Both the position numbers and the translations under genes were made by a program. A stretch of DNA of 64,000 nt from Geobacter sp. DSM 9736 (GTDB lineage: Bacteria; Desulfobacterota; Desulfuromonadia; Geobacterales; Geobacteraceae): NCBI RefSeq assembly GCF_900187405.1, contig NZ_LT896716.1, forward strand, positions 3,410,753 through 3,474,752. The letters run 5' to 3'. The notes under the pieces were generated by a model. The model had not been told where the DNA came from, made no database searches, and worked only from the letters and a program-made list of their open reading frames with translations. Shown piece by piece: positions 1-64,000 of the stretch; within the stretch, counting starts at the first letter, position 1; each line of letters starts with the position of its first letter.

Positions 1-1585
1 GGACGGTGAAGATGAAGCCGGTGGCAAGCAGCGCCTCGTCCGAGTGGACGATGGTGGCTACGTTGAACATCCAGCCCGGGAGGAACAGACCGAAGAACTC
101 GGGGAACCAGAGCATCAGGCCGGAGCCGCCGATGGCGAACATACCCCAGAAGACTGCGATGAAGTCGAATTTCTCCCAGTAGGTCCAGCGTTCGAAGGTC
201 GGCTTCGGACCTTTGAAGAGGAACCAGCGGACCATTCCGGTGACATCCTGGATGTCACGCAGGTTCGGCATGAGCGAATCGGGACCGAAGAGCCGCTGCA
301 GGAAGTTCCCCTTCAGGTCCTTACGGATGAAGAGGAAGTGGATGCTGAGGAAGATGGCTCCCATGAAGTAGACGAAGGTGATGCCCGCACAGTAGCGGTG
401 GATCAGACCCGCGTTCGCAGAGCCGCCAAACCAGCCCATCAGTACCTTTGCCCAGGCCTGATCGCTGAACTTGAGCGGGAGCCCGGTCATAGACAGGCCG
501 AGGAAGCTGATGATAACGAGCAGGTGGAGGAAGATGTGGCGCCTCTGGAAGCGTCGGTACTGCTTGTGCCCGTCGGGAATCGCATGTTCGACGTGCCCTT
601 CTTCCAGGGCGGCCTGCTTCTCACGGTTCTCGACGAAGCCGCGGAACATCCAGAGGAGTGTGTGCAGCCAGAAGACTGCGAAGGTGCCGACCAGCAGGCC
701 TGTCATTGCGATGAATGTATAGAAGAGAATCGGGTACTTCTCACGGTTGCCGTGCTCGCCGTGGGAATAGAACTTTCCGAACAGTGGGGTTGCTTTCGGG
801 TGACACTGACCGCAGGTGTTCACGAGATTGTTCGGATTAACGCTCGAATTCGGATCTTTTGAGGGGAGTACCGAGTGGGCAGTGTGACAGTCGGCACAGC
901 CTGCAACCTTTTCCGGGAATCCGAGACGGTAGTTCTTGCCGTGGTAGCTGTCCATGTAGGTCTTCACGGCGACATTGAAGACGTTGTTGCGAGCCATCAT
1001 CTTCTCGTCGCTATGGCACTTCATGCAGACCTTGGTGTGGAATTCCCGTACCTCATGAGATTTTCCGTCACCTATCGGCTTTATTTCATGGAGGTTATGG
1101 CAGTCGTGGCAGGCGGCGGAGTCCTGATTGCCGGCGGCGACTGCTTTGCCGTGAACGGAGTTGCGATAGACGGCGGCCTTGTCGTGACACTGGATGCACT
1201 TCGCAACTGCAATCCGTTTCTCCTTTTTCCAATACCGGTGGGTGTGGATGTCGGTGTGGCAGTCAGCGCACATTACTTCTTTCTGTACGTGAACGCTGTC
1301 GTAATGCTCTGCATTTTCCTTCTTGTGGCAACGCTCGCAGTGAACCTTGCCGACCTTTACTTCGCCCCGCATGTGTCTGGCGAGGTCGGTGATCTCCACG
1401 TGGCAGCTCGTACAGGCATTCTTGCCATGTACCGAAGCGGCAAAGGCGGCGGCCGAGATCTTGTTGCTGTGGCAGCCGAGACAGGTGGCCGGATCGATGG
1501 CCATTCCCTGCTCTGCTGCCACAGGGGCTGCAAGCCCCAGGGCCAGGATCAGCGCGGGGAAGAGGCGGTAGATGGTGTACAGCAT
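1..1585 (-). CDS. cbcL: CbcL-like inner-membrane multiheme c-/b-type cytochrome, 3' end cut by window
   Basis: The reverse strand from the ATG at 1585 is open to the window edge (about 528 residues), behind a clear AGGAGG. An N-terminal signal segment is followed by nine CxxCH haem c motifs (CLGCH, CTSCH, CERCH, CADCH, CIQCH, CHDCH, CMKCH, CADCH, CGQCH) and then several hydrophobic helices containing histidines, as in a b-type HydB/Nqo4-like membrane domain. Nine c haems fused to a cytochrome b domain is the architecture of Geobacter sulfurreducens CbcL, an inner-membrane quinol oxidase needed for respiring low-potential extracellular acceptors. The nearby glmU-glmS pair matches my recollection of the cbcL neighbourhood there. 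The function is inferred from this architecture. The last helices and the stop codon lie outside the window. Confidence 0.87.
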   Translation of the reverse strand, partial: MLYTIYRLFPALILALGLAAPVAAEQGMAIDPATCLGCHSNKISAAAFAASVHGKNACTSCHVEITDLARHMRGEVKVGKVHCERCHKKENAEHYDSVHVQKEVMCADCHTDIHTHRYWKKEKRIAVAKCIQCHDKAAVYRNSVHGKAVAAGNQDSAACHDCHNLHEIKPIGDGKSHEVREFHTKVCMKCHSDEKMMARNNVFNVAVKTYMDSYHGKNYRLGFPEKVAGCADCHTAHSVLPSKDPNSSVNPNNLVNTCGQCHPKATPLFGKFYSHGEHGNREKYPILFYTFIAMTGLLVGTFAVFWLHTLLWMFRGFVENREKQAALEEGHVEHAIPDGHKQYRRFQRRHIFLHLLVIISFLGLSMTGLPLKFSDQAWAKVLMGWFGGSANAGLIHRYCAGITFVYFMGAIFLSIHFLFIRKDLKGNFLQRLFGPDSLMPNLRDIQDVTGMVRWFLFKGPKPTFERWTYWEKFDFIAVFWGMFAIGGSGLMLWFPEFFGLFLPGWMFNVATIVHSDEALLATGFIFTV

Positions 1586-1883
1586 ACAACTCCTCCTATG
1601 TTAGATTTCTGTGTGAAAAAGACGTTCTACTGCCGAAGCAAAGGACGCTCTGTAAACTCATATTATTAATTAAAACATGGCAATGATCGGAGAATAGGGC
1701 AGAGTGATCGCAGCGAGAAGCAGAACAAGGTTTTAAAAAATTGCCTGATATATAAACAGAAAAATCCGCGACATACTAATACCGGAACCAATAAAATGCA
1801 ACACAAAATGTATACTTTTTCAATACACTTGGCTGCTTAAGCCTCATGAGAAAAGGGTAGTTTTAGGAGGAGGCAGTGAAATT
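1586..1883. other. Intergenic region upstream of the cytochrome gene
   Basis: About 300 bases, AT-rich between 1660 and 1830, carrying the cytochrome ribosome binding site on the minus strand. No convincing promoter or terminator is visible. The best minus-strand sigma-70 guess (TTGCAT, 17-base spacer, TAGTAT) is weak, and I saw no TGGCAC-N5-TTGC sigma-54 element. Confidence 0.5.
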
Positions 1884-3746
1884 TCAGGTGAGGATGATGA
1901 TGCCTTCTGCTGCCGCGAATTCCAGAAACTCCGCAGCCTCGGCTTTGCCCAGACCGGCTTCGTCGATCAGATTCGCCGCAGGAGTGGTGCCGTTCAGGAG
2001 CCGAAGCAGAGTGAAGTAACCATCGTCCAGCGATTCTGTGAATACTTCACCTGCACGGGGGTAGATGGCGGCGCAGGAGCCGAGGGGGGAAAAGCAGTCG
2101 GCAAACTCTTCGAGGGCTATGTCCCCTGCTTCGAGCAGGTCGAAAATCTCGAAGTGGAACCGTGCCAGGCGGGTTGAGGGTGCCAGCGCCAAAGGGTGCC
2201 GGAGAAGGTCGGTATGCTCCAGCTGCCGGTCGGTCGGAAGCTCGGGGGGGGGAGCCAGCAGGGCTTCGGCATAGTGGTAGTGGTAGTCGATAAGGTCGAG
2301 AGCCACAGGTAGAAGGCGGTCGATTCCCGATTCATGATATGACCAGCTGATGAACTCCCGTTGCCCTATCCATATCTGCTGATCGTCAAGGTCGGCCTCC
2401 GTAACCTCCTTTCCCTCTCCAGTCGCCCGGTAAAAGTCCCGGAGGAAGGCGGAGGGTGAGCGGCCGAGCGGAGCGAGGACCGAAGCGAACCATGCGACGG
2501 CACGGCCGCGGCTGTAGAAGATGTCGCATGCCTTTGCCAGGGCAGCCGCTTCGCTCATTGCTTCAGTCGGGAAGGTTGCCGATTTTTCGAGTATGTATGG
2601 TGGACAGTCCGGGTACTCCATTCCGAATCGCTGTGAGTTGCGGGCCAGCTCTGTTCCGGGAAGCACGGCGAGCGGAAATATGTCGAGGTGGTTCGGTCGG
2701 AGCCACAGGGCGTAGTCAAGGCTTTTCTCGAATCCTTCCAGGGTGTCTCCGGGAAGCCCGTAGATGAGGTCGAACCCGAAGATTGCTCCCGCTTCATTCA
2801 GAAGCCTTACCTTTTCGGTGAACAAGTCCCGGTTGAAGGTACGGTGTACGAGGCGATGAACCTGTGGATCGGCGCTCTGCAGCCCGATCTGGAGAGAACA
2901 GGTTATGCCTGCGAACAGCCGGGCCATCTCCGCGTCAAGAAGCTCGCTTCGCACCTCGAAGTGGAAGTGAATGTGGGGGGCCGTCGCCGAGATAAGTTGC
3001 AGGATCTCTTTTGCCCTATTCACATCCGTATTGAAGGTGGAATCCAGTACGAATACCTGTGAAACCCGTTTTTCCACGAAAAGACGGAGTTCGGCCGCTA
3101 CGCGCTCAAGAGGAAAGCGGCGTGCACCCTTTTTCCCCCGATGGTCGAAGCAGAAATCGCAGCTGAAATCGCATCCACGTGAAAGCTGCCAGAGAACTCC
3201 CCGGTACTTATCCACATCCAGAGCGCCAGTGAGGAAGGGGGAGGGGAGCGTGTCGAGAAGAGCCGGATCTGCAGTTTCGCCTGTCACTGCAGTGCCATCT
3301 TTCCCGCATGCTATCCCTTTTATCCCGGCAGGAGATGAGCCCGCCCGGAGCCTCGCCATCGATGCAACGAAAGGAACTTCGCCTTCTCCGCAAATAACGA
3401 AATCCAGGGGGGCTTCGGCAAGGAGCCTCTCGGAGTCTGTCGTCGCTTCGGGGCCTCCTGCGAAGAGCACGATCTCCGGCCGTGTCCGGCGAAGCATTTT
3501 GATGAGCTTTACAGAGAGGCTGCGGTTCCAGGAATAGAGAGAGAAACCTACAGCGTCAGGGGCCTCATCCAGGATCTGAGCCATGCACGCATCCGGCTGA
3601 TCGGTAATGAAGAATTCCTGCAGATGGACGGAGACGCTTTCTGTCAGTTCCTGGTCAGCCATTAGCGCTGCCTTCAGAAAAGCGCCGGCAAGCGGGACTG
3701 CTTGAGGGGAGGGTGCGGCATGGATGGAGATGAGGAGAACCTTCAC
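1884..3746 (-). CDS. B12-binding-domain radical SAM protein (DUF4080-type)
   Basis: A 620-residue protein. The GTG start at 3746 is preferred over an in-frame ATG 39 bases upstream because AAAGGA precedes the GTG and the protein then opens with the beta strand VKVLLISIHAAPSPQ of a cobalamin-binding fold. The N-terminal 150 residues resemble a B12-binding Rossmann domain. The radical SAM cluster motif is CDFSCDFCF (CxxxCxxC) near residue 200, followed by a TIM-barrel core (QIGLQSADPQV, FDLIYGLPGDT). The C-terminal 200 residues match the DUF4080-type extension. Related enzymes perform methyl transfer or radical rearrangements; the substrate here is unknown. It lies 45 bases downstream of the gene at 3792-4349 and is probably co-transcribed with it. 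Confidence 0.85.
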   Translation of the reverse strand: MKVLLISIHAAPSPQAVPLAGAFLKAALMADQELTESVSVHLQEFFITDQPDACMAQILDEAPDAVGFSLYSWNRSLSVKLIKMLRRTRPEIVLFAGGPEATTDSERLLAEAPLDFVICGEGEVPFVASMARLRAGSSPAGIKGIACGKDGTAVTGETADPALLDTLPSPFLTGALDVDKYRGVLWQLSRGCDFSCDFCFDHRGKKGARRFPLERVAAELRLFVEKRVSQVFVLDSTFNTDVNRAKEILQLISATAPHIHFHFEVRSELLDAEMARLFAGITCSLQIGLQSADPQVHRLVHRTFNRDLFTEKVRLLNEAGAIFGFDLIYGLPGDTLEGFEKSLDYALWLRPNHLDIFPLAVLPGTELARNSQRFGMEYPDCPPYILEKSATFPTEAMSEAAALAKACDIFYSRGRAVAWFASVLAPLGRSPSAFLRDFYRATGEGKEVTEADLDDQQIWIGQREFISWSYHESGIDRLLPVALDLIDYHYHYAEALLAPPPELPTDRQLEHTDLLRHPLALAPSTRLARFHFEIFDLLEAGDIALEEFADCFSPLGSCAAIYPRAGEVFTESLDDGYFTLLRLLNGTTPAANLIDEAGLGKAEAAEFLEFAAAEGIIILT

Positions 3747-3791
3747 GGGAATCCTTTCATGCCGTGGCGGTGGGGAAGGGAGCATTTCGGG

Positions 3792-4349
3792 CTACTTCAA
3801 CGGGCGAACTTTGATTCTGGGAGTGCCCCCTTCGATGACAACCTTGTACTCGACTTTGTCGCACTGATACTTCTTCATGATCTCAGGTTTCTGCTGGGCC
3901 ACGAGTGTGTCGATGAGCGCCGGGGTGATGTTGTTCACCGGCAGGTTGCACGCCTGACGTGCTTCGATGTACTGCCGGTAAAGGTTATCCGTCTCGGAGG
4001 CCGGAGTGGCCTTCTCATCCAGGGCGGCCGCAGGTTTGACGACCCTGTCGGGAGCATGGTGCATTTCCATCTTGAACCGGTCCCGGGAGTATCTTCCTTC
4101 CTCTATAAGCGTGTTGATCCGGTTCCAGTACTGCTTGTAGCTGTTGAATCGGGCCGAAATGGAAGTGAACTTGAACTTGAGCATCGTGTTGACGATGGGG
4201 GTGCCGGAGTAGCGGCGGACGTAGCGTTCCACCTTTTCCAGCAGCTTGAGGGGTGCACGTTTCTCTATGCCGAGGAAGTACTGCTCGTACCTGATGATCA
4301 GCTCATTGAGATCCTTTTCGAACAGTATGATATCTTCTGCAAGTCCCAT
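3792..4349 (-). CDS. Conserved hypothetical protein (possibly MXAN_5187 C-terminal-domain type)
   Basis: A 185-residue soluble, highly charged protein with no signal peptide. The ATG at 4349, preceded by GGAG, is preferred over a TTG 15 bases further upstream. The N-terminal half is helical and rich in aromatic and basic residues (YEQYFLGIEKRAPLKLLEK, FNSYKQYWNRI). The C-terminal half has a conserved-looking block around YRQYIEARQACNLP and ends in a short beta-rich tail. I recall similar proteins in delta-proteobacteria annotated with an MXAN_5187 C-terminal domain, but this is from memory and no function is known. It is the first gene of a minus-strand unit that continues into the radical SAM gene. 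Confidence 0.75.
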   Translation of the reverse strand: MGLAEDIILFEKDLNELIIRYEQYFLGIEKRAPLKLLEKVERYVRRYSGTPIVNTMLKFKFTSISARFNSYKQYWNRINTLIEEGRYSRDRFKMEMHHAPDRVVKPAAALDEKATPASETDNLYRQYIEARQACNLPVNNITPALIDTLVAQQKPEIMKKYQCDKVEYKVVIEGGTPRIKVRPLK

Positions 4350-4365
4350 GCGCGCTCCGGGCAAA

Positions 4366-4395
4366 ACTATAGCAAAAATAGCAGGGTCCAGTAAA
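4366..4395 (-). promoter_or_regulatory. Sigma-70 promoter for the hypothetical/radical SAM operon
   Basis: Reading the minus strand: TTTACT, an 18-base spacer, then TATAGT preceded by TGC (extended -10). It lies 17 bases before the ATG at 4349, so the 5' UTR would be very short. Confidence 0.45.
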
Positions 4396-4439
4396 GGTTA
4401 AAACATGGAATTGCGCTGGCTTAGCGGCGGCTAAACACC

Positions 4440-4468
4440 TTGACGCTAAGGCCATGTTCCGTTACAGT
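4440..4468 (+). promoter_or_regulatory. Sigma-70 promoter for glmU-glmS
   Basis: TTGACG, a 17-base spacer, then TACAGT (5/6 and 4/6 matches). It sits about 60 bases before glmU and diverges from the operon on the other strand. Confidence 0.55.
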
Positions 4469-4529
4469 AGACGGGTTTTGGCGGGCGCAGGTGGTATGAT
4501 GCGCCTTCAGATTCTGTACAGGAGGATGT

Positions 4530-5903
4530 ATGGCCAATGTTATCGCCATAATTCTGGCTGCCGGCAAGGGTACCAGGATGAAGTCGGACCTCGTGAAGGT
4601 GATGCATCCCGTTGGCGGACAACCGATGATTTGCTGGCCGGTCGAAGTGGCGCGTGAGGCGGGGGCGGAAAAGGTTGTCCTGGTCACCGGTCACCAATCC
4701 GAAACAGTCAGGGAATTCTTCGCCAATGCTCCCGATATAGTCTTTGCTTTGCAGGAAGAGCAGCTTGGAACCGGACACGCGGTGGCATGCGCCCGTGAGG
4801 CCTGTGCCGGATTCGGCGGAACTGTGGTCATTCTTAGCGGTGACGTGCCGCTTCTCAGGGCTGAGACTGTGCAGGCGATGGTCGCCCATCACGAAGAACG
4901 CGCAGCAGCGGTTACCGTTCTCACGACACAGGTATGCGATCCCTTTGGATACGGAAGAATTGTGAAGCGGGAGGGTGGAAGAATCCTGCGTATAGTCGAA
5001 GAAAAGGATGCAACGGAAGAAGAGAGGGGAATAACCGAAATAAACGCCGGAATCTACTGTGTGAACGCAGCTTTTCTCTTCGACGCTGTGACGCGGCTCG
5101 ACAACCGGAACCGTCAGGGGGAATACTACCTTACCGATATCGTAAAGGCTGCTTCGGAGCAAAACGAGCTGTGCGTCTCTTTTTCAGTCTCCGACGCCGA
5201 TGAAGTCATGGGTGTGAACGACCGTGTGCAACTCGCGCAGGCTGCGTCGGTCGTGCGTGGGAGGATCAACCGCGACCTTATGCTGTCGGGGATAACCATA
5301 GTCGACCCAGCGACTGCGTACATAGAGAAACAGGTTTCGATAGGGCGCGATACTACCATTCACCCGAACGTCCATATTTCCGGCAATACCATCATCGGCG
5401 CAGGGTGCGTCATAGAGCCGGGAGCCGTGATAAGAGCCTGCACCATCGGTAAGGGCGTGACGGTAAAGACGGGTACGGTCATGACGGACTCTGTACTACA
5501 TGATGAGGTGTCGGTAGGCCCGATGGCGCATCTGCGCCCTGGAACCGTCCTGCATTCCCATGTCAAAATCGGGAACTTCGTCGAAACGAAGAAAATCGAG
5601 ATGGGGGAGGGTTCCAAAGCCTCCCACCTTACCTATCTGGGCGATGCGACTATCGGCAGTGACGTCAATGTCGGGTGCGGCACCATTACCTGCAACTACG
5701 ACGGCGTAAGGAAACACCGGACGGTCATAGGGGACGGGGTCTTCGTGGGAAGCGACGTTCAGTTCGTAGCACCGGTGACGATCGGTTGCAATTCGCTAAT
5801 AGCAGCGGGCACGACGGTCACCAAGGATGTACCCCCCGATTCACTCGCCATTGCCCGGTCTCCCCAGGTGAACAAAGAAGGATGGAAACTGAAAAAGAAG
5901 TAA
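4530..5903 (+). CDS. glmU: Bifunctional N-acetylglucosamine-1-phosphate uridyltransferase / glucosamine-1-phosphate acetyltransferase
   Basis: A 457-residue protein, the normal GlmU length. AGGAGG lies 5 bases before the ATG. The N-terminal pyrophosphorylase domain opens with IILAAGKGTRMKS, the nucleotide-binding signature. From about residue 250 the hexapeptide repeats of a left-handed beta helix appear, with the acetyltransferase signature (HLRPGTVLHSHVKIGNFVETKK) and the SHLTYLGDATIG block. The enzyme acetylates glucosamine-1-phosphate and then makes UDP-GlcNAc for peptidoglycan and lipopolysaccharide. The gene that supplies its precursor pathway, glmS, follows after 49 bases, so the two cytoplasmic steps are probably co-expressed. 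Confidence 0.98.
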   Translation: MANVIAIILAAGKGTRMKSDLVKVMHPVGGQPMICWPVEVAREAGAEKVVLVTGHQSETVREFFANAPDIVFALQEEQLGTGHAVACAREACAGFGGTVVILSGDVPLLRAETVQAMVAHHEERAAAVTVLTTQVCDPFGYGRIVKREGGRILRIVEEKDATEEERGITEINAGIYCVNAAFLFDAVTRLDNRNRQGEYYLTDIVKAASEQNELCVSFSVSDADEVMGVNDRVQLAQAASVVRGRINRDLMLSGITIVDPATAYIEKQVSIGRDTTIHPNVHISGNTIIGAGCVIEPGAVIRACTIGKGVTVKTGTVMTDSVLHDEVSVGPMAHLRPGTVLHSHVKIGNFVETKKIEMGEGSKASHLTYLGDATIGSDVNVGCGTITCNYDGVRKHRTVIGDGVFVGSDVQFVAPVTIGCNSLIAAGTTVTKDVPPDSLAIARSPQVNKEGWKLKKK

Positions 5904-5952
5904 ATCGACCTGTGCCCTCGCTTGACGGTCTTGAGGAGCCAAAGGAAAATCT

Positions 5953-7782
5953 ATGTGCGGAATAGTCGGATATACGGGGCGGCAGCAGGCTTCCCCGATC
6001 ATTCTCGAAGGATTGAAGAAGCTTGAGTACCGGGGATACGATTCCGCCGGAATCTGCACCTTCACCGACAATCAAGCCGTCATCTGCCGAAGCGAAGGGA
6101 AGCTTGTGAACCTGGAGCGGCTGATGACGAGCCAGCCCCTCAAAGGTGAAATCGGTATCGGCCACACCCGATGGGCCACCCACGGACGTCCTTCCGAGAT
6201 AAACGCCCATCCGCACCAGGCTGGGTCGATCATCGTCGTGCACAACGGAATCATCGAAAACTATCTCCAGCTCAAGGAGCAACTGAGGCAGAAAGGGCGC
6301 GAATTCAAAAGCGAGACCGATACCGAGGTGATCTCGCATCTGGTCGACCTCCGATTTTCAGAAACGGGAGACTTTGAACAGTCCGTACGCCGTGCACTCC
6401 AGGAGCTGCGGGGGGCGTATGCGGTCTGCATACTGTGTGAGCAGGAGCCCGATACCCTCATCGCCGCGAAACAGGGCTCTCCCATGGTGGTCGGGCTTGG
6501 TGAGGGGGAATATTTCATTGCTTCTGATATTCCGGCGATCCTTGCACATACCCGCAACATGGTCTTCATGGAGGATGGAGAGATGGCCGTCTTCCGCTCC
6601 GGAGAAGCCCGGTTCTCTACCGTAGCCGGAGAGCCCCTCGACAAGAAGTCTCGACGCATCGATTGGTCTCCTCTTATGGCTGAAAAAGGGGGATACAAGC
6701 ACTTCATGCTCAAGGAGATATTCGAGCAGCCCCGGGCCGTGCGTGACACGATAGCCGGACGTCTCGTCGAGGAGGAGGGAACGGTATATCTGGAGGACCT
6801 GAAGCTCTCTGACGAAGAATTCGCAGCAATCCGCCGGATCATCATCATTGCATGCGGCACTTCGTGGCATGCGGCACTAGTGGGCAAATTTCTCATCGAA
6901 GAGCACTGCCGTCTTCCGGTGGAGGTGGATATAGCCTCCGAATTCCGCTACCGGAACCCGGTGGTGGACGACACTACCCTCATAATGCTCATCTCCCAAT
7001 CTGGGGAAACAGCCGACACGCTGGCTGCCATGCGGGAGGCTAAGGCTCGTGGGGCTCGCAACGTTGCGATCTGCAATGTGGTGGATTCGTCAATTGCCCG
7101 AGAGGCCGACGGAGTCATCTACACTCATGCCGGTCCGGAAATAGGAGTCGCCTCAACAAAAGCGTTTGTCACGCAACTCGTTGCTCTTTACCTGTTCGTC
7201 ATACGTCTGGGGAGAGGGATCGGCAGGATCGACAGGGAGAAAGGGCGAGGGATGATCGCATCCCTGGTCAAGGTGCCGGGGCTACTGGAGAAGGCGCTGG
7301 AGCTGAACGGACAGGTGGAAAAAGTTGCTCGCACGTACATGAATGCCCGTGATTTCCTCTATCTCGGTCGTGGTATCAACTATCCCATCGCTCTGGAAGG
7401 GGCACTGAAGCTCAAGGAGATCTCGTACATCCACGCCGAGGGGTATCCGGCAGGAGAGATGAAGCATGGTCCCATAGCGCTCATCGATGAGCAGATGCCG
7501 GTGGTGATCCTTGCTCCGCGGAACCCGCACTACGAGAAGGTGGTTTCCAACATGGAGGAGGTCATAGCCCGTAGCGGTCGGGTCATAGCCGTCTCTTCGG
7601 AGGGGGATAATGAAATCGCCGCCAAGGCGGAGGTGGCGCTGCAGGTCCCATTGGACGGAGAAGACCTCGCCCCTATCATCCTCTCGGTGCCGCTACAACT
7701 GCTTGCATACCATGTGGCGGTTCTGAAGGGAACTGACGTGGACCAGCCGAGGAACCTGGCCAAGTCGGTGACCGTGGAGTAG
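5953..7782 (+). CDS. glmS: Glutamine-fructose-6-phosphate aminotransferase (isomerizing)
   Basis: A 609-residue protein of usual GlmS length. It begins MCGIVGY, so removal of Met1 exposes the catalytic N-terminal Cys of the class II glutamine amidotransferase domain. Further glutaminase motifs ([18 protein letters not shown]) follow. Two SIS domains form the isomerase half ([25 protein letters not shown]), and the protein ends with the conserved tail [11 protein letters not shown]. It converts fructose-6-phosphate and glutamine to glucosamine-6-phosphate. AAAGGA precedes the ATG. A strong terminator follows the gene. I saw no glmS ribozyme in the short gap from glmU, as expected outside Firmicutes. 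Confidence 0.98.
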
Positions 7783-7838
7783 CATTGTGTGCAACAGCGT
7801 GCAACAACAACAGCAGCAAAAGTAGATACAGCAGTTGG

Positions 7839-7876
7839 CGGGGTCATCATGGTTTTGATAACCCCGTTCTTTTTAG
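7839..7876 (+). terminator. Intrinsic terminator after glmS
   Basis: An 11-bp stem (CGGGGTCATCA with TGATAACCCCG, one mismatch), a 6-base loop and a T-rich tail (TTCTTTTT), starting 57 bases after the glmS stop. Confidence 0.8.
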
Positions 7877-7945
7877 TTCATCACTTGCTCTTCCATTACT
7901 TCTCAGCATCTCTGGGCACATCGATGAAGCCATGCCGCTACACTT

Positions 7946-8848
7946 CTATGCTGCAAGGTCAGACTCTGTACGTGTGCCAGCCGGCTTGAATTCGACAGCG
8001 GTATCGTACGGTGTTGAAGGAGAGGTCATGGTAAGTAGCTTGGCGTAGCTCTCTTTCATCAGATGTTTGGCAGCGAACAGCGCAACGGGGTTGAATTTGA
8101 AGAATGCCGGTTTGCTCAGTATCTTGCATCCGCGCAGGATTTTTGATGCATCCAGTGAAGGTTTACCCGAGGGAAACCCTTTGAAGACATATTTCGCATC
8201 AGAAGACGCTGCAGCTTCACGAAGCGCGTGAAGCATTACATCCGTGACCTGCAGTTGCTGGCTCGCCGTGTCGGAGAAGAAGATGTCGTCGATCACTACA
8301 TCTTCCACACGGTAAGATACATCGATGGCTGAAAGCTTGCCGGCATGGTAAGCGCCCAGAACGACTATGTGAGGGAAGCTGAACAGTGTATGGGACCAGG
8401 CGGTAAAATGCTGGATACGCAGACGTTCCTTTTTGTACTGGTAGTTTGTTCTCGAATAGAATGAAAGATAAATCTCGTAGGCCTCAGCTATGAATTCCTC
8501 CAGATCGAGGATGCGTCTGACGGTGAAGTGTTTCATGCCTTTCCTGGTCCTGCGCCGATGAGTTTCTCCCAGGCTTTGCAAGGAATACCCCTGCGGGTCC
8601 TCATACACGAACAGATTAATCGAGGTGTTTGCTGAAAACGAGGGGGACACGGCGTGAAGAACTCCTCCCAGCAGTGATTTTTTGGGATAGCGTAAACCTG
8701 CATTGTCTATCTCTGTGAAAGGGAATAGGGGCCGGAAAAAGAATGGCCGGACTTCCGCCCACCAAGTTCCCCCTATCTGTTGCACCTTCATTCCATTTGC
8801 GCGATTGAACGCGGCCAGCTGGTCGAGCGTCATCTTGTGCGAGTACAT
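7946..8848 (-). CDS. GNAT-like / FemAB-like acyltransferase-fold protein of unknown function
   Basis: A 300-residue protein. The ATG at 8848 is chosen because AAGGAGG lies just upstream. There is no signal peptide and there are no membrane segments. The C-terminal half looks like an acetyltransferase fold: a hydrophobic strand HIVVLGAYHAGKLSAIDVSYRV followed by VTDVMLHALREAAAS and a final aromatic strand. The N-terminal region is aromatic-rich (WWAEVRPFFFRPLFPF), which resembles lipid- or peptidoglycan-modifying members of the superfamily. No catalytic residue can be assigned by eye. It is a single minus-strand gene between the glmS terminator and a divergent permease gene, and its 3' end abuts the glmS terminator region. 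Confidence 0.6.
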   Translation of the reverse strand: MYSHKMTLDQLAAFNRANGMKVQQIGGTWWAEVRPFFFRPLFPFTEIDNAGLRYPKKSLLGGVLHAVSPSFSANTSINLFVYEDPQGYSLQSLGETHRRRTRKGMKHFTVRRILDLEEFIAEAYEIYLSFYSRTNYQYKKERLRIQHFTAWSHTLFSFPHIVVLGAYHAGKLSAIDVSYRVEDVVIDDIFFSDTASQQLQVTDVMLHALREAAASSDAKYVFKGFPSGKPSLDASKILRGCKILSKPAFFKFNPVALFAAKHLMKESYAKLLTMTSPSTPYDTAVEFKPAGTRTESDLAA

Positions 8849-9144
8849 AAAATCCTCCTTTGCATGACATGAAATATGATCAGAAGGAACGAAAGCCGGC
8901 AATTAATTAGCGCAGATTAATTTTGCGCCTATTGTAGCGTAGATTTTCCGGCTGACAAGAAAAAAAGGAGGCAATTCTTGGAATTGAGGCCGGTTCTGTG
9001 ATAGACAACCATAAGTGACGGATCATGAATATTTGCGAACCTCTTGGACGGGATGTTGAGTGTCTGTTCGACAAGCCGCATCGAGTAGATATAATCAAAA
9101 TCTGAACTCGCACCGGTACCGAGAATCGGATTCGGGGAGGGAAT
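8849..9144. other. Divergent intergenic region with a small dyad
   Basis: A 296-base region between divergent genes. A 7-bp hairpin, GCGCAGA/TTTGCGC with a 5-base loop, lies at 8910-8928. A wider inverted pair, AGCCGG at 8894-8899 and CCGGCT at 8948-8953, brackets it. No T-tract follows, so this may be an operator or leader structure rather than a terminator. Confidence 0.35.
9068..9095 (+). promoter_or_regulatory. Sigma-70 promoter for the AI-2E family permease gene
   Basis: TCGACA, a 16-base spacer, then a perfect TATAAT, located 49 bases before the permease ATG. Confidence 0.5.
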
Positions 9145-10248
9145 ATGGACAGGAAGATCTACCTGAGCATACTGGCTGCCTTGGCCACTGCAGCCATAAT
9201 ATGGCTTCTTTTTCTGCTGATAGCTCCTTTCGCGATGCCATTCGTCTGGGCACTGGTGGTCGGCCTCGCTACATATCCATATTACGAACGCATCGAAGGT
9301 CGTTTTCGAGGCCATCCCGACCGCGCGGCAAGTCTGATGGTCGGTCTTGTCACGCTGGGCGTCATTCTTCCCGCCGCGATTCTCATTTTCATGATAGCCC
9401 AGAATGCTGCGGTCTGGTATTACGAGAGCGCCGAACTCTTTCGCTCCCTGAGCACTTCGGGGACGAGCGTTCTCAATAGGGTCCCCTTCGGAGACAGGAT
9501 ACTTTCGCTGGTAGAAGGAACCGGATTCGACATCACCGAGCACGCAGCACAGATTGCCGGAACGGCTTCCCAGTTCCTTCTGAATATGGCGAGCAGCACG
9601 GTCAGGAACGTTGCTCAGTTCATGCTGACCCTCGCCATGTCTATCTTTATCCTCTACTTCATATATCGGGACGGAGCGAGGGTTGTAGATGCCGGGGTCC
9701 GGCGCTTTGCCGACGATCCCGGAACGATCAGGCACTACCTTACCAAGATCCGGTCCACAACCACGGCAGTTGTGGTCGGTACTATACTGACCTGCCTCGT
9801 TCAGGGTGCATTGGCCGGGGTCGGGTACTTTTTCGCCGGAGTTCCCGCGCCGGTCCTCTTCGGCCTGCTTACCGCCATAGGCGCTCTTGTTCCCGTCGTG
9901 GGCACCGCACTCGTGTGGGTTCCCCTCGTGGCATACCTTGCCCTCACCGGAGCGTACCTTAACGCAGGCCTCCTCGCCGGTTGGTGCGCCATCTTCGTTG
10001 GTATTTCGGATAATGCAATCAGGCCACTGACCATCGGAGCCAGAAGTAACATCCCGACACTGGCAGTCGTGCTCGGTGCCGTGGGGGGTGCTGCGACCAT
10101 GGGGCTTCTCGGGCTGATTGTCGGTCCCATAGTTTTCGCCATCATGGCAACACTCTGGAGGGACGCCACCGCTGAAGGAGGGCGTCACCGCAATGAGCAC
10201 CGAAGCGAATCAGTCCCTCCTGAAAATCCGGATACCACTAACTTTTAA
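9145..10248 (+). CDS. AI-2E family transporter (PerM/UPF0118 family)
   Basis: A 367-residue polytopic membrane protein. Two hydrophobic helices occupy residues 8-50, another lies near 65-85, a soluble loop follows, and about four to five helices fill the C-terminal half. Glycine- and proline-rich stretches such as GALVPVVGTALVWVPL are typical of the AI-2E transporter family. Members have been linked to autoinducer-2 export or to sodium/proton exchange, so the substrate cannot be read from sequence. GGGAGGG precedes the ATG. The next plus-strand gene starts 75 bases downstream. The cytoplasmic tail is short and charged (RDATAEGGRHRNEHRSE). Confidence 0.88.
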   Translation: MDRKIYLSILAALATAAIIWLLFLLIAPFAMPFVWALVVGLATYPYYERIEGRFRGHPDRAASLMVGLVTLGVILPAAILIFMIAQNAAVWYYESAELFRSLSTSGTSVLNRVPFGDRILSLVEGTGFDITEHAAQIAGTASQFLLNMASSTVRNVAQFMLTLAMSIFILYFIYRDGARVVDAGVRRFADDPGTIRHYLTKIRSTTTAVVVGTILTCLVQGALAGVGYFFAGVPAPVLFGLLTAIGALVPVVGTALVWVPLVAYLALTGAYLNAGLLAGWCAIFVGISDNAIRPLTIGARSNIPTLAVVLGAVGGAATMGLLGLIVGPIVFAIMATLWRDATAEGGRHRNEHRSESVPPENPDTTNF

Positions 10249-10322
10249 ATGGTGGTACAGTTAGTTCGTCCCGCGCAGCATATCCCCTGAAAATCGCTGC
10301 AATCAAACCTAGATGTGAGCCC

Positions 10323-12527
10323 ATGAATCTCCTGCAAAACCTGAATCCGCCCCAGAAGGAAGCGGTCCTTCACGGTGAGGGTCCCCTTCTGATCCTCGCG
10401 GGGGCCGGTTCCGGCAAGACCCGCGTCATCGTCCACCGCATTGCCTGGCTCATACTTGAGCGGGGGGTGCCGCCGTGGCAGATATTGGCTGTAACCTTCA
10501 CCAACAAGGCTGCTGGTGAGATGAGGGAGCGCGTCCAGAGCCTCCTTGGAGGGGGGGAGATCCCCCTTATAAGTACCTTCCATTCCGCCTGCGCCCGGAT
10601 ACTGAGGCGCGACATCCGGCACCTGGGCTATGACGGCAACTTTGCAATCTACGACGACCGGGACAGCGAACGCCTTCTCAAAGAGATCGTAGGCTCCTTC
10701 GGGTTCGACGAGAAGCGTTATCCCGCCAAGTCTTTTGCCGCCGCCATTGACGATTGCAAGAATGCAGGGAAGATTCCCGGTGATCTGGAGGGAGGAAGTC
10801 CCTTCCTCGACAAGCTTGCACGGGTTTATACGGCCTATCAGGAACGGCTGCGGATGTGCAACGCTCTTGATTTCGGGGATCTCGTGCTCCTGACGGTGCG
10901 CCTCTTCGAAACAGTTCCGGATGTCCTCGCCCGGTATCGGGAAAAGTTCCGCTGGCTTCTCGTGGACGAGTATCAGGATACCAACGCGATCCAGTACCGG
11001 CTCGTGAAGCTCCTGGCCGGGGACCGCCAAAACCTTTGCGTAGTGGGAGACGACGACCAATCGATTTACCGCTGGCGGGGAGCCGACATAAGGAACATAC
11101 TCGATTTCGAGAATGACTTTCCGGACGTCAAGGTCGTGAAGCTCGAGCAAAATTACCGCTCAACCGGGAACATCCTCGCGGCCGCCGGCAATGTCGTGGC
11201 CGGCAACCGTGGCAGGAAGGGAAAGGCCCTCTGGACGGAAAACCCGCCGGGGGAGCGGTTGATATGCCGGACACTGGACAACGAACGTGAAGAGGCGAGG
11301 TTCGTCTGCCGGGAGATCGAGCGCTTCGCCCGTTCAGGCTCTCTCAGGGACATCGCCGTCTTCTACCGCACCAACGCCCAGTCCCGTGTAGTAGAGGATG
11401 CGCTAGTGAGCGACGGTATCCCGTACCACATGGTAGGGGGCATGCGTTTTTATGAAAGGCTTGAGGTAAAGGATATCCTCGCCTATCTGCGTGCGCTGGA
11501 CAACCCGTCGGATGAGATGGCGTTGAAGCGCATCATCAACACACCGCCTCGCGGAATCGGCCACGCTACCATCGACCGGGTGAGCGAACTGGCGTCGGAG
11601 CGCCGGATCAGCTTCCATGAGGCACTCCGAACTGCAGCCGACGGAGATCTTCTGACGGCGGGACCGCGAGGCCGCATATCCGGGTTCATGGAGCTTCTCG
11701 ACAGGTTTCGGGCTCTCGTCGGGACGGTCCAGCTTTCGGAGCTGGCCGTCCGTATTATAGATGAGACCGGATATGCCCTGCGACTTCAGGGTGAGCGGAG
11801 CGACGAGGCGCAGGATCGGCTGGCCAATCTTGAGGAGCTGGTTTCAGCCCTGCAGGAGTTCGAGCGCATCAGCGAGGAGAAGACCCTCTCCGCATTCCTT
11901 GAGCAGGTTGCCCTGATTTCGGACCTGGAGCGGGACGGCACGGGGAGAGATTCGGTCACGCTCATGACTCTCCATTCCGCCAAGGGCCTGGAATTCCCCA
12001 TAGTTTTCATGGTTGGCATGGAAGAGCGGATATTCCCGCACGTGCGGTGCCTGGACGATCAGGAGCAGATGGAGGAGGAACGCCGGCTCTGCTATGTAGG
12101 CATGACTCGGGCGCGGGAGAGGCTGTACCTCACCAGCGCCCGGCGACGTCACATCTTCGGGCAGGAGCAGCGGAACCTGCCTTCCCGTTTTCTGGGGGAT
12201 ATTCCCCGCGAGGTGATCGACCGGGAGGAGAGGGAGGAGTCATGGCGGGGAGACCTTCCGTGGGAAACTGCTGGTCAACGGTCTTCACACCACAACCTGG
12301 CGGCGGTATTCGAGGCTGAAGCGTTGCCGGACAACGAAGTGCACCTGGTGCCGGACGAGGAACCGGAGGAGGTGCGGCTCGGGATGAGGGTGAGGCACGG
12401 CAAGTTCGGTCCCGGGGTGATCAGGAAGATCGAAGGGCGGGGGGATGAGCAGAAGGTGATCGTCTGGTTCGATTCCGTGGGTCCTAAGAAGCTGCTTGTC
12501 AGGTTCGCCGGGCTTGAACTGGCGTGA
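10323..12527 (+). CDS. ATP-dependent DNA helicase of the UvrD/PcrA family
   Basis: A 734-residue SF1A 3'-5' helicase. Motifs in order: Q-motif region LNPPQKEAVLHGEGPLLILA, Walker A AGAGSGKTR, motif Ia TFTNKAAGEM, Walker B VDEYQDTN, motif III GDDDQSIYRWRGAD, motif IV EQNYRS, motif V LMTLHSAKGLEF and motif VI VGMTRARERLYL. The C-terminal 60 residues (RVRHGKFGPGVIRKIEG) form the Tudor-like domain that in PcrA/UvrD contacts RNA polymerase. It probably acts in nucleotide excision repair and removal of proteins from DNA. The ribosome binding site before the ATG is weak. Whether it should be called uvrD or pcrA cannot be settled by eye. Confidence 0.95.
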   Translation: MNLLQNLNPPQKEAVLHGEGPLLILAGAGSGKTRVIVHRIAWLILERGVPPWQILAVTFTNKAAGEMRERVQSLLGGGEIPLISTFHSACARILRRDIRHLGYDGNFAIYDDRDSERLLKEIVGSFGFDEKRYPAKSFAAAIDDCKNAGKIPGDLEGGSPFLDKLARVYTAYQERLRMCNALDFGDLVLLTVRLFETVPDVLARYREKFRWLLVDEYQDTNAIQYRLVKLLAGDRQNLCVVGDDDQSIYRWRGADIRNILDFENDFPDVKVVKLEQNYRSTGNILAAAGNVVAGNRGRKGKALWTENPPGERLICRTLDNEREEARFVCREIERFARSGSLRDIAVFYRTNAQSRVVEDALVSDGIPYHMVGGMRFYERLEVKDILAYLRALDNPSDEMALKRIINTPPRGIGHATIDRVSELASERRISFHEALRTAADGDLLTAGPRGRISGFMELLDRFRALVGTVQLSELAVRIIDETGYALRLQGERSDEAQDRLANLEELVSALQEFERISEEKTLSAFLEQVALISDLERDGTGRDSVTLMTLHSAKGLEFPIVFMVGMEERIFPHVRCLDDQEQMEEERRLCYVGMTRARERLYLTSARRRHIFGQEQRNLPSRFLGDIPREVIDREEREESWRGDLPWETAGQRSSHHNLAAVFEAEALPDNEVHLVPDEEPEEVRLGMRVRHGKFGPGVIRKIEGRGDEQKVIVWFDSVGPKKLLVRFAGLELA

Positions 12528-12531
12528 CTCG

Positions 12532-12560
12532 TTGTATTTTTACGGCTTTCATGCTACAAA
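12532..12560 (+). promoter_or_regulatory. Possible promoter for gatCAB
   Basis: TTGTAT, a 17-base spacer, TACAAA. A 7-bp inverted repeat (CGGCTTT/AAAGCCG, 12543-12565) overlaps it and could instead be a weak terminator for the helicase gene. Confidence 0.35.
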
Positions 12561-12593
12561 AGCCGCGTTTCTTGAGTGAATAAGGAGTGCCGG

Positions 12594-12881
12594 ATGAAGA
12601 TCACCAAAAGAGATGTGGAGCATGTTGCGCGGCTGGCCCGGCTGGAACTCGCCGAAGAGGAGAAGGAAATTTTTACCGGCCAGATGGATGCTATCCTCGC
12701 GTACGTCGAGAAACTGAACGAACTCAACACTGAGGGAATCGTGCCGACAGCCCATGCGGTGCCGGTGGAGAATGCTTTCCGCGCGGACAGGGTGCATGAG
12801 GCGATAGGCGCTGACAATGCCCTTGCCAACGCACCTGACAGGGTGGAAGACTTCTTCCGGGTGCCAAAGGTTATCGAATAG
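12594..12881 (+). CDS. gatC: Aspartyl/glutamyl-tRNA amidotransferase subunit C
   Basis: A 95-residue protein, the normal GatC length. The ATG at 12594 follows AAGGAG. The sequence MKITKRDVEHVARLARLEL and the terminal block FFRVPKVIE are typical. GatC is the small belt subunit that clamps GatA and GatB together in the cytoplasmic complex that amidates misacylated Glu-tRNA(Gln) or Asp-tRNA(Asn). gatA follows after 49 bases. A glnS gene is also present in this window, which suggests the complex may serve mainly Asn-tRNA(Asn), although that depends on whether an asparaginyl-tRNA synthetase exists elsewhere. Confidence 0.96.
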   Translation: MKITKRDVEHVARLARLELAEEEKEIFTGQMDAILAYVEKLNELNTEGIVPTAHAVPVENAFRADRVHEAIGADNALANAPDRVEDFFRVPKVIE

Positions 12882-12930
12882 CAGGTTTGGGTAAGGGTTA
12901 AGGTTGAGAAAACGAACCGGAGACATGTGA

Positions 12931-14388
12931 ATGCAATTGCATGAACTGACGATACACGAGCTGCACGACAAGCTGCTGAAGAGGGAGGTCTCTTCGGTGG
13001 AGGCGACGACGGCGCTGCTGGAGCGGGTGATGTCGACCGAGCCGCGGGTAAATGCCTTCATAACCGTAACACCCGAAGAGGCAATGGAGGCGGCCCGTAC
13101 AGCCGACAGGCGGATCGCCGCAGGGGAGGGGGACATTCTCACTGGAATCCCGGTGGCGCTCAAGGATATCTTCGTCACCGGCGGAATCCGCACCACCTGC
13201 GGCTCCCGAATACTGAAAGACTTTGTCCCTCCCTATGACGGAACTGCGGTGGCGCGCCTCAAGGAGCGCGGTGCGGTGCTGATCGGAAAGCTGAACCAGG
13301 ACGAGTTTGCCATGGGTTCTTCTTCGGAATCTAGTGCCTTCGGCCCGACCCGAAATCCCTGGAACCTGGAATGCACTCCGGGGGGATCGTCCGGCGGATC
13401 TGCTGCCTGCATCGCAGCCGGCCAGGCGACGGCGGCTTTGGGAACCGACACCGGCGGATCTATCCGGCAGCCAGCTTCCCACTGCAGCTGTGTCGGGCTC
13501 AAGCCAACCTACGGCAGGGTTTCCCGCTACGGGGTCATAGCCTACGCATCCTCCCTCGATCAGGTCGGCCCCCTTACCCGCGACGTTACCGATTGCGCAA
13601 TCATGTTAAACGCGGTTGCCGGCCACGATCCACTGGACTCTACGAGTGTCGACCTGCCGGTACCCGATTACCGAGCCGCCCTGACTGGAGAGGTGGCGGG
13701 GCTCAAGTTGGGACTTCCAAAAGAGTATTACCGGGAGGGGCTCGATCCGGATGTTAAGGAGGCCCTGGAGCGGGCCATCGAGGTGTTTCGCGGACTCGGC
13801 GCCGAGTTCGTAGATGTTTCCCTCCCTCACACCGATTACGCCGTTGCCACCTACTACCTCATAGCTACCGCCGAGGCGAGTTCGAATCTCGCCAGGTACG
13901 ACGGCGTCCGGTTCGGGCACCGGAGCCCGGAAGCGCGCAATCTGCTGGAAATGTTCATGAAAAGCCGTGCCGAAGGGTTCGGTGCCGAGGTTAAGCGCCG
14001 TATCATGCTGGGTACCTATGCCCTCTCTTCCGGCTATTACGATGCATATTACCTGAAGGCCCAGAAGGTGCGCACACTCATCATGCACGATTTCCTGAAG
14101 GCGTTCGAGAAGGTGGACGTTCTGCTCACCCCTGTAGCGCCGACACCTGCATTTCGGCTCGGGGAAAAGTTGAACGATCCGCTCCAGATGTACCTGTCCG
14201 ACATCTTCACCATCCCGGTTAACCTCGCCGGGACCTGCGGCATTTCTGTTCCCGCCGGGTTTAGCAAGGAGTCTCTCCCGATCGGGCTGCAGCTGATCGG
14301 CAGGCCTTTTGGTGAAGAAACGATATTGCGGGCTGCCCACGCATTCGAGCAGGCGACGGAGTGGCATATGCGAAAGGCGAACCTTTGA
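12931..14388 (+). CDS. gatA: Aspartyl/glutamyl-tRNA amidotransferase subunit A
   Basis: A 485-residue amidase-signature protein. The catalytic Lys is in [10 protein letters not shown], and the Ser-cisSer region is in [11 protein letters not shown] and [13 protein letters not shown]. The full amidase signature runs over roughly residues 75-180. It hydrolyses glutamine and channels ammonia to GatB. The 3' end is followed by gatB after 16 bases, so the three subunits are made from one transcript. The length and motif spacing match bacterial GatA, and nothing is missing. Confidence 0.98.
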
Positions 14389-14404
14389 TATTCCGGAGAA
14401 ACTC

Positions 14405-15844
14405 ATGAAATTCCAGCCAGTCATTGGTCTTGAGGTCCATGTCCAACTTCTGACTAATACGAAGATATTCTGCGGATGCTCGACAAAGTTCGGTGCTTCC
14501 CCCAATTCCCAGACCTGCCCTGTCTGCCTGGGGCTGCCGGGGGCTCTCCCGGTCCTCAACAAGAAGGTGGTGGAATTCGCCATCCGTGCCGGCCTCGCCA
14601 CCAACTGCGCCATTTCCCAGCGGAGCATCTTTGCGCGGAAGAACTACTTCTATCCGGATCTGCCGAAGGGTTACCAGATCAGCCAGTTCGAGCTTCCCGT
14701 CTGCGTGGGTGGGCATCTTGACATCGAGTCCGACGGAGGCATCAAACGGATAGGGATTACTCGTATTCACATGGAGGAGGACGCAGGGAAGCTGGTCCAT
14801 GCCGACGTCTCGGGGCTTGGCGACGGCTCCGGAGTGGACCTCAACCGTGCCTGCACACCTCTGCTGGAGATCGTGTCTGAACCGGACATCCGCTCCGCCG
14901 ACGAAGCTGTGGCCTACCTGAAAAAGCTCCATCAGATCGTGGTGTACCTCGGGATCTGTGACGGCAACATGGAGGAAGGGAGCTTCCGCTGCGACGCCAA
15001 CGTATCGGTCATGCCGGTGGGAAGCAGCACCTTCGGCACCCGTGCAGAGATCAAGAACGTCAACTCGTTCCGTTTCGTGAAGCAGGCCATCGAATATGAG
15101 ATCGAGCGACAGATCGAGCTGATCGAGGAGGGGGGGAAGGTCGTCCAGGAGACCCGCCTCTTCGACCCTAACAGCGGCGTCACACGTTCCATGCGCGGCA
15201 AGGAGGAGGCACACGACTACCGGTATTTCCCGGACCCGGACCTTGTTCCGCTAGTGATTTCGGACGACTGGGTGGAGGATGTAAGGCTGTCCCTTCCTGA
15301 GCTTCCCGAAGCTCGGAAGGAAAGGTACACTGCGGTGTTGGGGCTCCCCGAGCAGGATGCGGAGGTGCTGACAGCGGCCCGCGAGACAGCGGATTATTTC
15401 GAGTCGTGTGTCACTGCGGGGTGCCAGCCAAAGGCCGCGGCAAATTGGATAATGGGGGAAGTGACTCGCAGTCTCAATGAGGAAGGGAAACCGATCACGG
15501 CCTGCCCCGTGACGCCGCAGCTCCTGGCTGCGCTTCTGCAGCTGATGGAAAAAGGAACCATCTCCGGCAAGATCGCCAAGACGGTCTTTGACGAGATGTG
15601 GAGCACGGGAAAAGATCCGGCGACAATCGTTGAGGAGAAGGGGCTAGTTCAGGTTTCGGATACCGGCGAGATCGAGAAGATAATCGACGACATCATGGCT
15701 GCCAATGCCGGCCAGGTGGATGAGTATCGCGGTGGCAAGGAAAAAGTGTTCGGCTTCTTCGTCGGACAGGTGATGCGCGCGTCGAAGGGTAAGGCGAATC
15801 CGGCGGTGGTTAACGAGCTCCTTTTGAAAAAACTCAAAGGCTAG
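14405..15844 (+). CDS. gatB: Aspartyl/glutamyl-tRNA amidotransferase subunit B
   Basis: A 479-residue protein. The ATG at 14405 is chosen because GatB proteins begin at this point ([15 protein letters not shown]) and CGGAGA precedes it; an upstream in-frame start lies inside gatA. Signature blocks include [15 protein letters not shown] and EDAGKLVH, with Cys residues in FCGCS and CPVC that bind zinc in the catalytic core. The C-terminal helical tail, ending in LLLKKLKG, is the YqeY-like tRNA-binding domain. It phosphorylates and amidates the glutamyl or aspartyl moiety on tRNA. Confidence 0.98.
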
Positions 15845-15853
15845 AAATAATTG

Positions 15854-15937
15854 CCACGGAGACACGGAGACACAGAGAAGAAGCAGGTCACCCCTTATCC
15901 ATCAACTTGTTATTTTCCGCGTCTCTGTGCCTCTGTG
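15854..15937. repeat. Imperfect inverted repeat of CACGGAGACA units between gatB and mtnA
   Basis: The left arm (15854-15880) reads CCACGGAGACACGGAGACAC and onward. The right arm (15917-15937) is its near reverse complement (CGCGTCTCTGTGCCTCTGTG). About 36 bases separate the arms, and the right arm ends about 19 bases before the mtnA ATG. Short direct GGAGACAC repeats occur within the left arm. Comparable CACGGAGACACGGAG elements are dispersed in many bacterial genomes, so this is probably a genome-wide repeat family. Confidence 0.65.
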
Positions 15938-15955
15938 ATGATGAGGTAATGAAAC

Positions 15956-16996
15956 ATGTCTTTTCGAACGATAGAGTGGCGCGACAACAAAGTGGTGATG
16001 ATCGACCAGACCAGGCTTCCGGCAGAGGAAGTCTATAACGAATACGACGATTTCAAGGGGGTTGCCGAGGCGATCCGCGGAATGATCATACGTGGCGCAC
16101 CCGCCATCGGTGTGGCAGCAGCCATGGGGGTAGCGCTCGGTGCACGGGAAATTATCGCCGACACCCATGAATCTTTCTTCAAGCAACTCGATAACGTGTG
16201 TGACGTGATAGGCCGCACCAGACCCACCGCCGTAAACCTCTTCTGGGCAATCGAGCGGATGAAGCGGGTCGCGCAGTCGAACCGCCATCTCGACATCAAG
16301 TCGATTCGTGAAGTTCTGAAGGCCGAGGCGATAAGGGTCGAGGAGGAAGATCTGGAAATCTGCCGTGCTATCGGGCGAAACGGAGCACCTGTTATCAAGG
16401 AAGGAGCTGCCGTCCTCACCCACTGCAATGCCGGCGGCCTTGCAACGGCAGGATACGGAACAGCACTGGGGGTAATACGCGCCGCTCATGAAGCGGGAAA
16501 AAATATCCGGGTCTTTGCCGACGAGACGAGACCCTGGCTGCAGGGTGCCCGCCTGACCGCGTGGGAGTTGATGAAGGATGGTATTCCCGTGACTCTCATC
16601 TCCGACAACATGGCAGGGTGGTTCATGAAAAAAGGAGAAATCGACTGCATCGTTGTGGGGGCCGACCGCATCGCCGCCAATGGGGATACGGCAAACAAGA
16701 TAGGAACCTATTCCGTCGCGGTGCTGGCTAACGAAAACCGGATTCCCTTCTACGTGGCGGCACCTATCTCCACCCTTGATCTTTCACTCGATACGGGTGA
16801 CGACATTCCTATCGAGGAGCGGAACTCACAGGAAGTGACCCACGTACAGGGGGTTCAGGTGGCGCCTGATGGGGTACGGGTGCGAAATCCCGCCTTCGAT
16901 GTGACTCCTGCGCGCTATATCGCGGGAATAATTACCGAAAAGGGCATCGTTCGCGGCGACTACAGACGGGAGCTGCAGGCGTTGGTGGGGGAATGA
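15956..16996 (+). CDS. mtnA: S-methyl-5-thioribose-1-phosphate isomerase
   Basis: A 346-residue member of the eIF2B-alpha/MtnA family. It has [13 protein letters not shown], the catalytic-cysteine region [18 protein letters not shown] and the catalytic-aspartate region [19 protein letters not shown]. It converts methylthioribose-1-phosphate to methylthioribulose-1-phosphate in methylthioadenosine recycling. No other methionine-salvage gene is in the window, so it may feed the shortened DHAP-type shunt or rely on distant genes. Its stop codon overlaps the glnE start by 4 bases (ATGA), which indicates translational coupling. The related family of ribose-1,5-bisphosphate isomerases is an alternative, but the MtnA motifs fit better. 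Confidence 0.94.
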
Positions 16997-19900
16997 CGGG
17001 ATCCGAATTCGCCGATGCGTTCGAATCGATCTTTGCGTCGGTTCAGGATGAGGGTGAAGACGTCGATTTCGCCTCCTTTCTGGAAGCGAGCGGCTTTCTG
17101 TACGGCGCTCGCTCCGCTGCCAATCTGCAGCTTCTATCGAAGATTTTCCCTCCCGATCTCCTTAGTGTAATTGCCCAGGCGGCCCTTTCCACTCCAACCC
17201 CCGACATGGCGCTGAATGGTCTGGAACGGGTAACCTCCGTCGTCCCGCCGGATGAAATTATTGCGGTCTGTTCAGACAGGCTGCGAGTCTCGCAGTTTCT
17301 TGGAATATGCGGCTCCTCACCATTTCTCACCAACATTATCTGCCGTGATGCATCTTTTTTCCGCAGCCTGTTCTCGAATCGACTGATCGACATGAAGCGT
17401 TCTGAAGCTGATGCACTGACACTGTTGCGGGATCAGGTGCCTCATGACGCTGTTTTTGCAGATATCCTGCCCATCTTGCGCCGCTTCAAGTACAACGAGA
17501 TTTTGCGGATCGCCGCCCGGGACCTTGCAGGCCTCGCCTCACTTGAAGAGGTGACTGCCGAGCTCTCGTCGCTGGCGGCCGCAGCGCTCCAGGTTGCGTA
17601 TGAGGGCGCCTATAGAAGCCTTGTCGTAGAACATGGCCTTCCGATGATGGAGACTCCGCAGGGAGAGCGGGAGGCTGAGTTCACCATCATCGGCATGGGA
17701 AAGCTCGGCGGACGCGAACTGAATTTTTCATCCGATATCGATATCATCTACTTCTATTCCTCGGATCAGGGGAGGACAAGGGGTGTCCCGGACGGGCAGG
17801 GAGGAGCGAAGGGCTCAATCTCTCTCCATGCCTTTTTCGTGAAGCTGGCGGAAATGGTCACGAAAGCCATTTCGCAGGTGACCGGTGACGGGTTCGTCTT
17901 CAGGGTTGACCTGGGTCTGCGTCCCGAGGGGAAGAGCGGTGAGATGGCGATGTCGCTGCGGGCGGCGGAGACATACTACGAGTACTGGGGGCAGTCGTGG
18001 GAGCGGGCAGCCCTTCTCAAGGCGCGGCCGGTGGCTGGCTCGCTGGAGCTCGGTGAGCGCCTTCTTGCTTCCCTTGAACCCTTCATCTACCGAAAGTACC
18101 TCGATTACAATCTGATCGAGGACATGATGGGCATGAAGAAAAAGATCGATGCCTCCCTGGCTCGTGAGATGGAGGGGGAGTACAACATCAAGCTCGGCCG
18201 TGGAGGGATTCGTGAAATCGAATTCTTCATTCAGGCGCTGCAACTGGTGTACGCCGGGAAGAACCCTGCGCTACGCAGAAAGAACAGCCTGGAAGCGCTT
18301 GCGGCACTCAACGAGGTTGCCCTTATCAAGGATGAGGACCATACGCGGCTACGGGAAGCGTACCGTTTCCTGCGAACTGTGGAGCATCGAATTCAGGTGG
18401 TTCAGGAGCGCCAGACCCACAGCCTGCCGAAAAAGGATGAAGAATTCACTGCTCTTGCCCGTCGCTGTGGGTATCTGCGGCAGGATGGTGTCGAGCGTTT
18501 CCGCTCATCGCTGGAGGAACATCGCAGAAATGTCTCCCATGTATATGGAGCTCTTTTTCTTGGGCGGGACGAACGGCTGCGTGAAGAGGTCCGTCCCGAG
18601 GTCCTTCTCTTCTTCGATCCGAAGGCAGATCCTGACCTTGTCAAGGACATGCTTGCCGAGCGTCGCTTCGAGCGGGTAGATATGGCCTACGACCATCTGC
18701 TGCTGCTGCGCGACGGCCCTCCCCGAGCCCATCTTACGGAGCGTGCCCGGCGGATACTGGAGAAGATCGCGCCGTTGATCCTTCAGGAGGTTTTCGCTTC
18801 CCCCGATCCTGATATGGCGCTGTCGAACATGGAGCGTTTCCTTTCCGCCATAGGCTCCCGCTCCTCATTCTATGCACTCCTTGCGGAGAACCGGGAAATC
18901 CTCAAGCTGATGGTCTCGCTTTTCGGTATGTCGGAATTCCTCTCCAAGATCTTCATAGGGCATCCCGAGCTGCTCGACAGCATGGTCTCACGAATCTCCG
19001 GCTCTTCGGTCAAGGTGCGGGAAACGATGTCCGCTGAGCTGAGGGACCTTCTTCTCCAGGCAGAGGGTTTCGAGGAGCAGCTCGACGTGCTTCGTCGCTA
19101 CCGGCACGAGGAGTTTCTCAGGGTTGGCATCAGCGACATCTACGGCAACATGGGGCAGACTGAAATCGCCAGCCAGCTAACCAGCCTCGCGGATGTCTGT
19201 CTCGATGCAGCCCACAGTCTTGCACGACAGGAACTCGCACGGTTCGGTACTCCTATGTACGAAGCGGAGGACGGCACATTGAAGGAGGCAGGATTCGCCG
19301 TCGTCGCCATGGGGAAAATGGGGGGGCGGGAGCTCAATTACCACTCGGACCTCGACATCATTTACATCTACGACCGTCAGGGAAACACCTCCGGAGAGAA
19401 GAGCATCAGCAACAGGGAGTTCTTCGCGAAGCTAGGCCAGAAGATCATCTCGATCCTTACAATGCAGACGCGGGAGGGCTCCGTCTACAAGATAGACACG
19501 CGCCTGAGGCCGTCAGGGAATGCAGGTCCGCTTGTTACCTCGCTGGAATCCTTTCGGAACTATCATCGGGAGGAAGCACAGATATGGGAACGCCAGGCAT
19601 TGACCAGGGCTCGGGTCGTTCTCGGCGAGCCGGGGCTGCGTGAGGAGATAGAGCGGATCATCTGCGAGACGGTATACGGCGGCAGTGCAGACGATGCCGT
19701 ACGTCGCGAGATACATCGACTGCGGATGCGTATGGAGGTGGAGCTCGGACGAGAGCGGGAAGGGATGTACAATATCAAGACCGGCCGCGGAGGTATTGTC
19801 GATGTCGAGTTCATCGTCCAGTACCTGCAGCTGAAGCATGGCAGGGAAACCCCCGGCATCCGCAGCGCCAATACGCTCATCGCCCTGAAAGGCATTCGAA

Positions 19901-20181
19901 CTGCGGGGATTCTTGCCGAAGCCGAATGCGAGATCCTTCTTACCGGCTATAAGTTCCTACGCCGCCTGGAGAACCGGCTCCGCATCATACACGACCATTC
20001 GATAAACGACCTGGGGGGAGCGCAGGAGTATCTGGACAAGCTGGCTCGCCGCCTCGGGTATGATTCGAAGCTGCGCCATCCCGGAGAGGCTCTGATGAGG
20101 GATTATGAGGGGGTGACGGTGCCGGTGCGGGAGGTTTATGATCGCATTCTGGGCACCGGAGGCGATGCGGAAACGGCCTGA
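16993..20181 (+). CDS. glnE: Glutamine synthetase adenylyltransferase / adenylyl-removing enzyme
   Basis: A 1062-residue protein, somewhat longer than E. coli GlnE (946). Two nucleotidyltransferase modules are present: the first has [22 protein letters not shown] near residue 235, the second [22 protein letters not shown] near residue 775. Each is followed by a helical PII-uridylyltransferase-like domain ([14 protein letters not shown] and [14 protein letters not shown]). The N-terminal module removes AMP from glutamine synthetase and the C-terminal one adds it, under PII control. It is coupled to mtnA by an ATGA overlap, an unexpected pairing of nitrogen control with methionine salvage. It ends at a convergent junction. 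Confidence 0.97.
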
Positions 20182-20205
20182 CTGCGAAGGAGGCTGGAGT
20201 CAGGC
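20176..20205. terminator. Convergent hairpin spanning both stop codons
   Basis: A perfect 8-bp inverted repeat, GCCTGACT/AGTCAGGC, with a 14-base loop. It contains the stop codons of both glnE and the diguanylate cyclase gene. There is no T-tract on either side, so its terminator role is uncertain. Confidence 0.35.
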
Positions 20206-21120
20206 AGCCATGATTTCCATACGATTGCGTCCGTTCTGTTTTGCCCGGTAGAGTGCTTCGTCGGCCTGTCTGATGAGGGAGTCGATACAGTCAATACGTT
20301 GTGAGGGGTAGGTCGAAACTCCCAGACTGATGGTTACGGTCAGGTTTTCCAGCGGAGGTGGGAATTCCATCTCCTGGATCGATTCCCTGAGCCGGTCCGC
20401 GACTGCGATCGCTTCCTGTAGGGGTGTCTCCGGCAGCAGCAGAATGAACTCTTCCCCTCCATAGCGTGCGGCGATGTCGTAACGACGCAATCCCGCCTGT
20501 GCCATCTCCGCTACGGCAGCGAGAACCACGTCACCTTCCTGATGCCCGTAAGTATCGTTTATCTTTTTGAAGTGGTCGATGTCGAGCAGTACCAGAGAAA
20601 GCGGCCCCTGCTTCCGTGAGGAACGCTGGAATTCCCGCTCCAGGGCTTCCATCAGGTAGCGGCGGTTGTATAGGCGCGTGAGCGGGTCGGTGTTCGACAG
20701 TTCCTTGAGGAGTTCGTTCGACTTCTTCAGCTCGTCCTGCAGGGATTTGATTTTCATCTGCACCTTAACCCGCGCGACCAGTTCACCCGGATCGAAAGGC
20801 TTAGTAACATAGTCGCTTGCTCCCTGTTCGAGGCCGCGGATCTTCAACTCCCGATCTTCCCTGCCGGTAAGCATGATTACCGGAATATCACGCAGTTCGT
20901 CCCTTGTCCGCAGCATGGAGAGGAATTTGAATCCGTCCATCCTCGGCATTTCCAGATCGCAAAGAATCAGATCCACCGGAACCCTTAGCAGGGTCTTGAA
21001 ACCTTCGATCCCATCAGTAGCATGGTGATACCGGGCGAAAAGAGAGACATTGCTGAGGGTCTGCTCGATCTGCTCACGCACTGCATCCGTATCGTCGATG
21101 ATCAAGATGCTGTCAAACAT
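20200..21120 (-). CDS. Response regulator diguanylate cyclase (REC-GGDEF)
   Basis: A 306-residue protein. The receiver domain (residues 1-120) has the acidic pair D9-D10, phosphoacceptor D55 in LILCDLEMP, and Lys in YVTKPF. A coiled-coil linker (about 120-140) leads to a GGDEF domain with the active-site loop YGGEEF and an intact inhibitory I-site, RRYD, five residues before it, so the enzyme should be active and feedback-inhibited by c-di-GMP. The layout resembles PleD/WspR-type proteins. No cognate kinase is adjacent. Its start lies inside the 3' end of the NUDIX gene (19-base overlap in a different frame), so it is likely translated by coupling. Confidence 0.93.
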   Translation of the reverse strand: MFDSILIIDDTDAVREQIEQTLSNVSLFARYHHATDGIEGFKTLLRVPVDLILCDLEMPRMDGFKFLSMLRTRDELRDIPVIMLTGREDRELKIRGLEQGASDYVTKPFDPGELVARVKVQMKIKSLQDELKKSNELLKELSNTDPLTRLYNRRYLMEALEREFQRSSRKQGPLSLVLLDIDHFKKINDTYGHQEGDVVLAAVAEMAQAGLRRYDIAARYGGEEFILLLPETPLQEAIAVADRLRESIQEMEFPPPLENLTVTISLGVSTYPSQRIDCIDSLIRQADEALYRAKQNGRNRMEIMAA

Positions 21121-21734
21121 GCCCCCTCCCGTTCGCTTCCCTTCTCCATGTCGATACCGACAGGACCCGTCCGGCCTTCAAACACCACCTGCAGGAACTG
21201 GCGGAGAATCGATGCCGTAAGCCCCCATATCTCATCCCCCTGAAATTGATAGAAATAGACGGGGTGGGGACGACCGCGCCATGGCCGGTCTTCGACCCGG
21301 AAAATTTCCGGCCTGAGTAAATGGCAGATCGGGATCTCGATGATTCGTGCGATTTCAGCATCATTAGGTGCCAGCCGGATTTTCCCTGAAAAAAGACCTA
21401 TAAATGGCGTAACAAGGTAGTTGTGAATGGAATAGACGTCGTCCAGACATCCAAGTACCTCGACTTCCCCCGCGGGAATACCCACCTCTTCCCATGTCTC
21501 CCTCAGCGCGGTTTCAAGGGGAGCTTCGTCCTCAGCCTGGCATACACCACCGGGAAAAGAGATCTCTCCTCCATGATGATTGAGCTGTTCCGTTCGCTTC
21601 GTGAACAGGATATGGAGGGCGTTGTTTCTCACGAACAGCGGCAGAAGTACAGCGGCCGGGATGGGGCCGGGGGGTAAGGCAACCCGTGGATGGGCAGCGA
21701 GAGCGGTTCGTATATTGTCCTTGGGAATGACCAT
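21102..21734 (-). CDS. NUDIX hydrolase, CoA-pyrophosphatase type
   Basis: A 210-residue protein. The segment HHGGEISFPGG and the NUDIX box ending RETWEEVGI match the NudL/YeaB CoA pyrophosphatase branch, which also has the upstream TKRTEQLNHHGG motif seen here. Members hydrolyse CoA and its derivatives to 4'-phosphopantetheine and 3',5'-ADP. The spacing at the first NUDIX glycine has one extra residue relative to the general consensus, as in this branch. The gene follows rpe by 31 bases in a leftward operon, and its last codons overlap the diguanylate cyclase gene. Confidence 0.85.
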   Translation of the reverse strand: MVIPKDNIRTALAAHPRVALPPGPIPAAVLLPLFVRNNALHILFTKRTEQLNHHGGEISFPGGVCQAEDEAPLETALRETWEEVGIPAGEVEVLGCLDDVYSIHNYLVTPFIGLFSGKIRLAPNDAEIARIIEIPICHLLRPEIFRVEDRPWRGRPHPVYFYQFQGDEIWGLTASILRQFLQVVFEGRTGPVGIDMEKGSEREGACLTAS

Positions 21735-21765
21735 GGGTGCCTGCCTGCACCGACTCGGGGTTAGA

Positions 21766-22431
21766 CTACAGTATCGGCTCTTTTGCCTGCCGCTTTAGCT
21801 CGGAAATAGTGTGGGCGTAGTCGCTGCTTTCGAACACTGCGCTCCCGGCTACGAAAACGTCTGCGCCTGCGTGGGCGATGCGGGCGATGTTTTCTGGCTT
21901 TACGCCGCCGTCTACCTCAAGCTCCGTGTCGAGCCCCCGCTTGTCGAGCATGGCACGAAGGTTTTGGATCTTGGGCAGACACGCCTCGATGAAGGATTGG
22001 CCGCCGAAACCGGGATTGACTGTCATGAGCAGGACGAGGTCCAGCTCTTCCAGGATGTAGTCGAGGACGTGAAGAGGCGTTGCAGGGTTAAGGGAGACGC
22101 CGGCCCTTTTCCCGAGGGACTTGATGAGCTGCACGGATCGGTGCAGGTGTCTGGATGCTTCTGCATGAACCACTATGATGTCGGCGCCCGCCCTTGCGAA
22201 CTCCGGAACATACAGGTCGGGGTTGTCGATCATCAGATGGACGTCGAGGGGGAGGTCGGTAATCTTTCTGACGGCTTTAACGACAAGGGGGCCTATGGTG
22301 ATGTTAGGTACGAAATGTCCGTCCATAACATCGATATGTATATAATCCGCTCCCGCAGCAGCAACCGCTCCGACTTCTTCCCCGAGACGGGAAAAATCTG
22401 CTGAGAGAATGGATGGGGCGATCTTTTTCAT
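21766..22431 (-). CDS. rpe: Ribulose-phosphate 3-epimerase
   Basis: A 221-residue TIM-barrel protein. The ATG at 22431 follows AGGAGG. The conserved opening is [12 protein letters not shown], followed by metal- and substrate-binding motifs [30 protein letters not shown] and VDGGV. It interconverts ribulose-5-phosphate and xylulose-5-phosphate in the non-oxidative pentose phosphate pathway. It lies 72 bases after rsmB in the same leftward unit, an arrangement I recall from other Geobacteraceae. Confidence 0.98.
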
Positions 22432-22503
22432 GGTGGTCCTCCTGAAAATTGAAGACAATCCGACGCCCGGTTGTGGCGGCTGGGCGAAACGGAGAGCTCT
22501 AAG

Positions 22504-23868
22504 TTAGCTTTGATGGGATTTGCCGGCCCGGCGCAATCGAGCGGCGAAGAAGCCGTCCATCTGGTTACGGTGGGGCCAGCTGCGGAAGTATCCTTCTTCC
22601 GTTAGGAGATCTTTCAGGTCGGGGAAGAAAACGTGCAGGTTATCTACCACGAAGCCCCCGACCTGAGAAAGGAAATTCTCTATTACCGCTTCGTTTTCCT
22701 CCCTGCTCGTGGAGCAGGTGGCGTAGAGCAGGGTTCCGCCGGGCTTGACGCAGGATGCGCCCGTTCTGAGAATCGCGAGCTGTGCCGCTGCAAGCTGTGG
22801 CAGGTCCTCCTTTCGCTTGAGCCATTTTCCCTCAGGGTGCCGCCTCAGGACCCCGAGTCCGGAGCAGGGAGCATCCACAAGCACGCGGTCGAAACTGTCC
22901 CTTTCGAGGCTGTTTCCTTCCCGGGCGGCATCAAGCAGCTTCGTCTCGATAATTGTTATTCCGAGTCTTGCTGCGCTTTCGGTGATGAGCGGAAGCCGTC
23001 TGGCTCCTTTGTCGCAGGCGAGGACCGAGCCTTTGTTGCCCATGAGCTGTGCGAGGTAAGTAGCTTTGCCCCCCGGCGCCGCGCAAAGATCGAGTAGCTT
23101 TTCTCCTCTTGCGGGCTCAAGGAGGAATGCCGCCAACTGTGACGACTCGTCCTGCACTGCAAACCATCCTTCCGAAAATCCCGGGAGTTGCCGCGGCGGC
23201 AGGGAGTCCAGGACTGTCACTCCATCGGGAGCGAAGGGCGTGGCGACTGCAGCGACACCCGCCCCGGCGAAACTCGCCAGCAGCTCGTTCCGGGAGACCA
23301 GAAGGGTATTGGTCCTGACCGTCAGGGGAGGAGCTTCTCCCATGGCACTCGCCAGATGTTCAGCCTCAGGCATTCCCAACTGGGCGAGCCATTCACCTGC
23401 GAGCCACTCGGGATGCGAATACCGGGTAGAAAGGAATCGGACAGGGTCCTTTTCCGGGCTGGGATAGCTGATCGATTCCCGCTCTCGGTCCGCCCGGCGA
23501 AGTACCGCGTTGATGAAGCCGGAGGCTCGCGGAGCGAGGGACTTCGCCAGATTCACTGTTTCGTTAACGGCTGCCGAGACGGGCATGCGGTCCAGAAAAA
23601 GTGTCTGGTAGAGTCCGAGCCGCAAAAGGATCAGGACTGCCCGCTCAAGTTTGGCAGGCTTTATCGACGAGAATTGCGACACGACATGGTCGAGAGTGGC
23701 TTGACGCCTCAGAACTCCGTACACGAGTTCAGTGAGTAGGCGCCGGTCTGCCCCTTTGAGAGCATCTCCCGTCAGCGCCTGGTCGAGCAGGATGTCGGCA
23801 TACGATTTTTCTTTTTCAACGCGCAGCAGAATGTCGAACGCGGCACGGCGGGGTGAGGGGGAAGTCAT
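22504..23868 (-). CDS. rsmB: 16S rRNA (cytosine-967-C5)-methyltransferase
   Basis: A 454-residue protein. The second of two nearby ATGs (23868) is preferred because AAGG then lies 6 bases upstream; the first ATG abuts it. The N-terminal 130 residues form a NusB-like RNA-binding domain (RRLLTELVYGVLRR, LILLRLGLYQ). The C-terminal Rossmann methyltransferase domain has the SAM loop LDLCAAPGGKATYLAQ, motif IV DAPCSGLG and motif VI YATCSTSREENE, giving both cysteines of the m5C mechanism. It methylates C967 of 16S rRNA (E. coli numbering). It sits 55 bases downstream of htpX. Confidence 0.97.
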   Translation of the reverse strand: MTSPSPRRAAFDILLRVEKEKSYADILLDQALTGDALKGADRRLLTELVYGVLRRQATLDHVVSQFSSIKPAKLERAVLILLRLGLYQTLFLDRMPVSAAVNETVNLAKSLAPRASGFINAVLRRADRERESISYPSPEKDPVRFLSTRYSHPEWLAGEWLAQLGMPEAEHLASAMGEAPPLTVRTNTLLVSRNELLASFAGAGVAAVATPFAPDGVTVLDSLPPRQLPGFSEGWFAVQDESSQLAAFLLEPARGEKLLDLCAAPGGKATYLAQLMGNKGSVLACDKGARRLPLITESAARLGITIIETKLLDAAREGNSLERDSFDRVLVDAPCSGLGVLRRHPEGKWLKRKEDLPQLAAAQLAILRTGASCVKPGGTLLYATCSTSREENEAVIENFLSQVGGFVVDNLHVFFPDLKDLLTEEGYFRSWPHRNQMDGFFAARLRRAGKSHQS

Positions 23869-23923
23869 TTCCATCCTTGTCGTGAGAGAGCGCCCGGCTG
23901 TGACGGGCGCTCAGGGCGAGTGA

Positions 23924-24778
23924 TCAGAATCGGCGGCTGTAAGCCATCTCTTCCAGTCTCCGGATTCGTTCTTCCATCGGCGGGTGGGTTGAGAAGAGGG
24001 AGAGGATCCCGCCGCCGGTGAGTGGATTTACTATGAACATATGAGCCGTTGCCGGACTGGCTTCCATCGGAATCTGCTGGTTTGCCATCTGGAGTTTGCG
24101 CAGTGCACTGGCCAGATGCAACGGATCTCCCGACACTGCCGCCCCACCCCTATCTGCTTCATACTCGCGGGAGCGCGATATCGCCATCTGGATCAGCATT
24201 GCGGCTATCGGTGCTACTATCGCCATGACGAGCATCCCGAAGAGACCGCCGCCTTCCTCGTCGCGGTCCCGGTGGCCTCCGAACATGGCTGCCCATTGTG
24301 CCATATTGGCAAGATAGGTGATAGCGCCGGCAACTGTTGCTGCGATCGAAGATATGAGTATGTCGCGGTGTTTCACGTGGGAGAGTTCGTGAGCCATCAC
24401 TCCAAGGAGTTCCTCACGGGTCAGAATGCGCATTATGCCTGTTGTAGCGGCAACGGCGGCATTTTGCGGATTTCTCCCGGTGGCGAAGGCATTGGGAGTC
24501 TCCGAGGGGATAATGTAGACCTTCGGCATTGGAATACCGGCCTGGATGGACAGCTGGCGCACAAGGCCGTAGAATCCCGGTTGTTCGGCCTCGGTTACCT
24601 GCTTGGCCCCGTACATCGCCAGGACGATGCGGTCGGAAAACCAGTAAGAAACGAAATTCATAACGGCTGCCATCACCAGAGCGAACGTCATTCCCGATTT
24701 GCCGCCTATGGCGCCGCCTGCCAATACCAGGAGCACTGTCAGCAGGGCTAGAAGAAGTGTGGTCTTGAGTGCGTTCAT
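23924..24778 (-). CDS. htpX: Zinc metalloprotease HtpX
   Basis: A 284-residue M48 family membrane protease. Two N-terminal transmembrane helices (residues 5-48) are followed by the zinc motif HELSH (130-134), two more helices (about 142-200) and the third-ligand glutamate in SREYEAD (about 205-209). It degrades misfolded inner-membrane proteins alongside FtsH, with the active site on the cytoplasmic side. AGGAGAGG precedes the ATG, and a good minus-strand promoter lies just upstream. It is probably the first gene of the htpX-rsmB-rpe-NUDIX-diguanylate cyclase run. Confidence 0.97.
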
Positions 24779-24816
24779 TGCGGCCTCTCCTAAAGATAAT
24801 TCTAGGATTCATTGCC

Positions 24817-24845
24817 AGTATAATCATTGGCTGCTCAAACTTCAA
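24817..24845 (-). promoter_or_regulatory. Sigma-70 promoter for htpX
   Basis: On the minus strand: TTGAAG, a 17-base spacer, TATACT. It is located about 40 bases before the htpX ATG. Confidence 0.5.
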
Positions 24846-24860
24846 GAACTCGGCTGTTGC

Positions 24861-24888
24861 TTGACATCGGGCGCAGTGGAGCTAGTCT
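24861..24888 (+). promoter_or_regulatory. Promoter for the selenoprotein gene
   Basis: A perfect TTGACA at 24861, then a 16-base spacer and a weak TAGTCT. The -10 assignment is uncertain; TCTTAT at 24886 is an alternative with a long spacer. Confidence 0.35.
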
Positions 24889-24943
24889 TATTAAAAAAAC
24901 AGGTCCTGTGCGCAGGGGCGGTCTGCAAGCAAAGGAGGGAATC

Positions 24944-25510
24944 ATGGGTGCCATATCTTGGGAAAACGAGCTGAAGAAAGCTCTGGGCCGGGGGCAGGCG
25001 GAGCACAGGGCAATCCTGCTGGACTTCTTCAATCCCGGCTGAATAGGCTGCAAACAAATGGATGCAGTTACGTATCCAGATCAGCAGGTAATAGATTTTA
25101 TCAAGGACAACCTCGTTCCTCTCCGCGTGCCTTCCGATTTCGAACCGCTGTCGACGGACTTCAGGATCACGTGGACCCCGACCCTCGTGATGCTCGACTT
25201 TTACGGCCGCGAGCATCACCGTACTGTCGGCTTCCTCTCCCCCGGGGAATTATTGCCATCGCTCATGCTCGGCATGGCGAAGATCGATTTCGACAGCAAC
25301 GAGTTCAATGATGCAATTCTTCACCTCAACACGCTGCTTGAACATTACCCCCACAGCGCTGCCGCACCGGAGGCAGTATATCTGCGGGGGGTTAGCCGCT
25401 ACAAGGGAAGTCATAACGCTTCTGCCCTGAAGGAAGCCTTCGAAAAGCTCAAATCCGAACATCCAGCCAGCGAGTGGACCAAGAGAGCGGAGCCGTACTC
25501 GCTGTTGTAG
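24944..25510 (+). CDS. Selenocysteine-containing thioredoxin-like protein with TPR-like tail
   Basis: The reading frame starts at the ATG at 24944 (AAAGGAGG upstream) and reads through an in-frame TGA at 25040-25042 to the stop at 25510, giving 188 residues with Sec at position 33. The context LLDFFNPG-Sec-IGCKQMD is the active-site strand and helix of a thioredoxin fold with a UxxC redox pair (Sec33, Cys36). The cis-Pro region follows (ITWTPTLVMLDFYG). The last 70 residues resemble a TPR-type helical pair (NDAILHLNTLLEHYPHS...YLRGVSRYKG). No ribosome binding site precedes the ATG after the TGA, so two separate genes are unlikely. A selA gene lies 3.3 kb away, consistent with Sec decoding. 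Read naively, the gene would be split into two short ORFs. Confidence 0.88.
25040..25067 (+). promoter_or_regulatory. UGA codon plus candidate bacterial SECIS hairpin
   Basis: Directly after the TGA, GGCTGCA (25046-25052) can pair with TGCAGTT beginning at 25063 (5 Watson-Crick pairs plus two G-U), leaving a 10-base apical loop that contains GG about 18 bases after the TGA. The spacing and the G in the loop are in the range expected of bacterial SECIS elements. No folding was run. Confidence 0.5.
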
Positions 25511-25558
25511 TAAACAACCCCCGTTTTATTTTGTTGATTGTAGTATATCTACTGCGAT

Positions 25559-25582
25559 AAAAGGGTCTTCGGACCCTTTTTT
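25559..25582 (+). terminator. Intrinsic terminator after the selenoprotein gene
   Basis: Stem AAAAGGGTC/GACCCTTTT closed by a TTCG tetraloop and followed by further T residues. It lies 48 bases after the stop codon. Confidence 0.85.
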
Positions 25583-25610
25583 CATTTCTGCCGTTGGTAA
25601 GGGAGGACTG

Positions 25611-27041
25611 TTGGATAACCTGCTGTGGGCACTTCTGTTGCTAGCCCTGGTATCGCTTTCCATCGGAGCCGCAGGTCATGCGCTGCTTTACAAGCGTGAT
25701 CCCCGTTCGGCCATGGGATGGATAGGCGTATGCATAACCCTTCCCCTTTTCGGTCCGTTTTTCTACTGGGTCATGGGAGTAAACAGAATAACCCGCAAGG
25801 CCCGGCAGTGGCTGGAAAGCGGGCGACGTCTAACCGGCTGCGAGGCGTTCGCTTCCAGGGAACCGGAAGAGGCAGGCTCTCTTCCTGCGGGAGCCGGTCA
25901 TTTGGAGGAATTGCGGGCTCTCGCTGATCGTGTCGTTACCTGCCGGCTTACCGGCGGCAGTCACATCACCCCCCTCCATAATGGTGAAGGCGCATATCCT
26001 TTGATGGTAGCCGCAATTGATGCTGCCCGGCATTCGGTTCATCTCAGCACCTATATCTTTGACGGGGATGCGACGGGGAGCAAATTCATTGATGCCTTGC
26101 GGCGGGCGGCGGAGCGGGGGGTCGAGGTCCGGGTCATAGTGGACAGCCTCGGCGAAAAATATTCGCGGCCCACGGCACGCAAGCTTCTGAAGGGGACTAA
26201 GGTAAAGGTGGGACGATTCCTGCCGCTACGTCACGGTGGCTACCTCAACCTCCGAAACCACCGCAAGATCCTGGTCGTCGATGGAAACCACGCCTTTACC
26301 GGGGGCATGAATATCGGGGACCGGCATGTGGTGGTCCGGCCCGTCCCGCCCCCTACGGTGGTGGACCTCCACTTTCTGGTAGAGGGGCCGGTGGTGGCCG
26401 ACTTGCAGCGGGTTTTTCTGGAGGACTGGTATTTCGTGGCAGGGGAGATTCTCGATCACCCGAGTTATTTTCCCGAGCTGGCGCCGGCTGGGGGGGGGCT
26501 TGCACGGGTCATCAGCGACGGCCCCGACAAGGAGTTCCGGAAGCTTCACTGGATCTTGATGGGCGCACTTGCCTGCGCCACACGTTCGGTCCGGATAATG
26601 ACCCCGTACTTCATTCCTGACCGGTCAATCATATCGGCGCTTATAACGTGCGCCATGCGCGGCGTCGATGTTACGCTCGTGCTGCCTGCGGAAAACAACC
26701 TGCCCTTTGTTCACTGGGCCACCCGCTCCTATCTCTGGGAGCTCCTTCAGCTTGGCATCAGGGTTTTCTACCAGCCCCCGCCTTTCGTTCATACCAAGCT
26801 CTTCGTGGTGGACGGGCTGTGGAGCCTGATAGGCTCGGCAAACCTGGATCCGCGCAGCCTGCGCCTCAATTTTGAGCTCAATCTGGAAGTGTATGACCGG
26901 GAACTTGGAAAGCGGCTGTCTGCCCACTTCGAGGACGTTCTATCCGTCTCGCAAGAAGTTACGCTGGAAGAGATGGATGCCAGGCCACTCCCTGAAAAGA
27001 TCCGGGACTGCACGGCTAAGCTGTTCTCTCCTTATCTGTAA
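25611..27041 (+). CDS. cls: Cardiolipin synthase (phospholipase D superfamily)
   Basis: A 476-residue protein with a TTG start behind GGGAGG, beginning with two transmembrane helices (residues 3-26 and 37-58). Two HKD motifs are present: HRKILVVDGNHAFTGGMN near residue 218 and HTKLFVVDGLWSLIGSAN near residue 395. Both have intact His, Lys and Asp, as required for phosphatidyl transfer between two phosphatidylglycerol molecules (or phosphatidylethanolamine in some variants). The length and N-terminal helices match bacterial ClsA-type enzymes. A terminator sits between it and the selenoprotein gene, so it probably has its own promoter, which I could not identify. Confidence 0.93.
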   Translation: MDNLLWALLLLALVSLSIGAAGHALLYKRDPRSAMGWIGVCITLPLFGPFFYWVMGVNRITRKARQWLESGRRLTGCEAFASREPEEAGSLPAGAGHLEELRALADRVVTCRLTGGSHITPLHNGEGAYPLMVAAIDAARHSVHLSTYIFDGDATGSKFIDALRRAAERGVEVRVIVDSLGEKYSRPTARKLLKGTKVKVGRFLPLRHGGYLNLRNHRKILVVDGNHAFTGGMNIGDRHVVVRPVPPPTVVDLHFLVEGPVVADLQRVFLEDWYFVAGEILDHPSYFPELAPAGGGLARVISDGPDKEFRKLHWILMGALACATRSVRIMTPYFIPDRSIISALITCAMRGVDVTLVLPAENNLPFVHWATRSYLWELLQLGIRVFYQPPPFVHTKLFVVDGLWSLIGSANLDPRSLRLNFELNLEVYDRELGKRLSAHFEDVLSVSQEVTLEEMDARPLPEKIRDCTAKLFSPYL

Positions 27042-27140
27042 CCCGCTACATTTATTCCCGATCAATCAATGTCGTTGACGCTCGTGCCTCGCAGGAAATC
27101 TGCCCATGTCAGTTTGAGGTGAAGGGCAGCTTTCGGGGTG

Positions 27141-27917
27141 CTACGCCTCTGTATGCGGCAGCCGGCTCTTAAGTCTCTCAAGAGCGGTCAAGACATCTTT
27201 TTGGCAATGGGCCTCGATGGTGAAGGCGGCGGTGGGGGCGTGGCGATCCATCAGTGAAAAGAAGAGATCGAAGTCGATGATGCCGTCTCCGATGGGGAGG
27301 TGGTCGTCTTTTTTTCCGAAGTTGTCATGTACGTGAGTTTCGGCGATGAAGGCTCCAAGTTCCCCGAACCACTCCTCCAGGCTGGTGGTTCCGAAGAGGT
27401 TCCAGTGGCCTACATCGAAGCAGTGGCGGAGCCTTGGGGAATCGACGGCTTCCAGCAGAGAACGTAAAGTGGAGGGGTCCTCCTCGAAGATATTCTCGAC
27501 GGCTATCGTGCAGTCGATGGATTCCGCGCGTTCGATTACCATCTGCCAGCTGTCGATGCTGTGCTTGAGCCACTTCTCCTGGCTGTCGCCGTATCGCCAT
27601 CGGTCGTATCCCGGGTGAAATACCATTACCTCGGGTTTGAGGATGTCAGCCGCATCCAGCACCTGTTTGAAGCGGTGCCTTGTCGCTTCTCTCACCAACG
27701 TCTCCACCGAGCCGGGATTAAGATCTATGAATGGGGCATGGATTGTCGTCCTGATACCGTTGGCGCTCAGAACTCCTGCTACGGCCGTCAGCTGTTCCGG
27801 TAGAAGATTGTCCAGCGACTCTCCAGTGAAATGAATCTCAGGGTTGATGCGCCGGCTCAGGATGAGGTCCAGATTCTGTTCGAGGAGATGGTATGGAACA
27901 TGTGCGAAAACCCGCAT
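27141..27917 (-). CDS. Sugar phosphate isomerase/epimerase-like TIM-barrel protein
   Basis: A 258-residue protein of the AP-endonuclease-2/xylose isomerase-like fold. Candidate metal ligands are in TIHAPFIDLNPG, MVFHPGYD, VENIFEE, HCFDVGHWN, THVHDNFGKKDDH and TIEAH, which follows the H/E/D/H/E pattern of the superfamily. No signal peptide or membrane segment is seen. The substrate cannot be assigned; members range from sugar epimerases to endonuclease IV-like proteins. It is a lone minus-strand gene, divergent from the GntR-selA unit with about 225 bases between the starts. Confidence 0.8.
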   Translation of the reverse strand: MRVFAHVPYHLLEQNLDLILSRRINPEIHFTGESLDNLLPEQLTAVAGVLSANGIRTTIHAPFIDLNPGSVETLVREATRHRFKQVLDAADILKPEVMVFHPGYDRWRYGDSQEKWLKHSIDSWQMVIERAESIDCTIAVENIFEEDPSTLRSLLEAVDSPRLRHCFDVGHWNLFGTTSLEEWFGELGAFIAETHVHDNFGKKDDHLPIGDGIIDFDLFFSLMDRHAPTAAFTIEAHCQKDVLTALERLKSRLPHTEA

Positions 27918-28086
27918 GGCGATTTCTCTTTCTCGGCCGTCTTGAGGCCGAAGGATTTATCCCGTTTCAGTGCGTGCGCCGATCACTTTCTTGAAGCGTT
28001 CCCCTTCCGCGGAGGCGCATAGATTACTATCGGTGTCGGCAAAGATCAAGAACAATCCCTCATGAAAGGTTCCCGACAGGAACGGC

Positions 28087-28115
28087 TTGACTTGGTTTTG
28101 TATACTGTATACAAT
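28087..28115 (+). promoter_or_regulatory. Sigma-70 promoter of the gntR-selA unit
   Basis: TTGACT, a 17-base spacer, TACAAT (5/6 matches in each box), located 28 bases before the GntR ATG. The operator at 28098-28114 occupies most of the spacer and all but the last base of the -10 box. Confidence 0.7.
28098..28114. promoter_or_regulatory. GntR-type operator TTGTATACTGTATACAA
   Basis: A perfect 17-bp palindrome around one central base: TTGTATAC, T, GTATACAA. FCD-domain GntR regulators commonly bind TTGTATACAA-like sites. Its position over the -10 box of the regulator's own promoter predicts autorepression and co-repression of selA. Confidence 0.7.
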
Positions 28116-28143
28116 TGGCTCCAACTTGCCGGGGGTAATCGAT

Positions 28144-28851
28144 ATGAGAAAGAATGTCGAAAAACATCTGACCCTGAGGGAAAAAATTCTTGAGACCATT
28201 CGGGATGCTATCATTTCCGGCGCCCTGAAGCCCGGTGAGAAAGTAGCCGAACCTGAACTGGCTGAAAGATTTGGTATCAGCAGGACCCCGATACGGGAAG
28301 CGTTTCGCCAGCTTGAGTCGGAAGGGTACCTTACGGTTATCCCTCGCAAGGGAGCGGTGGTTGTTTCCTTTTCTCAGAAAGATGTGGAAGAGTTCTACGC
28401 CATTAAAAGCATCCTTGAGGGCTACGCAGCCAGACGGGCCTGTGAAAATCTCTCCGAGAAGGAGATAGACAAGCTCCAGACGATCAATGAAAAGCTGCGA
28501 ACACTTTCGGATAATGGCGACATAAAGCACTTCTTCAAGGTGCACAACGACTTTCACGATCTTTTCATCAAGGCGGCGGACAATGACAAGCTCTACGAGC
28601 TGATTACCAACCTGGTCGGCAAGTTCCAGCGCCTGAGAATCGCATCCCTCAGCCTCCCCGGCAGGATGAAGGTTTCAGTGGAGGAGCATGAAAAGATCAT
28701 TGATGCATTCCGGAAACGTAACGCTGCACTCTCGGAAAAGCTCGTACGAAAAAATGCCGAATATGGCGGCAGGGTCTTGATGCAGGGGAGCAGAGGGAGC
28801 GTGACCCTGAAGCCCGAGGAGTTATCCGCAGCGCGGCACCTGGACCTCTGA
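28144..28851 (+). CDS. GntR family transcriptional regulator (FadR/FCD subfamily)
   Basis: A 235-residue protein. The ATG at 28144 is preferred; the longer frame would start inside the promoter. The N-terminal winged helix-turn-helix covers roughly residues 12-75 (LREKILETIRDAIISGALKPGEKVAEPELAERFG split over two helices, then SRTPIREAFRQLE). The C-terminal all-helical FCD domain (about 85-215) carries candidate metal-ligand histidines in HNDFHDLFIKAADN and EEHEKIIDAF. FCD regulators usually respond to a small organic acid; the effector here is unknown. selA starts 5 bases downstream, so the two genes are almost certainly co-transcribed. That links an unknown metabolite signal to selenocysteine synthesis. 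Confidence 0.92.
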   Translation: MRKNVEKHLTLREKILETIRDAIISGALKPGEKVAEPELAERFGISRTPIREAFRQLESEGYLTVIPRKGAVVVSFSQKDVEEFYAIKSILEGYAARRACENLSEKEIDKLQTINEKLRTLSDNGDIKHFFKVHNDFHDLFIKAADNDKLYELITNLVGKFQRLRIASLSLPGRMKVSVEEHEKIIDAFRKRNAALSEKLVRKNAEYGGRVLMQGSRGSVTLKPEELSAARHLDL

Positions 28852-28856
28852 AAATA

Positions 28857-30266
28857 ATGTCTCTTCTGCAGTCCATCCCGAAGGTTGACCGGGTTCTCGT
28901 TACTGAGCCGGTTCAAGAGCTTCTTCAATTTCATTCCCGCCCCTTTGTGCTTGCTGCTGTCCGCTCTGCTCTCGATGAATTGCGACAGCGGATCCGAAGC
29001 GGCGAGCCATTCCCTCCCGGCTCCCTTGAGCAAACAGTTGCTGCGCGCGCTGCCATGATCTGCAGCGATCTTTCATCCCCCAACCTGAAGCGGGTCGTCA
29101 ACGGCACCGGAATAGTCATCCATACAAATCTCGGGAGGTCGCTTCTGGCGGAGGCGGCCAGGCAGGGGCTGGCTGATGCGGCATTCCGGTACACGAACCT
29201 GGAGCTCGACCTGGCAACAGGGGAGCGAGGGAGCCGCTATTCCCATGTGGAGCAGCTCCTGTGCGAGCTAACTGGTGCGGAGGCGGCCCTCGTCGTCAAC
29301 AATAACGCCGCCGCAGTGCTGCTGGCGCTTGCATCCCTCGCCGCAGGGCGAGAGGTGGTAGTGTCCCGGGGCGAACTTGTAGAGATCGGCGGCTCCTTCA
29401 GAATACCCGAGGTGATGGCTCAGAGCGGTGCAGTGCTGAGGGAGGTCGGAACGACAAACCGGACTCACAGGCGGGATTACCAGAACGCAATTGCTTCCGA
29501 AACCGCCCTGTTTCTCAAGGTGCATACGTCGAATTATGCAGTAGTAGGATTCACTGCCACTGTCGAGGCTGACGACCTGGTGGATCTAGGGCGCCGGCAT
29601 GGGGTTCCGGTGATGGCTGATCTCGGAAGCGGAAGCCTCGTCAACCTGTCTTCCCTCCTCGGTTGTGATGAGCCGACCGTGGGGGAGTTGGTCCGGCAGG
29701 GTGTCGATGTTGTGACCTTCAGCGGGGACAAGCTTCTCGGTGGGCCTCAGGCCGGCATCATCGTCGGAAGCAGGGAGCGCCTGGATCTGATGAAGCGCCA
29801 CCCGCTGCTGCGGGCGCTGCGCATCGACAAACTCACCCTTGCCGCCCTCGAAGCAACTCTTCGCCTCTACCGCGATCAGCGGCAGGCCCTGGCTGAAATC
29901 CCCACATTGAGACTTCTTGCAACTCCCTCAGCAGTGTTGGCCGAACGCGGAAAGCGTGTTGTGCGTCGGTTGCGTCGCCAGGTTTCGCGTGAGGTGGTTC
30001 TTACCCTAGAGGAGGGGGTGTCGCAGGTAGGTGGGGGAGCACTTCCGTTGCTGGAACTGCCAACCACCCTGCTGGCGGTGGAAGCTTCCCCCCTCTCGGC
30101 GCGGGAAGTCGAGGCTTTCCTCCGGGGGGCTAGGGTTCCCATAATAGGCCGCATCCAGCGGGGTAAGTTCCTCCTGGATCTTCGCACAATACTCGATGAC
30201 GATGTGGCACCCCTCATGACCGGCCTTTCTGCACTTGCCGTTCGGGCATCCTCTTCGGCTACGTGA
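28857..30266 (+). CDS. selA: L-seryl-tRNA(Sec) selenium transferase
   Basis: A 469-residue PLP enzyme of normal SelA length (E. coli 463). Conserved blocks are [45 protein letters not shown] and the PLP-lysine region [13 protein letters not shown] (Lys292 by count). It converts Ser-tRNA(Sec) to Sec-tRNA(Sec) using selenophosphate from SelD. The gene is five bases after the GntR gene with only a weak ribosome binding site, so it is probably translated by coupling. selB does not follow, unlike the common selA-selB order. The thioredoxin-like selenoprotein at 24944 is a likely client. Confidence 0.97.
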
Positions 30267-30331
30267 TATCCGTCACGTCCCTTTCCTTCAAAACAGCTTT
30301 TTAACTTTTTTTCAGGAACTCCTTTTTTTCA

Positions 30332-30361
30332 TTGACCCGGTGTGGAACCGGCAATTATTAT
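30332..30361 (+). promoter_or_regulatory. Sigma-70 promoter for ispD-ispF-glnS
   Basis: TTGACC, an 18-base spacer, TATTAT (5/6 in both boxes), 74 bases before the ispD ATG. A 6-bp hairpin (ACGTGA/TCACGT, 30261-30278) overlaps the selA stop upstream and is followed by poly-T stretches at a distance. Confidence 0.55.
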
Positions 30362-30435
30362 CTGACGATTCATTTCAGGGCAGACCTGGCGGGTTTTTGC
30401 GCGCGGGCTGGCACTGTTTCAGGGGGCTGTGCACA

Positions 30436-31167
30436 ATGAAAGTCATTGCAGTCGTCCCGGCAGCCGGCATGGGGAAACGTATGGGCGCCGGATTCAATAA
30501 GCAGTATCTGCAGCTGTCGGGAAAGCCGATCCTGGCTCACACACTGACAGCCATGCAAAACGCCCGTATTATAGATACAATATACCTCGTTATTCCAGCG
30601 GAAGAGATTTCCTATTGCCGGGAGCAGGTGGTGGAACGGTATGCCCTCGACAAGGTACGGGAGATAGTCCCGGGGGGGGCGGAGCGGCAGCATTCGGTTC
30701 TGAACGGACTTCGGGCAATTTCGGGTGCTGCCGATGACGATGTGATACTCATTCATGACGGGGTTCGGCCCTTTGTGCCGCTCCGCGTGATCGAGGAGGC
30801 GGTTTCGGTTGCTGCTAAGCATGACGGTGCACTCGTCGCGGTTCCGGCAAAGGACACCATCAAGGTAGTCGTGAAGGGGGTTGTGCGTGAGACCCCGCCG
30901 CGGGAAACACTCTGGCTCGCTCAGACCCCCCAGGCATTCCGGTACCGAATAATACGGGCAGCCCACGAAACGGCGGCCGCCGAAGGATTTCTCGGGACCG
31001 ACGACGCTTCCCTTGTCGAGCGGGCAGGCGGGGCTGTCCACGTGGTTCTGGGTGACTATCGAAACATCAAGATCACTACTCCGGAGGACATGCGTCTGGC
31101 CGAGGCCTTTCTCGATGAACTTCGGGTGCAACATGAATGCGCAGGGGGAGCTGGCATATGCGAATAG
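30436..31167 (+). CDS. ispD: 2-C-methyl-D-erythritol 4-phosphate cytidylyltransferase
   Basis: A 243-residue protein. The ATG at 30436 is chosen because the family begins here ([15 protein letters not shown]) with AGGGGG upstream. The CTP-binding loop [10 protein letters not shown], the [11 protein letters not shown] motif and the metal-binding HDGVRPFV block are all intact. The C-terminal SLVE and [10 protein letters not shown] blocks match IspD. It makes CDP-methylerythritol in the MEP isoprenoid pathway. It overlaps ispF by 10 bases; the two genes are often adjacent or fused. Confidence 0.97.
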
Positions 31168-31661
31168 GTCACGGCTACGACGTTCACCGCCTGGTGGAGG
31201 GTCGAAAGCTGATCCTCGGTGGGGTAGACATACCGCATGAAACTGGACTGCTGGGGCATTCCGATGCTGATGTGCTGTTGCATGCCATTGCCGACGCCAT
31301 TCTGGGAGCAATAGGAGAGGGAGACATAGGAAAGCATTTCCCCGATACCGATCCTGCGTATAAGGGGGCTGACAGCCTGAAGCTTCTTTCCCACGTCATG
31401 GGGCTCGCCCGGGAGCGCGGGTACAGCGTGGGAAATGTTGATGCGACTATAGTGGCCCAACGCCCGAAGCTGGCGCCCCACATTCCTGCCATGCGCCAGA
31501 ATATCGCCACCGCCCTGGATACCACTGAAACCAGGATCAATGTAAAGGCCACAACCACCGAGGAGCTTGGCTTCGCCGGGCGCAAGGAAGGAATAGCTTC
31601 TTACGCCGTTGCCCTCATGGAAGAGCGGCACGAGCTCCATGACAGCCGCGGGAGCCGGTGA
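31158..31661 (+). CDS. ispF: 2-C-methyl-D-erythritol 2,4-cyclodiphosphate synthase
   Basis: A 167-residue protein starting [15 protein letters not shown]. The zinc ligands Asp and His are in GYDVHRL, and the other metal and substrate motifs are [15 protein letters not shown] and [10 protein letters not shown]. The C-terminal [25 protein letters not shown] block is typical. It cyclises CDP-ME-2-phosphate in the MEP pathway. The start lies inside the ispD end, with AGGGGGAG upstream. The tail is about ten residues longer than the usual 157-160. Confidence 0.97.
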
Positions 31662-31716
31662 GCCCTTGGCCGCAGCTGCCGTGGCGAATTCCACTACTGC
31701 CGGAGGCACCGACACA

Positions 31717-33399
31717 ATGAACAGTCCCACTGAGACCGATAAAGGCACCAGCACCGGTTTTCTTCGCAACATCATCGAAGAAGATCTGCGTGCAGGAAAA
31801 CATGCATCCGTAGTTACGCGTTTTCCGCCGGAGCCCAACGGATATCTCCATATCGGACATGCCAAATCAATCTGCATCAATTTCGGTCTTGCCCGCGATT
31901 TCGGCGGACGTTGTCACCTGCGCTTCGACGATACCAATCCGGTCAAGGAAGAGGAAGAGTACGCTGAATCCATAAAGGAGAGCGTACACTGGCTCGGGTT
32001 CGACTGGGGTGAGCACCTCTACTATGCTTCGGATTACTTCGAGCAGCTCTACCGCTGGGCAGAACAGCTCATTACCCAGGGGGACGCCTATGTAGACGAT
32101 CTCTCTGCGGAGGAGATCAGGGAGTACCGCGGCACCCTCACGGAGCCGGGGCGGGAAAGTCCTCATCGCAACCGTTCCGCTGAGGAAAATCTTTCGCTGT
32201 TCCGCAGGATGCGCAGCGGCGAGTTCAAGGACGGATCCCGGGTCCTTCGCGCAAGAATCGACATGGCATCTCCGAATCTGAATATGCGCGATCCGGTGAT
32301 GTATCGCATTCTGCATGCCCCACATCCTCACACTGGGGACGCCTGGTGCATCTATCCCATGTATGACTTCGCCCACGGTCAGTCCGATTCCATAGAAGGA
32401 ATAACACACTCGATCTGTACGCTGGAGTTCGAAGATCACCGTCCACTTTACGAGTGGTTCCTCGACAGGCTCGGCATCTACCATCCCCGACAGTACGAAT
32501 TTGCACGCCTCAATCTCACCTATACCGTGATGAGCAAGAGAAAGCTTCTGCAGCTTGTTCAGGACGGGGATGTCCGGGGGTGGGACGATCCCCGCATGCC
32601 GACCCTCGTGGGGTTTCGGCGGCGGGGTTATACGCCGCAGTCCATCCGTAACTTCTGCGAGCGTATAGGGGTTGGAAAGAGCGACAGCTGGATCGATATG
32701 AGCATTCTCGAGGAGAGCGTCCGGGAGGACCTGAATGTACGTGCTCCGCGGGCAATGGCGGTCCTGCGCCCTGTGAGGCTTGTGATCGAGAACTATCCCG
32801 AGGACCGTAACGAGGAGTTCCTGGTGGCCAACCACCCGCAAGACCCCGAGATGGGGACGCGACAGATCCCGTTCTGCCGCGAGCTCTACATAGAGCGGGA
32901 CGACTTCATGGAGGAGCCGCCTAAGGGCTTCCACCGTCTGGCTCCAGGCAGGGAGGTACGGCTGCGTTACGCCTACATCGTAACGTGCACTGGTGTGGTG
33001 AAGGATGCAGCAGGGAACGTGACGGAAATCAGGTGCACGTACGATCCCGACACCAACACGGGCGGTCCTGCAGCGGGACGGAAGGTAAAGGGGATAATCC
33101 ACTGGGTTTCCGCGCGTCACGGATTCAATGCAGAGATCCGTCTTTACGACCGCCTGATCAGCGTTCCGAATCCTTCCGGGGATGATTGGAAGCGGCAGCT
33201 CAACCCGGAGTCGATGGAAATACTTTCCGACAGCGTTCTTGAACCTGCACTTCGGAGCGCAGAGCCGGAGGCCGTATTCCAGTTCGAGCGGCAGGGATAC
33301 TTTTGCGCCGACAGACGTGATTCAGCCCCGGGAATGCCCGTTTTCAACAGGACCGTCACGCTGCGCGACTCCTGGAAAAAGGCTGAGGAGGCGAAGTAG
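31717..33399 (+). CDS. glnS: Glutaminyl-tRNA synthetase
   Basis: A 560-residue class I synthetase close to the E. coli length of 554. The ATG at 31717 is preferred over an upstream in-frame start that lies within ispF. The HIGH-type motif is [15 protein letters not shown] and the KMSKS-type motif is [11 protein letters not shown]. The GlnRS-type anticodon-binding beta barrels form the last 200 residues. The presence of glnS together with gatCAB means glutaminyl-tRNA may not need the amidotransferase route. It follows ispF by 55 bases and precedes the chemotaxis cluster by 12 bases. Confidence 0.97.
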
Positions 33400-33411
33400 C
33401 GCTATAAAACG

Positions 33412-35262
33412 ATGCCGCTGCACATTCTCCTCATAAGCACCGACCAGGCATTTACCCATTCGATCACCGATCTGCTTGCAGATGACGGACATACAGTCGT
33501 CTCATTGCCCCCGGCCGGCCGGCACTTTAAGATCGATACTCCCGCCCCTGATGTGATCGTCTGCGATCTTCCGGGAGACGGGGGACAGGTAATCGAAACG
33601 GTTACTCGCCTGCAAAAGGGGAGAGAGACGCGACATGTGCCTATCATAGCGGTTTCTTCTTTTCCCGAGTACGAGTTTGAGCTGCACCAGACTTTCGACT
33701 TTCTCACCAAACCGGTAGATTTTCTAAGGCTGCGGGGGGATCTTGCCACGATCGAACGTGGCGCGCGGCAGATGGCGCCGCAGGTGGAGGAGGATTTTTC
33801 GGACGAGGCATTCCGGCTTTTCGTCGATTACCTCGTCACACACAGTGGTCTCAGGTTCGAACGACGCAACGCCAGGTTCCTGGCGCGGGGCATCATTGCC
33901 CGCATGAACGTTCTACAATCCGGTTCCTACCGGGACTATTACAACTACCTGAGCAGGTACGGAGAGACGCGTCAGGAACTGCAGAAGCTCCTCCAACTCC
34001 TGACGGTCGGAGAGACTTATTTCTTCCGGTACCGGGCACATTTCGAGGTGCTCGGCCGCCTCCTGAAAAAGGAGTTCGTAGGGGCTCCGGAGAAGAAGTT
34101 GCGGATATGGTCGGCGGGATGTTCCACCGGGGAAGAACCCTACTCCATCGCTATGACCATTATGGATCTGTTCCCGGACTGGCGATCCCGGGACATCGAA
34201 ATACTTGCCACGGATATCAACAGGCGGGCACTGAAAAAGGCTGCGGAAGGTATATACCGTCCCTGGGCTATGCGTGCCACGGACCAACGTCATCAGAAGA
34301 GGTATTTCGATCAGCAGGACGACCATTACCGGATAAAGGATGATGTAAAGAGGCTTGTCCGGCTTTTTCCCCTTAACCTTCAGACAGGTCCTTACCCTTC
34401 GAAGAATGAAGGGCTTGCTGAGGTGGACATCATCTTTTGCAGGAATGTCCTTATCTATTTCGATCTGGAGTCGATGAGAAGGGTGGTCGAAAACTTCGCG
34501 GAGACCCTGCATCCGGGTGGATATCTGTTCCTCGGGCATGCGGAGACCCTTGCCTTTCTTTCTTCCCGTTTCGAACGCCACTCTTCGGGAGGAGGCTTCT
34601 ACTATCGGAAGCGGGGAATGCCTCAGGCTGCTGAGGTAAAGGAGCGGCGGCCGGTCAGGGAACGACGGTCCATTTCTCCCGTGCCCCTTCTGCCCCTTCA
34701 ACGCTCCACAGTAATCCAAAGGGAAGTGCCTCCGGCTTTGCTACAGCCCGCTGAGCCCGACTTGGAGGCCCTTTACACACAGGCGCGCCGGCTTTTCGAT
34801 GAGGAAAATTTTACTGCTGCGGGGCTTCTGGTAGAGCGCATCCTCGAAAAGGCGCCGCGCGAACCGCGGGCGTTAGTATTGCGCGGTTTTGTCCTCGCCA
34901 ACAGGGGGCAGACCGAAGAATCTCTGGAAGTCTGCCGGAAAGTACAGGCACTCGATGATCTTCTCCCGGACGGGTATCTCCTCCGGGGCCTCCTTTTCGA
35001 GATGCTTGACAAGCCGGAGGAGGCGATGGCCGAGTATAGGAAGGCGATCCTGCTCGCCGGAGATTTCATGATGCCGCATTACTGCCTCGGGCGGCTCCTG
35101 CTGCGCCTCGGCCGGAAAAAGGACGGCATGCGCGAACTTCGCAACTGCTGTACCATCCTGGAACGGAGTGCCGATGACGGGGCCGTGCCGTACGCCGGGG
35201 GGGCGAGCCGCGGCGTCCTTCTCGCAAAGCTGAGGCAGGAACTGGCGGTGGAGGAGCGATAG
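33412..35262 (+). CDS. cheR: Chemotaxis methyltransferase CheR with receiver-like N-terminus and TPR C-terminus
   Basis: A 616-residue fusion. Residues 1-120 resemble a receiver domain with a phosphoacceptor-like Asp in DVIVCDLPG and Lys in FLTKPVDF, but the usual acidic pair is degenerate (LLISTDQAF), so phosphorylation is uncertain. Residues 130-400 are CheR: SAM motif WSAGCSTGEEPYSIA, then ATDINRRALKKA and IIFCRNVLIYFD. Residues 445-600 contain TPR-like repeats (LFDEENFTAAGLLVERILEKAPREP and onward), used in other CheR proteins for partner binding. It methylates glutamates of the adjacent chemoreceptor. It is the first gene of the che cluster and begins 12 bases after glnS. Confidence 0.93.
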   Translation: MPLHILLISTDQAFTHSITDLLADDGHTVVSLPPAGRHFKIDTPAPDVIVCDLPGDGGQVIETVTRLQKGRETRHVPIIAVSSFPEYEFELHQTFDFLTKPVDFLRLRGDLATIERGARQMAPQVEEDFSDEAFRLFVDYLVTHSGLRFERRNARFLARGIIARMNVLQSGSYRDYYNYLSRYGETRQELQKLLQLLTVGETYFFRYRAHFEVLGRLLKKEFVGAPEKKLRIWSAGCSTGEEPYSIAMTIMDLFPDWRSRDIEILATDINRRALKKAAEGIYRPWAMRATDQRHQKRYFDQQDDHYRIKDDVKRLVRLFPLNLQTGPYPSKNEGLAEVDIIFCRNVLIYFDLESMRRVVENFAETLHPGGYLFLGHAETLAFLSSRFERHSSGGGFYYRKRGMPQAAEVKERRPVRERRSISPVPLLPLQRSTVIQREVPPALLQPAEPDLEALYTQARRLFDEENFTAAGLLVERILEKAPREPRALVLRGFVLANRGQTEESLEVCRKVQALDDLLPDGYLLRGLLFEMLDKPEEAMAEYRKAILLAGDFMMPHYCLGRLLLRLGRKKDGMRELRNCCTILERSADDGAVPYAGGASRGVLLAKLRQELAVEER

Positions 35263-35312
35263 GCGCTTCAGTCTGATCCTTGTCTGGAAAAAGTCGGAAT
35301 ACCGAGGTGTGC

Positions 35313-35858
35313 ATGAGCGAAGGCGAAAAGACCGGTTACGACATCAACACTGTCCTGTGCGAGATGAGGGAGAAATACTGGGAGGCTTTGAGCGAGGTCG
35401 AAGAGGCTCCGGAAGAGCATCTTGAATGCGTGACCTTCGAGCTCGGCGGGGAGAGTTATGCGTTCGAGACGCCCCATGCCGCAGAAGTCATTCGTATTCC
35501 GCGGCTAGTGAAGGTCCCCCGGGTTCAGGAGCAGATCACAGGTGTATTCAACCTTCGAGGTGAAATAACCGCAGCCATAGATATTCGGCCAATGCTGGGA
35601 CTGCCGCAGCTTCCTCTCGGGAAACGGGGCCGAATCATAATCGTGAAGGGGGAGATGTTCAACACGGGCCTCATCGTCGAAGCGGTGAGAGACGTAATGC
35701 CTCTTCCCCTTGCTGCGCTGGAGCCTGTGGTGCAGTCCCTTTCAGAGGGACAGCGCGAATTCATCCGCGGCCAGTTCAATATGGAGGGCGTCAGGGTGAT
35801 GCTGCTCGATGTCAGAAAGCTGCTGGCTTCGCCGCAGATAATGGTTACAGGGGAGTAG
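35313..35858 (+). CDS. cheW: Chemotaxis coupling protein CheW
   Basis: A 181-residue protein. The ATG at 35313 follows GAGG. After about 45 charged residues, the CheW fold begins ([33 protein letters not shown] in pieces), with the conserved [21 protein letters not shown] and [24 protein letters not shown] blocks. It links the chemoreceptor to CheA at the membrane. The N-terminal extension is longer than in E. coli CheW and is strongly acidic. It lies between cheR and the receptor gene. Confidence 0.93.
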
Positions 35859-35886
35859 CCCAGGCCGACATTATGGAGGGAGAGCC

Positions 35887-37623
35887 ATGTTCAACAAGCT
35901 GTCGATAAAGATCGCCGCCATCCTCATTCTCGTGATGGTCGTCATCATGTCCATCTTCACCGTCTATTTCGTCCGATCGAGAACGGCGGTAATGGAGGAG
36001 GAACTCCTTTCGAAGGGGCGGATCGAGGCCATGGCCGGAGCCAAGATGATGGAGCGGATCCTGGAGGACGCCGTTACCGACGGCACCCTGACCATGGATG
36101 ACGTTTTTGATGAGAAATACCAGCCGATTCCGAATACGGACCCAGCGAAATATCATACGAAGTACGACCGTTTTCTCGACAGCAAGATTCAGGAACTCGA
36201 GGACGAGTTCCTGAAGGATGACCAGGTTGTTTTTGCCGTACTCGTTGATCGCAACGGGTACCTCCCGACCCACAACTCCATATATTCCAAGCCTCTCACT
36301 GGAGACCTGGAGAAGGATCGGATGGGTAACCGCACAAAGCGGCTTTTCAACGACGAAGTTGGACTGAAGGCGGCCAAGAACCAGCAGGATTTGCTGAAGC
36401 AGGTATACAGGCGCGACACGGGGGAGCTGATGTGGGACATATCGGCTCCGGTCTTTGTGCATGGTAAGCACTGGGGGGGCTTCCGCATCGGTTTTTCTAT
36501 GGAGAAGACCGAGAAGAAGATTGCCGCACTAAGAACTGAAATTCTCGTTTCGATGCTGATCCTGCTCCTAATTTCCAGCGCCACCATCGTACTCGTGGTC
36601 ACCTTCTCCGTGCGTCCGCTACTGCGGCTTACGGAAACGGCCAGACGGATCGCGGAGGGGAACCTGGATGAGGAAATTCCGGTGGAGACCAATGATGAAA
36701 TAGGAACCCTTGCCGAAGCTTTCAACAAGATGACCACTGTCATCGTGAAAAATCTTAGGGGGGAGATCGTCAAAAGCAATCATATGATAGCTTCGATAAA
36801 GGAGGCGATCATACAGCTGTCGAGCTCGACCAACGAAATGATGGCGATCTCGGCCCAGCAGTCTTCGGGCGCCACCCAGCAGGCTACTGCTGTCCAGGAG
36901 GTCACCACCACTTCGGAGGAAATCGCTATCACCGCGAAGCAGATCACCGACAATGCTAAATCGGTGGAGTCTCTGGCGGAGGCGACCAGCAAGAGCTGCA
37001 CCGACGGCACAAGCGATGTCGCCAATGCCATAGGTGGAATGCAGAGGCTCCGGACAGAAGTTGAGGGCATTGCCGCAAGCATGCTTCAACTAGCGGACAA
37101 CAGCCAGAAAATAGGCGGAATAGTCGAGATCATCGACGAAATAAGCGACCAGACGAACCTTCTTGCTCTGAATGCCGCCATAGAGGCTGCTGGAGCCGGC
37201 GAAGCGGGAAAACGTTTCGCCATCGTGGCCCAGGAGGTGAAACGGCTCGCGGAGCGGACGGTTGATGCCACCCAACAGATAAAGGGACTTATCGAGGAAA
37301 TCCAGAAAGCTACCAACCGGACGATCATGGTGACGGAGGAGGGGACAAAAGGAGTCGATCATGCCAGCAGCCTTGTAGATGAGGTGCAGCAGTCCTTCTC
37401 CAAGATTATCGGAATGGTGGATGAAACTGCCAGGGCGGCAAAAGAGATTACCCTCTCGACCCAGCAGCAGACTTCGGCGTGTGAGCAGATGGCAGAAACC
37501 ATGGGGGATGTGCGGGATGTGGCGCAGCAGGTTGCAACCAGCGCCCGTGAAACCGAGCGGACCATAGGCGAGATAATGGAGCAGATCGAGAAGCTGAAGG
37601 AACTGAGCGACGAGAAGGTATAA
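35887..37623 (+). CDS. Methyl-accepting chemotaxis protein
   Basis: A 578-residue receptor. The first transmembrane helix spans residues 8-29. The periplasmic sensing region is about residues 30-215, and its [22 protein letters not shown] ending is typical of single Cache or Tar-like folds. A second helix covers roughly 222-242. HAMP follows ([24 protein letters not shown]), then a long coiled-coil signalling domain with the tip [28 protein letters not shown]. There is no CheR-tethering pentapeptide at the C-terminus. It is the only receptor in the cluster, so it is likely the dedicated input of this CheA. The ligand is unknown. Confidence 0.95.
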
Positions 37624-37628
37624 CAATC

Positions 37629-39674
37629 GTGGATCCCAAATATCTCGACATCTTTCTCAAGGAGGCTGAGGAGCATCTTTCGATGCTTCAGAAGGGGCTT
37701 CTCGTCCTGGAGAAAGAGCCGGAGAACGTCGACCTGATTCACGGTCTGTTGCGCAACGCCCATACCCTCAAAGGTTCTGCCAGGATGATGGGCCTTGACA
37801 GCATCAGTGCAGTCGCCCATCGCATGGAAGACCTGCTAAAGGAAGTGGAGGAGGGGGAGCGCAGCGTCGATTCCTCGGTTGTCGATCTACTCCTTCGGGG
37901 AACCGACGCCGTCACACACCTTACCCGAGGGCTGGCAGCCGGCGAGTACCCGGAGATCGACGTCGATGAGGTATTTGCCTCTTCCCGAGCGGGTGGGATA
38001 TCTCTCCAGGATATCCCACGGCAGGAAGGGCTTGCCGAAGCGGACACTGTCCGTGCCAGAGTCAAGACCCTCGACAGCCTCGTCAATCTTGTAGGTGAAA
38101 TGATCATCAACCGGACGCGCTTCGATGAGAAACTCGCTCGTCTGCGTGCCCTTTGCCGGTCCAACAATGAAACCCTTCCCACAGCCGCCCTAGCCGAATT
38201 CACCCGCGATCTTGAGATGGATGTTCTCTACCACTCCTACCTGCTGCAGGAACTCCACGGCGAAGCTATGGCACTACGGATGCTGCCGCTGCGAACCGTC
38301 ACTGACGTGCTGGAGCGGCTGGTGCGCGACCAGGCGAAGGCACAGGGGAAGGAAATCCTCTTCGAGATCGTCGGGGACGACATCGAACTCGACAGGGTTA
38401 TGCTCGATATCCTCAAGCCGGTATTCATCCACGTGATCTCAAATGCCGTTGATCACGGAATCGAGACCCCCGACGAGCGGATAGCTTCCGGGAAACGACC
38501 CCAGGGGACGGTTCGGCTAACGGCGCGGCATGAGGGTAACAGAGTCCGCATCGATATTTTCGACGACGGACGAGGCATCAACCTTCATCGGGTAAGGCAG
38601 GTGGCGATCAGGAAGGGGGTACTAGCTAAGGAAGAAGCGGACCAGCTCGGGGACGAGGAGGCTCTCGATCTTATTCTCAGGCCTGGCTTCTCAACCAGTG
38701 AACTGGTAACCGACGTGTCCGGGCGGGGGATGGGGATGGATGTAGCCCGGAGAAACATAGACAGTGTAAAGGGAACCCTGTCGCTGACGAGCGAACCAGG
38801 ATGCCAGACTCTGGTCACGCTGCATCTTCCACTCACTCTCTCGGTCCTGGATGCCCTCGTCGTTTCCAGCGGTGACGAGCGCTACGCAATTCCCTTGAAC
38901 CATGTTCAGGAGACGATCCGGGTAAGGGATGAAGATATCGACACTGTAGGTACGAAGGAGGTTGTGACGGTGCGAGGGAAGACGGTCCCGCTGGTTTCTC
39001 TCGCGACACTTCTCGGGCTCGGAGAAAGAAAGACCCTTCTCTCTGCCGGAAGGCTTCCGGTGGTTGTCCTGAAACAGCGGGATCAGCTTCTGGCGTGTTC
39101 CATCGACGAGACATGGGGAAGCTCGGAGGTCGTAGTCAAAAGCCTCGGAAAACAGCTCAGGGTGGTGGAGTGCGTTTCGGGGGCGACCATTCTTGGTGAC
39201 GGGAATCCCGCACTCATTCTCAACGTCTCCGACCTTTTTGCACGAGCCGAGGGGGCTGCTGCCACATCGTTTCGCCGCGAGTTCGAGGAGCGGGCTGCCG
39301 AGCAGCACAGGGGAAGCATACTTGTGGTTGATGATTCCATCACCACACGGACCATGGAGCGGAGCATCCTGGTTGCAAACGGCTATAGTGTGGAGGTAGC
39401 GGTATCTGGTGAGGATGCTTTGGGGAAGGTGGGTGGCACGACGTTCGATCTGGTAGTCACCGATATAGAGATGCCCGGTATTGACGGTTTCGAGCTGACC
39501 AAGCGCCTGCGAATGATGAATGCTTACGCCCAGGTTCCCGTGATCGTCGTTTCGTCTCGAAGCAGGGACGAAGATAAGCGCCGCGCTCTCGAAGCGGGTG
39601 CCCAGGCCTACATCGTCAAAGGGACATTCGATCAGGGAGTTCTTCTCGATACGGTAGAGGCGCTCATCGGCTGA
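37629..39674 (+). CDS. cheA: Hybrid chemotaxis histidine kinase CheA with C-terminal receiver
   Basis: A 681-residue protein with a GTG start 5 bases after the receptor gene. The P1 domain has phosphorylatable His45 in LRNAHTLKGSARMMG. A short linker leads straight to the dimerisation helices (about 138-220); no P2 domain is evident. The kinase core has N box HVISNAVDHGIE, G1 DDGRGINLHRV and G2 GRGMGMDVARRNID. A CheW-like P5 domain follows (VLDALVVSSGDERYAIPLNHVQETI in part). The last 120 residues are a receiver (ILVVDDSITTRTMERSIL, VVTDIEMPGIDG). The fused receiver suggests an internal phosphate sink or a non-flagellar output. Confidence 0.96.
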   Translation: MDPKYLDIFLKEAEEHLSMLQKGLLVLEKEPENVDLIHGLLRNAHTLKGSARMMGLDSISAVAHRMEDLLKEVEEGERSVDSSVVDLLLRGTDAVTHLTRGLAAGEYPEIDVDEVFASSRAGGISLQDIPRQEGLAEADTVRARVKTLDSLVNLVGEMIINRTRFDEKLARLRALCRSNNETLPTAALAEFTRDLEMDVLYHSYLLQELHGEAMALRMLPLRTVTDVLERLVRDQAKAQGKEILFEIVGDDIELDRVMLDILKPVFIHVISNAVDHGIETPDERIASGKRPQGTVRLTARHEGNRVRIDIFDDGRGINLHRVRQVAIRKGVLAKEEADQLGDEEALDLILRPGFSTSELVTDVSGRGMGMDVARRNIDSVKGTLSLTSEPGCQTLVTLHLPLTLSVLDALVVSSGDERYAIPLNHVQETIRVRDEDIDTVGTKEVVTVRGKTVPLVSLATLLGLGERKTLLSAGRLPVVVLKQRDQLLACSIDETWGSSEVVVKSLGKQLRVVECVSGATILGDGNPALILNVSDLFARAEGAAATSFRREFEERAAEQHRGSILVVDDSITTRTMERSILVANGYSVEVAVSGEDALGKVGGTTFDLVVTDIEMPGIDGFELTKRLRMMNAYAQVPVIVVSSRSRDEDKRRALEAGAQAYIVKGTFDQGVLLDTVEALIG

Positions 39675-39713
39675 AAATACAGTTACTGATTCTCCTTTCG
39701 CGAACGTAATGAT

Positions 39714-39745
39714 ATGATCCGAAGGATCATGGGGGCAATCCCATG
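39714..39745 (+). other. Two overlapping, mutually exclusive hairpins between cheA and cheB
   Basis: ATGATCC/GGATCAT with a GAA loop (39714-39730) shares bases with CATGGG/CCCATG (39728-39745). Both arms are perfect, and they cannot form fully at the same time. No T-tract follows. Confidence 0.35.
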
Positions 39746-39769
39746 GCCAACGCTACGGCGGAGATATGA

Positions 39770-40816
39770 ATGATCAAAGTACTACTGGCAGATGATTCGA
39801 ACCTGGCCAGAACGATTCTGAGGGATATTTTCCATCGTACCTCAGACATAGCAGTGGTGGGAGAGGCCGCCGATGGCCGGGAAGCGGTAGACAAGAGCCG
39901 CCTCCTGAAGCCGGACCTGGTGATCATGGATATCCTGATGCCGGTAATGGACGGGATGGCAGCCATCGAAGAGATAATGGCTACTTCTCCGGTTCCGATT
40001 CTGGTCCTGTCATCAACTATGGAGGACCGCGAGGTTCACAGTGCATTTGCGGCCATAAAGAAGGGAGCCCTGGATGTCATGGGGAAGCCCGGAGGGGCCG
40101 ATTTTATCCTGACCGAAGATTTCCAGGCGCGCCTGGTTGAGAAGGTCAGGCTTCTTGCACGTATCCGTGTTATCCATCACCTCAACCGTGCCTTTGTAGA
40201 ACCGGTCCCGGCTCCCGTCCCTCCGCAGGATGCAGCCCCTACGATCCTCGCTGTGGGAGCTTCAACGGGGGGACCTCGGGCGGTGCTGAGTATCCTGAAG
40301 GCCCTTCCTGCAGATTTCCCGGGAGCTGTGTATATTGTCCAGCACATAGCGCAGGGATTCGCCCGAGGATTCGCCAAATGGCTCGATACGGAGAGCAGCA
40401 TCAGCGTCCGGTTGGCTGAAGACGGCGAAGGGGTGAGCCCTGGTGAAGCGGTGGTGGCGCCCAACGACTGTCACATGATAATGGAGAATGGGCACATCAA
40501 GCTTATCGACGCTCCCCCTGTCAACTGCTGCCGGCCGTCGATAGACGTGCTCTTTAACGCTCTTGCAGAGGACCAGGGGGCGCGGGTTTTGGGAGTTCTG
40601 CTCACCGGCATGGGGAAGGACGGTGCTCTCGGATTGCGTCGAATACGGGAGTGCGGTGGGGCAACCCTGGTTCAGGATGAGGAAACCTCAGTGGTCTTCG
40701 GTATGCCCAGGGCGGCCATAAGTCTCAACGCTGCGGGGCAGGTACTTCCGCTTTCCGGGATACCGCACGCGATTCTGCGGCTTTTCGGTAAGAACGACCA
40801 GTTCAGGATGCAGTGA
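39770..40816 (+). CDS. cheB: Chemotaxis response regulator protein-glutamate methylesterase
   Basis: A 348-residue protein. The receiver domain has D8-D9 and phosphoacceptor D54 in LVIMDILMPVMDG. A linker of about 30 residues leads to the methylesterase domain, whose catalytic Ser-His-Asp residues lie in GASTGGPRAV, VQHIAQGFARGFA and LTGMGKDGALG. It removes receptor methyl groups and can deamidate receptor glutamines. It is separated from cheA by 95 bases that contain paired hairpins. Confidence 0.97.
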   Translation: MIKVLLADDSNLARTILRDIFHRTSDIAVVGEAADGREAVDKSRLLKPDLVIMDILMPVMDGMAAIEEIMATSPVPILVLSSTMEDREVHSAFAAIKKGALDVMGKPGGADFILTEDFQARLVEKVRLLARIRVIHHLNRAFVEPVPAPVPPQDAAPTILAVGASTGGPRAVLSILKALPADFPGAVYIVQHIAQGFARGFAKWLDTESSISVRLAEDGEGVSPGEAVVAPNDCHMIMENGHIKLIDAPPVNCCRPSIDVLFNALAEDQGARVLGVLLTGMGKDGALGLRRIRECGGATLVQDEETSVVFGMPRAAISLNAAGQVLPLSGIPHAILRLFGKNDQFRMQ

Positions 40817-40853
40817 CGGAAGTGACGATACATGGGGGAGGAAGGATAAGGGA

Positions 40854-41234
40854 ATGACGAAACGAAAAATTCTCGTCGTAGATGACAGTGAGCTGGTTAC
40901 CGCAATGGCGCGCGATGCTCTGGAAGGTGCCGGATTCGAGGTGTTTACGGCGAATAACGGCATAGAGGCTAACAGCTACATTTTCTCGCGGAACAAGCCG
41001 GACCTGATAATCCTCGACGTTATGCTGCCGATGCTTGACGGCGACAAAAAAGCGAAGCTTTTGCGGGAGAAGGAATACAGCAGGGGGATTCCTATTCTTC
41101 TTCTATCTTCCAAGTCGGAGGAGGAATTGCAACGGCTGACGGCCGAAGCAGGGGCGGACGGATATATCCGGAAGCCATTCACCCCCGAAAGTTTCGTTGC
41201 GTCAGTTTCGGCTTTCACCGATCGAACTGCGTAA
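40854..41234 (+). CDS. CheY-like single-domain response regulator
   Basis: A 126-residue receiver domain with acidic residues D10-D11, phosphoacceptor D55 in LIILDVMLP, a Ser in LLLSSKS and Lys in YIRKPFTP. There is no output domain, so it works by protein contact, probably as the diffusible output of the CheA upstream. It lacks the flagellar-CheY FTAAT pattern, so its partner need not be a flagellar motor. It is the last che gene; cysS follows after 37 bases. Confidence 0.9.
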   Translation: MTKRKILVVDDSELVTAMARDALEGAGFEVFTANNGIEANSYIFSRNKPDLIILDVMLPMLDGDKKAKLLREKEYSRGIPILLLSSKSEEELQRLTAEAGADGYIRKPFTPESFVASVSAFTDRTA

Positions 41235-41271
41235 GTAACTCCCTTACCAGTACAACTACCGAGAGGAACTC

Positions 41272-42747
41272 ATGGCACTTCGCGTTTATAATACCTTTTC
41301 CGGCAGCAAGGAGGAGTTTGTTCCCCTAACCCCGGGGAAGGTCAAAATGTATGTCTGCGGCGTGACGGTCTATGACCATTGCCACATCGGTCATGCCCGT
41401 GCAAACGTCGTGTTTGATGTGGTCTACCGGTACCTGCGCCACCTCGGTTTCGAGGTAACGTACGTCCGCAACTATACCGATATCGACGACAAGATCATCA
41501 ATCGGGCCAACAAGGAAGGTGTGCCTTACAATGCCGTCTCCGAACGGTTTATCGCAGAATTCGACCGGGATATGGCGCAGCTTGGACTTGCTCTTCCGAC
41601 GCACCAGCCGAAGGCTACGGAGCATGTAGAGGAAATCATCGCGCTTGTGCAGAGGCTGGTCGAAAAGGGGGTTGCCTATCAGGCTGGAGGGGATGTCTAC
41701 TTCTGCGTGGAAAAGTTCGACTCCTATCTCAAACTGTCGAAACGGAACCTGGAGGAGATGCAGGCAGGCGCGCGGATCGAAGTAGATGAACGGAAACAGC
41801 ACCCAATGGATTTTGCGCTATGGAAAGAGGCCAAGCCCGGCGAGCCCTTCTGGGAGTCCCCGTGGGGGAAGGGAAGGCCCGGCTGGCACATCGAGTGTTC
41901 GGCGATGAGCATGAAATTTCTAGGAGAAACATTCGATATACATGGCGGAGGGAAAGACCTCATCTTCCCTCATCATGAGAACGAGATCGCCCAGTCTGAA
42001 GCGGCTACAGGCCGCAGATTCGTGAAGTACTGGCTTCATAACGGGTTCGTAAATATCAACGCCGAGAAGATGAGCAAGTCCCTGGGCAATTTTTTCACGA
42101 TAAAGGAAGTGCTCGACCGGTACGATTCCGAAGTCCTCCGCTTCTTTCTCCTGTCAGCCCACTATCGTTCTCCCCTCGATTTTTCGGATCAGAATCTCAC
42201 CGAAGCGGAGACGGGGCTTGAGCGTATATATAAAGCGCTGACGGGAATAGAGGAGTACCTTTCTGTTGAGGAGGCCGGGCGAGCGGATGGAGCCTCGGCG
42301 TCTGTCGGCCTGCAGGAGTTGGCCGAGAAGGTGGATGCCCTTCCCGAGAGGTTCAGCGAGGCGATGGATGACGATTTCAATACTGCGCAGGCTTTTGGGC
42401 ACATTTTCGATCTTGTGCGTGCTGTAAATAAAGTTCTGGTGGAAAAAGATAGCGGTGATGCTGCTGCGGCTCCTGTCTTGATAAAGGCAAGGGAGAGCAT
42501 ACGAGAGGCGGGTAATGTCCTGGGGGTCTTTATTTCAGAGCCCGCCGCCTATCTGGAACGAATCAGGCAGAGAAAGGCTGCGGCTCTTGAAATTGCTCCT
42601 GAGGAAATCGAACGTCTCATCGAGGAGCGGTCGGCTGCCCGGAAAAACAGGGACTTCAAGCGTGGCGACGAGATACGTGACCTTCTCCTCGCACGCAACA
42701 TTGTCCTTCTGGATGGGCCGCAGGGGACGACCTGGAAAGTCAAATAG
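41272..42747 (+). CDS. cysS: Cysteinyl-tRNA synthetase
   Basis: A 491-residue class I synthetase of normal length. Motifs are [17 protein letters not shown] (HIGH) and [14 protein letters not shown] (KMSKS). Zinc-binding residues are in [17 protein letters not shown] and [13 protein letters not shown]. The C-terminal DALR-type helical bundle extends over the last 150 residues. GAGAGGAAC precedes the ATG. Its placement after the che genes is probably incidental. A strong bidirectional terminator follows. Confidence 0.98.
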
Positions 42748-42763
42748 TAAGGAAAAATCTGCT

Positions 42764-42806
42764 GAAAAAGAAGGGGGAGGGCTGCATGCCCTTCCCCTTC
42801 TTTTTC
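42764..42806. terminator. Bidirectional intrinsic terminator between cysS and the RHH gene
   Basis: A nearly perfect 19-bp stem: GAAAAAGAAGGGG with CCCCTTCTTTTTC, continued by GAGGGC/GCCCTT around a short loop. A/T runs on each side serve both strands. The stem overlaps the stop codon of the minus-strand gene. Confidence 0.85.
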
Positions 42807-42984
42807 AGGCCGCTTTTTCCAGAGCGGGCTGGAGCCGGTTTTTCACGATCTCCATCGCTTCCCTCATAATGTCGGACACGGTCTTGTGGGTTTCATCCAT
42901 GATTTTTTCGAGAACTTCCCGTTCTTCATCGCTGATTCGCATTGAAATTACATTATATCTCGGATTTTCTCTCATTCTTCCCAT
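42805..42984 (-). CDS. Small ribbon-helix-helix (CopG-type) DNA-binding protein
   Basis: A 59-residue protein. The ATG at 42984 follows AAAGGAGG. A short basic N-terminal arm leads to the beta strand RYNVISMRIS and two helices (DEEREVLEKIMDETH, TVSDIMREAMEIVKNRL), the fold of MetJ/Arc repressors that bind DNA as dimers. No toxin partner is adjacent, so it is not an obvious antitoxin. A near-consensus sigma-54 promoter lies 57-72 bases upstream. The neighbouring upstream gene encodes a sigma-54 activator, which suggests that it drives this repressor. Confidence 0.82.
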   Translation of the reverse strand: MGRMRENPRYNVISMRISDEEREVLEKIMDETHKTVSDIMREAMEIVKNRLQPALEKAA

Positions 42985-43040
42985 TGCGTATCCTCCTTTA
43001 TGTATGCAGTCCGTTTGTTTTTCTTGAATACATTCCATAG

Positions 43041-43056
43041 TGCGAGGAGTGTGCCA
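43041..43056 (-). promoter_or_regulatory. Sigma-54 promoter for the RHH gene
   Basis: The minus strand reads TGGCAC-ACTCC-TCGCA, one mismatch from TGGCAC-N5-TTGCA, with the required GG-N10-GC spacing. Transcription would begin near 43030, about 45 bases before the ATG. Confidence 0.65.
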
Positions 43057-43150
43057 ACGTGTCCAAGTTCTTCTTCTTGCCCTAAGTCATTGTTTTTGCA
43101 AATTTTTAAAAATATTATAGAAGTCTAACATTGTGTTTGATTTTTAAAGT

Positions 43151-43194
43151 GTGCCACTGCTGGCACGGTGTGTCAAAAAGTAACACATCGTGCC
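43151..43194. promoter_or_regulatory. Compound dyad, candidate activator (UAS) site
   Basis: Two overlapping inverted repeats: GTGCCA-CTGC-TGGCAC (43151-43166) and a 12-bp pair GGCACGGTGTGT / ACACATCGTGCC (43162-43194, one mismatch, 9-base spacer). They lie about 120-165 bases upstream of the predicted sigma-54 start, the usual enhancer distance. The rest of the 43057-43298 gap shows nothing else beyond AT-rich DNA. Confidence 0.5.
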
Positions 43195-43298
43195 TCCTGG
43201 CGGTCTCAATCAGATGATTTATGCGACGGCCAAACTTGCAGCTCTGTAAAATGGATGGGTATATGATTGGGGGGTGTATGGTGCTGTGCGATAATAAA

Positions 43299-45584
43299 CT
43301 AATTATTTCCGGTAGTTTCGGTCTTGGGGGTGCGCTGGCCCTTGAGGCCGTGCTTGTCTAGAAGGCGGTAAAATGTGCGGCGCGGGATGTTGGCGAGTTG
43401 TGCCGCTTTTGACACATTGCCTCCTGACTCGGCCAAGTAGCGTTGAATAAGCTTCTTCTCGACCCGCATGACATGGGGTTCACGCTCATGTTTAAAGGAA
43501 ACGAGGTCCGGGACGTCGGTGGCTCCATCGGCGTAGTTTTCCGCAAAGATGAGGGGGAGGTTGCCGAGCTTTACCACCCGGTCATGGGTGAGAACGGCTG
43601 CGCGCTCTATAACATTCTGCATTTCTCTTATGTTTCCAGGCCATGTGTATTGCATCATCGCCTTGATCGCCCGCTCTTCAATCCCCACAATGTTCTTGTT
43701 GAGCTTGTTTCGCGCCTTTTCGAGGAAAAAGTGAGCAAGCGTAGGCACCGACTCTAGTCTGCTTCGCAGGGGGGGCATCGTAATGGTGAAGACATTCAGG
43801 CGATAGTAGAGATCTTCTCGGAACCACCCATCCCTGATCCCTTCCTCCAGGTTTTTGTTTGTGGCGGCAATGAGTCGGACGTCCACTTTCTTGGTGGTCG
43901 TGCCCCCAACAGGCCTGACTTCGCCGGTATCGAGGACTCGCAGCAGCTCAGCCTGAAGTTTAGGTGTAATGTCTCCTATTTCATCAAGAAAAATCGTTCC
44001 TCCGTCTGCTGCTTCGAAAAGACCCTTCTTGTCGGCGATTGCGCCGGTGAAGGCGCCCCTCTTGTGCCCGAAAAGCTCGCTTTCAAGCAATGAATCGGTA
44101 ATGGTGGTACAGTTTACGGTGACCAGTGGCTTGTCGTTCCTCATGCTGTGCCGGTGAATGGCGCGGGCTGTAAGTTCCTTGCCGGTGCCGGATTCGCCGC
44201 GAATGAGGACTGTGGTCGGCGTGGGGCCTACCTGTTTAATGAGGTCGAGGACCTCCAGGGTCTTGCGGTCTTTGCCCACAATGAACTCGTCTCCGTACTC
44301 CCGCTCCAGCTCGCGGCGTGCGAGTTCGTACTTCTGGATGAGTCGCCCCCGGTCCTCTTCCAGTTTATGAAGGTTGAACGGCAGGCACATCTCCAGGTCT
44401 GCCAGGCCCTGAAATACGGCTACGGCATGTTCCCGGCAGGTCCGGTAGCCGCATGCCCTGCAGTTGAGCTCATCCTTTTGCGCAAATTTGTTGGTTGACT
44501 GTAGGATTGATTTTATGTCACCCGCGCGTGGCGTCGGCAGCTTAACGTACTTGTTGGAAAACTCCCTGGTGAGAGAGCAGCCGGTTTCGGCGGTAAGATG
44601 ATGGGGAGCCGTCTCGTACGGGACGTTGCGTTTGAAGTGTGTTATGACCAGGTTGCGCTTGTAGAAGCGGGTGACTTCCTTGTTGCGTCCAGGTCCGCCG
44701 ATGCACCCGTCGTAGCAAAACCGGATATCCGCAATGCGAGGGTTCATTCGGCCGGAAGCGAGATCTCGGATGATCCCCATTACATGAACCTCTCCTTCGG
44801 CGGTAACAATTTCGCAATCGAGGGGGTCTGTGGCAAGGGAGAAGGCTTTGAAAGCGCCCTCGGAAAGAGGAAAGAGGCGACCCAGGTGGGGGCGGATGCC
44901 ATCGAAAGGCTCTTCTTTCAGAGCCGGAACATTGATTCCGCGGCTTTTAAACAATCCCTCCAGTTCCTTGTAGGTAAGGACGGTATCAATGACTCCTTCG
45001 GTCTCTGCGGCCTGGGCCTCGAATTTGGCGGCAATGCAGGAGCTGAGGTAAATGACTTTCGAGTGTGGCAGGATAGACTTCAGGTGGCGTCCCATGGCAA
45101 CCATGGGGGAGATGACGTTGACCAGGTTTTTTATCAGCTTGGGGTAGTGCCGCTCAATAAGATCCACGACAGCGGGGCAGTGCGAGGATATGAGCGGAGA
45201 TGTAGCCTGCTCCATTGCGGTTGCATATCCGCTGGCGATGAGCTCTGCGCCGTACGATCCCTCATGCACCTCAGCGAAGCCGAGGCGTTTCAGGCCGGCC
45301 ACCAGTTGTCCGGGCGAAACGTAGTGAAAGAATGCAGGGAAGGAACATCCGAGAACGGCGATAACCGGGCTGTCAGAGCCTAGAAGTTCTTCGGTGGCGC
45401 CCACCTTGTCTGCGACCATTTTCGCTTTTTGGGGACAGTTGCTGAGGCAGTTGCCGCATCCGATGCACCGGTCGAACATGATCGACGCATAATTACGATC
45501 AACCTTTATGGCTTTTACGGGGCAGCTTCTAACGCAGGAGTAGCATTTACGGCACTTTTCGGTGAGTGTGACAATCGGTTCCAC
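43299..45584 (-). CDS. Sigma-54-dependent activator fused to an [FeFe]-hydrogenase-like iron-sulfur sensor
   Basis: A 761-residue protein with a GTG start. Residues 8-52 hold two 4Fe-4S motifs ([24 protein letters not shown]). Residues 70-345 match the [FeFe]-hydrogenase large-subunit C-terminal domain. Cubane-ligand cysteines are kept at C136 (SSHCP), C183 (SSCIAAKFE) and C290/C294 (CYDGCIGG), but the proton-relay cysteine of TSCCP is His135, so it is probably a sensor rather than a catalyst. An FeS domain follows (C375, C378, C383, C400; CRACGYRTC). The AAA+ domain has GESGTGKE at 463-470 and the sigma-54 contact loop GAFTGA at 510-515. The protein ends in a Fis-type helix-turn-helix ([20 protein letters not shown]). 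There is no receiver domain. Confidence 0.93.
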
Positions 45585-45621
45585 GGCTTGGGCCTTCTTG
45601 GTCGGATTTGACTCCAGCCCC

Positions 45622-45650
45622 TGTATATACTAGTTCCATAAATTGTGCAA
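45622..45650 (-). promoter_or_regulatory. Possible sigma-70 promoter of the regulator gene
   Basis: Minus strand: TTGCAC, a 17-base spacer, TATACA, about 40 bases before the GTG start. The repeated TGGCACACT motifs lie directly upstream. Confidence 0.4.
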
Positions 45651-45653
45651 TGG

Positions 45654-45686
45654 GTGGCACACTCCAGCAGTATGTGGCACACTCCA
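45654..45686. repeat. Tandem GTGGCACACTCCA direct repeats
   Basis: Two identical 13-base copies at 45654-45666 and 45674-45686, exactly 20 bases apart (two helical turns), immediately upstream of the regulator promoter. The core TGGCACACTCC recurs at the RHH sigma-54 promoter and TGGCACACT at 43151. Likely binding sites for a shared regulator. Confidence 0.6.
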
Positions 45687-45695
45687 CTTTTAGGC

Positions 45696-45777
45696 AAAAA
45701 AACACCCTAGCGACTAGGAGGGCAGTCAGCTAGGGCTGAATGAGAGCCTTGCGGCTCTCGCAACCGCAGTAATCTTT
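45696..45777 (-). ncRNA. Candidate small RNA with anti-Shine-Dalgarno loop and intrinsic terminator
   Basis: The minus strand carries, in order, a promoter, a 7-bp hairpin (GAGAGCC/GGCTCTC, loop GCAA) and a terminator stem CCCTAGC...GACT / AGTC...GCTAGGG (11 bp with one bulged T), whose 8-base loop is GCCCTCCT, followed by seven T residues. No minus-strand gene lies upstream that this terminator could serve. The C-rich loop complements ribosome binding sites. About 80 nt. It could instead be a leader attenuator of the regulator at 45584. Confidence 0.5.
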
Positions 45778-45783
45778 AATTTC

Positions 45784-45811
45784 AGTATAGCCTTCTCATG
45801 CCGTAACGCAA
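45784..45811 (-). promoter_or_regulatory. Promoter for the candidate small RNA
   Basis: Minus strand: TTGCGT, a 16-base spacer, TATACT. The predicted start is about seven bases downstream, near 45777. Confidence 0.4.
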
Positions 45812-45882
45812 GTAAAAATTGGGGAGATGTCAGCACACTCACTGCAGTAAATAAGGTTTGTTTAATTGGCCTGGGTGGACAA

Positions 45883-45911
45883 TTGCCACTCGCATCTCCC
45901 TGTGCTATAAG
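45883..45911 (+). promoter_or_regulatory. Sigma-70 promoter for the small gene and transglutaminase
   Basis: TTGCCA, a 17-base spacer, TATAAG with an upstream TG (extended -10), 29 bases before the ATG at 45940. A weaker sigma-54-like element (TGG-N9-TTGC, 45872-45886) overlaps it. Confidence 0.6.
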
Positions 45912-45939
45912 ACCTACAGACAACTGGACAGGAGGAGGC

Positions 45940-46149
45940 ATGGATCTCACATCTGAAGAACAAACATTGTTGAGCCATTTTCGGAGACTTGCACCCGAGT
46001 CGCGTAGAGAGCTGCTTGACTTGGCTTCTGTTATGGCATCCAGGGAACCGGAGGCATTGCTTGCAGAACGGCAGGATATGCAGTGCGTTCTTGAGCGCCG
46101 TGTCAAGGATCGACTAGAAACAGCCTCTGAGCCTATTTTTACGGAATGA
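45940..46149 (+). CDS. Small uncharacterised helical protein
   Basis: A 69-residue protein with a very strong AGGAGGAGG ribosome binding site. It is entirely helical and charged (LTSEEQTLLSHFRRLAPESRRE, LLDLASVMASREPEALLAER). The opening resembles the C-terminal helices of some XRE-type regulators, but no DNA-binding motif is present. There is no signal peptide. Its stop overlaps the transglutaminase start by 4 bases (ATGA), so the two proteins are made together. I do not recognise a family. Confidence 0.7.
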   Translation: MDLTSEEQTLLSHFRRLAPESRRELLDLASVMASREPEALLAERQDMQCVLERRVKDRLETASEPIFTE

Positions 46150-47669
46150 AGATGGATATCGCGCGCGTCTTCTTCTATTTCAGGTTGCGTCCCTTAGGCT
46201 GGTTCGCCATTCTTCTCTTTGTAGCGTTCGCAGGAGATTCCGCCTGTACATTGCGTTCAGCTCATGCCGCAGCAACCGTTCTGGCTGCTCCGCTGACTGC
46301 TCCTCCCCTGGGAGAGCGCTGGTTCGGCATCAGCATGAACGGCGAAAAGACCGGCTTTGCCTATTTGAATGTAACCACGCATCCTCAGGGGTATGAAATC
46401 GTCTCGGAGGGAAGCGTAAGGATGACGGTCCTAGGCTTTTCGCGGGAGGCTTCGGGACGGGAGCGGTATATCGTCGGCAAGGACCTCTCGCTTCGCTCGT
46501 TTGCGTTGGAGCAGACCATAGACGGCACCACTATGAGGCTTCGTGGGGAAGCCGTTCCGAAAGGGATCAATGTAGTTGTCGAAACCAAGGGGAATAGAAA
46601 AGAGCGGCTTCTGAGGGCAGAAGGAGCAGTATTTCCGCCTCCTGCCGTCAATATCTATCCTCTCCTGAGCGGCGCTATAAAGGACAAGACCTATCAGTTG
46701 CAGATCCTGGATGTGGAGGCAGTTAAGATCAAGAAGGTCAAGGTGACTGTGTTAGGAGCAGAAGGTGGAGGGGGAGGGATGCAGCAGACAGTTCATATGC
46801 AGAACGACCTCTACCCCGTGAGCAATGACGTCTGGGTGGACATGGCTGGCAATACGGTCAGGGAATCTGTGCGCGACGGGTTGATCGAGACGCGGGCCGA
46901 GCCTCGGCAACTCGCCATGAACTTCCTTGTCGAAGCTGCAATGTCCAAAAAGGATTTCGTCCTCGACTTCAGCAGGATTCCTGTAACGCCTCCCATTTCA
47001 CGGCCTCAGGATCTCGTTATGCTGAAGGTTGAGCTGGGGGAGGTTCCGGAAGGGGTTTCTGTTCCGGCAGGTGGGACGCAGCGAGTTGAGAGGCCCGGCG
47101 GGGGGAAAGTAATCCTGACGATGCCTGGAGCAGGGCAGGGAGGTGCCGCGCTACCCGAGGCCGAGCAGGAGAAGTATCTTTCTGCCACCGAGCGCATACT
47201 TCCAGACAATGGTAACATCGCCGCACTGAAAGATCGCATTTTGACGGGTGAAACGGGTCCTGAGGCGGGAATCGACATCCTTGCCAAATGGGTTGCAACC
47301 AACATCAAGGAGGCTGTGCTGGACAGCGTTTCCCCCCTGGAGACTCTTGAAAGGGGAGAGGGCAATTGCCAGGCGCATGCACGGCTTTATGCTTCGCTGG
47401 CGAGGGCTGCAGGGATACCGACAAAGTTCGTTTCGGGACTCGTCTATCTCCCGGACCAGGGATTTCTCTATCACAGCTGGGCGGAGAGTTATGCGGGGGG
47501 ATGGATTCCTGTAGATCCAACCTTCGGGCAGGTGCCGGCGGATGTTACCCACATAAAGCTTGCAGAAGGGGATTCACCCGGTGAGATGGCTCCGCTGGTT
47601 GCACTTATCGGCAGAATTTCGGCACGTGTCGTAGACAAGCGTTATCACGAGCCTGTGCGGCCGGAGTAG
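46146..47669 (+). CDS. Exported transglutaminase-like protein
   Basis: A 507-residue protein with an N-terminal hydrophobic segment (residues 14-42) that looks like a signal peptide or anchor. The middle 280 residues form a beta-rich region of unknown role. The C-terminal domain has the transglutaminase-like triad: Cys in EGNCQAHARLYASLARAAGIP, His in YHSWAESY and Asp in WIPVDPTFGQ. Such domains act as proteases, cross-linkers or amidases outside the cytoplasm. It is coupled to the 69-residue gene upstream and converges with the M16 peptidase gene 28 bases away. Confidence 0.88.
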   Translation: MKMDIARVFFYFRLRPLGWFAILLFVAFAGDSACTLRSAHAAATVLAAPLTAPPLGERWFGISMNGEKTGFAYLNVTTHPQGYEIVSEGSVRMTVLGFSREASGRERYIVGKDLSLRSFALEQTIDGTTMRLRGEAVPKGINVVVETKGNRKERLLRAEGAVFPPPAVNIYPLLSGAIKDKTYQLQILDVEAVKIKKVKVTVLGAEGGGGGMQQTVHMQNDLYPVSNDVWVDMAGNTVRESVRDGLIETRAEPRQLAMNFLVEAAMSKKDFVLDFSRIPVTPPISRPQDLVMLKVELGEVPEGVSVPAGGTQRVERPGGGKVILTMPGAGQGGAALPEAEQEKYLSATERILPDNGNIAALKDRILTGETGPEAGIDILAKWVATNIKEAVLDSVSPLETLERGEGNCQAHARLYASLARAAGIPTKFVSGLVYLPDQGFLYHSWAESYAGGWIPVDPTFGQVPADVTHIKLAEGDSPGEMAPLVALIGRISARVVDKRYHEPVRPE

Positions 47670-47697
47670 CAGAGGGCGGTGCCCCGGCGAAGCGCTA

Positions 47698-48996
47698 TTA
47701 CTCGACTCGGAACCTGGAGGCGTACTCGGACAGAAGGCTCTGGATTGATGTCCGTGCTGAGTTGCCGCAGGGGCCAACTGCAACGAGATTGACATGATGC
47801 GGCGCGAAGAGAATCCTCGCCGTTTCGCATATTGCTTCAGTAGCCACCGCTGCCGCTTCGGCATGGTCCTCCTCGATGCTCCTGACAAGGTCCATTAGTT
47901 CTCCCCACCCGAACCTCACCTGCATTTCATAGGTGGAGTCCCTGCTGTAGGCAAGGTCGAAGAAATAGCCCTGCCTGATCCGGTCAAGTTCCGGCTTCGG
48001 CAACGGTTCTGACGCGAGCCGTGCCGTTTCCTTAAGCACTTCCTCCGCTGCCGTTGCTACATTCTCCGGAGCGGTTGACAGCTCTATCGCAAAGGAGCCT
48101 GTCTCCTCATAGGCTGAGATGCTGGCATCCACGGAGTAGACTATTCCGAGGCGTTCGCGCAGCGAGAGGTGCAGGCGAGAGCTTCCGCCGCCGCAGAGGA
48201 TTCTGCGGATAAGACGCGCGGCCATGAGACGTTCATCGGATCTGCGAAGGCCCCGGAATGCAATCAGCAGGTGTACCTGGCTGTCTGAATCTTCTACGAA
48301 AAGTGACTGGGGCGCGCTCTGCGTGGATATCGCCGGTGCGGCCGGTGAGGGGGGGGATCCCGCCCAGTCCTGGAATGCTTTCTCACATGCAGTAAACGCC
48401 TTTTCCACATCAAGCTTCCCGGCCATCACAATCACCGCATTCTGGGGCACATAGTGCTGCGCCATATGGCTCCGAAGGTCCATCTCATCATACCCGCTGA
48501 TACTGTCGAGATAGCCGATCGTCGGAGCCCCGAGGGGATGACCCGGCCAGAGCATCCGGCTCGCAAGGTTGTGGGTATTTATTTCCTGCCCCTGCTCATT
48601 GATGTCTTCAAGAGCTTCCTCTATGATGATCCGCTTCTCGATCTCCAGGCCCGAGAGAGTCGGGCGAAGGAGCATCGAAGAGAAGAGGTCGATGCCTTCG
48701 GCGACATGGTCTGGATGCACCCGGGAAAAATAACAGGTGCTCTCCTCGTCGGTAGAGGCGTTCACGCTGCCGCCGATGGCTTCAAAAGCCGTCTCAAGTT
48801 CCATGGTCGTCGGATAGTCGGCGGTGCCCCTGAAAAGCATGTGCTCCAGAAAATGAGACAGCCCCTCCTTTCCGGGAGGATCGTTCCGTCCTCCTACCTT
48901 GATGTAGACAGCCAGTTCGGTGCTGTGAAGGTGGGGCATTTCCACTGCGACCAGTCGAAGGCCGTTGCCCAGCAGGCGTTTATGGCAGATTGTCAT
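47698..48996 (-). CDS. M16 family zinc metallopeptidase
   Basis: A 432-residue protein. The inverted zinc motif HFLEH is near residue 47, with the downstream acidic helix around EEALEDINEQGQEI. Two M16 half-domains are visible; the second (after about residue 210) lacks the zinc motif, as expected, and contains RLHLSLRERLGIVYSVDA, which matches the R/Y pair conserved in the C-terminal half. No signal peptide is seen. Relatives are mitochondrial-processing-peptidase-like enzymes. It is read toward the transglutaminase gene. Confidence 0.93.
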   Translation of the reverse strand: MTICHKRLLGNGLRLVAVEMPHLHSTELAVYIKVGGRNDPPGKEGLSHFLEHMLFRGTADYPTTMELETAFEAIGGSVNASTDEESTCYFSRVHPDHVAEGIDLFSSMLLRPTLSGLEIEKRIIIEEALEDINEQGQEINTHNLASRMLWPGHPLGAPTIGYLDSISGYDEMDLRSHMAQHYVPQNAVIVMAGKLDVEKAFTACEKAFQDWAGSPPSPAAPAISTQSAPQSLFVEDSDSQVHLLIAFRGLRRSDERLMAARLIRRILCGGGSSRLHLSLRERLGIVYSVDASISAYEETGSFAIELSTAPENVATAAEEVLKETARLASEPLPKPELDRIRQGYFFDLAYSRDSTYEMQVRFGWGELMDLVRSIEEDHAEAAAVATEAICETARILFAPHHVNLVAVGPCGNSARTSIQSLLSEYASRFRVE

Positions 48997-49087
48997 CGGG
49001 GCTCCGTTTAGTGTGACATTTCCTGATAAGTATGACAGCTTTGGGGGATACGTGCAGTGCAGAAAGGGGTGCCGTGGTTTGCTGCTA

Positions 49088-49567
49088 CTACCATGCGGTG
49101 GACATCCCCCGATGGATCAGCCATGCGACGGTGGCGTACCGGATCGTCTTTCCGGTGAAGACCAGCACTGAAAAGTTGATGAACCGGACCTTCAATATCC
49201 CTCCTACGAGGCACATAGGGTCCCCGACTATGGGGAGCCATGAGAAGAGAAGGGACCAGGAGCCGTAGCGGGTGTACAGTTTTTCAGCCCTCTGCTGGGC
49301 GTTTTCGTCTATACGGAGGAGTTTCCGGATCATGAAGTCACCTCCCCTGAGTCCAATCCAGTAAGTGGTGCAGGCTCCCAGGTAGTTGCCGATGGAAGCC
49401 ACCGCGACGGACGCAACGGGGTCGTGCTTTTTGAGGAGCATGGTGACGAGCAGCCATTCCGAACCGAGGGGTACGAGACTCGAAGCGAGAAAGCTCAGCA
49501 GGAAGAGGGCAGGATATCCGTGTGCAACAAGCAGATCGTTCACCGGCCAAAGGTAGCGGAAGCTCAT
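49088..49567 (-). CDS. YqaA/DedA-like small membrane protein
   Basis: A 159-residue membrane protein with about four hydrophobic segments (LFLLSFLASSLVPLGSEWLLV, VASVAVASIGNYLGACTTYWIGL, LLFSWLPIVGDPMCLVGGIL, FSVLVFTGKTIRYATVAWLI). The G-x(n)-S-x-P-x-G-D pattern and the membrane re-entrant SWLPIVGDP loop are those of the VTT/DedA-type family. Homologues are implicated in membrane homeostasis and lipid flipping. Its start is only 54 bases from the divergent aro leader peptide, so the promoters must overlap. Confidence 0.82.
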   Translation of the reverse strand: MSFRYLWPVNDLLVAHGYPALFLLSFLASSLVPLGSEWLLVTMLLKKHDPVASVAVASIGNYLGACTTYWIGLRGGDFMIRKLLRIDENAQQRAEKLYTRYGSWSLLFSWLPIVGDPMCLVGGILKVRFINFSVLVFTGKTIRYATVAWLIHRGMSTAW

Positions 49568-49620
49568 TTCTTTGTCAAAAGCAAATTAGAGCTTGACAGA
49601 TAACTGCAAAAGGAGCAAAT

Positions 49621-49713
49621 ATGCACCCCATGATTAACGCCAGCTACTTTACCTTTACCGGCTTTTATTTTTGGTACGGCTTTTTTCGGCCGTCTGCCCA
49701 GGTACCGGTTTGA
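49621..49713 (+). CDS. Aromatic-rich attenuator leader peptide of the DAHP synthase gene
   Basis: A 30-codon ORF with an AAAGGAG ribosome binding site. Ten of the fourteen codons from 9 to 22 are aromatic: Tyr9, Phe10, Phe12, Phe15, Tyr16, Phe17, Trp18, Tyr19, Phe21, Phe22. The ORF ends 29 bases before an intrinsic terminator stem that precedes the first enzyme of aromatic amino acid synthesis. This is the layout of pheL/trpL-type leaders, where ribosome stalling on scarce aminoacyl-tRNAs decides between terminator and antiterminator. Unlike E. coli pheL or trpL, all three aromatic residues are read. No similarity to a named leader is claimed. The upstream promoter is not clear; a TTGACA at 49593 is too close to the ORF. 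Confidence 0.82.
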   Translation: MHPMINASYFTFTGFYFWYGFFRPSAQVPV

Positions 49714-49741
49714 GATAGGAGCTGACATACTACGAAACCGA

Positions 49742-49776
49742 AGCCGAGGGTGGACGAATCCATCCCCGGCTTTTTT
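49742..49776 (+). terminator. Attenuator terminator between leader peptide and aroF
   Basis: A 13-pair stem, AGCCGAGGGTGGA/TCCATCCCCGGCT with one mismatch and one G-T, a CGAA loop, and a T6 tract. The upstream gene is on the other strand, so its only plausible target is the aroF leader transcript. CCGAAGCCG at its 5' edge could pair with the CGGCTTTTTTCGG of the leader ORF (four bulged T) as an antiterminator. Confidence 0.8.
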
Positions 49777-49781
49777 CATTC

Positions 49782-49822
49782 ATGCTGCAAAGCATAAGGC
49801 CGGGGGGAATCTCTCCGGCCTT
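49782..49822 (+). other. Two further hairpins before aroF
   Basis: ATGCT/AGCAT with a GCAA loop (49782-49795) is followed by AAGGCCGG/CCGGCCTT (49796-49822), which can extend by four more pairs. A short T-rich stretch follows (TTTGCTGTTT). It may be a second weak terminator or a leader structure; the aroF ribosome binding site is outside it. Confidence 0.45.
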
Positions 49823-49850
49823 TGCTGTTTCGGAACCAAGGAGGAGGAGC

Positions 49851-50870
49851 ATGATCATCGTCATGAAAGCGGGAGCCGCAAAAAAAGACAGGGACGAAGT
49901 GATCAAGAGGATCAAGGAGCTGGGATACAAGCCCCACGTCATTCACGGGACAACCAGGGACGTCATCGGCGCTGTGGGGGACGAGCGTGGAAAGCTGGTC
50001 CTTCAGTCCATAGAGTCGATGCATGGGGTCGAGAATGTGGTGCCTATCCTCAAGCCGTACAAGCTTGCCTCGAAAGAGGTGAAGTTTGAGCCGAGTGTCA
50101 TTCCCGTCACGAGCTCGTTGGCTGTCGGAGGAAAGCGTCTTGTAGTGATGGCCGGTCCCTGTTCCGTGGAGAGCGAGGCGCAGATCCTGGAATCGGCGAA
50201 AGCGGTGAAGGAGGCGGGGGCGACGGTGCTTCGAGGCGGAGCGTTCAAACCGCGAACGTCTCCTTACTCATTCCAGGGGCTAGAGGAGGACGGACTGAAG
50301 CTGCTCGCAAAGGCACGTGATCTTACGGGACTTCCCGTCGTAACCGAAGTGGTGAACCCGGAAACGGCAGACCTGGTGGCTGAATATGCCGACATCCTCC
50401 AGATCGGCGCCAGAAATTCGCAGAACTTCGCCCTCCTCAAAAAAGTCGGGCAGCTCAAGAAGCCGGTCCTCCTGAAGCGAGGGATGTCCATGACCATCCA
50501 GGAGTTCCTCATGAGCGCCGAATACATCATGAGCGAAGGCAACCAGGCGGTCATTCTTTGCGAGAGGGGAATAAGGACGTTCGAGACTGCAACTAGAAAC
50601 ACCCTAGATCTCTCCGCGATACCCGTCCTCAAGGAGAAAACGCATCTGCCGGTGATCGCAGACCCTTCCCACGGTACCGGTGATTACCACTATGTTGCCG
50701 CCATGTCATGCGCCGCAGTCGCGGCAGGAGCTGACGGGCTTATCATAGAAGTGCATCCCGACCCGGAACGCGCCTCCTCCGACGGACCCCAGTCTCTTAA
50801 GCCGAAGAAATTCGCGAGCCTCATGGAAAGGCTGAGGAAAATATCCCAGGCAATGGATCGGGACCTGTAG
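49851..50870 (+). CDS. aroF: 3-deoxy-7-phosphoheptulonate (DAHP) synthase, type I-beta
   Basis: A 339-residue protein. The ATG at 49851 follows AGGAGGAGG. The first 70 residues form a ferredoxin-like (ACT-like) regulatory domain as in the Thermotoga-type enzyme, where Tyr or Phe binding controls activity. The TIM-barrel catalytic domain has [43 protein letters not shown] and DPSHGTGD, including the metal-binding Cys, His, Glu and Asp set. It condenses PEP and erythrose-4-phosphate in the first committed shikimate step. Control appears to be double: feedback through the N-terminal domain and transcription attenuation through the leader. Confidence 0.96.
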
Positions 50871-50961
50871 ACATCCTGATAATTCCATGACTCGGACGGA
50901 TCTTGATTGATGCATATAGCTCGCGGCACTAGTAAATAGGTGAAGGCGCCAAGTTAAGGGT

Positions 50962-50993
50962 GTGAGATTGATCCAGTCTGGATCATGTCTCAC
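50962..50993. other. Long perfect hairpin in the intergenic region
   Basis: GTGAGA/TCTCAC flanks a second perfect dyad, TGATCCA/TGGATCA with a GTC loop (32 bases in all). There is no T-tract. It could be an operator or a mobile palindromic repeat. The remaining 50871-51124 gap holds nothing else apart from the promoter below. Confidence 0.45.
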
Positions 50994-51067
50994 CGATTGA
51001 ACGGCAAGGTTTACGGCCATATGAGGAAATTTTCCAGTATCTGCACTTGATATGAACGCAATTTGTC

Positions 51068-51097
51068 TTGTCTCATAAGAGTATATTCACGTAAAAT
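51068..51097 (+). promoter_or_regulatory. Sigma-70 promoter for the exported hypothetical
   Basis: TTGTCT, an 18-base spacer, TAAAAT, located 27 bases before the ATG at 51125. Confidence 0.4.
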
Positions 51098-51124
51098 CCT
51101 GAAAAATTCTTATGGGAGGGTTAG

Positions 51125-51595
51125 ATGAAGCGTGTATTGATTGTGTTTGCTGTGTTTATGCTGGTCTCCGTGCCGACTCACGGTGTTGCGAAAAGTCTCT
51201 ATCTTTCCGACACCGAACTCAGGACGGAAGCGCAGCGAGGATTCGAGCAGATCCTCGATCTATGGCGTGAGGGGAAGTTCGCGGAGCTTTACGGGAGAAC
51301 TCGCGGCAGCTCGCAGTCCCGGGAAGCTTTCGCAGCCAGGCTCTCCGTAGCGCCGGTCAGGCCGGCATGCTGTTGGGAGAAGATGCAGGATGTATCCGTG
51401 CGTCTTCAGAACGACTCGACTGCTGTCGTAAAGGCCAAGCTCGGATTCGAAGGGAAGGAGGGAACCAGCTACCATACGGGCTCATTTCGCCTCGTGAAGG
51501 AAGAGGATGTCTGGTCAATATCTCGCTCGGACATCTTCAAGCTGGCGGGGGAGGGAAAAAAGAAGAATGCGCGCAGCGGCAGCCGGACCCGCTGA
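51125..51595 (+). CDS. Exported hypothetical protein
   Basis: A 156-residue protein with a clear Sec signal peptide (residues 1-22, VLIVFAVFMLVSVPTHGVAKS). The mature part has an acidic helix (DTELRTEAQRGFEQILDLWREGKF) and then a beta-rich stretch with VSVRLQNDSTAVVKAKLGFEG and SFRLVKEEDVWSISRSDIFKL, which reads like a small NTF2-like or lipocalin-like fold. Two adjacent cysteines occur (PACCWEK). No enzyme signature is visible. GGGAGGG precedes the ATG. It is followed after 47 bases by the M1 peptidase. Confidence 0.75.
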   Translation: MKRVLIVFAVFMLVSVPTHGVAKSLYLSDTELRTEAQRGFEQILDLWREGKFAELYGRTRGSSQSREAFAARLSVAPVRPACCWEKMQDVSVRLQNDSTAVVKAKLGFEGKEGTSYHTGSFRLVKEEDVWSISRSDIFKLAGEGKKKNARSGSRTR

Positions 51596-51642
51596 TATAG
51601 TCCACCTGTCCATTGCCGCTGCTTGTGTTATAACTATCTAGC

Positions 51643-53706
51643 ATGAGACGAGCATTATTCGCGACGTGGATAGCTGTTCTGGTGCTCTTCGATTCCGGCT
51701 GCCACGCGGAACCGCTGCCGATCATCCGTCAAGATATTTCAGTCGTTCTTGCTCCCTCCTCCGGACGGCTTGCGGGGGAGACGAACGTCCTCCTTGCCGG
51801 GGGGGATGTTCGAAAGATATTCTTCCGGCTTTCGCCTGCGGCGACCGTCACGTCTGTGTCGACAGGACACAAAAAGATACCCTTCTCCTTTTCCGACGGA
51901 CTCCTCACTCTCTCCGGCGTGTGGGGGACCTCCATCACGATCCGGTACGAGTGCGTGTTCAACGACCCGCTCCCGGACCGGATAATTTCCACCGAGGACC
52001 CGACATATGGCGTGCAGGCGGTCATAGCCCCCTCAGGAGTGTTTCTGGGTGACGGAGTCGGGTGGTATCCCGAGCCGGAAACGGTTCCGGGAGAGCGTAT
52101 GGTATCGGTGGACGCCCCGGAAGGCTTCGAGGCGGTGACAGCCGGTGAATGTGTTAAACGAGGTACTTCAGGCGGGCGCACCGTTTCAACATGGCGCATC
52201 ACTGCACCCCTCCCAGGCATTTCCGTCTCCGCCGGCCCGTACCGGGTTTCGGAGCGCCGTGAAACAGGCAGAACTCTCGCGGCATACTTCTACGCGGAAA
52301 ATGCTCTGCTCGCCGACCGCTACCTTGGTTCTGCGGCTGAATACCTCTCATTTTACGAAAAACTCCTCGGTCCCTATCCCTTCCCGAAATTCGCCATCGT
52401 AGAAAATTTCCTCCCCACCGGCTATGGTTTTCCCTCCTACACCCTCATCGGCAGCACCGTAATAAGGCTGCCGTTCATTCTCGGAACGAGCCTTCCCCAC
52501 GAAATCGTCCACAACTGGTGGGGAAACGGTGTCAGGGTCGATTACAGTGGCGGGAACTGGTCCGAAGGACTTGCTACCTATCTTGCTGATTATCTCCTCG
52601 AAGAAAAAAAATCGCCTGCTCTGGGCAGGGAATACCGCCTTAAGATACTTGCAGACTATGCTTCCCTCGTGTCGTCACAGGAGGATTTCCCTCTGGCACG
52701 CTTCACCGGTCGTACCGAGCCCTCTTCCCGCTCCATCGGCTACGGTAAGGCGGCTATGGTGTTCCACATGGTGAGGCGGATGATCGGCGACGATGCTTTT
52801 TATAAGGCCCTGCGGACCGTGTACCGCGAACGGGTTTTCAGGGAAGCCTCCTGGGACGATTTGATGCGGGCCTTTTCCGCCGCTTCCGGGAAGGATCTGA
52901 TTCCCTGGATGGATCAGTGGCTTAAACGTCCGGGGGGGCCGCAGATCGCTCTGCGGGAGGTGAAAGCCCGCCGTGAAGGGGATGGGTGGCTTGTAAGCGG
53001 GTTCATCGTCCAGGCGGCTGCTGCGCGTTACAAAATTTCGGTGCCCCTGCGGCTCAAGACCCGATCGGGAGATGTCGCTGCCACGGTTTACATGAGGGGC
53101 GAGAGGACGCCCTTCTTAATAGCTGCGGGAGCTGAACCGTCACGGCTGCTGCTGGACCCGGATGTCGAGCTGTTCAGGATTCTTTCCCCCGAGGAACTAC
53201 CTCCAACAGTGAACAGGATCAAAGGCTCGCGAAATTTCACTCTTGTGCGGACTGCAAGCTGCCGCGCCCGCGATGAGACGCTGCGGGACCTGCTGAGTTC
53301 ACTCGGTCAGGGTGAGGTTTCGATGGTTCGTGAGGAAAATCTTCAGTCCGATGTTTTTCGTGATCACGATATCCTATTCTGCGGAGTACCCCGAAGCGAG
53401 GAGAAGTGGCCGCTGCTTTTGCCTCAACTGACCATCGGAGCCGACGGATTCACTGCCGAAGAGAAACGTTTCGCCGGTGCCGGGGACGCGCTCTTAGCGA
53501 TCGGCAAACACCCGGTGGACCCGGGACGGACGGCCGCAGTTTTTCTGCCCATGTCACCGTCCGCTGCGGAAGCATGCGCGCTCAAGATCACCCATTACGG
53601 CAAATACAGCTACCTCGCGTTTTCGGATGGAAAAAATCGAGTGAAAGTGACGCTTCCGGTACAGGGTGGCGAAAGCGTTGTCGATCTCGGAGGGGCCGAT
53701 GAATAG
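51643..53706 (+). CDS. Exported M1-family metallopeptidase
   Basis: A 687-residue protein with an N-terminal hydrophobic segment ending in LFDSGCHAE, possibly a lipobox although Asp at -3 is atypical. A beta-rich N-terminal domain (residues 30-210) precedes the gluzincin core, with HEIVHNWWG and the downstream Glu in NWSEGLATYLADYLLEE, which gives the HExxH(x18)E zinc set. The aminopeptidase GAMEN motif is replaced by VENFLPTGYGFPSYTLIG, so substrate choice may differ from classical M1 aminopeptidases. A C-terminal domain of 220 residues follows. The 3' end overlaps the ChaN-like gene by 8 bases. Confidence 0.87.
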   Translation: MRRALFATWIAVLVLFDSGCHAEPLPIIRQDISVVLAPSSGRLAGETNVLLAGGDVRKIFFRLSPAATVTSVSTGHKKIPFSFSDGLLTLSGVWGTSITIRYECVFNDPLPDRIISTEDPTYGVQAVIAPSGVFLGDGVGWYPEPETVPGERMVSVDAPEGFEAVTAGECVKRGTSGGRTVSTWRITAPLPGISVSAGPYRVSERRETGRTLAAYFYAENALLADRYLGSAAEYLSFYEKLLGPYPFPKFAIVENFLPTGYGFPSYTLIGSTVIRLPFILGTSLPHEIVHNWWGNGVRVDYSGGNWSEGLATYLADYLLEEKKSPALGREYRLKILADYASLVSSQEDFPLARFTGRTEPSSRSIGYGKAAMVFHMVRRMIGDDAFYKALRTVYRERVFREASWDDLMRAFSAASGKDLIPWMDQWLKRPGGPQIALREVKARREGDGWLVSGFIVQAAAARYKISVPLRLKTRSGDVAATVYMRGERTPFLIAAGAEPSRLLLDPDVELFRILSPEELPPTVNRIKGSRNFTLVRTASCRARDETLRDLLSSLGQGEVSMVREENLQSDVFRDHDILFCGVPRSEEKWPLLLPQLTIGADGFTAEEKRFAGAGDALLAIGKHPVDPGRTAAVFLPMSPSAAEACALKITHYGKYSYLAFSDGKNRVKVTLPVQGGESVVDLGGADE

Positions 53707-54544
53707 TCCGCTACGGTTGGCGCTTTTGACAGCGGCCTGCCTGATCCTCATTTGCGCCGGGGCCTGTTTCAGTTCGGAGAGGGTCTTGCGGGTGAAGGAC
53801 GGTAAGGTCATCAGCTTTCAGCAGATGATAGATGACATCTCCGGGACCAGCGTGATCCTTGTCGGAGAAAATCACGACGATGAGTGGCACCACGCCCAGC
53901 AGCTGGCGGTGATCAAGGCTTTGCACGAACGGGGAGGGAAAGTGGCGGTGGGGCTGGAAATGTTCACCGCCGAGAACCAGGGGGAACTCGATCGATGGAT
54001 AAAAGGGCAGAAGGAGGAAGACGAATTCATCAGGCTTTACTACCATAACTGGAAAATGCCGTGGCCACTCTATCGCGACATACTGCTTTACGCACGCAGA
54101 AACTCCCTTCCCCTGGTAGGCCTCAATATCCCGCCAGAGGTTTCCTCCCGTGTCGCAGAAAAGGGATTCGCGTCTCTCTCTGCTGAAGAGAAACGAAGGC
54201 TCCCCCCTGAGATCACCTGCAATGTCGATCCCGCCTATATGGCTTTCATCCGTCGTGCATTCAGTGCCCACGGCCACGGCGACCTCGAATCCTTCGTCCA
54301 CTTCTGCGAAACTCAGAAGCTGTGGAACCGCTCCATGGCCTGGTACCTCCTAGGTTACCTGAAGAAGGAGCCGGCCAGGCAGGTGGTGGTGGTAACCGGG
54401 GCCGGGCATGCAGTAAAGCAGGCCGTTCCTGCGGAGCTTTCCGATCTTTCGAAGCTGAGTTATGTGGTGATCCTTCCCCAGACGGGTGAGATGCCGGTTC
54501 GACAGGTGACGGCAGAGGATGCCGACTACATTCTCCTCAAGTGA
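53699..54544 (+). CDS. ChaN-like haem-binding (DUF399-type) lipoprotein
   Basis: A 281-residue protein starting inside the end of the peptidase gene, with GGAGGGG upstream. The N-terminus is a signal peptide with a plausible lipobox (LILICAGAC). The core matches the Cofac_haem_bdg/ChaN family: VILVGENHDDEWHHAQQLAVIKAL, VGLEMF and VVVTGAGHAVKQAVP, which carry the conserved His residues. Family members bind haem and are linked to iron uptake. Translational overlap with the M1 peptidase suggests a joint periplasmic or outer-membrane role. Confidence 0.87.
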   Translation: MNSPLRLALLTAACLILICAGACFSSERVLRVKDGKVISFQQMIDDISGTSVILVGENHDDEWHHAQQLAVIKALHERGGKVAVGLEMFTAENQGELDRWIKGQKEEDEFIRLYYHNWKMPWPLYRDILLYARRNSLPLVGLNIPPEVSSRVAEKGFASLSAEEKRRLPPEITCNVDPAYMAFIRRAFSAHGHGDLESFVHFCETQKLWNRSMAWYLLGYLKKEPARQVVVVTGAGHAVKQAVPAELSDLSKLSYVVILPQTGEMPVRQVTAEDADYILLK

Positions 54545-54597
54545 AGGCCGGCGACAACGATCTTGACCCCCCCCTTCGCTTCAGGTAGTGTAAATCC

Positions 54598-56976
54598 ATG
54601 TCTCGAATCGTCCCGTCAACCGTCCCCCTTCCCGAGCTTCTGGCTCCCGCCGGGTCTCTCGAAGCTTTTTTTGCCGCCATGGAAAAGGGGGCCGATGCAG
54701 TCTATGCCGGCCTCCGCGAGTTCTCTGCACGTGCAAAAGCACGAAATTTCTCCCTCGACCAGATGCGACAAATCGTCGCCTACGCCCACTCGCTCAACCG
54801 CAAGGTTTACGTGACGCTCAATACTCTAGTGAAGGAAGGGGAGCTGCCGCAGCTGGTGGAGACGCTGGCAGAGCTGGAAGCCATGGGGGCCGACGCCGTC
54901 ATAATCCAGGATCTCGCGGTGGCGAGGCTGGTGCGAAACTTTTTCCCTCGGCTTCCGCTTCATGCCTCCACACAGATGACTATTCACAATTCTCTTGGTG
55001 TCAAGCAGCTGGCTGAGCTGGGGTTCGAGCGGGTGGTGCTCGCACGGGAGCTGCACGTCGACGAGATACGCGCAATTGCGGCCGCAAGCCCCATCGGGAT
55101 AGAGTGTTTCATTCACGGGGCGCTCTGCTTCTCGATCTCGGGACAGTGCTACTTCTCCTCCTTCCTTGGGGGGCACAGCGGCAACCGTGGGCGTTGCGCG
55201 CAACCATGCCGCCGACAGTACAGCTACCGGGGGAAGGAAGGGTATTACTTCTCCACTAACGACTTTTCGTCCATAGAAATGCTGCCCCAACTCTTGGATG
55301 CGGGTGTCAGCTCCCTCAAGATCGAGGGGAGGATGAAATCGGCCGAATACGTCGCGAGCGTGGTGTCGGCTTACCGGCTCATGCTGGATGCTCCGCAGGA
55401 GCGGAGGGGAGAGGCATTGGCCGAGGCGAAGGAGCTTCTGAAGCTCTCCTTCGGCCGGGTGCCGACGAAAGGTTTTCTCGCTTCCCGCAACCCTACGGAT
55501 ATCGCCACCCCATCGCTGAAGGGTGCTACCGGCAGATTCCTCGGAGAGATAAAATCGGTGCGGGGGGGGCGGATCACCTTCGACATCCGGGACCGCCTCC
55601 ACGTGGGGGACCGGATCCGCATCCAGCCGAAGAGCGATATGGCCGGGCGGGCTTTCACGGTAAAGGAGCTCTTTGCGGGTAACCAGCAGGTTAAGATGCT
55701 CAAGGAAAGGAGCAGTGCGACTACCGTTTCACCCTTTGCCTGCAAAGTGGGGGATGCGGTGTTCAAGGTTTCGTCCGAAACCGCCTTCACCATGAGCGAA
55801 GCCGCCTGCAAGAAGCGGCTCGATGCCGTCAGGCCCGGCAGGCTTCCATGCGCATTGCGGGTTAGCCTTGAAAAGGGAGCGCTCGTCATCAATGCAGCGG
55901 TGGTTGGCGTAGAATCTGCCTTCACCTTTGCGCTGGGCCCGCTGGAGCCTGCCAGGACCGCTGACATGGAAGGTGTGCTGCAGGGGCAGTTTTCCCGGTG
56001 CGGAGAGACCCCCTTCGAACTGAAGTCCCTCTCCGCCCCCGGGTTCCCGCAGGTTCTGATCCCTGCTTCTCGATTCAAGGATATCCGCCGCGAGTTTTAT
56101 CGCCTTCTGGAGCAGCAGGTGCTGGGACAAATAGGTGAGCGCCGGCGGCGGACGGTGAAGGAGGCCTTGGCCGCTCTAGTTTCTCCGCTTCCGGAGCGGA
56201 GCGTCCAGCGCGCAGAGCTGGCCGTGCGAATCGAGTATCTGCGGGACCACCCTATGCTTGGCCAGCATGGTGTCGACAGTGTCAGCGTTCCGGTGTCGAA
56301 GGCGAACCTCCACCAGCTTCCTCTCCTTGCGAAAAAGCTGCGCGGGCGCGAAGACAGGGTAGTCTGGCGACTTCCTTTCATGATATTCGAGGCGGATCTT
56401 CCTTTCTACCGCGATGCGGTGAAGTACATAGCGCAGTCCGGCTTCCGGAGGTTCGAGGCGGCGAATCTGTCTCATTTTCCGATACTGCACGAAGTTGAGG
56501 AGGTCGAAGTCGGTACCGACTACAGGCTTTTTTCCGTAAATTCCCAGGCGCTCATGTCGTGGCGGGAGCTCGGAGCTTCCGCATGCACCCTGTACCTGGA
56601 GGATGATGCAGTTAACCTGGGGGAACTACTGCGCGCCGACGTTCGGGTTGTGCGGCGGATAACGGTCTTTTCTTCCATTCCGGCGATCACGTCTAAGATT
56701 GCCATAAAATCGGTACGCAATGACGCTCCGGTTGTTTCCGACCGTGGAGAGCAGTACGACGTGACGGTTAAAGAGGGGCTCACGGTGGTGACGCCGGTGA
56801 AAAGATTCTCCCTTACCCATCTTCGCAGCCGCTTGCAAAGCATGGGGTGTGGCTCCTTTGTGATCGACCTTACCCAGGAGCCGAAAGAGGAGTGGCAGCG
56901 GATTCTGGAGGCTTTTCACCGGGGCAGCCCCCTCCCCGGTACTACCGAATTCAACTTCACGATGGGATTGGTATAA
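54598..56976 (+). CDS. U32 family peptidase (with DUF3656-like C-terminus)
   Basis: A 792-residue protein. The U32 domain (residues 1-310) begins PELLAPAGSLEAFFAAMEKGADAVYAG. It continues with the signature ECFIHGALCFSISGQCYFSS and cysteines that could ligate an Fe-S cluster (GRCAQPCRRQY), as in hydroxylation enzymes of the TrhP/UbiU group. The remainder fits the long DUF3656-type extension. Long U32 proteins are associated with tRNA hydroxylation (5-hydroxyuridine) in some bacteria, and collagenase activity is known for others, so the function is not settled. The gene starts 53 bases after the ChaN-like gene. Confidence 0.9.
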   Translation: MSRIVPSTVPLPELLAPAGSLEAFFAAMEKGADAVYAGLREFSARAKARNFSLDQMRQIVAYAHSLNRKVYVTLNTLVKEGELPQLVETLAELEAMGADAVIIQDLAVARLVRNFFPRLPLHASTQMTIHNSLGVKQLAELGFERVVLARELHVDEIRAIAAASPIGIECFIHGALCFSISGQCYFSSFLGGHSGNRGRCAQPCRRQYSYRGKEGYYFSTNDFSSIEMLPQLLDAGVSSLKIEGRMKSAEYVASVVSAYRLMLDAPQERRGEALAEAKELLKLSFGRVPTKGFLASRNPTDIATPSLKGATGRFLGEIKSVRGGRITFDIRDRLHVGDRIRIQPKSDMAGRAFTVKELFAGNQQVKMLKERSSATTVSPFACKVGDAVFKVSSETAFTMSEAACKKRLDAVRPGRLPCALRVSLEKGALVINAAVVGVESAFTFALGPLEPARTADMEGVLQGQFSRCGETPFELKSLSAPGFPQVLIPASRFKDIRREFYRLLEQQVLGQIGERRRRTVKEALAALVSPLPERSVQRAELAVRIEYLRDHPMLGQHGVDSVSVPVSKANLHQLPLLAKKLRGREDRVVWRLPFMIFEADLPFYRDAVKYIAQSGFRRFEAANLSHFPILHEVEEVEVGTDYRLFSVNSQALMSWRELGASACTLYLEDDAVNLGELLRADVRVVRRITVFSSIPAITSKIAIKSVRNDAPVVSDRGEQYDVTVKEGLTVVTPVKRFSLTHLRSRLQSMGCGSFVIDLTQEPKEEWQRILEAFHRGSPLPGTTEFNFTMGLV

Positions 56977-56980
56977 CACT

Positions 56981-57520
56981 ATGAGCATTTTCAGCAACCT
57001 GTTGAACAAGAAAGATGCGCTTTTCGAGCTGGTGAAGGACCCGTTGATACGTGACCTGGTGACGAAACGGGAGTTTCGGCTTACGGAAGAATACCTGCGG
57101 CAGGAGCTCCTTGGCAGGTTGAAGCACGAAGACGTGACTGACCTGGATTTCAGGGTCGGCGAAGGCTTCGCGGAGCTGTCCGGGAAGGTGAGAAAGCGGC
57201 CGCTGCCTTTTTCGATACCTTTTTCCGCCCGATTTTCCATACATTCCTTCAACTTCAGTCAAAGCGGAAAGGTAGTGCACCTGAAATTGGAGGAGGTCAA
57301 ACCATTCGACCTGGAATCGCTCAACAGAAAGCTGGTGGAGAACATTCCCTTCCTTTCATACGAAAAAGGCCTTCTCAGCCTGGATCTGACCAAGGTGCCC
57401 CGTCTGGCCGAGCTCCTGGATTACAGGGTGAGCAGCTTCCGTCCCCTTGATGCGGTTATTCTGAAGGATCTGTCATTCTGTCCGGGTGAGGTGGTCGGGA
57501 AGATCGGAGTGTGCTTCTGA
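56981..57520 (+). CDS. Conserved hypothetical protein
   Basis: A 179-residue protein four bases after the U32 gene. No signal peptide is seen. A helical N-terminus ([25 protein letters not shown]) leads to beta-rich segments ([61 protein letters not shown]), a pattern reminiscent of LmeA/DUF2993-type lipid-binding folds, though this is only a resemblance. It shares one base with hslO (TGATG), so the two are co-translated. No function is assigned. Confidence 0.7.
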
Positions 57521-58416
57521 TGTCCGATTATCTTGTCCGGATCCTTTCAACCAGCGGTGCCGTCCGCGGCCTCGCCTGCGTTACGACTGAGCTGGTGAGG
57601 GAGGGGTGCCGCCGGCACGGCACCTGGCCCACTGCTGCTGCAGCTTTGGGGCGCGCGCTCAGCGGGGGCGCTCTTATGGGTGCGCTCCTGAAGACGGGCC
57701 AGAGGGTAGCGCTCCGGTTCGAGGGGAATGGGCCGCTGCAGAAGATCCTTGTGGAAGCTGAGAGTAACGGGGCGGTCCGCGGATACGTGGGGGTCCCGGA
57801 GGTTCATCTGCAGGAGAAGGAGGGCAAGCTCGATGTGGGAGGGGCCCTCGGCCGTGCCGGCTTTCTTACCGTCACCAAAGATATAGGGGTCGGCGAGCCG
57901 TACAGGGGGATGGTGCAACTCTATTCAAGCGAGATTGCCGAAGACCTTGCTTACTACCTTACCGATTCGGAGCAGACCCCGTCAGCCGTGGGGCTGGGAG
58001 TATTCGTGGAACCTTCCGGTGAGGTTTCCGCGGCTGGAGGATTTCTCATCCAGGCCTTGCCTCCCGGTGACGATGCGGCGGTGGACTCCATCATGGAGGA
58101 GATCGGCCGGCTTCCCTCCATCACCGAGCTGCTCCGCCAGGGTCTCTCCCCCGAGGAGCTTCTGGACAAGCTTTTCCACAACATCCCTTATCAGGTGCTC
58201 GAAAAGCGCGAGCTTGCCTTTCTCTGCTCATGCAGCCGGGAAAAGATCGAGCGGGTTCTCATTTCCCTCGGGGCCGAGGACCTGACGGATCTCCTGACCG
58301 AGAAAGGGGGGGCGGAGGTGACCTGCGAGTTCTGCCGGGAGCGCTATCTCGTTTCCGGACCCGAGCTGGAGCAACTGATAGCGGAGGCGGCTGCACGGGG
58401 GGGTAAGCCATCTTGA
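57520..58416 (+). CDS. hslO: Redox-regulated chaperone Hsp33
   Basis: A 298-residue protein. The ATG at 57520 overlaps the previous stop. The N-terminal domain starts [20 protein letters not shown] with the conserved [25 protein letters not shown] block. The C-terminal redox switch has the zinc motif CSCS...CEFC (CxC and CxxC), intact. Under oxidative stress zinc is lost, disulfides form and the protein becomes an active holdase. Its location in a cluster with a flavodiiron protein fits a stress-response context. Confidence 0.96.
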
Positions 58417-58485
58417 GGTTGTTTCACCGTACGTATGTTGCTATAGTCGCACTGCCTGCCGATGTGGTGGGCTAAAGGAGGCGAA

Positions 58486-59667
58486 ATGGATAATGTGGTC
58501 GAGACAATCCCGGGCATATGGTGGGTAGGAGTCGGGGACCCCGAACTCCGGGTGTTCGATGACCTCTTTCCAACGGAGCACGGGACCACCTACAATGCGT
58601 ATCTCGTCAAGGGGCGCGACAGGATCGCCCTCATCGATACCGTAAAGGGGAAGCGGTCGGACGAGCTTCTTGCAAAGGTTAAACAGCTCTGCGACCCCTC
58701 CCTTATCGACTACATCGTCGTCAATCACACCGAGCCCGACCATTCCGGCTCTCTTGCAAAGATGCTCCAGCATTGTCCCCACGCCACCGTAGTCTCCACC
58801 CAGGCGGCGCGGACGTTCCTCGGCAACCTCATCCATACCCCTTTCAACTCTCATGTCATCAAGGACGGAGAAGTCCTGGACCTCGGCGGGAGGCGGCTTC
58901 GCTTCATAGTCGCACCGTTTCTCCACTGGCCGGATACCATGTTCACTCTCGTCGAGGATGAGGGGGTGCTTTTCACGTGTGATGCCTTCGGCGCTCACTA
59001 CTGTGGCGGGAGCATATTCAACGACCAGCTGCCCGACATAACCGCGGACATGAAATTCTACTTCGACTGCCTCGTCCGCCCTTTCAAGGACAAGGTTCTT
59101 GCTGCCATTGAGAAGTTAAGGAACGAGCGGGTCACGATGATATGCCCGAGTCACGGTCCCGTTCTGCGTACGGAGCCGCTCCGGGCCGTAGAGCTTTATG
59201 AGAGCTGGTCACAACCACCCGCCGGGGGGAAGAGGATCGCGATCCTCTATCTTTCTCCTCACGGAAATACGGAGAAAATGGCCGCTGCCGTTGCCAGGGG
59301 TGCCGCTCTGCCGGGTGTGGAGGTGGTGGTCCGTCATATAAACGAGCTGTCTCACGAACAGGTCCGCGATCTTATGGAAGAAGCGGACGCCCTGATATTC
59401 GGGATTCCAACAATCAATCGCGACATCCCGAAACCGATGTGGGACGTCTTGGCCCTCCTTTCCACGGTGAAGCTGAAAGGTAATGTCGGCGGGGTGTTCG
59501 GCAGCTTCGGCTGGAGCGGCGAGGCGTGCAAGATGGCCGAGGAGCGGCTCAGGGGAATGAACTTCAAGCTTCCGGCCCCCTTCGTCCGCTCTCCCTTTAC
59601 CCCCCGTCCCGAAACCATCGAGCAGTGCGAGGCGCTGGGGCGGATGATTGCCGAACAAATTCCATAA
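58486..59667 (+). CDS. A-type flavoprotein (flavodiiron protein)
   Basis: A 393-residue protein. The ATG at 58486 follows AAAGGAGG. The metallo-beta-lactamase-like half carries the diiron ligands HTEPDHSG (HxExDH), the bridging Asp in FTCDAFGAHYCGG and His in ICPSHGPV. The C-terminal flavodoxin domain has the FMN loop ILYLSPHGNTEKMA and GSFGWSGEA. No rubredoxin tail is present. Flavodiiron proteins reduce O2 or NO in anaerobes, which suits an O2-sensitive Geobacteraceae host. fprA-type naming would be appropriate but the subgroup is unconfirmed. Confidence 0.93.
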   Translation: MDNVVETIPGIWWVGVGDPELRVFDDLFPTEHGTTYNAYLVKGRDRIALIDTVKGKRSDELLAKVKQLCDPSLIDYIVVNHTEPDHSGSLAKMLQHCPHATVVSTQAARTFLGNLIHTPFNSHVIKDGEVLDLGGRRLRFIVAPFLHWPDTMFTLVEDEGVLFTCDAFGAHYCGGSIFNDQLPDITADMKFYFDCLVRPFKDKVLAAIEKLRNERVTMICPSHGPVLRTEPLRAVELYESWSQPPAGGKRIAILYLSPHGNTEKMAAAVARGAALPGVEVVVRHINELSHEQVRDLMEEADALIFGIPTINRDIPKPMWDVLALLSTVKLKGNVGGVFGSFGWSGEACKMAEERLRGMNFKLPAPFVRSPFTPRPETIEQCEALGRMIAEQIP

Positions 59668-59769
59668 AGTCTTCACACCGGTAGACGGATAGCCGCCTGC
59701 CGGATCTTTCCGGGCGCACCCCGGACGACTGCCTTTCCTCTAACAGATGGAACTCCAGGTTTCCCAGTC

Positions 59770-62028
59770 ATGTCATCGTCTTCGGCGATCATCGAAGTAG
59801 CCATTCCGGTACCCCTCGATACCACCTTCCACTACGCGGTTCCTGCGGGGCTCGTCCCATCGATCCAGCCGGGCAAGCGGGTGCTGGTACCATTCGGGCG
59901 GCGGACAGTAACGGGGTACATCCTCGACATTGCCTGCACTCCTCGCGACAGTCTTAAGGAAGTGATCGAGGTGCTAGACCAGGAACCCCTCTTTACACGA
60001 GAGGAACTCGGATTCTTCCGCTGGTGTGCAGCGTATTATCTCCATCCTCTCGGGGAGGTGCTCAAGGCGGCGCTTCCCGCGGGGATCAACATTACGGGCC
60101 GCAGGAGAAAGGTGTGCGATGCTGAAGGAGAAGAGGTGCCGACAGAGGTGCTTACCGGGGGGAAGCGGGTACGGACGGAAACATTCCATCTGGCTGCTTC
60201 GGTGGAGGGCGACGGCACGCCGGTCCGAGGGAAATCGGCAGACATATTGGCGTTTCTGCGCCTGCACGGGGAGGCTCGTCGGTCGTTGCTTACGCAGACG
60301 TTCGGGGCCTGTTATGCCCAGCTTGCGCGGCTGGAGCAACGTGGCCTAGTTGCCACGGAGCAGCGGGAGTTCTACAGGGATCCGTTCCGTGAGGAGGTGG
60401 TCGAGCATGACATGCCCCTTCCACTCAACTCGTGCCAGGCGGAGGCTCTTCGCAGGATCAGGGAATCCCTGGACTGCGCCTCCTTTGCATCCTACCTTCT
60501 TCATGGCGTGACCGGCAGCGGCAAGACGGAGATTTACCTGCAGGCCATCTCCCACGTCGTAGAGCAGGGCGGGACTGCGCTCGTGCTGGTTCCGGAAATC
60601 GCGCTCACTCCACAGCTAGTCACGCGTTTCCGCAGGCGTTTCACCTGCGGCATCGCGGTTCTGCACAGCGGTCTCTCCGATGGGGAGCGCTACGATGAGT
60701 GGCGGCGCATCAGGCAGGGTAGAGCGTCGATCGTTATCGGTGCCCGATCGGCGATATTCGCTCCGCTCAGCAATATCCGTATCATCGTGGTTGATGAGGA
60801 GCACGACTCTTCCTACAAGCAGAGCGAAGGATTCCGTTACAACGGCAGGGATCTGGCCCTCGTGCGGGGTAAGATGGAGCAGGCGTGTGTGCTGCTCGGC
60901 TCGGCGACGCCGCTAGTGACAACATGGCATGCGGCTGCTCAGGGGAAGCATGCATACCTCTCCCTTCCCGAGCGGGTGCGAAGCCTTCCCATGCCGGAGA
61001 CCGAACTGGTGGATATGCGGGGCCGCAGGGGCGAAACCCTCTCCTGCCGGCTGCAGGAAGCGGTGGGGTGGAACCTGGAGCAGGGTGGGCAGGCGATTCT
61101 TTTCCTCAATCGTCGAGGGTTTGCGACATACGTTGTGTGCGAGCAGTGCGGCCACGTGCTCAATTGCCCCAACTGTGCCGTTACTCTCACCTATCACCGT
61201 GGCCGCCAGCGCCATTTCTGTCACTACTGCGACCATTCGGTCCCCGCTCCCTCCGTGTGCCCCTCGTGCGAAAGCCCCGAGATCGGTCTGCTCGGCAGAG
61301 GAACGGAGCGGGTCGAGGAGGAGGTGGCGGAGATGTTTCCCAACGCCCGTGTGGGGCGTATGGACCGTGACACCACGAGCCGGAAGGGGAGCCATGCCGC
61401 CATCCTGAAGGAAGTGGAGGAGGGGAACGTCGACCTTCTCATCGGCACGCAGATGATCGCGAAGGGGCACGATTTCCCCGGCGTCACGCTGGTCGGAGTC
61501 GTTTCGGCCGACGCATCGGTACATCTTCCCGACTTTCGCAGCGCCGAGCGCACGTTTCAGCTTCTTACCCAGGTCATGGGGCGCGCCGGGCGGGGCGACC
61601 GTCCCGGAAGGGTCATTGTCCAGACGCTCCTGCCCGATCATTACGCCATATTCCGTGCGCTGAACCATGACTATGCAGGGTTCTGTGCCGAAGAGCTCGA
61701 TTTCCGCAGGGATGCAGGGTATCCACCCTTTTCCCATCTTGCCGCCGTCATACTGTCAAGCACATCGAAGGCGGAAGCAGAGCGGCAGGCGGACCAGGCG
61801 GCGTCGACCTTGCGCCGGCTCAGGAGGGAGCTGAAGGGGAAGGTGGAGATCCTAGGGCCGGCAACGGCCCCGCTGGGAAAGATACGCGGCCGCTACCGCT
61901 GGCAGATCCTTCTCAAGGGGACCAGGAGGAGCGATGTCCATTCTCTCGCCGCGAAATTCCGGAAGACTTTTGTCCCCCCCGCAGTGGTGAGGGTCAACAT
62001 TGACATTGACCCTGTGGACATGCTGTAG
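59770..62028 (+). CDS. priA: Primosomal replication protein N' (PriA helicase)
   Basis: A 752-residue protein. The N-terminal 3'-DNA-binding domain (AIIEVAIPVPLDTTFHYAVP) is followed by a winged helix. The DEAD/DEAH-type helicase core has Walker A GVTGSGKTEIYL, motif II VDEEHDSSYKQ and VGVVSADASVHLPDFRSAERTFQLL. A zinc-binding insertion supplies eight cysteines (CEQCGHVLNCPNC and CHYCDHSVPAPSVCPSC). It restarts stalled replication forks. It is followed by a short gap and an apparently unrelated exported gene. Confidence 0.97.
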   Translation: MSSSSAIIEVAIPVPLDTTFHYAVPAGLVPSIQPGKRVLVPFGRRTVTGYILDIACTPRDSLKEVIEVLDQEPLFTREELGFFRWCAAYYLHPLGEVLKAALPAGINITGRRRKVCDAEGEEVPTEVLTGGKRVRTETFHLAASVEGDGTPVRGKSADILAFLRLHGEARRSLLTQTFGACYAQLARLEQRGLVATEQREFYRDPFREEVVEHDMPLPLNSCQAEALRRIRESLDCASFASYLLHGVTGSGKTEIYLQAISHVVEQGGTALVLVPEIALTPQLVTRFRRRFTCGIAVLHSGLSDGERYDEWRRIRQGRASIVIGARSAIFAPLSNIRIIVVDEEHDSSYKQSEGFRYNGRDLALVRGKMEQACVLLGSATPLVTTWHAAAQGKHAYLSLPERVRSLPMPETELVDMRGRRGETLSCRLQEAVGWNLEQGGQAILFLNRRGFATYVVCEQCGHVLNCPNCAVTLTYHRGRQRHFCHYCDHSVPAPSVCPSCESPEIGLLGRGTERVEEEVAEMFPNARVGRMDRDTTSRKGSHAAILKEVEEGNVDLLIGTQMIAKGHDFPGVTLVGVVSADASVHLPDFRSAERTFQLLTQVMGRAGRGDRPGRVIVQTLLPDHYAIFRALNHDYAGFCAEELDFRRDAGYPPFSHLAAVILSSTSKAEAERQADQAASTLRRLRRELKGKVEILGPATAPLGKIRGRYRWQILLKGTRRSDVHSLAAKFRKTFVPPAVVRVNIDIDPVDML

Positions 62029-62093
62029 CCTTTTCCCTTGCTCCGCTGGATTCTTACCGGTATGTTTCTGATCAATAGCTCAAGGAGGATACG

Positions 62094-63002
62094 ATGAAAC
62101 ATCGTGCATTCGTGGCGGTTGCAGCATGCGCTGCGCTATTTGCGACACCGCTTCTGGCAGCCGGAATGGAGACCGACATCGAAACCCTCCTTAAACAGAA
62201 AGAGGAGGAAATCCTGCTTCTGCAGAAGGAGCATGCACAGATCCAGGAGAAGCTCAAGGCCCTTGAGGGCGCACCCTCACTTACAAGCGCGGCGCTTACG
62301 GCAAAGAATCTACAGCGGCTCAGGGAGATAGCTGCCGATGTAAAAGGCCAGCGCCAAACGATGGCGGAATTCGAAGCCTTCGTGAAATGGATGGCTGGAA
62401 ATCTTTCCGGGTACGCAAAGTATGTCGAGGCCGGTTCGGTGGCGGCCGGATTCGCCAAGATTCTGCCGATTCCGTATGCGGGCCAGGCGTCCCTCTTCAC
62501 CAAGTTCATCTCCCAGGGAATCCTTTCCCTGAACGCCGCCTCCGGGTCCATAAACCGGTACCTGGTGACGTCTGACCAGTTCCTCAAGAAGGTCGACGCT
62601 ATCGATCCTGCCAAACCGAAGGTGACCGACGTGGCCGATGCAGGGCGATTCGCCGACGAGCACCTGCTGAAGGACATGACGGACCTTCAGGCGAAGCTCG
62701 GAACTGCCGGCGAGATCTCCTCATCCACCCTCTCTTTTCTTGAAAGTCTCCAGCACTACGTGGGGAGCACCGACGAATACTGGAAAAAAACTAAGGCTTT
62801 TCTAGCCAAAGGGGATGAGAAGAAGGAGAAGAGCTTTCTTGTCGATAGCATTGCCGGTCTGAAGAGCAGGGCGGGAAGCTTCAACGCCCGACTCAAGCTG
62901 TTCGATGAAACTGCTCGAAAGGATGTGCCGCTCATCAAGACGCTCGGTGCTTATAACGAGCTCATTCATGAACTTGAAGGGAACGTGGTGGCGGTGAAAT
63001 AA
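62094..63002 (+). CDS. Exported coiled-coil hypothetical protein
   Basis: A 302-residue protein with a Sec signal peptide (residues 1-23, MKHRAFVAVAACAALFATPLLA). A coiled coil follows (ETDIETLLKQKEEEILLLQKEH in part), then helical segments with AGSVAAGFAKILPIPYAGQASLFTK, a hydrophobic patch that may sit in or on a membrane. The C-terminus is helical and charged. There is no recognised domain. AAGGAGG precedes the ATG. The following ATPase gene starts 33 bases after it and probably belongs to the same unit. Confidence 0.72.
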   Translation: MKHRAFVAVAACAALFATPLLAAGMETDIETLLKQKEEEILLLQKEHAQIQEKLKALEGAPSLTSAALTAKNLQRLREIAADVKGQRQTMAEFEAFVKWMAGNLSGYAKYVEAGSVAAGFAKILPIPYAGQASLFTKFISQGILSLNAASGSINRYLVTSDQFLKKVDAIDPAKPKVTDVADAGRFADEHLLKDMTDLQAKLGTAGEISSSTLSFLESLQHYVGSTDEYWKKTKAFLAKGDEKKEKSFLVDSIAGLKSRAGSFNARLKLFDETARKDVPLIKTLGAYNELIHELEGNVVAVK

Positions 63003-63035
63003 ATACCGCAGACCGTAAAGATGCAGGAGGTTTTC

Positions 63036-63941
63036 ATGTTGGATCCGGAATTGACAGTCCAGCTCAGAAGGGTACTGACTTCGCTGGAGCAGCTCTTGCC
63101 GAAGCCGGTGGCAAGGATAGACTGGGATGTCTGCCATGCCGCCAACTGGCGTCGGCATTCTTTTACCGGTTTCCTCGAGCCGGTGCCCTCGGTTGAGGAT
63201 ATTCATCTCGACGACCTGCTGGGGATCGACAAACAGAAGCAGACCGTCGAGGAGAATACCCGCCAGTTCCTTGCGGGGTACCCGGCAAACAACATCCTTC
63301 TCTGGGGGACGAGAGGCACCGGGAAATCGTCCCTCGTGCGGGCGCTTCTTCAGAACTACGCTCCTCGCGGCCTGCGGGTCATTCAGGTGGACAAGGACGA
63401 CCTGGTGCACCTTCCCGACATAGTGGACGAGATCAAGGAGAAGCCCTACAAGTTCATCATATTTTCCGATGATGCTTCCTTCGAGATCGGGGAGTCGAGC
63501 TACAAGATGCTCAAGAGCGCCCTTGACGGGTCCGTCTATGCACCTCCGGAGAACGTTCTCATCTACGTGACATCCAACCGTCGCCACCTTCTGCCCGAGT
63601 ACGAGACCGACAACCGTGGTGCAATGCTCGTGAACAACGAAATCCATCATGGGGAGGCCGTGGAGGAGAAAATTTCCCTTTCGGGTCGCTTCGGCCTCTG
63701 GGTGGCTTTTCATCCCTTTACACAGGACCAGTACGTGGAAGTGGTGAGACAGTGGCTAGACAAGCTATTCGCCCGGAACGGGAAGGAACTGCAATGGACC
63801 AAGGAGGTGCAGGATGCGGCTATCCTCTGGTCCCAGAAGAAGGGTGATCGAAGCGGCCGGATCGCCTTCCAGTTTGCCAGCCACTGGGTTGGCAGGAGTC
63901 TGTTGGCTGATAATCCGAATGGAGATGTGGGGAAAAGATGA
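63036..63941 (+). CDS. DUF815-type AAA+ ATP-binding protein
   Basis: A 301-residue protein. The ATG at 63036 is preferred because CAGGAGG precedes it; an ATG at 63021 overlaps the ribosome binding site. Walker A is LLWGTRGTGKSSLV, Walker B is FIIFSDDASFE, sensor 1 is VLIYVTSNRRHLLPE, and a DDLLGID block precedes the P-loop, all as in the DUF815 family of small AAA+ proteins. The partner and role are unknown. Its last four bases overlap the next lipoprotein ORF (ATGA). Confidence 0.88.
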   Translation: MLDPELTVQLRRVLTSLEQLLPKPVARIDWDVCHAANWRRHSFTGFLEPVPSVEDIHLDDLLGIDKQKQTVEENTRQFLAGYPANNILLWGTRGTGKSSLVRALLQNYAPRGLRVIQVDKDDLVHLPDIVDEIKEKPYKFIIFSDDASFEIGESSYKMLKSALDGSVYAPPENVLIYVTSNRRHLLPEYETDNRGAMLVNNEIHHGEAVEEKISLSGRFGLWVAFHPFTQDQYVEVVRQWLDKLFARNGKELQWTKEVQDAAILWSQKKGDRSGRIAFQFASHWVGRSLLADNPNGDVGKR

Positions 63942-64000
63942 GCAGAACAGGTTGCCTTACACTGTCTGTGGCTATCCTCGTGGCCGCCTGTCTTTCTGCA
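63938..64000 (+). CDS. Lipoprotein, 5' fragment only (runs off window)
   Basis: Only 21 codons are present, starting from the ATG that overlaps the ATPase stop (ATGA). They encode a short basic start and a hydrophobic stretch ending LVAACLSA, whose LVAAC is a good lipobox. The product should be a membrane-anchored lipoprotein co-translated with the ATPase. The rest cannot be judged. Confidence 0.6.
   Translation, partial: MSRTGCLTLSVAILVAACLSA

Follow-up and report, generated by a model that had tools for sequence, protein, structure and literature searches.

The aroF gene of Geobacter sp. DSM 9736 occupies positions 49851–50870 on the plus strand of the window, by which we mean the whole stretch of 64,000 nucleotides that was analysed. 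It encodes a type I-beta 3-deoxy-7-phosphoheptulonate (DAHP) synthase of 339 amino acids (PRK08673, E 9e-156; TIGR01361, E 6e-119), with family matches to PRK08673 and DAHP_synth_Bsub in NCBIfam and to DAHP_synth_1 plus an FXD domain in Pfam. Its Shine-Dalgarno region, GGAGGAGGAG, is read directly at 49840–49849 on the same strand. The open frame of aroF continues for another 69 nt upstream, to an ATG at 49782, from which automatic annotation could derive an AroF of 362 instead of 339 amino acids; annotation between 49782 and 49851 needs care, with the aroF frame entering the tail of the putative attenuator. The nearest gene upstream encodes a VTT-domain protein (49088–49567, Pfam PF09335, E 9e-12) and lies on the minus strand. 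A divergent upstream gene and a DAHP synthase gene downstream had both been named in the original prediction, and both identifications stand, the latter through Pfam and NCBIfam. The same genome carries two further DAHP-synthase-like genes (L001 and L003), one of which appears by eye to be type I-alpha-like while the other is type I-beta with 53% identity.

Between the divergent gene and aroF lies an open reading frame of 30 codons (49621–49713) with ten codons for Phe, Tyr or Trp, at codons 9, 10, 12, 15–19, 21 and 22 counted from 49621. The prediction of ten such codons among codons 9–22 thus holds, and no denser stretch exists in the 64 kb: in all six frames, the two best 15-codon stop-free stretches (10 aromatic codons out of 15) and all eight with at least 8 fall within this leader. 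The conserved start is nevertheless not the predicted one at 49621 but the ATG at 49630, codon 4 of that frame, which is aligned in 80 of 80 rows (the window and 79 relatives) and stands 12–13 codons 5′ of a Phe-Trp pair in every one of them. Read from there, the probably leaderless leader comprises 27 codons and a stop on the plus strand (49630–49713; profile E 5e-12), and its aromatic codons, 10 in the window and 8–13 across the 80 rows, are of the kind expected in the leader frame of a classical attenuator. The consensus peptide is MxxxxxFxxFxFxFWYGFYFRPSARxxVx. Its most conserved aromatic block is F12-Y13-F14-W15-Y16, encoded at 49663–49677 of the plus strand, which we regard as the putative sensor block and which includes the conserved Trp codon. 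This codon is present in 80/80 rows of the window's order (Geobacterales) and in 18/18 rows from other orders of the class, as is the Gly codon, although the rows were anchored on a W-x-G pattern and the invariance is therefore to be read as 79 of 80 aroF loci carrying that pattern and not as an independent count.

The start of transcription probably coincides with the start of translation. A −35 element, TTGACA, is located at 49593–49598 (plus strand) with a likely but weak −10 element around 49616–49622, and the spacing to the leader ATG is conserved in 80/80 rows: counted from the first base of the hexamer, which reads TTGACA in 78 rows and TTGACT in 2, the ATG follows after 35–38 nt. The base at −1 of the ATG is C or T in all 80 rows of the order, and a Shine-Dalgarno-like match is found in only two of the 80, of which the window is one (GGAG ending 14 nt 5′ of the ATG). 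Since the TTGACA–ATG spacing is conserved and a Shine-Dalgarno sequence is mostly missing, the leader of the window's order is probably translated from a leaderless transcript that starts at or near AUG 49630. The ribosome binding site originally ascribed to the frame does not fit this arrangement; AAGGAG (49610–49615) lies 5′ of the likely −10 region, between it and TTGACA, and would therefore be absent from the transcript of that promoter. Initiation at 49621 with AAGGAG as ribosome binding site was rejected as the main start and would be possible given a promoter further upstream. A promoter scan of 49300–50000 returned no site, not even that of the leader itself, owing to the weak −10 element.

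The leader is a widespread companion of aroF. Loci of relatives were collected by a scan for AroF, of which the best 80 of 389 were kept without reference to the leader, and an in-frame aromatic leader was found in 79 of these 80; its stop codon precedes aroF by 132–170 nt in the rows of the order, window included. The sole aroF locus without the leader (L050) has aroF close behind another open frame, which by eye resembles a gene for a response-regulator receiver domain. A class-wide profile built from 34 leaders (threshold E 0.01) matched 181 of 277 genomes of the class. By our count, the window's order contributes 133 of these from its 141 genomes, and the other orders contribute 48 from 136; in the window's genome there was no second match at E up to 1. 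Across the phylum, a sample of 395 genomes contained 11 matches, all inside the class, and none among the approximately 378 sampled genomes outside it (taking unlisted rows as outside), bearing in mind that the profile is very short and that more distant leaders could escape detection. Among the located matches listed from other orders, with weaker matches left out, aroF lies 3′ of the leader in all 18 loci, one of them cut by a contig end, at 150–245 nt past the leader stop codon and with 69–76% identity. Two genomes, G171 (L148 and L149) and G263 (L165 and L166), have two leader copies, each before an aroF-like frame; assembly duplication is possible in both, and the aroF of L148 runs into a contig end, while the best match in L166 covers the first 41 residues only. 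Within the window's genome, the leader profile had no match near the two other DAHP-synthase-like genes. The upstream regions of trpE, a second trpE-like gene and pheA offered at best a short frame with 3 aromatic residues in 10 codons, and the single terminator-like site found for trpE is weak and close to the average of shuffles. Searches of Rfam, Pfam and NCBIfam returned no family for the leader element.

The end of the leader frame and the region behind it contain a set of mutually exclusive pairings. Segment 1 (ACGGC, 49676–49680, plus strand), which makes up codons Tyr16-Gly17, pairs with 49689–49693, the beginning of segment 2, and thus forms a hairpin of the pause or protector type known from classical attenuators. 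This helix 1:2 is paired in 91.6% of alignment cells, CGGC/GCCG becoming CGGT/ACCG in 6 of 79 rows, and still in 68.9% when slid by +3; the GG of segment 1 is paired in the folded hairpin in 97/97 rows, with a shifted register in a few. Segment 2 (GCCGTCTGCCC, 49689–49699, plus strand) has its best downstream partner in the window in the 5′ arm of the terminator. Its portion at 49691–49699, which falls in the R-P-S-A codons, is the 5′ arm of an antiterminator and pairs with 49748–49756. The antiterminator is extended apically by pairing of 49706–49711 (plus strand), reaching to the leader stop codon, with 49735–49740; in the window this is the best duplex between the leader tail and the region downstream, and its register differs among clades. 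Segment 3 (49735–49756, plus strand) accordingly comprises the 3′ side of the apical extension and the 3′ arm at 49748–49756 and overlaps the terminator 5′ arm, so that a structure with its 5′ arm inside the leader frame excludes the terminator. The original prediction had left the antiterminator open; it is now assigned to segments 2 and 3, and the 1:2 hairpin is added to it.

Helix 2:3 is paired in 91.4% of cells of the 79-row alignment as against 36–49% when slid by 1–3 columns, and has 18 cells with two-sided changes against 4.8 in shuffles, a number reached in 0 of 500. The positions of these changes are less telling: those of helix 2:3 sit on 2 of 9 pairs (matched by 185/500 shuffles) and those of helix 1:2 on 1 of 5 (243/500), so for both helices just the cell counts stand out, and these ignore kinship. 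The types observed, CTGCC/GGCAG, CTGCC with GGCGG or GGTGG, and CCACC/GGTGG, describe a path via G·U pairs, with a separate type, CTACC/GGTAG, in L114, and in all 300 permutations the segments pair better with their own partners than with swapped ones. In some rows, a minority, the leader tail has its best duplex elsewhere, often in hairpin 2.

Terminator 1 (49741–49776, plus strand) is an intrinsic terminator between the leader frame and aroF, with a stem at 49741–49772 and a T-run at 49771–49776. The predicted stem of 13 base pairs followed by T6 is confirmed, with one A·C mismatch, and its folding energy of −19.9 kcal/mol is far below that of dinucleotide shuffles (z −4.5, 1 of 200 as good). 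The alignment register of this helix is ambiguous, a one-column slide giving 78.8% paired cells against 73.8%. The antiterminator hairpin is lower in energy than the terminator hairpin (−26.6 against −19.8 kcal/mol) and is made first during transcription. The equilibrium fold of the RNA at 49687–49776 that a stalled ribosome would leave exposed nonetheless contains the terminator (−30.7 kcal/mol, z only −1.7). Because equilibrium favours the terminator, the switch would have to act during transcription, and read-through would require a kinetically trapped, earlier-made antiterminator. The T-tract of terminator 1 is poor in 10 of 79 rows, mostly of the Geomonas/Citrifermentans clade (L044, L049, L052, L057, L058, L067, L072, L074, L085 and L098), with 2–4 T in the nine bases counted from its end, and several of these rows break the simple 2:3 register. 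In the same ten rows hairpin 2 has 4–6 T, and the terminating hairpin may there have shifted to hairpin 2.

We consider it very likely that aroF is under the control of a classical ribosome-mediated transcription attenuator, the best explanation of this arrangement. Transcription would begin at, or a few bases from, the leader AUG, and a ribosome would translate the 27-codon peptide while RNA polymerase runs ahead. With charged tRNA for Phe, Tyr or Trp in short supply, the ribosome would stall in codons 12–16 (F-Y-F-W-Y) and hide segment 1, leaving segment 2 free to pair with segment 3, which would block the terminator and allow aroF to be transcribed. When all three amino acids are plentiful, the ribosome would either reach the stop codon and rest on segment 2 or depart and let the 1:2 hairpin form; segment 3 would then join the terminator 3′ arm, and transcription would be expected to stop near 49776. 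The complementarities on which this scheme is built, and their conservation, are directly visible in the alignments; the stalling, the starvation response and the termination are what they would imply. The leading edge of a ribosome lies about 16 nt past the P-site codon. Taking this general value, a ribosome with Trp15 (49672–49674) in its A site would reach to about 49685, past segment 1 and short of 49689, so that by this geometry a stall would hide segment 1 and leave segment 2 accessible, while a ribosome at the stop codon (49711–49713) would cover most of segment 2. We propose that shortage of any one of the three amino acids would open aroF, because the block F12-Y13-F14-W15-Y16 is positioned for a stall of the first kind, and from the conserved Trp codon and the well-placed mix of Phe and Tyr codons we infer that Phe, Tyr and Trp are all sensed. 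A comparison of relatives for conserved aromatic codons and compensatory stem changes had been suggested as a check of the original prediction; both were found, and the comparative evidence supports the reading of the aroF leader as a ribosome-mediated attenuator.

A further structure that was absent from the original prediction lies downstream of terminator 1. Hairpin 2 (49796–49822, plus strand) is GC-rich and a possible second terminator; it is paired in 97.3% of cells, with 36 two-sided cells against 9.2 in shuffles. Its T-tail is usually weaker than that of terminator 1, and hairpin 2 might take over termination in the rows with a weak T-tract. Both hairpins are enclosed by a closing stem, the 3′ strand of which (49827–49833, plus strand) forms seven pairs with 49738–49744 and is separated by 6 nt from the aroF Shine-Dalgarno region; in the window the stem shares 49741–49744 with the foot of the terminator stem. 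The closing stem was judged by permutation instead of by an alignment count since its register shifts by one column between clades (types CCGAAA/TTTCGG, CCACAAA/TTTGTGG, CCAAAAG/CTTTTGG and CCGGAA/TTCCGG), and own partners give −11.2 against −8.9 kcal/mol for swapped ones, with 0 of 300 permutations as good. The other orders have another stem at this location (−20.4 own against −17.9 swapped, equalled by 3 of 1000 permutations; 13 of 18 rows, the five left out being those where the search pattern located no hairpin 2), and both permutation tests ignore kinship. The predicted helix in these orders often extends from the U-tract side of the terminator to the Shine-Dalgarno sequence. When the region 3′ of the terminator stem is folded, the optimal structure has half or more of the Shine-Dalgarno sequence paired in 16 of 18 rows, with a partner that is sometimes not the U-tract. 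With the first 20 nt, the Shine-Dalgarno sequence has a mean pairing of 0.54 in the other orders and 0.41 in the 79 rows of the order; shuffled upstream sequence gives 0.17 in both cases. These figures are only suggestive, because shuffling disperses the U-tract and overall Shine-Dalgarno pairing is close to its control (0.72 in the other orders and 0.62 in the order, with controls of 0.62 and 0.60, respectively). Among L146–L163, several rows have a predicted pairing of the U-rich terminator tail with the aroF Shine-Dalgarno sequence, which is likewise suggestive. A domino link joining hairpin 2, through its 5′ arm, to the 3′ arm of terminator 1 was tried and rejected: 93.1% of its cells are complementary, but it has one two-sided cell against 1.0 in shuffles, its covariation score is reached by 20 of 500 shuffles, its own partners win all 300 permutations by just 0.4 kcal/mol, and the complementarity was not seen in the other orders. 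The sole two-sided hint of such a link is in L105, where CCCCGAC in the terminator 3′ arm and GTCGGGG in the hairpin 2 5′ arm have changed together.

These downstream structures invite the explanation that the leader is a device of two stages, in which hairpin 2 is a second terminator, or the closing stem and the U-tract gate the aroF Shine-Dalgarno sequence, and both transcription and translation are controlled. The strong conservation and compensatory changes of hairpin 2 argue for it, as do the covariation of the closing stem within the order and of its different counterpart in the other orders, where the helix reaches the Shine-Dalgarno sequence and pairing with the first 20 nt exceeds that of shuffles. 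We nevertheless regard it as unlikely: the overall pairing of the Shine-Dalgarno sequence is hardly above the shuffles, the U-tract figure being just suggestive; within the order the closing stem crosses the pairing of U-tract and Shine-Dalgarno sequence; the domino between terminator 1 and hairpin 2 has no more two-sided cells than shuffles, and its complementarity was not seen in the other orders; and at least three of the 18 rows of those orders (L152, L154 and L157) have no clear hairpin 2. Rather doubtful, too, is a combined scheme of a leaderless attenuator that is read twice, in which one ribosome position would set terminator 1 as well as hairpin 2, the closing stem and perhaps the U-tract facing the aroF ribosome binding site, such that an OR-type sensor for three amino acids would govern transcription and translation jointly.

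Other explanations dispense with codon starvation. The ribosome of TnaC stalls in response to tryptophan, and the nascent peptide FWxGF...RPSA could similarly arrest its own ribosome on an aromatic ligand. The peptide is conserved class-wide, with Trp and Gly in 80/80 rows of the order, anchored as these are, and in 18/18 of the others. The Gly codons, GGC or GGT, nevertheless make up segment 1 and change in concert with segment 2, which accounts for the conserved Gly at the RNA level, and the RPSA codons are segment 2 itself. In L104 a one-base deletion shifts the reading frame so that the peptide ends in SRLPGF, while CGTCTGCCC is intact, and this sequence is thus kept as RNA. L104 is also the exception among the gap runs in the alignment of the leader end, eight of nine of which are 3 bases long, whereas gaps downstream of the leader are of many sizes; together, the frameshift and the gap pattern speak against the RPSA residues as a peptide signal. 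L058, L084, L167 and L170, moreover, carry SRS, SRF or similar residues where the other leaders have RPS, and arrest by the peptide seems very improbable to us. We give still less credence to an unregulated, constitutive gene for a small protein with its own ordinary terminator and a separate promoter for aroF. Terminators right behind short genes are common, and a promoter scan that missed even the leader's own site could also miss a weak internal promoter; such a gene would, however, hardly keep the aromatic codons, the mutually exclusive pairings and their compensatory changes, nor be followed by aroF in all 18 loci outside the order. Least credible of all, to the point of being exceedingly improbable, is a T-box or metabolite-binding RNA that controls the terminator above an incidental reading frame. 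The leader is in part a strongly conserved RNA, as such a sensor would be, but 49400–50100 contains no match to any Rfam family at gathering score, leader and T-box families included, and the frame is present in 79 of 80 loci with leader-end gaps of three bases in eight cases of nine. A trans-acting role that the leader peptide might have, on the precedent of peTrpL, was considered as well.

With attenuation by the translating ribosome as the preferred reading, the leader can be compared with known systems. In the enterobacterial trpL and pheL attenuators a leader frame with regulatory codons is followed by segments pairing as 1:2, 2:3 and 3:4, with a terminator before the structural gene. The aroF leader shares the regulatory-codon frame, the three pairings and the terminator with them; it differs in combining Phe, Tyr and Trp codons in one leader, in having the first common enzyme of the pathway as its target, in being probably leaderless and in its second conserved hairpin downstream. 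The gene called aroF in a 2005 paper on tyrA presumably encodes, judging by the nomenclature, a different enzyme. That paper lists attenuators predicted by a web database (PMC1173090). A candidate attenuator leader peptide with the signature F-Y-F has been described for aroF (cg1129) of Corynebacterium glutamicum (PMC4046766, PMC3890552); it resembles ours in standing before a DAHP synthase gene and in its Phe-Tyr-Phe, while it is phylogenetically remote and, comparing by description, is presented in the relevant passages with neither a Trp codon nor RNA pairings (PMC4046766). In Acholeplasma, uORFC-13-1 lies upstream of aroF with a terminator directly after it, and attenuation was proposed, as here (PMC8632094). 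It differs in having a U-run coding for at least one Phe, a ribosome binding site and 24 representatives, and the description in that source, our only basis of comparison, includes no Tyr or Trp codons (PMC8632094). Attenuation of E. coli aroF had been hypothesised earlier, according to the same source (PMC8632094). For leaderless initiation there is a precedent in trpL of Sinorhizobium meliloti, the transcript of which begins at the ATG of the leader peptide (PMC7298713), as we propose for aroF, although that is a Trp leader before trpE(G) and thus differs in gene and codons (PMC7298713). A leaderless leader peptide of C. glutamicum ilvBNC is known to us from a title cited in PMC4046766. An actinobacterial survey reports, in the part that concerns them, Phe/Tyr operons without conserved RNA structures (PMC1262725), and Geobacter does not occur in the main text of a 2010 survey of premature terminators (PMC2965389). 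We found no report of an aroF leader element in Geobacter or its class in the openly licensed literature, supplements lying outside the scope of the search.

The aroF leader is very probably a new and unusually well-conserved case of classical ribosome-mediated attenuation, distinguished by the codons for three aromatic amino acids in one leader, the probably leaderless start in one order and the extra conserved structure. One leader appears to sense all three end products at the first step that they share, which provides a comparative, testable model for the likely control of entry into aromatic synthesis in the Geobacter order and many other members of the class. The 18 rows of other orders differ in initiation: 14 have a Shine-Dalgarno-like sequence and none has TTGACA within 60 nt. 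A similar peptide and RNA switch, led by a Shine-Dalgarno sequence in most rows of the other orders and apparently leaderless in the window's order, is a natural contrast that can be used to ask whether leaderless initiation alters the coupling of ribosome and polymerase. In a quick tree of AroF proteins, comprising 96 of 97 rows with one short protein left out, the rows of the order are separated from the others by one branch with a support of 100, and the change between the two modes of initiation therefore probably happened once.
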